Virus record (IMG/VR): IMGVR_UViG_3300025732_000332
Coordinates: 1-20,803 of that record
Strand: one strand, 5' to 3'
DNA: 20,803 nt
Source: a virus
The stretch's first letter is position 1. Each line of letters begins with the position of its first letter. Below the pieces are notes generated by a model. That model was given only the letters and a program-made list of their open reading frames with translations, was not told the DNA's origin and made no database searches. Of this stretch, positions 1 to 20,803 are shown piece by piece. A program made the position numbers and the translations under genes.

Positions 1-117
1 ATCTCTACGAGTCTTTACTATTTCAACTGCTCTTCGGTAAAACATATTATCAGTGTTACCAGAAGATTCAAAAGTTGCTTTGATCTTCACCCAGTTTTCA
101 TAGGTGTGTTGATCCAT
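1..117 (-). CDS. Small conserved-type phage protein, partial (C-terminus outside window)
   Basis: An open frame runs off the left edge. The first 39 residues begin MDQHTYENWVKIKATFESSG and continue without a stop to base 1. The N-terminus is rich in Tyr, Trp and charged residues and has no signal peptide or membrane segment. I recognise the style of small cyanophage hypothetical proteins but cannot name a function. The ATG follows a run of A on the coding strand with no clear Shine-Dalgarno. A good host-type promoter (TTGACG/TATTAT) lies about 30-55 bases upstream of the ATG, in the gap between this gene and tRNA-Ser. That supports a separate transcription unit. Confidence 0.7.
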   Translation of the reverse strand, partial: MDQHTYENWVKIKATFESSGNTDNMFYRRAVEIVKTRRD

Positions 118-143
118 TTTTTTTTTGATTCGTAGTACTACTA

Positions 144-172
144 TATAATAGTTTTGAATCTTTGAACGTCAA
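144..172 (-). promoter_or_regulatory. Host sigma-70-type promoter
   Basis: On the minus strand TTGACG (167-172) is followed after 16 bases by TATTAT (145-150), or after 17 by ATTATA (144-149). It lies between tRNA-Ser and the partial gene at 1-117 and points at that gene. The elements are close to consensus, so this is probably an early promoter read by host RNA polymerase. Confidence 0.55.
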
Positions 173-232
173 CGATTTGTGTTCAATACGTAACACTGTT
201 GAAGAGATTATTAAATTTGTAATTTATCTTAA

Positions 233-319
233 CGGAAGGTGGGAGAGTCGAACTCCCAAGGGCTTTAACACCTCAACGCTTTTCAAGAGCGGTTCCGTCA
301 CCAATCGGATTGACCTTCC
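233..319 (-). tRNA. tRNA-Ser(UGA)
   Basis: An 87-nt class II tRNA. The acceptor GGAAGGT pairs with ACCTTCC and is followed by discriminator G. The anticodon stem CGCT/AGCG encloses loop CTTGAAA (anticodon UGA). There is a long variable arm, as expected for serine, and a T arm GGGAG-TTCGACT-CTCCC. CCA is not encoded. It is the most distal tRNA of the cluster and starts 10 bases after the stop of the zinc-ribbon gene. Confidence 0.95.
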
Positions 320-328
320 AAAAAGTCC

Positions 329-586
329 TCAACGAACTTCAAAATCAAGTCTTCGTACTTTACGTTGACGGCGTGCTTCTTGCCAAGCAATATCTTGGGA
401 AGTCAACACACCTTTGTTTTGATTTTGCTTTAATGAGTTTAACATAACAATTTGAGATAAGTCAAGTGCCGAAATCTTATCTCCACGAATAGTTGCCATA
501 TTTGAACAACCACACGATATTGTTTTTGTTGGATGCCCTTCTAGTTCCCTGTTACAGGATCGGCATCTGATTTTTAAGTTTTCCAT
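329..586 (-). CDS. Small zinc-ribbon-like phage protein (85 aa)
   Basis: An 85-aa protein with CRSC near residues 8-11 and CGC near 25-27. The spacing fits a single N-terminal zinc ribbon. The rest is a basic, helical tail rich in Arg, Lys and Gln (for example EARRQRKVRRLDF), which could contact nucleic acid. Function is unknown. The frame resembles small hypothetical proteins of T4-like cyanophages. It starts 8 bases after the Dps-like stop, so the two are probably co-transcribed, and it is followed at once by tRNA-Ser. No obvious Shine-Dalgarno is seen. The zinc-binding reading is inference from cysteine spacing. Confidence 0.75.
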   Translation of the reverse strand: MENLKIRCRSCNRELEGHPTKTISCGCSNMATIRGDKISALDLSQIVMLNSLKQNQNKGVLTSQDIAWQEARRQRKVRRLDFEVR

Positions 587-594
587 GATACGAT

Positions 595-1116
595 CTATTC
601 TTCTGTTGTTGTCTCTTCAGTTTCTTCAAGAATTTCTTCAACGATTTCTTGTTCTACTTCCTCTTGAACTTTTTTTGATGTAGTATCAGAAAATGAACGG
701 AGCATCCAAACAAACTTGCCGTGAGACTCCATCAAATCCTGAACCAAATTAGCAGTTGCATACTGCTTTTGATTCTCTGCTTCTTCAGATATTTTAGTCA
801 TTATATCACAAAAATCAATATTTGATTGAAGAAGATCAGAAATCATTGCTTCAGCATTTGCAGAACTTGATGCTTCTTTAATTTTAGAAACCTCAAGAAC
901 ACGATTTAAACTACTTAAAGGTTTTACATTCAAGTATCTCATATGTTCGGAGAGACGATCAATCTCTTCAAACATTGTTTCGTACTGTCCACCAAAAAGA
1001 GTATGAATTTGCTGAAAATCTTTTCCAACAACATTCCAGTGGTAGACCCAAGTTTTATGAAATAGAACAAAAAGTGATGCCTGAGCATCACTTAAGAGTT
1101 TAAACAGTTTTTCCAT
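595..1116 (-). CDS. dps: Dps/ferritin-like DNA-protection protein
   Basis: A 173-aa protein whose first two-thirds matches the Dps family. The stretch HKTWVYHWNV (about 20-29), then FGGQYETMFEEIDRLSEH (about 41-58), places His, His, Asp and Glu residues as in the inter-subunit ferroxidase site of Dps. Family members form hollow 12-mers that bind iron, use up peroxide and often coat DNA. The C-terminal ~25 residues are almost all Glu, Thr and Val, an acidic tail not typical of bacterial Dps. A late-type GATAAATA lies at 1134-1141, 18 bases before the ATG. Its likely role is to protect phage or host DNA from peroxide in a photosynthetic host. The family call is firm; the role during infection is inferred. 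Confidence 0.88.
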   Translation of the reverse strand: MEKLFKLLSDAQASLFVLFHKTWVYHWNVVGKDFQQIHTLFGGQYETMFEEIDRLSEHMRYLNVKPLSSLNRVLEVSKIKEASSSANAEAMISDLLQSNIDFCDIMTKISEEAENQKQYATANLVQDLMESHGKFVWMLRSFSDTTSKKVQEEVEQEIVEEILEETEETTTEE

Positions 1117-1133
1117 TATACTCTTTTTCTAAG

Positions 1134-1141
1134 TATTTATC
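1134..1141 (-). promoter_or_regulatory. T4-type late promoter (GATAAATA)
   Basis: GATAAATA on the minus strand, 18 bases before the ATG of the Dps-like gene and just after tRNA-Val. It is one base from the T4 late consensus TATAAATA, and the same motif recurs before many genes in this window. Confidence 0.6.
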
Positions 1142-1144
1142 AAG

Positions 1145-1217
1145 TGGGCAATCACGGATTTGAACCGTGGACTTTCTGCGTGTAAAGCAGACACTCTGAC
1201 CGCTGAGTTAATCGCCC
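1145..1217 (-). tRNA. tRNA-Val(UAC)
   Basis: A 73-nt cloverleaf. The acceptor GGGCGAT pairs with ATTGCCC (one G-U pair) and the discriminator is A. Anticodon stem TCTGC/GCAGA encloses loop TTTACAC (anticodon UAC). The T arm is CACGG-TTCAAAT-CCGTG. No CCA is encoded. Confidence 0.95.
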
Positions 1218-1219
1218 GT

Positions 1220-1293
1220 TGTCCTCTGTCTAGGAATCGAACCTAGTTTCCAAGTGCATTGTCTGCCTGTCCTTACCAATAGACTACCAGAGG
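1220..1293 (-). pseudogene. tRNA-like sequence lacking an anticodon stem (degenerate tRNA?)
   Basis: The minus strand has a tRNA-like frame: acceptor TCCTCTG against CAGAGGA, a D arm closest to tRNA-Glu/Gln types (AGTCTATTGGTAAGGAC) and a good T arm CTAGG-TTCGATT-CCTAG. Total length is about right for a tRNA. The middle, GGCAGACAATGCACTTG, cannot form a 5-bp anticodon stem with a 7-base loop carrying U33, and one base beside the T stem is out of register. I therefore cannot assign an amino acid. It is either a decayed tRNA or a tRNA-like RNA with another role. Confidence 0.5.
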
Positions 1294-1298
1294 ATGAG

Positions 1299-1502
1299 GT
1301 AGGTGTTGGGAACTTTACCTATGTTCCCACTCTTGACATTCACCCAAGCACCAGTTTAAACATTGACCTGGGGAGAGGTTTTGGCACCTACATTTGAATG
1401 AGTAGTGAGTGCCCACCACTCGCGGAAGACACTTTCCGCAACTTTCACTGCATTAGAGGGCAGTGAATAAGAGAGTTAGGCAGGTGCGGTATCATTCCTA
1501 AC
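1299..1502 (-). ncRNA. Structured non-coding region, candidate small RNA
   Basis: The 309 bases between tRNA-Asn and the tRNA-like sequence hold no convincing gene but have a dense set of perfect stems. They are GTTAGG/CCTAAC (1475-1480 with 1497-1502), an 8-bp hairpin TTCACTGC/GCAGTGAA (1444-1451 with 1460-1467), GCGGAA/TTCCGC (1422-1439), GAGTG/CACTC (1407-1421), and GTAGGTG/CACCTAC (1299-1305 with 1385-1391). The last closes a domain that contains GGGAAC/GTTCCC (1308-1328). The strand is assumed to match the tRNA operon. I see no group I core motif, tRNA T-loop or tmRNA signature. Bases 1503-1602 show only an A/G-rich stretch (AAAGGAG, then an 8-codon ATG frame). Confidence 0.5.
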
Positions 1503-1602
1503 GGGTCAGGTGCTTATGTTGCTGATGTTAAGGTTCCCATGCTCCTTTTTCTTTCCTTACCTTTCTCAATTTGAAAGAATCGGACATTTCCAACCCTTTC
1601 AA

Positions 1603-1674
1603 CTCCCCAACCTCGATTCGAACGAGGGACAGCAAAATTAACAGTTTTGAGTTCTACCACTGAACTATTGGGGA
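1603..1674 (-). tRNA. tRNA-Asn(GUU)
   Basis: A 72-nt cloverleaf. Acceptor TCCCCAA/TTGGGGA, discriminator G, D stem GTTC/GAAC. Anticodon stem CAAAA/TTTTG encloses loop CTGTTAA (anticodon GUU). T arm CCTCG-TTCGAAT-CGAGG. No CCA is encoded. Confidence 0.96.
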
Positions 1675-1694
1675 ATAAGAACCCGAAGGTTCAG

Positions 1695-1766
1695 AGCGGA
1701 GTATCGGAATCGAACCGACGACATCTAACTTGGAAGGATAGCGTTCTACCGCTGAACTAACTCCGC
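1695..1766 (-). tRNA. tRNA-Gly(UCC)
   Basis: A 72-nt cloverleaf. Acceptor GCGGAGT/ACTCCGC, discriminator U as is usual for glycine. Anticodon stem CTATC/GTTAG contains a mismatch at the inner pair and encloses loop CTTCCAA (anticodon UCC). T arm GTCGG-TTCGATT-CCGAT. No CCA is encoded. Confidence 0.93.
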
Positions 1767-1806
1767 TTATGAGACAATCATAAACTATTTAAGTTTGATT
1801 GTCAAG

Positions 1807-1891
1807 TGCCCGAAACAGGATTTGAACCTGTAAGCCGTCGTAGGGCGATAGGACCTAAACCTATTGCGTTTGCCAATTCCGCCATTCGGGC
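1807..1891 (-). tRNA. tRNA-Leu(UAG)
   Basis: An 85-nt class II tRNA. Acceptor GCCCGAA/TTCGGGC, discriminator A. Anticodon stem ATAGG/CCTAT encloses loop TTTAGGT (anticodon UAG). It has a long variable arm and T arm ACAGG-TTCAAAT-CCTGT. It is the first tRNA downstream of the sigma-70-type promoter at 1957-1985. Confidence 0.96.
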
Positions 1892-1956
1892 AAGATGGAG
1901 TAAGTGTGATATACCTCATGAGGATATAACAGAGACTTACCCTCTATCACTTTTAT

Positions 1957-1985
1957 ATATTAGGGCATTTTCCGTAATACGTCAA
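1957..1985 (-). promoter_or_regulatory. Host sigma-70-type promoter for the Leu-Gly-Asn-Val tRNA run
   Basis: TTGACG (1980-1985), a 17-base spacer, then TAATAT (1957-1962) on the minus strand. It lies just after the HNH gene stop and about 65 bases before tRNA-Leu. The leader between them contains a perfect palindrome CCTCATGAGG. The near-consensus elements suggest early expression of the tRNAs by host polymerase. Confidence 0.6.
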
Positions 1986-2012
1986 GCCCTATGTACCAGT
2001 TCTGAATCTGTC

Positions 2013-2483
2013 CTACTGAAACAAATAATCTTTCCATTCAGAAACTTTTGTTTTCTGAAGATCAAGAACTATTCGGCTAATTGGAGATTCTGGAATTCTC
2101 TTCAAAACCATATTGGTTTCTTTGAGGAGTTTATCTCCTTTTTTGAGATTACAAGATGTGCAACAAGCAACTAGATTATCCCAAGTATCTTTTCCACCTT
2201 TAGAACGAGGAACTACGTGATCAATTGTAAGATCATTTTTAGACCCACAATATTGACATTCGTGGTCATCCCGTTTATAGATGAGTGCTCTCGTTGGGTA
2301 ATCGGATCTTCCATAGGAAAATGGAATTTTCACATAATTTACCAAACGAATAATTCTCTTGGAGATGAGTTTTGCTTTTTGTTTGAAGAGCAAAACAATT
2401 GCACGTTTCCAATTAGTGAAGTGTAGTGGTTCGTAAGAACTGTTCAGAACTAGTATAGTCGAATTTGGTTCTACTAATTCCAT
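2013..2483 (-). CDS. HNH endonuclease (McrA/HNH_5-like, free-standing)
   Basis: A 156-aa protein. After a ~60-residue N-terminal region comes a classic zinc-HNH fold: CQYC at 76-79, the catalytic pair D88-H89 in TIDHVVPRSKGG, N103 in WDNLV, and the second zinc pair near 107-111 (CCTSC) followed by NLKKGD. These are the metal- and DNA-cutting residues of the betabetaalpha-metal fold. Its position between tRNA-Arg(ACG) and tRNA-Leu suits a homing endonuclease living inside a tRNA cluster, but closely related HNH proteins also occur as stand-alone genes in cyanobacteria and their phages, so the homing role is inferred. Shine-Dalgarno AGGA lies 4-7 bases before the ATG, and CTAAATA is at 2506-2512. 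Confidence 0.85.
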   Translation of the reverse strand: MELVEPNSTILVLNSSYEPLHFTNWKRAIVLLFKQKAKLISKRIIRLVNYVKIPFSYGRSDYPTRALIYKRDDHECQYCGSKNDLTIDHVVPRSKGGKDTWDNLVACCTSCNLKKGDKLLKETNMVLKRIPESPISRIVLDLQKTKVSEWKDYLFQ

Positions 2484-2505
2484 TTTCCTATCACACCTCT
2501 GTTGC

Positions 2506-2512
2506 TATTTAG
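2506..2512 (-). promoter_or_regulatory. Late promoter (CTAAATA) before the HNH gene
   Basis: CTAAATA sits 23 bases before the HNH start, right after tRNA-Arg(ACG). A 6-bp inverted repeat (CCATTT, ending in the encoded CCA of the tRNA, and AAATGG over the HNH start codon) flanks it. A read-through tRNA-HNH transcript could thus fold over the ATG, while a transcript starting here could not. Confidence 0.5.
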
Positions 2513-2520
2513 ATTTGAAA

Positions 2521-2595
2521 TGGCACCCTGAGAGGGATTTGAACCCCCGACTTCTTCGTTCGTAGCGAAGCACTCTTCCACTGAGTTACCAGGGC
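2521..2595 (-). tRNA. tRNA-Arg(ACG)
   Basis: The acceptor GCCCTGG pairs with TCAGGGT, with wobble pairs at both ends. The discriminator is G and CCA is encoded (2521-2523). Anticodon stem CTTCG/CGAAG encloses loop CTACGAA (anticodon ACG, needing A34-to-inosine editing). T arm GGGGG-TTCAAAT-CCCTC. It lies 3 bases downstream of the Lys-type tRNA. Confidence 0.93.
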
Positions 2596-2598
2596 ATT

Positions 2599-2674
2599 TG
2601 GCGAAGGGATAGGGACTCGAACCCACGATATACTGGTTAAAAGCCAGGTGCATTAGCCACTATGCTACAGACCC
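2599..2674 (-). tRNA. tRNA-Lys(UUU), mismatched 3' half
   Basis: The 5' part is a normal lysine tRNA: acceptor strand GGGTCTG, D stem GCAT/ATGC, and anticodon stem CTGG/CCAG around loop CTTTTAA (anticodon UUU). The 3' part reads TTCGAGT-CCCTA-TCCCTTC-G-CCA, with discriminator and CCA in the right place. However, it pairs with neither the T-stem strand GTGGG (3 of 5 bp) nor the acceptor strand GGGTCTG. The 3' half would suit a tRNA beginning GAAGGGA. It looks like a chimera joined in the T loop. It may be non-functional or repaired in an unknown way. Confidence 0.6.
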
Positions 2675-2804
2675 AAATAATATAGGATAAATATTCAGTT
2701 GTCGATGTTCGGTGTGGTCTCTCAACCACCTTTTAAGATTACCACTGAATCGGTGAGGAGTCAAGTGGGTTGTGCCAGACTTAGGACTGTCACAAGAAAC
2801 AAAA

Positions 2805-2843
2805 AAGGGGAGGAAACTTTTGGTTTCTCTCCCCTTTCTTTTG
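2805..2843 (-). terminator. Rho-independent terminator (probably bidirectional)
   Basis: On the minus strand GGGGAGAGAAACC, a short loop, then GGTTTCCTCCCC-like pairing runs into TTTTTT. The plus strand also ends the hairpin in a T-rich run. It follows the 32-aa gene by about 18 bases. Between here and tRNA-Lys (2675-2804) no gene is seen, only a hairpin GGTGGT/ACCAC(A)CC. Confidence 0.7.
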
Positions 2844-2860
2844 CTTTTATGGATTACATC

Positions 2861-2959
2861 TTACATATGTCTTTCCATATTCGCAAACAGGGGAGAACCC
2901 TCGATATGCCAATAGCGGCAATCGCTTGTAATAAACTGTTTGTTCATTTGGTTAGACAT
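2861..2959 (-). CDS. Tiny phage protein (32 aa)
   Basis: A 32-codon frame starting MSNQMNKQFI and ending FANMERHM. It has a consensus late promoter TATAAATA 22 bases before the ATG and a strong terminator about 18 bases after the stop, which makes a complete one-gene unit. The protein has one Cys, one Trp and no membrane segment. Function is unknown. The Shine-Dalgarno is weak (TTAGG at some distance). The signals around it, not its length, are the reason to call it. Confidence 0.6.
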   Translation of the reverse strand: MSNQMNKQFITSDCRYWHIEGSPLFANMERHM

Positions 2960-2980
2960 TGTTTTCGACCTAAGTGTTTT

Positions 2981-2988
2981 TATTTATA
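2981..2988 (-). promoter_or_regulatory. Consensus T4 late promoter (TATAAATA)
   Basis: A perfect TATAAATA on the minus strand, 22 bases upstream of the 32-aa gene and just after the HNH gene ending at 3018. Confidence 0.7.
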
Positions 2989-3017
2989 AAGTAAAATAGC
3001 ATTTTTTATTTCAGTTG

Positions 3018-3488
3018 TCAAGTCCATAAATTATGATCATACTCCCAGTGACAATTTGGGCATAAGGGCATTATGTTTTCCTTTGAGTTTATAACACTAA
3101 TCATAACTTCTTCACTGAAAGAGGATATTGGTTTTATATGTGCAACTTCGACGTGTTTATCATACCCACATTTAATACATTTGGTAAATCCAAGTTTTTT
3201 AGCAACTACTCTCGCACGAGTTCTCACTAAAGCAAAAGCGGAAGATTTATGATGTTTTTCATAGATTGCTTCTTTAAGAGTCATATCTTTTACTTCTCTA
3301 TCTTTTAACCACAACAAATAATGTTCTTTACAACGAGAACGATTTGCTGTTATGGGAGTTCCACAATCAACACACTTATGTTCTGGTTTTCTTTTTGGTG
3401 CTATTTTATTATTATATGAAGCAGCACAACTTCTCCCACAAAACTTTGGATTTTTTGTTTCTTCTTTACAGAATAAACATTTATTCAT
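3018..3488 (-). CDS. HNH homing-type endonuclease with N-terminal zinc fingers
   Basis: A 156-aa protein. The N-terminus has two cysteine clusters (CLFC near 4-7 and FCGRSC near 17-22, then CVDC near 39-42 with a later C and H) typical of DNA-binding zinc knuckles in phage HNH proteins. The C-terminus is the nuclease: CIKC, then VEVAHIKPIS with the catalytic His, N in ENIMPLC, and CPNCHWEYDH. It begins 50 bases after the end of the intron-bearing tRNA-Arg(UCU), so it may be the mobility partner of that intron or its tRNA locus. The start ATG has AAGG 9-12 bases upstream, and that site lies in the 3' arm of a hairpin around a late promoter. Cleavage specificity cannot be read from sequence. 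Confidence 0.85.
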   Translation of the reverse strand: MNKCLFCKEETKNPKFCGRSCAASYNNKIAPKRKPEHKCVDCGTPITANRSRCKEHYLLWLKDREVKDMTLKEAIYEKHHKSSAFALVRTRARVVAKKLGFTKCIKCGYDKHVEVAHIKPISSFSEEVMISVINSKENIMPLCPNCHWEYDHNLWT

Positions 3489-3492
3489 AATG

Positions 3493-3531
3493 GAACCTTT
3501 TAGTTATTATTATTTATAATACCTAAGGTTC
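3493..3531 (-). promoter_or_regulatory. Hairpin enclosing a late promoter, hiding the HNH ribosome site
   Basis: GAACCTT (3525-3531) and AAGGTTC (3493-3499) form a 7-bp perfect stem, with two more pairs after a bulge. The loop contains a perfect late promoter TATAAATA (3511-3518). The 3' arm includes the AAGG Shine-Dalgarno of the HNH gene. Transcripts reading in from the tRNA would fold and mask it. Transcripts from the late promoter would lack the 5' arm. This is the regulatory logic known for T4 I-TevI. Confidence 0.6.
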
Positions 3532-3537
3532 AAAAAG

Positions 3538-3814
3538 CGTCTCAGGAGGGACTCGAACCCCCGACCAACTGCTTAGCTTACCACTACGGATTTCTCCGCC
3601 ATTTCTGTTTGTGGTCTGGACTTTCTCTTTACCATATCCCAAAGGACTTAGGCACTTCCCGTAAAGTCTCTACACCTTCATCTTATGATGCTTGGCTCGG
3701 GATTGCCATTTTAAAGGGTTCCCCGAATTTGAGAAGTTACATTCATAAAGTTTCCTTTATGACGCTCCATTTATGTTTAAGGCAGATGCTCTATTCCGAC
3801 TGAGCTACTGAGAC
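3538..3814 (-). tRNA. tRNA-Arg(UCU) interrupted by a group I intron
   Basis: Exon 1 (3779-3814) carries acceptor GTCTCAG, D arm GCTC/GAGC and half of the anticodon arm, ending in CTT. Exon 2 (3538-3576) begins CTAA-GCAGT and carries T arm GGGGG-TTCGAGT-CCCTC and acceptor CTGAGAC with discriminator G. Joined, they give a 75-nt tRNA with a 7-base loop CTTCTAA (anticodon UCU), a perfect acceptor stem and a T arm like bacterial tRNA-Arg. The splice point between U34 and C35 obeys the group I rule of U before the intron and G at its end. No CCA is encoded. Confidence 0.9.
3577..3778 (-). ncRNA. Group I self-splicing intron (202 nt, no ORF)
   Basis: The insert has the conserved group I core in order. 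TTCGGGGAACCC (element P) and AATCCCGAGCCAAGC (element Q) pair as P4 through TCGGG/CCCGA. GGTGTAGAGACT (element R) pairs with AGCC of Q as P6. AAGAGAAAGTCC (element S) pairs with R as P7 through GACTT/AAGTC. It begins after U and ends in G. There is no room for an encoded endonuclease. The nearest one is the HNH gene 89 bases beyond the 3' splice site. P1 is the part I could not pair convincingly. Small tRNA group I introns are known in cyanobacteria (Leu, Arg, fMet); in a phage tRNA they are rare. Confidence 0.85.
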
Positions 3815-3815
3815 A

Positions 3816-3907
3816 AGAGACCTCCCTGTTTATGCATCGTTGAGAGGCATGGGAGGGGGCAGGACTTACACAGGGTTTGGACCCCTGTTGCCTATGAAAG
3901 TATTGTA
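3816..3907 (-). other. Structured intergenic segment between the 152-aa gene and tRNA-Arg(UCU)
   Basis: Two stems are seen: ACAGGG/CCCTGT closed further out by GGCA/TGCC (about 3863-3895), and CCTCCC/GGGAGG (about 3820-3856). There is no T-run after either, no D-arm-like sequence and no open frame. They may be RNA processing or stability elements in front of the intron-containing tRNA. Confidence 0.4.
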
Positions 3908-4366
3908 CTACTCCTTTTTGTCCTTGTCAACCCATTCAAATCCACCAGTACAATCAGGAACCCATGGAGCACAGAGTCTCATTTCTCCCCCAAGTTTCTT
4001 ACACTCTTCAGTGTAACACTTAGAAGTATCTATAGGACTCTCTATCAACCGTGGCAAAGGTATTCTAGGTGTTCCATAGTCTCCTGTCAAGCGTTCATAT
4101 TCATATATGGCTTGATCTACTTTGTTCTTGATGATAAAATCTAATAACTTCTCTTCATTTCTAAATTTCTGATTTAGATCTTCTCCAAATTCAATTCCAA
4201 ATTGTTGTTGTATAAGTACTATGAATTTCCAAATTTCATCTTCAGAAATTTTAAAATATGCAGCAATAGAAACTACGATACCAGATGTAATAATTGCCAT
4301 TATCATTGCTTTGGTAATACCAAGCGCATTAACTTTTCCACCTCTAATAGTGAAAAGTTTAATCAT
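3908..4366 (-). CDS. Membrane-anchored small phage protein (152 aa)
   Basis: The ATG at 4366 is chosen because GGAGG stands 7 bases upstream; a TTG 24 bases earlier would add eight residues. Residues about 16-37 (GITKAMIMAIITSGIVVSIA) form one hydrophobic membrane span. A helical, charged middle follows, then a Pro-rich stretch and a C-terminal domain with four cysteines (CYTEEC, LCAPWVPDC) suited to two disulphides. A single span with a Cys-rich outer domain could fit a lysis protein (spanin or holin helper), but I do not recognise a family. It overlaps the preceding gene by 8 bases and is the last of a three-gene operon. Confidence 0.7.
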   Translation of the reverse strand: MIKLFTIRGGKVNALGITKAMIMAIITSGIVVSIAAYFKISEDEIWKFIVLIQQQFGIEFGEDLNQKFRNEEKLLDFIIKNKVDQAIYEYERLTGDYGTPRIPLPRLIESPIDTSKCYTEECKKLGGEMRLCAPWVPDCTGGFEWVDKDKKE

Positions 4367-4640
4367 TAAATTCCTCCAAAGATTTATCAATAACTCTATC
4401 TATACGATATTTCAACAACTCTCCATCTTGAATGACATAATCATTAATAATATCAATCGTACCCATTTTAAGTTGCAATTCATCTATAAAATTAAAAACC
4501 TTTCGTTTTTCAATTCCTGGTATCAAAGAAATAATATCCAAAGACCCATGAATGATTGCACCAATCTTTATCCATTCTTCTAGAGGTTTTTTCTCTTTAC
4601 CAAACTTAAATTCAAAAATATTAAACTTATTTTTGTTCAT
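4359..4640 (-). CDS. Unknown small protein (93 aa)
   Basis: A 93-aa protein, mostly amphipathic helix with a hydrophobic centre (IKIGAIIHGSLDIISLIPGI, about 25-44). Its sequence gives no recognisable motif. It overlaps the genes on both sides (14 bases with the 96-aa gene, 8 with the 152-aa gene), so translation of the three is probably coupled and the products may act together. The start has only a weak GGA upstream. The central hydrophobic stretch could dip into a membrane, which would agree with its membrane-anchored neighbour. Confidence 0.65.
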   Translation of the reverse strand: MNKNKFNIFEFKFGKEKKPLEEWIKIGAIIHGSLDIISLIPGIEKRKVFNFIDELQLKMGTIDIINDYVIQDGELLKYRIDRVIDKSLEEFND

Positions 4641-4917
4641 TCCAAAAATTCTCTAGTGCATCATCTAACATTTGTTTTGGATCTATATCTTTTTTTGGAT
4701 CTCTGAGTTTTTTTGTATCAAAAGTAATCATCGGAGAAACTTCTCCATTTTCCTCAACTTTCAATTTAGCACCAAATACAGTTCCTTTTGGTTGTATTTC
4801 AACTTGATTGTAGGAATTTAACTTAATTTCACCTATATCAGTACTTACTTTTAAATAACCTGCTTTAGATGCGATATTGATTATATCTTCTGGTTGTCCT
4901 GGTAAATTTTCGGGCAT
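4627..4917 (-). CDS. Unknown small protein (96 aa), first of a three-gene operon
   Basis: A 96-aa protein beginning MPENLPGQPEDIIN, soluble, mostly beta-strand-like in the middle (KVSTDIGEIKLNSYNQVEIQ) with a helical acidic end. No family is recognised. It is the first gene after a 12-bp hairpin that carries a late promoter on its upstream side. The last T of that hairpin is one base from the ATG. Confidence 0.65.
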   Translation of the reverse strand: MPENLPGQPEDIINIASKAGYLKVSTDIGEIKLNSYNQVEIQPKGTVFGAKLKVEENGEVSPMITFDTKKLRDPKKDIDPKQMLDDALENFWNEQK

Positions 4918-4918
4918 T

Positions 4919-4945
4919 AAAAAGGAGTAAGTTTTACTCCTTTTT
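4919..4945 (-). terminator. Hairpin with T-run abutting the next start codon
   Basis: AAAAAGGAGTAA and TTACTCCTTTTT form a perfect 12-bp stem with a 3-base loop, followed at once by the ATG of the 96-aa gene. It would end transcripts of the Hc1-like gene (stop at 4961). Its 5' arm contains AAGGAG, the only Shine-Dalgarno-like sequence nearby. Confidence 0.7.
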
Positions 4946-4952
4946 ATTTATT
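4945..4952 (-). promoter_or_regulatory. Late promoter (AATAAATA) placed so that RNA starts inside the hairpin
   Basis: AATAAATA touches the upstream base of the terminator hairpin at 4919-4945. A late start about 7 bases on falls in the hairpin's 5' arm, so late RNA could not form the full stem and would pass into the operon. Confidence 0.5.
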
Positions 4953-4960
4953 ACGTTTTA

Positions 4961-5158
4961 TTACGCTGTTGCTTTTGCTTCTTTGCGTGAAGTCTTTTCT
5001 TCAGAAATTTCAGATCTCCTTGCTTTTGCAAGTTTTGTCAGTTCTTGAAGTGCTTTACGAGCACGAGTTCCTGCAGAACTATTTCCATTTACAAATTTTT
5101 CATCTTCATTTTGCCAAGTCGCAAATGCATCAGCAATTTGTTGTGTAGTTTCAGACAT
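4961..5158 (-). CDS. Histone H1/Hc1-like basic DNA-binding protein (65 aa)
   Basis: The start MSETTQQ is chosen because GAGGAG stands 6 bases upstream; an ATG at 5206 in frame would add 16 hydrophobic residues. The central pattern NGNSSAGTRARKALQEL-TKLAKARRSEI resembles the N-terminal domain of chlamydial Hc1 (KGNKAAAQRVR followed by KVAKVYRKES), and the C-terminus is Lys/Ala-rich. Hc1 proteins condense DNA. In a phage this could help pack or remodel DNA in the infected cell. A TATAAT-like element sits about 20 bases before the Shine-Dalgarno. The family link rests on motif resemblance only. Confidence 0.75.
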   Translation of the reverse strand: MSETTQQIADAFATWQNEDEKFVNGNSSAGTRARKALQELTKLAKARRSEISEEKTSRKEAKATA

Positions 5159-5209
5159 AATACTCCTCAAAAAATAATTAGGATTAATTATATATATCAT
5201 TTTCATATT

Positions 5210-5234
5210 AAAAAGGGAAGTTTTTACACTCCCC
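5210..5234 (-). terminator. Rho-independent terminator after the lysozyme-like gene
   Basis: GGGGAGT pairs with ACTTCCC (one G-U), followed by TTTTT on the minus strand, 11 bases after the stop of the lysozyme-like gene. Confidence 0.65.
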
Positions 5235-5245
5235 CTAATAGTTTA

Positions 5246-5884
5246 TTAAATTTTTTCTACTTCAACTTCAATTGGAATAAGACGAGATGCATAATCATAG
5301 GCGTATGATGTACGGGCACCATGATGACCCCACCCAATCCAACTGTAAGCATAATCCATATAACGATTAATGGATTTGCCAGGAACTTTCATTCGGTCTT
5401 CAATTTGTTTCCATTGAACTTCTGTAGTCAGATAACGAAGTTGAGTGTCTAGAGTTGAAGGAGATCCTCCAATTCTTCTAGCAAAATCACCCAGTCCATA
5501 ATAACGGTTTGCAGAAGTCCACTGGATGAGGCCATAACCTCTTCCACAACCGTTGTATGAAGTCCTAGCACCACCTTCACAAATATTAGGTACAAATGTA
5601 GATTCTTGCCTAATATTGCCCATGATGGTGGCAAGGGCGTTTTTATCTTTTATACCACGCTCTTGAAAGAAAGCAAGAGTAGTATTTTCGTGTTCATTAC
5701 ACCCTTTACAAATTAGCCTTTTCTCTTTTGGCTTTTCGGGAGCAACCTCTAGGATCGCTGTCTTCTCTGTTTCAAACTCCTTAATAATGGAATATGAAGG
5801 AGCACTTGCAGATGATGGCAGTGTTGCCGAAATGGTTGTAACCGATGCCAGAAGGGGCAGGGCTACAGTAAAGAAGTTTTGCAT
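5246..5884 (-). CDS. Secreted phage-tail-lysozyme-like peptidoglycan hydrolase
   Basis: A 212-aa protein. Residues 1-28 are a signal-peptide-like stretch (FFTVALPLLASVTTISATLP) with Ala-Ser-Ala exits. A linker with a CKGC pair (about 59-62) follows. From about 70 to 200 comes a phage_lysozyme2-type fold: ALATIMGNIRQESTF with the catalytic-type Glu in RQES, then GCGRGYGLIQWTS, Asp-Tyr-rich helices and WIGWGHHG. Members of the family cleave bacterial cell walls. With an export signal it may act as an endolysin through the host secretion path rather than through a holin pore. The first ATG lies 5 bases after the stop of a small frame (5890-5976). No Shine-Dalgarno is seen, so coupling is possible. 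Confidence 0.82.
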   Translation of the reverse strand: MQNFFTVALPLLASVTTISATLPSSASAPSYSIIKEFETEKTAILEVAPEKPKEKRLICKGCNEHENTTLAFFQERGIKDKNALATIMGNIRQESTFVPNICEGGARTSYNGCGRGYGLIQWTSANRYYGLGDFARRIGGSPSTLDTQLRYLTTEVQWKQIEDRMKVPGKSINRYMDYAYSWIGWGHHGARTSYAYDYASRLIPIEVEVEKI

Positions 5885-5889
5885 TAAAT

Positions 5890-5976
5890 TTAATTGAACT
5901 CTACATCCGTATAGAGAAAGCGCACATCCCCTTTCTCAAGGGGCAATCTCCACGGCTCTAAATCAAAATCAATATC
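5890..5976 (-). pseudogene. 28-codon protein-like frame without a start codon
   Basis: Minus-strand codons read DIDFDLEPWRLPLEKGDVRF and end LYTDVEFN-stop, five bases before the lysozyme-like ATG. The composition looks like real protein, yet the codon just before is TGA and no ATG is in frame. An ATG overlapping that TGA (ATGA) is one base out of frame. It may be a small gene broken by a one-base insertion, a gene using ATT or TTG as start, or chance. The same bases contain two competing hairpins. Confidence 0.35.
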
Positions 5977-5983
5977 TCATAAT

Positions 5984-6006
5984 AAAAAACCCTGCTCATA
6001 ACAGGG
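5984..6006 (-). terminator. Rho-independent terminator
   Basis: CCCTG, a 7-base loop, CAGGG and then TTTTTT on the minus strand, 47 bases after the stop of the acidic 104-aa gene. Confidence 0.75.
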
Positions 6007-6026
6007 ATTTTAACATTATAAGTTTT

Positions 6027-6033
6027 TATTTAG
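6027..6033 (-). promoter_or_regulatory. Late promoter (CTAAATA)
   Basis: CTAAATA lies after the acidic 104-aa gene and upstream of the terminator at 5984-6006. The order promoter-terminator-lysozyme gene is odd. Late RNA would start ahead of the hairpin and need to read through it to express the lysozyme-like gene. Confidence 0.4.
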
Positions 6034-6052
6034 GATTTGTCAATGGGTTGGT

Positions 6053-6367
6053 TTACCGAATATCCAATTCTTCCTCGTCAGTCCAACCTTCTTCCTCTAA
6101 ACAAAGATAATCAAGTTCAGTAGTACCTTCTGGGATATTAATCCACTCATCAAACTCTGCAAGAAGTGCCTGAGCATTTCTATGTCGATCTGCATCATGA
6201 AGGAGTTCAATTTTATTGATTGCCCACTCACGGACTTGTGCTACAGGTTCACTTTCAATCCAAGTTTCCATAGTAATCTTTTCTGAAGTAGGTTCCTCCA
6301 CTATAGAAGCACTTGGTTCTTCCGTCAAGTGCTCCAAAAAATTTTTAATTAATTTCAAAAAGTTCAT
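6053..6367 (-). CDS. Acidic small protein of unknown function (104 aa)
   Basis: A 104-aa, strongly acidic protein starting MNFLKLIKNFLEHLTEEPSA. The N-terminal 15 residues make an amphipathic helix and the C-terminus is Glu/Asp-rich (EEEGWTDEEELDI). I do not recognise a family. The pattern F-L-E-H-L-T-E near the N-terminus contains an L-x-E site like those cut by T4-type prohead proteases, but it lacks the full targeting sequence. It starts 4 bases after the stop of the HNH-like packaged protein and is likely co-transcribed with it. Confidence 0.7.
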   Translation of the reverse strand: MNFLKLIKNFLEHLTEEPSASIVEEPTSEKITMETWIESEPVAQVREWAINKIELLHDADRHRNAQALLAEFDEWINIPEGTTELDYLCLEEEGWTDEEELDIR

Positions 6368-6371
6368 AAAC

Positions 6372-6914
6372 TTAATTATTATTTTCTCTTACTCTCATTA
6401 ATGCCTTTCTAATAACAGAAGATCTTGTAGTTTTCTTTCCACCAGTATCTTTTGAATTTTTTGTTAGATTATCAGATTGTGGAATAACTCTTCTATTATC
6501 AGAAGCATCTCCTGGATGTATTTTATGCCACCTATCAGAGTTCCCCTTTCTATTTGCTTGTGCTTGTATATGATCTACATCGTGCTGTCTTCCAGTTTCT
6601 CTTGATTTATTTTGTGCCTCCTCTCTTTGCTTCTTCTTTCTTTCTCTTTCAATTTTTAATGCCTTGTTTGCTGTTGATGAAGGACTTGGATGAAGATTTC
6701 TTTTGGCGTGATCTTCAAGTTCTTTTTTACTAATTGCTTTTAAATTTTGAGATCTTCTTTCGCCTTGTCCCTGTATTGAAGATTTTCTTTTTGTAGTCCA
6801 TTTTCCTCCACCAGTATTTCTAACACGCCACTCATCAGGATTATCTTTTGCAAGACGCTTTTTCTCCGCCTCTTCTCTACTTGCTTCTAAAATAAACTCT
6901 CTAAAAGTTTTCAT
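6372..6914 (-). CDS. HNH-like nuclease with a capsid-targeting N-terminus (candidate injected protein)
   Basis: A 180-aa, very basic protein. It begins MKTFREFILEAS, which closely matches the capsid-targeting sequence of T4 internal proteins such as IPIII (MKTYQEFIAEAS). That sequence directs proteins into the prohead and is cut after I/L-x-E by the gp21 protease. The C-terminal third has HDVDHIQAQ (about 114-122), then PGDASDNRRVIPQSDNLTKN, fitting the His/Asn arrangement of HNH nucleases. A GGKWTTKR motif (about 36-43) recurs as GGKWTSRS in the 578-aa protein. Its gene follows the HNH gene at 6930, with late motif AATAAATA at 6935-6942. Packaging and injection are inferred. Confidence 0.7.
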   Translation of the reverse strand: MKTFREFILEASREEAEKKRLAKDNPDEWRVRNTGGGKWTTKRKSSIQGQGERRSQNLKAISKKELEDHAKRNLHPSPSSTANKALKIERERKKKQREEAQNKSRETGRQHDVDHIQAQANRKGNSDRWHKIHPGDASDNRRVIPQSDNLTKNSKDTGGKKTTRSSVIRKALMRVRENNN

Positions 6915-6929
6915 CTATATTGCTACTTT

Positions 6930-7520
6930 TTAGGTATTTATTAATTTACACTTATAACCTTTGTGCTGTTTAAATTTTCCCTTTGCTACATTACACATAT
7001 TTGAAGCATCAATTCCTTCATTTTTACAAAACTCATTCAAACCCTTAACAATCAAAACTTCACCATTAGGTTTAATAACTTCATAAGTTTTCATTTGGTT
7101 TGGTTGTGGAACAAACTTTCCTTTTTTTGCTTGACTGATTTTATCTTTAACTTCTTGAGTTCTTGGAATACCTCTAAATTTTTCTGCTTGCTTTTGGTAA
7201 TGTTCTTTTGGAAGAATTGATGGTTTGCCTTTACGAATACTACTTTGTTTCTGTTTCCACTTCTCAACTTCTTCTGGTTTTTCTTTCAACCATTTTTGGA
7301 AGTTTCTTTTAGCAAGTTCTATTCTCAACTCTTCCACTCCTTCAGTTTTACCAGAAAGCATACGAGAAGCAATATCGTCTTCAATATTACCATACACTTC
7401 AAATAATCTCTTATGAACCTCTGCGTGGGCCCACAGAGGAAGTTTTACAAGATTACTTGGTTCATCAGTTCCTCCCATATATTTTGGAACTATATGATGT
7501 ATGTGGTAAATCTCTTTCAT
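6930..7520 (-). CDS. HNH homing endonuclease with NUMOD repeats
   Basis: A 196-aa protein. Residues 6-40 hold a compact HNH motif: HIHHIVPKYMGG with the catalytic His, N23 in PSNLVKLP, and H32/H36 in AHAEVH. From about 85 to 135 there are basic helices with KGKPS and SQAKKGK signatures of NUMOD3 DNA-binding repeats. The end (about 146-192: PNGEVLIVKGLNEFCK, SNMCNVAKGK) fits a NUMOD1 helix-turn-helix. This nuclease-plus-NUMOD layout is typical of mobile phage endonucleases. It follows a GIY-YIG gene (stop at 7543) with a late-type GATAAATA between. A Shine-Dalgarno is not evident. Confidence 0.87.
   Translation of the reverse strand: MKEIYHIHHIVPKYMGGTDEPSNLVKLPLWAHAEVHKRLFEVYGNIEDDIASRMLSGKTEGVEELRIELAKRNFQKWLKEKPEEVEKWKQKQSSIRKGKPSILPKEHYQKQAEKFRGIPRTQEVKDKISQAKKGKFVPQPNQMKTYEVIKPNGEVLIVKGLNEFCKNEGIDASNMCNVAKGKFKQHKGYKCKLINT
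6935..6942 (-). promoter_or_regulatory. Late promoter (AATAAATA) before the HNH-like packaged protein
   Basis: AATAAATA overlaps the last codons of the NUMOD-HNH gene and stands 21 bases before the ATG of the candidate injected protein. Late timing fits a head component. Confidence 0.55.
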
Positions 7521-7542
7521 TTACAGAATGTTGCCGTTATAG

Positions 7543-7980
7543 TTATTTATCAAAGTAATCTTTTCTAAAATAACGACCCAAAATATTTACATTATAAAAA
7601 GCAGGTGTTCCATCCTCCAATGCTTCAGTCAAAACTCCTTTGACGAACAATTGTCTGGTTTCTTCAAAGTTTGTTTTGCCCTTTGTTTTATGTAATGATA
7701 AGATAGTTCGACTAAAATTTTGTCTACCAAATTTGTCAATGTCTTCTTTAAGTTCCGGACAAGACCCATAGTAATCCTTCCAATTAGATTCTGTTTTTAC
7801 CTTTCTTTTTTTACCTTTCGGAGTTCTAAACTGCCAAAGATACTTTCTTCCAATATATTTTCTACCATTCAGTTTATTTTCTATCAAATAAACAAACCCA
7901 AAATAATCTCCAATATCCGAACTCGTAAAGGGAATTCCATTATAGTTCCAAGGGTTTTCATAGTCAATATCTGTACTCAT
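7543..7980 (-). CDS. GIY-YIG endonuclease (phage Seg-like)
   Basis: A 145-aa protein. The GIY-YIG core is FGFVYLIENKLNGRKYIGRK (about 27-46), with Tyr-Leu-Ile standing for GIY and Y-I-G intact. Conserved Arg/Lys residues follow, and a Glu in NFEETRQLFV (about 103-112) is the expected metal-binding residue. The family makes double-strand cuts; in T4-like phages free-standing copies (SegA-E) promote their own spread. The ATG lies inside the end of the 53-aa gene (17-base overlap), so translation is probably coupled. A late-type CATAAATA inside that gene (8007-8014) may add late expression. Confidence 0.83.
   Translation of the reverse strand: MSTDIDYENPWNYNGIPFTSSDIGDYFGFVYLIENKLNGRKYIGRKYLWQFRTPKGKKRKVKTESNWKDYYGSCPELKEDIDKFGRQNFSRTILSLHKTKGKTNFEETRQLFVKGVLTEALEDGTPAFYNVNILGRYFRKDYFDK
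7544..7551 (-). promoter_or_regulatory. Late promoter (GATAAATA) before the NUMOD-HNH gene
   Basis: GATAAATA overlaps the end of the GIY-YIG gene, 24 bases upstream of the ATG at 7520. Unlike the other endonuclease promoters here, I see no good inverted repeat around it. Confidence 0.5.
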
Positions 7981-8125
7981 CTAACACATCAAGAACTGCA
8001 TTCAGATATTTATGAGCGAGTCCTTTCATGTCCATATCGTGCCTTATATGCTCATTATGCAAATCATTCTTTAACTTTAAAACGCGAACTTTAAGTTCTT
8101 CTTTTGTTACTTTATTTTTAGACAT
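7964..8125 (-). CDS. Small helical phage protein (53 aa)
   Basis: A 53-codon frame beginning MSKNKVTKEELKVRVLKLKN and ending VLDVLDEYRY. It is mostly charged helix with coiled-coil-like leucine spacing, and no membrane segment. The ATG comes right after a hairpin whose T-run reads TTTTTTA-ATG. The stop lies within the following GIY-YIG gene, giving a 17-base overlap. This kind of short helical protein is common in cyanophage genomes; function is unknown. Confidence 0.75.
   Translation of the reverse strand: MSKNKVTKEELKVRVLKLKNDLHNEHIRHDMDMKGLAHKYLNAVLDVLDEYRY
8007..8014 (-). promoter_or_regulatory. Late-type promoter (CATAAATA) inside the 53-aa gene
   Basis: CATAAATA within the coding sequence, 27 bases before the GIY-YIG ATG at 7980. 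It could give the endonuclease its own late transcript. As a single 8-base match inside a gene it may also be chance. Confidence 0.35.
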
Positions 8126-8126
8126 T

Positions 8127-8148
8127 AAAAAAGGAGGGGTTACCTCCT
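8127..8148 (-). terminator. Hairpin with T-run directly before the 53-aa gene
   Basis: AGGAGG pairs with CCTCCT-type bases around a 5-base loop, followed by TTTTTT and the ATG of the 53-aa gene. It ends transcripts from the 49-aa gene (stop 8163). The 5' arm carries AGGAGG. A late-like TATAGATA sits just upstream (8150-8157). The layout copies that at 4919-4952. Confidence 0.6.
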
Positions 8149-8162
8149 CTATCTATAAAAGA

Positions 8163-8312
8163 TTAGTCATTTGTACCTAACCATTCCTTACAAAAGTCAT
8201 AATCTCCAAACAAAAATTCATCACATTCTGCTGCTTCTTTATAGGCATTTATGATTGATTGTTCACACCATTCATCATAATTGGAATCGTTTTTAAGTAT
8301 TTTGGGATTCAT
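8163..8312 (-). CDS. Small acidic phage protein (49 aa)
   Basis: A 49-codon frame beginning MNPKILKNDSNYDEWCEQSI and ending CKEWLGTND. It is acidic and aromatic-rich with three cysteines and looks like a folded mini-protein. It overlaps the end of the upstream GIY-YIG gene by 20 bases and is followed by a terminator. Function is unknown. The composition and tight packing, rather than any motif, support it. Confidence 0.7.
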   Translation of the reverse strand: MNPKILKNDSNYDEWCEQSIINAYKEAAECDEFLFGDYDFCKEWLGTND

Positions 8313-8769
8313 TTGATTTTAAAAATCTACCTTTGGAATCTCTGGGAAGTTTTTTTCTTTTACCTTCTGCCCACACCTTTTTCATAGACTCTTTTTTTCT
8401 TTCAATTTCTTCTTGAGTTTGTTTTCCGGGTCTTCCTTTTCTATGAGCAGATTGAGAATATTTTTCTTTTATTTCTTTAGTTCTCTCATAAGGTTTATAT
8501 AAGTGTTTATATTGTTTTGGGGGTTTATCTCCCCCATCTGTGTTATTTTCAAGTATTCCAGTTCCATTATTTAATCTACCATACTTAAGAATTAGATTAA
8601 CTTCTTCTTTTAAGGCAGTTTCCTCATCAACATCTTTTACATAAAAAATAACTCTATCGGGAGGTGGAACTTCTACACTATGGGACTTTTGTTTCCATCT
8701 GTTTCCTTTCCCTTTACCGACGTAATAAGGAGTTCCATCCTCCTTTAGATAGAGATAAACGTAATACAT
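8293..8769 (-). CDS. GIY-YIG homing endonuclease
   Basis: A 158-aa protein. The core MYYVYLYLKEDGTPYYVGKG (residues 1-20) matches GIY...YIG in divergent form, followed by the conserved Arg in GNRWKQK. A Glu in ALKEEVNLILKYG (about 53-65) is the expected catalytic acid. The C-terminal half is basic with HRKGRPGKQTQEE and similar stretches, as in NUMOD3-type DNA-binding tails. The gene sits immediately after nrdB. GAAAGG is directly upstream of the ATG. Between the nrdB stop and this start lies a perfect 8-bp inverted repeat. T4-like phages often carry such genes beside nrd genes. Confidence 0.85.
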   Translation of the reverse strand: MYYVYLYLKEDGTPYYVGKGKGNRWKQKSHSVEVPPPDRVIFYVKDVDEETALKEEVNLILKYGRLNNGTGILENNTDGGDKPPKQYKHLYKPYERTKEIKEKYSQSAHRKGRPGKQTQEEIERKKESMKKVWAEGKRKKLPRDSKGRFLKSNESQNT

Positions 8770-8782
8770 CCTTTCAGTACAG

Positions 8783-8808
8783 TTTAAATTATTATATCAC
8801 AATTTAAA
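8783..8808 (-). promoter_or_regulatory. Inverted repeat with TATAAT-like loop before the GIY-YIG gene
   Basis: TTTAAATT (8801-8808) and AATTTAAA (8783-8790) form a perfect 8-bp stem over the nrdB stop codon. The 10-base loop GTGATATAAT holds a -10-like TATAAT. It resembles the hairpin-promoter layouts before the other endonuclease genes, though the box is not a clean late promoter. Confidence 0.45.
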
Positions 8809-9978
8809 GTTTTTGAATGTATCAGTATTAACATCTTGTTTAATACCACCAACCAAATACGTTTCCTGCTCCGTTTCTTGAGGTGCCACCTGAAGACCCT
8901 TGGAATTAATCCAATGAGAAGTCCAAGGAAGAGGATTATTGTTTGCTGAAATATCGTATTGAGGTTTTAACCCAATTGCCTTTAATCTTCTATTTGCTAT
9001 CCATTCTACGTATTGCTGAAGAAGTTTGTCATTAAGTCCAATCATGCTCCCATCTTTGAACAGATAATCTGCCCAACGCTTCTCTTCATTTACAGCACGA
9101 TCAAACATCTTATATGTCCACTCTTCTTCTTCCTTCATAATCTTTTGCATTTCGGGATCATCACCTTCTCTCCACTTATTCAGAATATTCTGAGTAAGTG
9201 CTAAGTGTTGGTTTTCGTCTCTTGCGATAAGAGAGATGATCTTCGCAGACCCTTCCATCAACTTGAGTTCACCAAAAGCAAATGAGCAAGCAAAAGAAAC
9301 GTAAAAACGAATACCCTCAAGGATATTGACGTTTGCAACTGCCCTATAAAGTTTTCTCTTTACCTCAATGAGTGTTTCTTTTGCATTACTTACCCCCTCA
9401 AGACGGAACATCCAATCGCTGGAAGTTCCATAAGATTGGGCAGATTGAATGAAGTCGTCATATGACTCTGTAACGCTCCTAGCACGTTCTAGAATGCGCT
9501 CGTCACCGATGATGGTATCAAATACCTCAGAAGGGTCAGAATAAACGTTCTTGATGATATAAGTGTAAGATCGTGAATGGATCATTTCCATAAATCCCCA
9601 CACTTCCATACACGCTTCCAGTTCAGGAAGAGAGCAATATGGAATAAATGCCATACCAGGACCACGACCCTGAACAGAGTCAAGCATAATCTGATACTTC
9701 AGATTAGAAGTATAGATATGCTTCTGTTCGGGACGAAGAGTTTGATAATCTCCACGATCCTTCTGGAGAGACACCTCTTCTGGTCTCCAGAAGTATCCAA
9801 GTTGCTGAGTGGTTAATTTATCAAAGATGGGATATTTGTATGAATCATATCTCTGAATTCCTAGTGGTTTTCCAAAAAACATTGGTTGCTTTTTGGTATC
9901 AACCTTTTCCGTATTAAAAACGGTCATTCCTTTAATATTCGTTTGTGGTTCTTCTGTGGAAGAAATTTTAAACTCCAT
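8797..9978 (-). CDS. nrdB: Ribonucleotide reductase class Ia, beta subunit (NrdB)
   Basis: A 393-aa protein, close to the ~375 of E. coli NrdB. NrdB holds the di-iron centre and tyrosyl radical that starts reduction of ribonucleotides to deoxyribonucleotides by NrdA. The ligands are visible: Glu and His in MEVWGFMEMIHSRSYTY (about 125-141), with the radical Tyr four residues after the His; Glu in FACSFAFGE; and Glu/His in ARDENQHLAL. The C-terminus ends NTDTFKNFKL, a tail of the sort that docks on NrdA. It follows the second nrdA half by 33 bases with Shine-Dalgarno GGGAG. Together they supply deoxynucleotides for phage DNA synthesis. Confidence 0.96.
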   Translation of the reverse strand: MEFKISSTEEPQTNIKGMTVFNTEKVDTKKQPMFFGKPLGIQRYDSYKYPIFDKLTTQQLGYFWRPEEVSLQKDRGDYQTLRPEQKHIYTSNLKYQIMLDSVQGRGPGMAFIPYCSLPELEACMEVWGFMEMIHSRSYTYIIKNVYSDPSEVFDTIIGDERILERARSVTESYDDFIQSAQSYGTSSDWMFRLEGVSNAKETLIEVKRKLYRAVANVNILEGIRFYVSFACSFAFGELKLMEGSAKIISLIARDENQHLALTQNILNKWREGDDPEMQKIMKEEEEWTYKMFDRAVNEEKRWADYLFKDGSMIGLNDKLLQQYVEWIANRRLKAIGLKPQYDISANNNPLPWTSHWINSKGLQVAPQETEQETYLVGGIKQDVNTDTFKNFKL

Positions 9979-10011
9979 ACCTGCTCCCTCACATAGTATA
10001 TTTAATAAACT

Positions 10012-11106
10012 TCAAATTTTACAACTTTCGCAATCTTCCTCTTCAGCACCAGAAAGTTCTTGAAGAAGTGATTGAAGATTTGATTTTTCCTCAACTACTT
10101 CATCAGTTTTAATATCATAAGTGTTTTGATAGTATGCTGTTTTCCAACCATAGCGATAACAGTTCAAAAAGTCATTTGCCATAACTGAAGTTGGTACTTC
10201 ATTGTTATCATAATTCTCTGGATTGTAACTCCAGTTACCAGAAATAGCTTGGTCAAAGAATTTTTGCATTACTGCAACAACATTAATATACCCAGTATTG
10301 TTAGGCATATCCCACAGAAGCGTATAGTTGTTCTTGAGAGTATGATACTGTGGAACAATCTGTTTGAGCGGTCCTTTTTTAGATTTCTTAACGGACAAAT
10401 AATCTCTTGGTGGTTCAATTCCATTAGTTGCGTTTGACACAACGGAACTGCTCTCCGATGGCATCTGTGCAGACAGTGTTGAGTGTCTGAGACCATATTC
10501 CAAGATAGATGCTCTAAGAGTTTCCCAATCATGCTCAAGTTCAATAGAAGTAATTTCGTCTACATCTTTTTTATAGGTATCTATTGGAAGAATACCATCA
10601 GCATACTTAGTACGACCAAAGTATTCACAATGTCCTTTCTCTTTAGCAAGTTGATTGGACGCTTTCAGAAGATAATATTGGAATGCTTCGGTAAGTCCAT
10701 GAACAGCATTCCATGCTTCTTGGTCTGCATAATTGTATCCAAGTTTTGCCAAATAGTGTGCCAGACCAATAAACCCTATGCCAAGTGAACGACGTGCCTT
10801 GGTGGCGATTTCTGCCGCTGCTACGGGGTATTTTTGATAGTCAATCAACTCATCCAAACCACGAACAGAAAGGTCACAAAGTTCTTCAAGTTCTTCATCA
10901 GATTTCACTTTACCGACATTAATGGCCGAAAGAATACAAAGAGCAATCTCACCATTTGTATCGTCAATGTGCTGAATAGGATAAGTTGGAAGAGTAATTT
11001 CCTGACAATTATGAACTAGAATATCATTTGCGAAGAAATTATGAGTTCCTTCTACAGTAATATCATAAACTGGAATTTCTTCTTCAAGATATTCAATCTT
11101 TAACAT
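10012..11106 (-). CDS. nrdA: NrdA C-terminal half, preceded by an intein C-domain
   Basis: A 364-aa protein. Residues 1-33 are an intein C-domain: VYDITVEGTHNFFANDIL (block F) and VHN just before Cys34 (block G). From Cys34 on it is the C-terminal part of class Ia NrdA: CQEITLPTYP, the redox Cys in GEIALCILSA, ATNGIEPPR, and the C-terminal CESC pair that passes electrons to the active site. Splicing to the upstream half gives 434+331 = 765 residues (E. coli 761), and Cys34 becomes the radical cysteine equivalent to E. coli C439. The gene has its own AGGAG Shine-Dalgarno, and the ATG overlaps the GIY-YIG stop by 7 bases, so translation is coupled. Alone, this half could not be active. Confidence 0.95.
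   Translation of the reverse strand: MLKIEYLEEEIPVYDITVEGTHNFFANDILVHNCQEITLPTYPIQHIDDTNGEIALCILSAINVGKVKSDEELEELCDLSVRGLDELIDYQKYPVAAAEIATKARRSLGIGFIGLAHYLAKLGYNYADQEAWNAVHGLTEAFQYYLLKASNQLAKEKGHCEYFGRTKYADGILPIDTYKKDVDEITSIELEHDWETLRASILEYGLRHSTLSAQMPSESSSVVSNATNGIEPPRDYLSVKKSKKGPLKQIVPQYHTLKNNYTLLWDMPNNTGYINVVAVMQKFFDQAISGNWSYNPENYDNNEVPTSVMANDFLNCYRYGWKTAYYQNTYDIKTDEVVEEKSNLQSLLQELSGAEEEDCESCKI
11008..11106 (-). other. Split intein C-domain (Int-C) coding segment
   Basis: It codes for 33 residues from the start codon to the terminal Asn. The motif THNFFANDILVHN followed by Cys is diagnostic of intein blocks F and G: penultimate His, terminal Asn that cyclises, and Cys at +1 as the second nucleophile. 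The length is like the ~35-residue Int-C of natural split inteins. Confidence 0.93.
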
Positions 11107-11771
11107 TTTTTTCTCCTATTTTGTTCTAAAAGTTGTTTAGCAAGTTTTCTTTGAGTTTCGTCTCTATAATAAGGATTATACACCAATCCAGTTTGTTCTT
11201 CAATAGATTTATAAAAGTTTTTATGTTTCCCACCAAATCTATTTTTAGAGAAATGTTTTGGAAACTTAACATTCAATTCATTAAGGGCAAACTCAACTAT
11301 TCTTTGTCTTCCACCAATAAATCCATATTTTTTAGCAAACTTTACACCTACTTCTATAAGTTCTTCATCAGTGTATCCAGAATGGTTTGGATTATTAGAA
11401 CCAGTAGTTCTTATAGAAATATCATTTCTCCACTGTTCCTGAACCTGCTGCGAGCATCTTGGAAGCATCCATCCACCAGTTCCACCTGAAGTAGCATTAT
11501 AACCTTTAGTATCACTCTCAAAGAGTTTAATGAAGTGGGTTTCCTTTTCATTAATAAAGTTTTCATCTTCAGTTTGGTAAGTTTCAATCACAGATAAGTC
11601 CCAACAATCTTCACCATATTTTCTAATTGCCGAATGAAATCTAAATTTAGAACCATTTCTTGCCGATGATAAATGACGATTCCAACGATGCTCCAAAGAA
11701 TATTCAGTTTTTCCTATATAAGGTTTTCCGTTTTTCTTATTGGTAATCTTATAAACAATATATGTTTTCAT
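11100..11771 (-). CDS. GIY-YIG homing endonuclease inserted between the nrdA halves
   Basis: A 223-aa protein. The core MKTYIVYKITNKKNGKPYIG (1-20) has the GIY-like IVY and intact YIG. It is followed by Arg in EHRWNRHL, and Glu in NEKETHFIKLFE (about 74-85) is the metal ligand. The C-terminal ~120 residues are basic and helical with GGRQRIVEFALNEL and FGGKHKNF, a likely DNA-recognition region. It has no intein residues and is a separate protein, not fused to either intein half. Its stop overlaps the second nrdA half by 7 bases. A consensus late promoter within a 10-bp inverted repeat stands just upstream. It is probably the homing enzyme that keeps the fractured locus mobile. Confidence 0.9.
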   Translation of the reverse strand: MKTYIVYKITNKKNGKPYIGKTEYSLEHRWNRHLSSARNGSKFRFHSAIRKYGEDCWDLSVIETYQTEDENFINEKETHFIKLFESDTKGYNATSGGTGGWMLPRCSQQVQEQWRNDISIRTTGSNNPNHSGYTDEELIEVGVKFAKKYGFIGGRQRIVEFALNELNVKFPKHFSKNRFGGKHKNFYKSIEEQTGLVYNPYYRDETQRKLAKQLLEQNRRKKC

Positions 11772-11776
11772 TATAT

Positions 11777-11822
11777 GAAGTGTAATCTCATAACTATTTA
11801 TAAAATATAGAAATTACACTTC
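11777..11822 (-). promoter_or_regulatory. Inverted repeat around a late promoter (I-TevI-like switch)
   Basis: GAAGTGTAAT (11813-11822) and ATTACACTTC (11777-11786) are a perfect 10-bp inverted repeat with a 26-base loop. TATAAATA, the exact T4 late promoter, lies in the loop at 11795-11802. The 3' arm ends 5 bases before the endonuclease ATG, so RNA reading through from nrdA would fold and block ribosome entry. Late RNA would start near 11788, after the 5' arm, and stay open. The upstream arm also lies just past the nrdA-N stop. Confidence 0.75.
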
Positions 11823-11829
11823 CTATTTT

Positions 11830-13557
11830 TTAGCAATCAACAATCAATTCAGTTGGATTTATAACTACCAATTCATCACTTTCAGTTAAGTCCTTCGCCA
11901 TCACATATCCACGATTTTTGGTGAATACTTTATGGTCTGGCGTAACCACAATACTCTTTCCACTTTCTTCATCAGTAATTTTCATTACCTTTGCTTTTGG
12001 TGATGTTTGAGCAAAAGCAGTTATAAACTTATAATCTTCAGTTTTTTTAGTAATATCGTGTGAAAGAACTTCTACCAATTGATAAGGAGTATCTGCGTAT
12101 TGTTGACGATTAAGTAAAAGTCCGTCTTTGGAAAATTGCTCCAATTCTTTAATTTGAATATCTTTTGGAGTTCCTTCAATAACTTCAATCACTCCGTCTT
12201 CATTATCAATATAGGTATTAATCCTAACTTTAATCCAAGTATCACCAGAAACACAAAGATTACTCATTTCAACTTTATCCTTAAAAGAACTATGAGAATT
12301 ACAATGATCTATATTCATAATATAGATGCGACCCGTTTCTGCACGCTCTTTAAGAAGGTTGAGGATGAGTTCTTGCGCTTTAACAGTTTTTTTCGGAACG
12401 GTCGGATCCTTTTCATACGAAACATAGAGATCGTCAAAACCAGGGAGTCCAAAGTTACTATAAAGTCCAGGTACATCATGTGGGGAGAAAAGCGTGATAT
12501 CACCATCCTGAATGAACCTCTCATAGAAGAGTTTGCTGATTTGAATACTGTAGTCGAGTTTGCGAACACGGTTATCCTCCGTACCTTTATTGTTTTTCAG
12601 CACTAGGATGTCTTCGATTTCTTGGTGCCAGATTGGGAAGTGGACAGTTGCGCTTCCACCTCTAATGCCATTTTGTGTGCAGCATCGGACAGTTGCCTCA
12701 AACTTTTTGAGGAAAGGGACAACACCCGTATGTTGAACTTCTCCACCTCTAATTTTACTGTTGATGCCACGGATTCGACCTGCGTTGATGCCGATTCCCG
12801 CCCTCTGTGCAACATACCTACCAATTGCCATATCAGAGCTAAAGATAGAATCGAGGGTGTCATCAACATCAACAAGAACACAGCTAGCAAATTGTCGAAG
12901 TGGAGTTCTAACCCCTGCCATGATAGGCGTGGGAATGTTGATCTTGTGTTTTGAAATTGCGTCATAGTACCTCTTAACATATGACATACGGGTTTCTTTT
13001 GGATACTCTGCAAAGATAGTCAGAGAAATCATCATGTACATAAATTGTGGCGTTTCATATACACCTCCACTACTTCTATCTTGCACAAGGTACTTGTCAA
13101 CGACTTGACGTAAACCTGCATAAGTGAATAGAAAGTCGCGGTCATGATCAACATAAGAATTAGCTTTTTCAATCTCTTCCTTTGAATACTTAGTATAAAT
13201 TTCATTATCATAAACGTCAGCATTTACACAATTGTAAATGTGCTGCTCAAGGGTAGGAAGTTCCCTCATCTTTCCATAAAGTTGCTTGCGAACAGAAAAA
13301 AGAAGAAGACGAGCAGCAACATACTGATAATTTGGATGATCCAAATCAATCAAATCAGAAGCAGAACGAATCAGAATTTCTTGAATCTCTCCTGTCGTAA
13401 TTCCATCATAAAATTGAATCCCAGAGGTCATTTCAACTTGACTCGCAGAGACACCTGCAAGACCTCTACATGCCTCTTCAACCATTAAATGCATCTTATC
13501 TAGGTCAAGAGATTCAATTCTCCCATCCCTTTTTTTAACTTTTGTTCCGTTGCTCAT
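11830..13557 (-). CDS. nrdA: NrdA N-terminal half, followed by an intein N-domain
   Basis: A 575-aa protein. Residues 1-434 are the N-terminal part of class Ia NrdA: an ATP-cone (KVKKRDGRIESLDLDKMH near the start, the allosteric site), the redox Cys in QFASCVLVD, the specificity-site region, and RIYIMNIDHCNSHSSF running to SNL. At residue 435 the reading turns into an intein N-domain (CVSGDTW...). The break lies between Leu and the catalytic Cys of the N-x-C-x-E signature. A stop follows after 141 intein residues. It overlaps the primase gene by 23 bases and is transcribed with it from the promoter near 14,550. NrdA binds and reduces ribonucleotides. Confidence 0.95.
   Translation of the reverse strand: MSNGTKVKKRDGRIESLDLDKMHLMVEEACRGLAGVSASQVEMTSGIQFYDGITTGEIQEILIRSASDLIDLDHPNYQYVAARLLLFSVRKQLYGKMRELPTLEQHIYNCVNADVYDNEIYTKYSKEEIEKANSYVDHDRDFLFTYAGLRQVVDKYLVQDRSSGGVYETPQFMYMMISLTIFAEYPKETRMSYVKRYYDAISKHKINIPTPIMAGVRTPLRQFASCVLVDVDDTLDSIFSSDMAIGRYVAQRAGIGINAGRIRGINSKIRGGEVQHTGVVPFLKKFEATVRCCTQNGIRGGSATVHFPIWHQEIEDILVLKNNKGTEDNRVRKLDYSIQISKLFYERFIQDGDITLFSPHDVPGLYSNFGLPGFDDLYVSYEKDPTVPKKTVKAQELILNLLKERAETGRIYIMNIDHCNSHSSFKDKVEMSNLCVSGDTWIKVRINTYIDNEDGVIEVIEGTPKDIQIKELEQFSKDGLLLNRQQYADTPYQLVEVLSHDITKKTEDYKFITAFAQTSPKAKVMKITDEESGKSIVVTPDHKVFTKNRGYVMAKDLTESDELVVINPTELIVDC
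11833..12255 (-). other. Split intein N-domain (Int-N) coding segment
   Basis: It codes for 141 residues. Block A is CVSGDTW with Cys1 as nucleophile. Block B is VVTPDHKVFTKNRG with the T-x-x-H catalytic pattern, then KDLTESDELVVI closes the domain. At 141 residues it is longer than the usual ~100 for Int-N. The extra residues (about 35-80, with EQFSKDGLLLNRQQYADTPY) look like an insertion between blocks A and B. No endonuclease domain is present. Confidence 0.93.
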
Positions 13558-14521
13558 ATTTTTTCCAAGTAGTGAATTTAAGTTTTGCTTCTAATCCAGA
13601 ATAAGTATTTAATTCTATCACAGACTGAACATCTAGTCCAGATAGTACCATATCATTAATATCTTTTTGAGTTATTGTTGAAGGCCAAATTACAACCCTT
13701 TCTCCTCTGTCAATGACGCGGGAGATTCTTGAGTGGATTTCTGCATTACGTGGTTCGTTATCGTATATCCAAACAGGATCGTTAATACCCCACTTACTAA
13801 CATCACCATCAGCTCCACAAAGAGCAATTGAATTGCGAATGAATGTAGAGTCAAAGGGACCTTCCGTGACGTATACGATTTTGTCCTTTTCAATTTCATC
13901 AAGACCATAGATTTTTGGAGCATTTTCATTTATCATTACTGTAATGTATTTAATCTTGTTTGGTACAAGTGCTCTTCCCTGAAATCCAACTAGCGTATTT
14001 TGATAGAACAAAGGAATAATAATCCTAGGTTCATCATTTTCTATGCTATCAAATGTTCTTTGAAAAGAGTTAGACCATTGTTTAAAATTTTCACTATAAT
14101 AAAATTTATCTGGATTTAATTTTCTACTTTCCAGATATTTTTTTGCTGCTGCATTTTCAAACGCTTTCGGTAAATCCAATTTTGGTTTAAATTTTGGTGG
14201 TTCAAAATTAAACTTTGGTTCTTCCGCAGTAAAATTTTTACCAGATTTTCCCTCTTTAAATTTTTCAAAAGTATATTGTTTATGGATTACTGCATCTATT
14301 TGTTTAAGAAAATTATTGAAAGATATATTAACCCCACAATTATGGCACTTAAAATTTGTATTATTTTTTACTTGATATAAATATCCTCTTGCTTTATTTT
14401 TATTTTTTTGCGAATCTCCGCAAATAGGACAACGAAAATTATATAAGTTGTGCTTTACTTTTTTAAATTTCTGAAATCTTGAAGAAATAATCATAATGTA
14501 CTTTTCATCAACAAAGTCCAT
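13535..14521 (-). CDS. gp61: DNA primase, T4 gp61-type
   Basis: A 328-aa protein, about the length of T4 gp61 (342). The start MDFVDEKY at 14521 is preferred over a TTG two codons upstream. Near the N-terminus CPIC and CHNC (about 32-66) form the zinc-binding domain that reads the priming site. The TOPRIM fold follows with YVTEGPFDSTFI (catalytic Glu), CGADGD and VWIYDNEP (metal-binding Asp). In T4, gp61 works with the gp41 helicase to make RNA primers for the lagging strand. Its gene leads the primase-nrdA-nrdB block behind a strong host-type promoter, coupling replication to deoxynucleotide supply. Confidence 0.92.
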   Translation of the reverse strand: MDFVDEKYIMIISSRFQKFKKVKHNLYNFRCPICGDSQKNKNKARGYLYQVKNNTNFKCHNCGVNISFNNFLKQIDAVIHKQYTFEKFKEGKSGKNFTAEEPKFNFEPPKFKPKLDLPKAFENAAAKKYLESRKLNPDKFYYSENFKQWSNSFQRTFDSIENDEPRIIIPLFYQNTLVGFQGRALVPNKIKYITVMINENAPKIYGLDEIEKDKIVYVTEGPFDSTFIRNSIALCGADGDVSKWGINDPVWIYDNEPRNAEIHSRISRVIDRGERVVIWPSTITQKDINDMVLSGLDVQSVIELNTYSGLEAKLKFTTWKKYEQRNKS

Positions 14522-14545
14522 AATCAAACCGTATCCAGTTGATGT

Positions 14546-14573
14546 ATTCTACCAGACTACTTGGATTTGTCAA
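14546..14573 (-). promoter_or_regulatory. Consensus host sigma-70 promoter for primase-nrdA-nrdB
   Basis: TTGACA (14568-14573), a 16-base spacer and TAGAAT (14546-14551) on the minus strand, 25 bases before the primase ATG. It is the best sigma-70 match in the window and points to early transcription of the DNA synthesis genes. Confidence 0.65.
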
Positions 14574-14664
14574 GGCAGATAGAGGTGATAATTCCAGTCC
14601 ACTTTACAACAGAATTTGTTGTTTTTTGTAGAGAGTAAAGGGTGACTTTTTTTTGAGTTTTCAT
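14557..14664 (-). CDS. Possible 35-aa protein (weak)
   Basis: A frame starting MKTQKKVTLYSLQKTTNSVV and ending TSICLDKSK fills the gap before primase. It follows a late-type AATAAATA (14688-14695) and a hairpin TTGGC/GCCAA that ends on its ATG. Against it, the end overlaps the -35 box of the primase promoter and no Shine-Dalgarno is seen. Composition is basic and unremarkable. Confidence 0.35.
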   Translation of the reverse strand: MKTQKKVTLYSLQKTTNSVVKWTGIITSICLDKSK

Positions 14665-14686
14665 TGGCTTTAACGCCAACACTCAG

Positions 14687-15100
14687 TTATTTATTTTTTT
14701 CTGTATATACCTGGGGAGTATTTGGTGTTAAAAAATCAACAACCATATTAGATTGAGAAAGAGCAAAAGAAACAACTGCAAAAACTCCTATTATAATCCA
14801 ACGATATTTTACAAACTCATCTAATTTTGTTTCTATTTTTTCTATTTTTTCAGCAACAGCATCGTGCTCTTCTTTATTTTCTTTTCTTAAATCTTCAATA
14901 ACTCTAGTAATATAATCATCTGCTTTGTGGCACTGCTCTATTCTTTCTTCGTGAACCGCAAGCATTTTATTGATGTTTTGACTTGCTTTACCCATTATCT
15001 GTATAGCTTCATCTATCTTATTCATCATTGCTTCATATGCTGAAAGGCGTTCTTCTAATACAGCGATTTTAGTATCAGCGGACGTATTGTTATTGAACAT
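14687..15100 (-). CDS. Coiled-coil protein with C-terminal membrane anchor (137 aa)
   Basis: A 137-aa protein. Residues about 10-95 are a long heptad-patterned coiled coil (IAVLEERLSAYEAMMNKIDE; IEDLRKENKEEHDAVAEKIE). A single hydrophobic span follows near 98-117 (YRWIIIGVFAVVSFALSQSN) and then a short polar tail. This layout is seen in haemolysin XhlA-type lysis accessory proteins and in some spanins, so a membrane or lysis role is possible. Nothing in the sequence is diagnostic. A 7-bp inverted repeat ATACTAC/GTAGTAT (15122-15156) and AATAAATA (15163-15170) stand upstream. Confidence 0.72.
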   Translation of the reverse strand: MFNNNTSADTKIAVLEERLSAYEAMMNKIDEAIQIMGKASQNINKMLAVHEERIEQCHKADDYITRVIEDLRKENKEEHDAVAEKIEKIETKLDEFVKYRWIIIGVFAVVSFALSQSNMVVDFLTPNTPQVYTEKNK

Positions 15101-15161
15101 TGGTTGAGGTTCTTATTTCTTATACTACCTCTATTAACAAAGACCCCAAGTAGTATTAAAA

Positions 15162-15386
15162 TTATTTATTATTTAAATAATCTAACCATTTTTTTCTAGA
15201 ACCAGGACCACCTTTAGCAAATATTTGAGGTTTATTTCTTCTTATTGGATTCTGCGTCATTACTGTATCAAACCCCGCTTTAGTTTGATCTCCAGAACTA
15301 CTAAATCCACCAGAAGATCCTGCAGCATTTGCTACCATATTTTCTTTTATTATTGAAATAATCCAATCAAGTTTCTTCTTTTCCAT
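15162..15386 (-). CDS. Small Gly/Ser-rich phage protein (74 aa)
   Basis: The start MEKKKLDWIISIIKENMVAN at 15386 is the first ATG; the frame extends further only to a TTG. After the amphipathic helix comes a flexible AAGSSGGFSSSGDQTKAGFD stretch and a basic tail (RKKWLDYLNNK). I recognise the style of short proteins seen near T4-like cyanophage structural genes, without a known role. It overlaps the upstream gene by 20 bases. Confidence 0.65.
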   Translation of the reverse strand: MEKKKLDWIISIIKENMVANAAGSSGGFSSSGDQTKAGFDTVMTQNPIRRNKPQIFAKGGPGSRKKWLDYLNNK

Positions 15387-15759
15387 TGTAGATCTTGTAA
15401 AGTTCTTGTAGGCAATATAGATCAACTTGAATATCGTGAATTTTAGATCTTGGGTATTCTGGCAATCTATTCAAAAATATAATAAAAGATTTGATACAAC
15501 TCCACAATTCACTTTCTATTTTATAGAATAGCATAGGAGTTGTTGCTTCTCCAAAAATATTATATAGAATAATGAAATGGTTTAAAATCAGGTGAGTTTT
15601 AAGATCACCTGATTTCTTATATCTTTTAAGTAATCTTTTGATATACTTAAAATGATTTAAATCTCTCTCGAAGTCTTCTTTAGTAACTGCCTGAGGATTT
15701 TCATAATTTTTAATAGCAAATAAGAGGAAATTATCCTCATTCAGTTCATTAAATATCAT
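15367..15759 (-). CDS. Conserved-type phage protein (130 aa, all-helical; DUF7207-like)
   Basis: A 130-aa, mostly helical protein beginning MIFNELNEDNFLLFAIKNYE. It has a charged helix DFERDLNHFKYIKRLLKRYK and hydrophobic helices around HFIILYNIFGEATTP. From memory this matches a conserved small-protein family in T4-like marine phages (DUF7207-type), whose role is unknown. The gene lies 7 bases after the virion protein gene at 15767 and probably shares its late transcript. Without a search the family name is tentative. Confidence 0.7.
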   Translation of the reverse strand: MIFNELNEDNFLLFAIKNYENPQAVTKEDFERDLNHFKYIKRLLKRYKKSGDLKTHLILNHFIILYNIFGEATTPMLFYKIESELWSCIKSFIIFLNRLPEYPRSKIHDIQVDLYCLQELYKIYNGKEET

Positions 15760-15766
15760 AAATCAA

Positions 15767-16534
15767 TCAAACAGGAGTTGGATACGAAATTCCATCAGAT
15801 CCAGTCGTAATACCAGACATTGCAACAAGAGTTTCTGATTTAACTCTTAGATTTCCATGCATATCAATATATGTAGTAACTCCAACCCACCCCGAATGAG
15901 CGTATCCGCTATATCCGATAGCGACATATTGAGAAGAAGTAGAGATACCATAAACTTGCCTATCGTATCCATCAACATATCTCTTAAAAGTAAGAGTATC
16001 TCCAGTTGCAATTCCAACAGAAATAGTTGATCCAAGAGAAATTGTAGTAGTTCCAATAACAGAAATTGTAATGTTATTTGAGTCATTTACAAATAAATCA
16101 CCAACAATTAATCCGGATGGAGGAACAACGGGAATAATATTGGTTCCTATTCCAGCATTTGTAGTTGCTGTTCCAGTAATAGATAAAGTTACAAGTGATG
16201 GGGCAGCATCATTCTTATTACTGAAAGTACTATCAAGAACTGTATATGAAGGAAGTTCACTAATATAAAAGTTGGTTCCTGAAATTGCAACGTTACTTAA
16301 TCCAGCAGTAGAACCAATTGTTAGTTGAGTTGTACTGGCAATACCAACAATTACGGCATCTCCGTAGTAAACTCCACCACCACGAATACCAAATCTAATT
16401 ACATCTCCAGTTGCTGCAGCTCCAACTTGACCAAAGGTTGTACCAGATCCAGTAACAATCCAATCACTTCCAACAAGAGAAAGAGATACGGTTCCACCAG
16501 AACCTACATTATCATTGTTTCCCCAGAGTGCCAT
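15767..16534 (-). CDS. Putative virion structural protein (255 aa)
   Basis: A 255-aa protein starting MALWGNNDNVGSGGTVSLSL. It is rich in Gly, Thr, Ser, Val and Ile in short beta-type repeats (VTGSGTTFGQVG; VIVGIASTTQLTIGSTAG; ISVIGTTTISLGSTISVGIA), with very few charged residues. Such composition is typical of beta-rich virion proteins, and the MALWGNN start is one I associate with cyanomyophage structural proteins. It has AAAGG upstream, a consensus late promoter TATAAATA 34 bases before the ATG, and a terminator just before that. Structural role is likely; its place in the particle is unknown. Confidence 0.75.
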   Translation of the reverse strand: MALWGNNDNVGSGGTVSLSLVGSDWIVTGSGTTFGQVGAAATGDVIRFGIRGGGVYYGDAVIVGIASTTQLTIGSTAGLSNVAISGTNFYISELPSYTVLDSTFSNKNDAAPSLVTLSITGTATTNAGIGTNIIPVVPPSGLIVGDLFVNDSNNITISVIGTTTISLGSTISVGIATGDTLTFKRYVDGYDRQVYGISTSSQYVAIGYSGYAHSGWVGVTTYIDMHGNLRVKSETLVAMSGITTGSDGISYPTPV

Positions 16535-16567
16535 TCTTTTTACCTTTACTAATTTGTTTCGTAGAAA

Positions 16568-16575
16568 TATTTATA
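16568..16575 (-). promoter_or_regulatory. Consensus late promoter (TATAAATA) of the virion protein gene
   Basis: A perfect TATAAATA, 34 bases before the ATG at 16534, placed directly after the T-run of the terminator at 16576-16609. Confidence 0.75.
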
Positions 16576-16609
16576 AAAAATAGAGACCTCAATATTGAGA
16601 TCTCTATTT
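16576..16609 (-). terminator. Strong rho-independent terminator
   Basis: A 13-bp stem AAATAGAGATCTC/GAGGTCTCTATTT with one G-U pair and a 6-base loop, then T residues that run into the late promoter TATAAATA. It separates the 61-aa gene from the virion protein gene. Confidence 0.8.
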
Positions 16610-16626
16610 AAAATTAAAGTTTAATC

Positions 16627-16812
16627 TCAAGGAGTAGGATCTTTTGCTCCTCTTTTCCTAAGTTGTTCTTGAACTTGAAGAAGAATGAATGAAAGTAGTC
16701 CATTTGATTTAACTTTTGGTGAAGCACCAAGAAGTTCAGAAACAATTAAAAGAATAGTAGTTACTGCGGTTTGGTTTGCAACAATCCAAGCCCAAATAAT
16801 TCCTGCAGACAT
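16627..16812 (-). CDS. Small membrane protein, holin-like (61 aa)
   Basis: A 61-aa protein with a hydrophobic stretch about residues 3-29 (IIWAWIVANQTAVTTILLIV) and a second weaker one at 37-46, then a basic tail (QLRKRGAKDPTP). Two short spans and a charged C-terminus fit a small holin, but tiny membrane proteins are hard to assign. It has a strong GGAGG Shine-Dalgarno and CTAAATA at 16843-16849, and is followed by a strong terminator, so it forms a monocistronic late unit. Confidence 0.72.
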   Translation of the reverse strand: MSAGIIWAWIVANQTAVTTILLIVSELLGASPKVKSNGLLSFILLQVQEQLRKRGAKDPTP

Positions 16813-16842
16813 AATAACCTCCGTGTGAAGAGTATCCTGATT

Positions 16843-16849
16843 TATTTAG
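16843..16849 (-). promoter_or_regulatory. Late promoter (CTAAATA) before the 61-aa membrane protein
   Basis: CTAAATA, 31 bases before the ATG, flanked by short inverted repeats (TATCC/GGATA) similar in plan to the larger hairpin-promoters elsewhere. Confidence 0.5.
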
Positions 16850-16853
16850 GATA

Positions 16854-18590
16854 TCAGTCTCTCGCAGAATGCCATCTTTGTCTTGCTGCAGCAGATCCTC
16901 TTTCTAACTGACGACCTTTCTTTTCAAGTGGATTTAATCTTTGGTGCTGAGAACCTGGTTCATTTTTTTTCTTACCACGCTCATTACGATTACTACCAAA
17001 CTCTTTATTTCCAGAATACTGGAATACAGCACCTCTAGGACCTCTTTCTTTACGCTGTGCTCTTGATATAAACTCTCTAGATGTATCAGGAGAACCTTTA
17101 CCCTCTTTCTCTGAACGGCGAAGTTCATCAATTTGCTCACCTTCTGGTTCATAAGATTGCATTAAATCTTTCATCTGTTGATTTCTAGTCCTCATTTTAT
17201 CCGATAAGGATTGAGTTCCTGGAGCTGGTTTAGTGGAAGTTGTTGCTCCTGTTACTTTTGCTCTATTTTGCTTCATTCTATCTGATACTGCTTTTGCAGC
17301 AAGTGCGGCACCACCTAAAGCAAGACCACCAGCAACTAAAGGTGCAATCTCATCAATTTGATCACCTTCTGGTTCATATGATTGAGACAATGCTCTTATT
17401 TGAGCATTTCTGTCACGCATTTTATCTGATAAAGATTGAGTTCCTGAAGCTGGTTTAGGTGATTTAGTAGCTGTTGATCCTCCAGTTACCTTTGCTCTAT
17501 TATTTTGCATCATCTTAGAAACGCCATAAGCAGCACCTAAAGCACCTGCCGCAAGTCCACCAGCAACTAAAGGTGCAAGTTCATCAAGTTGCGCTTCTTC
17601 ACTTCTAATAGAAGCAAGAAGATCATCTAGTCTACTTCTTCTTTGTTTCTTCCCTTTCTTTTTACCCGCTTCTCTTGCTTCAATACCTGCTTTGATATCA
17701 GTATAAGAAGAACTACCCTTTCTTCTCCTTCTTGCTCTTCTTCCCTCTTCTTTTGGTTCGGGTTTCTCAACTTTTGCAGCAACTAATTTTTTTGTTTTTA
17801 GTTTTGCTGCTTTTGGTTTTGGTGCTTCAGCAGATTTTTTCTTAGCAGCAGAACCAGTTGTTTCTGGTGCGACATAAGAACCACTACTTACTCTCTCAAC
17901 TCTACCAACTCCAAGATTTCTATAAGCCTTTTCATCAAGTTCTTCCATTTCAAGAAGAGTACCACCAAGATTCTCTATTGCTTCACCAAGATTTGGATTA
18001 ATCTTAATTTTATTTTTTACTTTCTTTTCAGTGATCTGTTCTTCGTTTTTATCTTTATCAAGTACATCCATTACCTCAGAAAGATCTTGTCTCCAGTTTG
18101 AGAAACCTTCTTTATGAATTGCTTTAGCGCGAATTTTTCTGCGGTGCTTTAAATATGAATCTGACTTATCTACATCACCATCATTATCAATATCATTGTC
18201 TTCTTTCCCCACTGGATCTAATGCTTCTTTTCTAGTCGCAATTGCTTTACCAATTGCTTTCCTGCGTCTATGAAGATACTTATCATTCTTATCATTATCT
18301 CCGTCATTATCAATATCAGCGTCTTCTTGTCCTACTGGATCTAATGCTTCTTTTACTGGATCATTAGATCTAGAAGTCCATTTCCCACCATATTCTTTTT
18401 CCATTTGCTTTTTCATACCAGCAACTGCTTTTTTTCTAACCTTAGGATTTGGGTGAGAAGCAACATTTTCAATCGGTTTTCTTCCAGGTCTTCCACTACT
18501 TGTAGGAATTTCTTCTCCTGGATCTACAAATGCCTCAGCAATCTGTCCAAAATAAATTTCAGTAATATCGTTTACAATATTAGTATCCAT
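16854..18590 (-). CDS. Repeat protein with EF-hand-like loops, probable head/internal protein (578 aa)
   Basis: A 578-aa, basic, low-complexity protein. It contains two tandem ~39-residue repeats (80-118 and 121-158), each with EALDPVG and a DIDNDGDxDKxDxYL loop like a dockerin or EF-hand calcium site, then RRRKAI. Two ~76-residue repeats (335-410 and 412-487) follow, each with an APLVAGGLA hydrophobic segment and SYEPEG. L/I-x-E motifs (LDE, IDE, IDE) stand exactly at the borders of the second pair, as prohead protease cut sites would. The N-terminus includes FGQIAEAF, like the end of a capsid-targeting sequence. Function is unknown; a processed head or core protein is my best reading. Confidence 0.75.
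   Translation of the reverse strand: MDTNIVNDITEIYFGQIAEAFVDPGEEIPTSSGRPGRKPIENVASHPNPKVRKKAVAGMKKQMEKEYGGKWTSRSNDPVKEALDPVGQEDADIDNDGDNDKNDKYLHRRRKAIGKAIATRKEALDPVGKEDNDIDNDGDVDKSDSYLKHRRKIRAKAIHKEGFSNWRQDLSEVMDVLDKDKNEEQITEKKVKNKIKINPNLGEAIENLGGTLLEMEELDEKAYRNLGVGRVERVSSGSYVAPETTGSAAKKKSAEAPKPKAAKLKTKKLVAAKVEKPEPKEEGRRARRRRKGSSSYTDIKAGIEAREAGKKKGKKQRRSRLDDLLASIRSEEAQLDELAPLVAGGLAAGALGAAYGVSKMMQNNRAKVTGGSTATKSPKPASGTQSLSDKMRDRNAQIRALSQSYEPEGDQIDEIAPLVAGGLALGGAALAAKAVSDRMKQNRAKVTGATTSTKPAPGTQSLSDKMRTRNQQMKDLMQSYEPEGEQIDELRRSEKEGKGSPDTSREFISRAQRKERGPRGAVFQYSGNKEFGSNRNERGKKKNEPGSQHQRLNPLEKKGRQLERGSAAARQRWHSARD
17126..17591 (-). repeat. Tandem ~230-bp coding repeats (APLVAGG...SYEPEG units)
   Basis: Two units in the 578-aa gene encode [LI]DE[LI]APLVAGGLA, an Ala/Gly-rich membrane-like stretch, NRAKVTG, a Ser/Thr/Pro linker, GTQSLSDKMR and SYEPEG. 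They are clearly duplicated and moderately diverged, with a third IDEL at the end. Confidence 0.85.
18117..18353 (-). repeat. Tandem ~120-bp coding repeats (EALDPVG...DIDNDGD units)
   Basis: Two units in the 578-aa gene each encode EALDPVG, an acidic DIDNDGD loop with Asp at calcium-ligand spacing, a Tyr-Leu and a basic RRRK tail. Confidence 0.85.
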
Positions 18591-19890
18591 TAGAATAAGT
18601 GCTTTCTTTTATTTTTCTATACTTATTTATGAAATTCACTCCATATGCTTTACCGCCATATTGAAGATTTTCTTTTCCAGTTCCTACTGCACCAGGAGTC
18701 TTAGTTGAAAAATACTTAAATGCACCCAATGTTCCGACTAAAGTATTTGGATGAATCTTATCCCTCATAGGACTATCCATTTTAACTTCGGTATATTCCA
18801 TCAAATCCTTAATCCAGGACTTAAACATATAACCTTCTTCAGTTACACATATTAAGTGATTAGTTCCTCTACGCATTACTTCACCAACTAGTCCAGTATT
18901 TAAGTTCTCAACTCTATCACCAATTCTAAAAATTTTATTTCTTACATAATTCTCACGAAGATTTCTCATATCATACTTTGGAGCAATTTGCCAAAGTTGA
19001 TAACTCTCTTTCTTTACTTTTGTTTTTTTTACTCCCATTCCCTGACGGACTGCGTTAAAAAGATTGTTAGTTTCTGCATCATCAAGTGTTTTTGGAGTTC
19101 CTCTGCGGAATGATGCAAAGTCATCATCCATAACTGCTTTTCTCATTTTAGATGCAGACATTCCTTCTACACCCTCAGCATCAGCATCACGAACACCAGC
19201 AGAAATAACACGAATCAAATCAAAAGTGTAAAGATCTCCATTGTACTTTTGAGCAAGATTTTCAAACTCTGCTTGTCGATCAGAACCAACAATGATATTT
19301 ACATTCCCATATCCTTCTTCATTTGCTGCAACAAGAACATCAAAAATGGTTTTCATCTTGTAATCATTAATAATTCTTTCCCCATACTCAGGGAACATCT
19401 TTCTCATATAAGAAATTTTAGTATCGGGATCTAAAGGATTTTTCTTTGGATCTTGAGATCTTGATGGATAAATTTTTAGATCACCACCTAAAGAAGCTCT
19501 ATTTGCAGATTTTAAAAGTTTTTCGTGACCAACAGTTGGTGGATTAAAGCGACCGAATACAACAGTTACTGTAGGTGCTGGTTCTTCCTGAGGTTGTTGC
19601 TCTGGTGCTGCTTGTGCTTGCTGAGGAACTTCAGGAACAGGTGCTTGTGCTACTTGAGGTTGTTGAACAGGAGCAGCTGCTTGTTGAGTTTGTGCAGCAG
19701 CAGGTTCCTGTGCTGCTTTTGTCTGACGACCATTAGTAAACTTTAGTTTTCCTTTTTCAGTTCTTGCTACTACTTTACCAGAACGATCAACCCATCCCCC
19801 GTGACCATCTCCACTCAAACCAAGTTTTTTGGCTTGCATTGCTGCTTGAGATTGAGTTGCTTCTGATAAAAACTGTACGAAACGCTTCAT
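18580..19890 (-). CDS. Nucleotidyltransferase-fold protein with capsid-targeting N-terminus (436 aa)
   Basis: A 436-aa protein. Residues 1-11, MKRFVQFLSEA, match the T4 capsid-targeting pattern with a prohead protease site after L-S-E. A Gln/Ala/Pro-rich linker spans about 55-106. At 108-122 VTVVFGRFNPPTVGH carries the nucleotide-binding (T/H)-x-G-H signature of NMN/cytidylyl-type adenylyltransferases. IIVGSDR and GMSASKMRKA (the S-x-x-K/R phosphate site) follow. The end (about 320-360: RIGDRVENLNTGLVGEVMRR) resembles a KOW/SH3 barrel. It could make or use a nucleotide cofactor such as NAD, possibly from within the injected particle. It overlaps the 578-aa gene by 11 bases. AATAAATA stands at 19911-19918. 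Confidence 0.8.
   Translation of the reverse strand: MKRFVQFLSEATQSQAAMQAKKLGLSGDGHGGWVDRSGKVVARTEKGKLKFTNGRQTKAAQEPAAAQTQQAAAPVQQPQVAQAPVPEVPQQAQAAPEQQPQEEPAPTVTVVFGRFNPPTVGHEKLLKSANRASLGGDLKIYPSRSQDPKKNPLDPDTKISYMRKMFPEYGERIINDYKMKTIFDVLVAANEEGYGNVNIIVGSDRQAEFENLAQKYNGDLYTFDLIRVISAGVRDADAEGVEGMSASKMRKAVMDDDFASFRRGTPKTLDDAETNNLFNAVRQGMGVKKTKVKKESYQLWQIAPKYDMRNLRENYVRNKIFRIGDRVENLNTGLVGEVMRRGTNHLICVTEEGYMFKSWIKDLMEYTEVKMDSPMRDKIHPNTLVGTLGAFKYFSTKTPGAVGTGKENLQYGGKAYGVNFINKYRKIKESTYSNGY
18624..18631 (-). promoter_or_regulatory. Late-type promoter (CATAAATA) before the 578-aa gene
   Basis: CATAAATA within the last codons of the nucleotidyltransferase gene, 34 bases before the ATG at 18590. Confidence 0.45.
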
Positions 19891-19910
19891 ATTGTTTAAT
19901 CTTATACCTT

Positions 19911-19918
19911 TATTTATT
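19911..19918 (-). promoter_or_regulatory. Late promoter (AATAAATA) before the nucleotidyltransferase gene
   Basis: AATAAATA at the end of the 271-aa gene, 21 bases before the ATG at 19890, at the usual spacing for late promoters in this window. Confidence 0.5.
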
Positions 19919-20729
19919 TTGGTTCTATTGTCACAACAATTTCATTAAGTCGAACATCACTACCCTTCACCTTTCCTCTTCCTTTCAATCTAAGTCTAAC
20001 AAATACTGTTGAATATAATTTATTTATTAGTTGCTCATTAATTGGGATAAGTTTTTCTTCAGTTAAAATGTAATTTGCGGTTTTATCATCATTTTTTCCA
20101 AAAAGAAATTCTCCAGTAAGTGCTTCTCTAATAACTGCTTTTTTAAATTCAGAATACATTTCATCTGGTTCAGGATCCTGCCTAGAACCAAGAATTTTTT
20201 GCAATTCTTCATTCAATCCCGAAGCTCTATCTAATTTTGCTTTAATTTCTGGTTGAGGTAAAGTTTTTGGTCCAGTTCCGAGAACATTAGAAATCTGCTC
20301 CAAAGTTAATGCAACACTCCCCAATGCACCCACTTGAGCAGAACTTGATTTCATAGCAACAGATTTTAATACGTGGGAAAGTTGACTAACTGTTCCTTGT
20401 ATTCCAGCTGAAGAAAGTTGATAAGATTCTCCCCATTTCATAGAACACTTGTATTTTTGACCATTCCTAACGAAAAGAACATCTGTTTTAGGTTCACCAC
20501 CACCACCTATACCACCACCCAATTGTTTGAATGATTTATAAACACTTTGAGTTTTTGATGGATTGCATACATCTATCATTTTTTCAGCCGCCTGCATAAC
20601 ATCGGAAGATATTATATTTGATAGATAAGATTGCAACCTACTTGACTCTTCTCTAGTTGGAACTGATATTCTTTTCAAAGCAGATATCATTATAGCATAC
20701 TCAAATTGCTTTCCTTTATCTACAGCCAT
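19914..20729 (-). CDS. Unknown protein (271 aa), possible PD-(D/E)xK-type nuclease
   Basis: A 271-aa protein starting MAVDKGKQFEYAIMISALKR. A helical N-terminal region is followed by a Gly-rich turn (about 71-78) and then EPKTDVLFVRNGQKYKCSMK (79-98), GESYQLSSAG and a helical C-terminal half. Asp in KTDV followed ~13 residues later by S-M-K on a predicted strand, with an early Glu in the first helix (QFEYAI), fits a PD-(D/E)xK nuclease core with Ser in place of the second acid. This is a weak match and I do not claim activity. It is in the virion gene block, with CTAAATA and a perfect hairpin AAATACTT/AAGTATTT in front. Confidence 0.7.
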   Translation of the reverse strand: MAVDKGKQFEYAIMISALKRISVPTREESSRLQSYLSNIISSDVMQAAEKMIDVCNPSKTQSVYKSFKQLGGGIGGGGEPKTDVLFVRNGQKYKCSMKWGESYQLSSAGIQGTVSQLSHVLKSVAMKSSSAQVGALGSVALTLEQISNVLGTGPKTLPQPEIKAKLDRASGLNEELQKILGSRQDPEPDEMYSEFKKAVIREALTGEFLFGKNDDKTANYILTEEKLIPINEQLINKLYSTVFVRLRLKGRGKVKGSDVRLNEIVVTIEPK

Positions 20730-20748
20730 TTACACAAATACTTTTAAG

Positions 20749-20755
20749 TATTTAG
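20749..20755 (-). promoter_or_regulatory. Late promoter (CTAAATA) overlapping a palindrome
   Basis: CTAAATA, 19 bases before the 271-aa gene, shares its last bases with AAATACTT-AA-AAGTATTT (20736-20753), a perfect 8-bp hairpin that ends 6 bases before the ATG. Confidence 0.5.
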
Positions 20756-20803
20756 AATGGAGAATAGCGGTTCTGCCCCGCTTTTTTAGCTGTGCAAGAG
20801 CTA
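20752..20803 (-). CDS. C-terminal end of an unidentified gene (partial)
   Basis: An open frame enters from the right edge and ends SSCTAKKAGQNRYSPF-stop at 20752. Seventeen codons are too few to identify it. The short spacing (22 bases) to the next ATG and shared strand suggest it belongs to the same late block. Confidence 0.5.
   Translation of the reverse strand, partial: SSCTAKKAGQNRYSPF

Follow-up and report, generated by a model that had tools for sequence, protein, structure and literature searches.

A group I intron in the anticodon loop of a cyanophage tRNA-Arg(UCU) gene and a neighbouring HNH endonuclease gene that probably helps to spread it

The window, by which we mean the whole 20,803-nt stretch of viral DNA that was analysed, has matches to phage families such as nrdA, nrdB and DNA primase, and the nearest matches to its tRNA-Arg come from Synechococcus phages. 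From these phage families and tRNA matches, the window is a fragment of a T4-like cyanophage. Its minus strand carries a split tRNA-Arg(UCU) gene, with exons at 3814-3779 and 3576-3538 and a 202-nt intron (3778-3577) between them. A first-pass annotation had placed an intron-bearing tRNA-Arg of phage origin here; its coordinates and size were correct, the strand being minus, and the phage origin was upheld. There is no long ORF on the intron's own strand. The features of the locus, in the order of the minus strand, are as follows.

3930-3902, minus strand: promoter, TTGACA, 17 nt, TACAAT (11 of 12 consensus positions; -35 and -10 kept in most aligned relatives)
3895-3820, minus strand: leader RNA with a covarying 5' hairpin and an abiF RNA hairpin (RF03085, 3820-3856), from Rfam and alignment
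3814-3779, minus strand: exon 1 of tRNA-Arg(UCU), last base U34 (alignment to the intronless tRNA-Arg of phage S-SZBM1; ARAGORN on the spliced sequence)
3778-3577, minus strand: group I intron, 202 nt, terminal G (Rfam RF00028, 64.7 bits; empty site; covariation)
3769-3768, minus strand: P10 site for exon 2, the two bases preceding the guide (covariation)
3767-3765, minus strand: internal guide GAG, pairing with exon-1 CUU (P1, 3779-3781), U-G at the splice site (P1 invariant)
3737-3654, minus strand: P3-P4-P5-P6 and the 5' strand of P7 (two-sided change somewhere in 7 of 7 P3 pairs)
3668-3618, minus strand: P7 (3668-3663 with 3624-3619; 3670 with 3618) and P8 (3652-3632), from the hand-written structure and covariation
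3615-3580, minus strand: P9, two hairpins with a GAAA loop on each (hand-written structure and covariation)
3576-3538, minus strand: exon 2 of tRNA-Arg(UCU), first base C35 (S-SZBM1 alignment; ARAGORN)
3488-3018, minus strand: free-standing HNH endonuclease gene, 156 aa, 50 nt past the tRNA (Pfam HNH_2; PHROG; conserved position)

Elsewhere in the window, NrdA is apparently interrupted by a split intein (10012-13557, minus strand), the N-half of which ends the part at 11830-13557 and the C-half of which starts the part at 10012-11106; a GIY-YIG endonuclease gene lies between the NrdA halves at 11100-11771. There is also a 38-bit tRNA-like match at 2605-2674 on the minus strand, which ARAGORN did not report. 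It has mismatches in several pairs and may be a decayed tRNA gene.

ARAGORN without its intron mode missed the split gene. It recognised a tRNA-Arg(tct) once the 202 nt were deleted, and with the intron mode it gave a 202-nt intron. This agrees with the earlier proposal that the joined exons form a tRNA-Arg(UCU) with a 7-base anticodon loop. An empty site was found in the Synechococcus phage S-SZBM1 (OL473597), where an intronless tRNA-Arg reads CTGCCTT|CTAAGCAG and is continuous across the predicted junction with no gap or overlap; from exon 2 onward it is identical to the window at 41 of 42 bases. Intronless tRNA-Arg(tct) genes also occur in S-SRM01 and two ACG-2014 phages. Shifting the junction by one base either way was rejected, as the sequence of the intronless allele is recovered only with U34|C35. 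In the mature anticodon stem, 27-43 is a U-U mismatch and the other four pairs are standard. The codon to be read, AGA, is the commonest Arg codon in 15 genes of the window (99 of 206).

The covariance model Rfam Intron_gpI (RF00028) matched 3789-3595 on the minus strand with 64.7 bits (cut-off 50, E 1.3e-14), so the group I assignment of the first-pass annotation passed the search that it had proposed as a check. The folding energy of the intron was also low relative to shuffles (z = -3.4). To examine the structure, 35 introns were aligned with 9 exon bases at either end and P1-P10 were assigned by hand. Pairing was seen in 91.4% of cells, compared with 28-46% when partners were slid by 1-3 columns. 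Two-sided change occurred in 37 of 59 pairs (24 in shuffles, 12-16 when slid), and the covariation score was 0.388 (0.124 in shuffles, at most 0.099 when slid). In the group I core from P3 to P9, covariation was seen in P3, P7, P8 and P9; at one pair of P7, three sequences show a change from G-C to A-U. Together with the Rfam match, this covariation bears out the P, Q, R and S elements that had been read from the letters.

P1 is CUU/GAG in 35 of 35 introns, with only three pairs and a U-G at the splice site. An alternative register, GCCUU/GGAGC, was discarded; it needs a C-A pair, while CUU/GAG pairs in every intron and frees the preceding bases for P10. The U-G at the 5' splice site and the terminal G are invariant in the 35 sequences, but the search that collected them demanded both, so the independent support for these two features is the empty site. 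With the exact junction in S-SZBM1, the U/G splice-site rule holds as first proposed. P10 covaries with exon 2, being UA/UA mostly in Leu hosts and GC/AU mostly in Arg hosts; the first P10 pair is UA in 23 sequences, GC in 10 and GU in 1. In the window the first pair forms and the second is U-U. Such covariation between intron and exon is what a splicing intron needs, and it suggests that this intron splices.

The U-U pairs in the anticodon stem and in the second position of P10, and the short P1, would also fit a degenerate intron that has inactivated the tRNA gene. We regard this as extremely improbable because the core is intact and covarying, the exons form a tRNA and near-identical copies persist across many contigs. 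The compact core without large peripheral domains, the tRNA host and the relatives in bacterial tRNA-Leu(UAA) genes are the marks of IC3, the subgroup name for such tRNA introns, which also stands in a title on the reference list of PMC3984707. By these sequence features the intron is IC3-like.

To see how widespread such introns are, IMG/VR was searched with a pattern that joins the intron 3' end to tRNA-Arg exon 2. This matched 34 stretches, 33 of which carry the intron; the other, L012, is intronless and was dropped as a chance match. The intron core pattern matched at least 119 IMG/VR stretches, and 9 stretches among 84,980 bacterial and archaeal genomes. Candidate splices were tested by a script with ARAGORN for tRNA assignment. 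Among the matches listed, and before artefacts were removed, introns were in tRNA-Leu(UAA) at least 73 times, in tRNA-Arg(UCU) at least 36 times and in tRNA-Lys(UUU) at least once, all after position 34. Two apparent 230-nt tRNA-Leu introns (L084 and L093) were wrong splice calls and were excluded from the tree and alignment. Because several of the Leu calls are artefacts (these two and their copies) and three are bacterial, we give the total as at least 100 viral tRNA-Leu(UAA), tRNA-Arg(UCU) and tRNA-Lys(UUU) genes in IMG/VR with related introns at 34/35. A tRNA-Leu of the 735-kb huge-phage record LR756501 also has such an intron, and phage tail fibre and RIIA families are encoded on sampled intron-bearing contigs.

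The intron tree has at least four changes between Arg and non-Arg hosts, with bootstraps that are not fully settled, and these changes indicate that the introns switched tRNA genes. Some intron-bearing phage tRNAs with anticodon UAA (L058, L071, L100 and similar) differ from ordinary tRNA-Leu in that their variable region is short. On two phage contigs (L064 and L098), Arg and Leu intron-bearing tRNA genes are about 600 nt apart. A 2014 review placed every phage intron then known in protein-coding genes, despite the many phage tRNA genes (PMC3984707), and our narrow search of the open-access literature found no later report of phage tRNA introns. Therefore, as far as the open-access literature searched shows, a phage tRNA is a new host for such introns. 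The earlier description of introns of this kind as unusual in phage matches the 2014 review, but the count of at least 100 viral tRNA genes makes them common in phage metagenomes.

The protein encoded past the tRNA matched Pfam HNH_2 with 34.7 bits (cut-off 21), and PHROG also returned an HNH endonuclease. An HNH homologue lies on the same strand 88-90 nt past the intron (at most 87 nt in one) in 26 of the 30 window-type tRNA-Arg genes that carry the intron. This is the gene arrangement expected of collaborative homing, with a free-standing endonuclease gene adjoining an intron that has none of its own. Two of the remaining genes keep the intron beside only a remnant or fragment of the HNH gene (L027 and L031), and two have no HNH gene (L022 and L077). 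As collaborative homing would also predict, the gene adjoined none of the 11 intronless alleles that share the CTGCCTT/CTAAGCAG arm (10 stretches with a cyanophage-type tRNA plus S-SZBM1). These 10 belong to a set of 120 intronless stretches with this anticodon arm, in which no convincing HNH copy was found in the DNA examined, and the sole trace was a weak 54-residue partial match (L282, E 0.002). The linkage of 26/30 versus 0/11 gives p = 4e-7, which overstates the evidence because it is inflated by relatedness among the contigs that carry the intron.

A separate protein search showed that the HNH gene also flanks intronless tRNA-Arg genes on either side, so a strict association of enzyme and intron was abandoned. 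Nearly all of these intronless genes have different anticodon stems, such as ATTCTCTTCTAAAGAAT in L173. A second HNH gene of the window (2013-2483, minus strand) lies 38 nt past tRNA-Arg(ACG) at 2521-2595, and its homologues were seen in six stretches with intronless tRNA-Arg(UCU), one of them partial. Other tRNA introns are followed by other endonucleases, namely GIY-YIG (L048), HNH (L071) and a weak HNH match (L092), and in L122 a weak HNH match is within the intron. In the members sampled of the large tRNA-Leu intron group there was no adjacent endonuclease. In L038, which lies on a 251,780-bp phage contig, an HNH homologue with 57% identity is antisense in the P5 region of a 690-nt intron, and the spliced gene is a tRNA-Arg(tct).

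These data bear on whether the HNH enzyme could be an unrelated homing endonuclease that landed on tRNA-Arg beside a truly splicing intron, itself inherited vertically or reverse-spliced into CUU loops. The presence of the family on both sides of intronless tRNA-Arg and the retention of the intron in L022 and L077, which lack the gene, fit this explanation. The tree also has at least four Arg/non-Arg changes while CUU/GAG stays constant, as reverse splicing would predict. Against it, gene and intron co-occur in alleles of the same exon arm and are otherwise jointly absent, and one homologue is inside an intron. We consider an unrelated enzyme unlikely, although it deserves serious consideration. 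The gene arrangement, the absence of the enzyme from matching intronless alleles and the composite intron of L038 lead us to favour collaborative homing. The first-pass suggestion that mobility depends on the free HNH gene thus gains comparative support from the 26/30 and 0/11 counts, but the dependence is not absolute, since the intron persists in L022 and L077. Given these two, the remnants in L027 and L031 and the sampled Leu introns without an endonuclease, mobility need not depend on the HNH gene now.

The abiF RNA (RF03085, 51.7 bits, cut-off 37) is 5 nt ahead of the tRNA-Arg and behind the same promoter, the position of which places the probable transcript start near 3895. In the aligned relatives the promoter is conserved, and a second hairpin besides that of abiF covaries. 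The exact abiF core was found at 113 viral places, about 70 of which lie no more than 150 nt from a same-strand tRNA gene; the distance is mostly 13-18 nt and tRNA-Arg(UCU) is the most frequent neighbour. The Abi_2 domain was missing from all 40 viral records tested and from both complete cyanophage genomes in which abiF RNA was found. In C. difficile, an AbiF toxin is neutralised by RNA with abiF motifs (PMC12373285), and one abiF-type RNA has been described in a cyanophage in the S-CREM1 paper (PMC9964418). We hypothesise that the orphan abiF RNA could be an antitoxin mimic or decoy of a host AbiF toxin.

The intron itself could be more than selfish, for example by keeping host anticodon nucleases off the anticodon loop until a late stage, together with the upstream abiF RNA. 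The anticodon itself is split and the transcript is probably common with the antitoxin-type RNA, both of which suit such a role; however, abiF RNA also precedes intronless tRNA-Arg and the role is purely hypothetical, so we judge it very improbable. A related and doubtful proposal is an anti-defence cassette, in which abiF RNA, released when RNase P processes the tRNA 5' end, would bind and silence a host AbiF RNase, the intron would keep the anticodon loop of a replacement tRNA from being read or cut until it is spliced, and the HNH gene would spread the cassette.

Our preferred reading, which we consider likely, is that an IC3-like self-splicing intron splits tRNA-Arg(UCU) at U34/C35 and spreads by collaborative homing with the adjacent HNH enzyme. 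Transcription from the 3930-3902 promoter would yield a precursor, in which the folded intron would pair its guide GAG with exon-1 CUU. A guanosine cofactor bound at P7 would drive splicing, and the joined exons would make a functional tRNA for AGA codons. The HNH enzyme would cut intronless tRNA-Arg genes at or near the insertion site, and repair would copy the intron and enzyme gene together; the intron would shield its own allele from cleavage. Transcription, splicing, DNA cleavage and the cleavage site are in this scheme predictions from sequence.

The introns described here make up a large population in phage tRNA genes; all of them occupy one anticodon position, they are found in three tRNA species and they have switched tRNA host repeatedly. 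Stages that have been proposed for the birth of mobile introns are represented as well, since an endonuclease occurs next to a tRNA gene that lacks the intron, next to one that has it, and within an intron. With these stages and host switches, collaborative homing and a route of tRNA introns between phages and bacteria become directly testable.

Compact group IC3 introns are well known in bacterial tRNA genes, including the tRNA-Leu(UAA) of cyanobacteria and chloroplasts and the tRNA-Ile of Azoarcus. The window's intron shares their core elements and size near 200 nt, but it sits in a phage tRNA-Arg(UCU) gene and is linked to an HNH gene. Alphaproteobacterial tRNA-Leu introns (L148, L151 and L156) have the same insertion at 34/35 and are 72-74% identical to it. 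Group I introns of Pelagibacter phage HTVC120P and the uncultured phage KT997847 have core stretches with 76-87% DNA identity; they sit among capsid protein genes, whereas the window's intron is in a tRNA. T4 SegB resembles the window's enzyme in being a homing endonuclease inside a phage tRNA cluster near tRNA-Arg, but it is of the GIY-YIG family, has no intron and cuts a tRNA intergenic region (PMC2988022). PMC6083498, which cites Zeng et al. 2009, summarises collaborative homing of the cyanophage psbA intron with F-CphI. In that summary of the S-PM2 system, as in the window, the endonuclease gene is beside, and not inside, the intron-bearing cyanophage gene. As far as this account goes, the window differs in that its target is a tRNA gene, its enzyme is HNH_2 and not of the Endo VII type, and cleavage is predicted.
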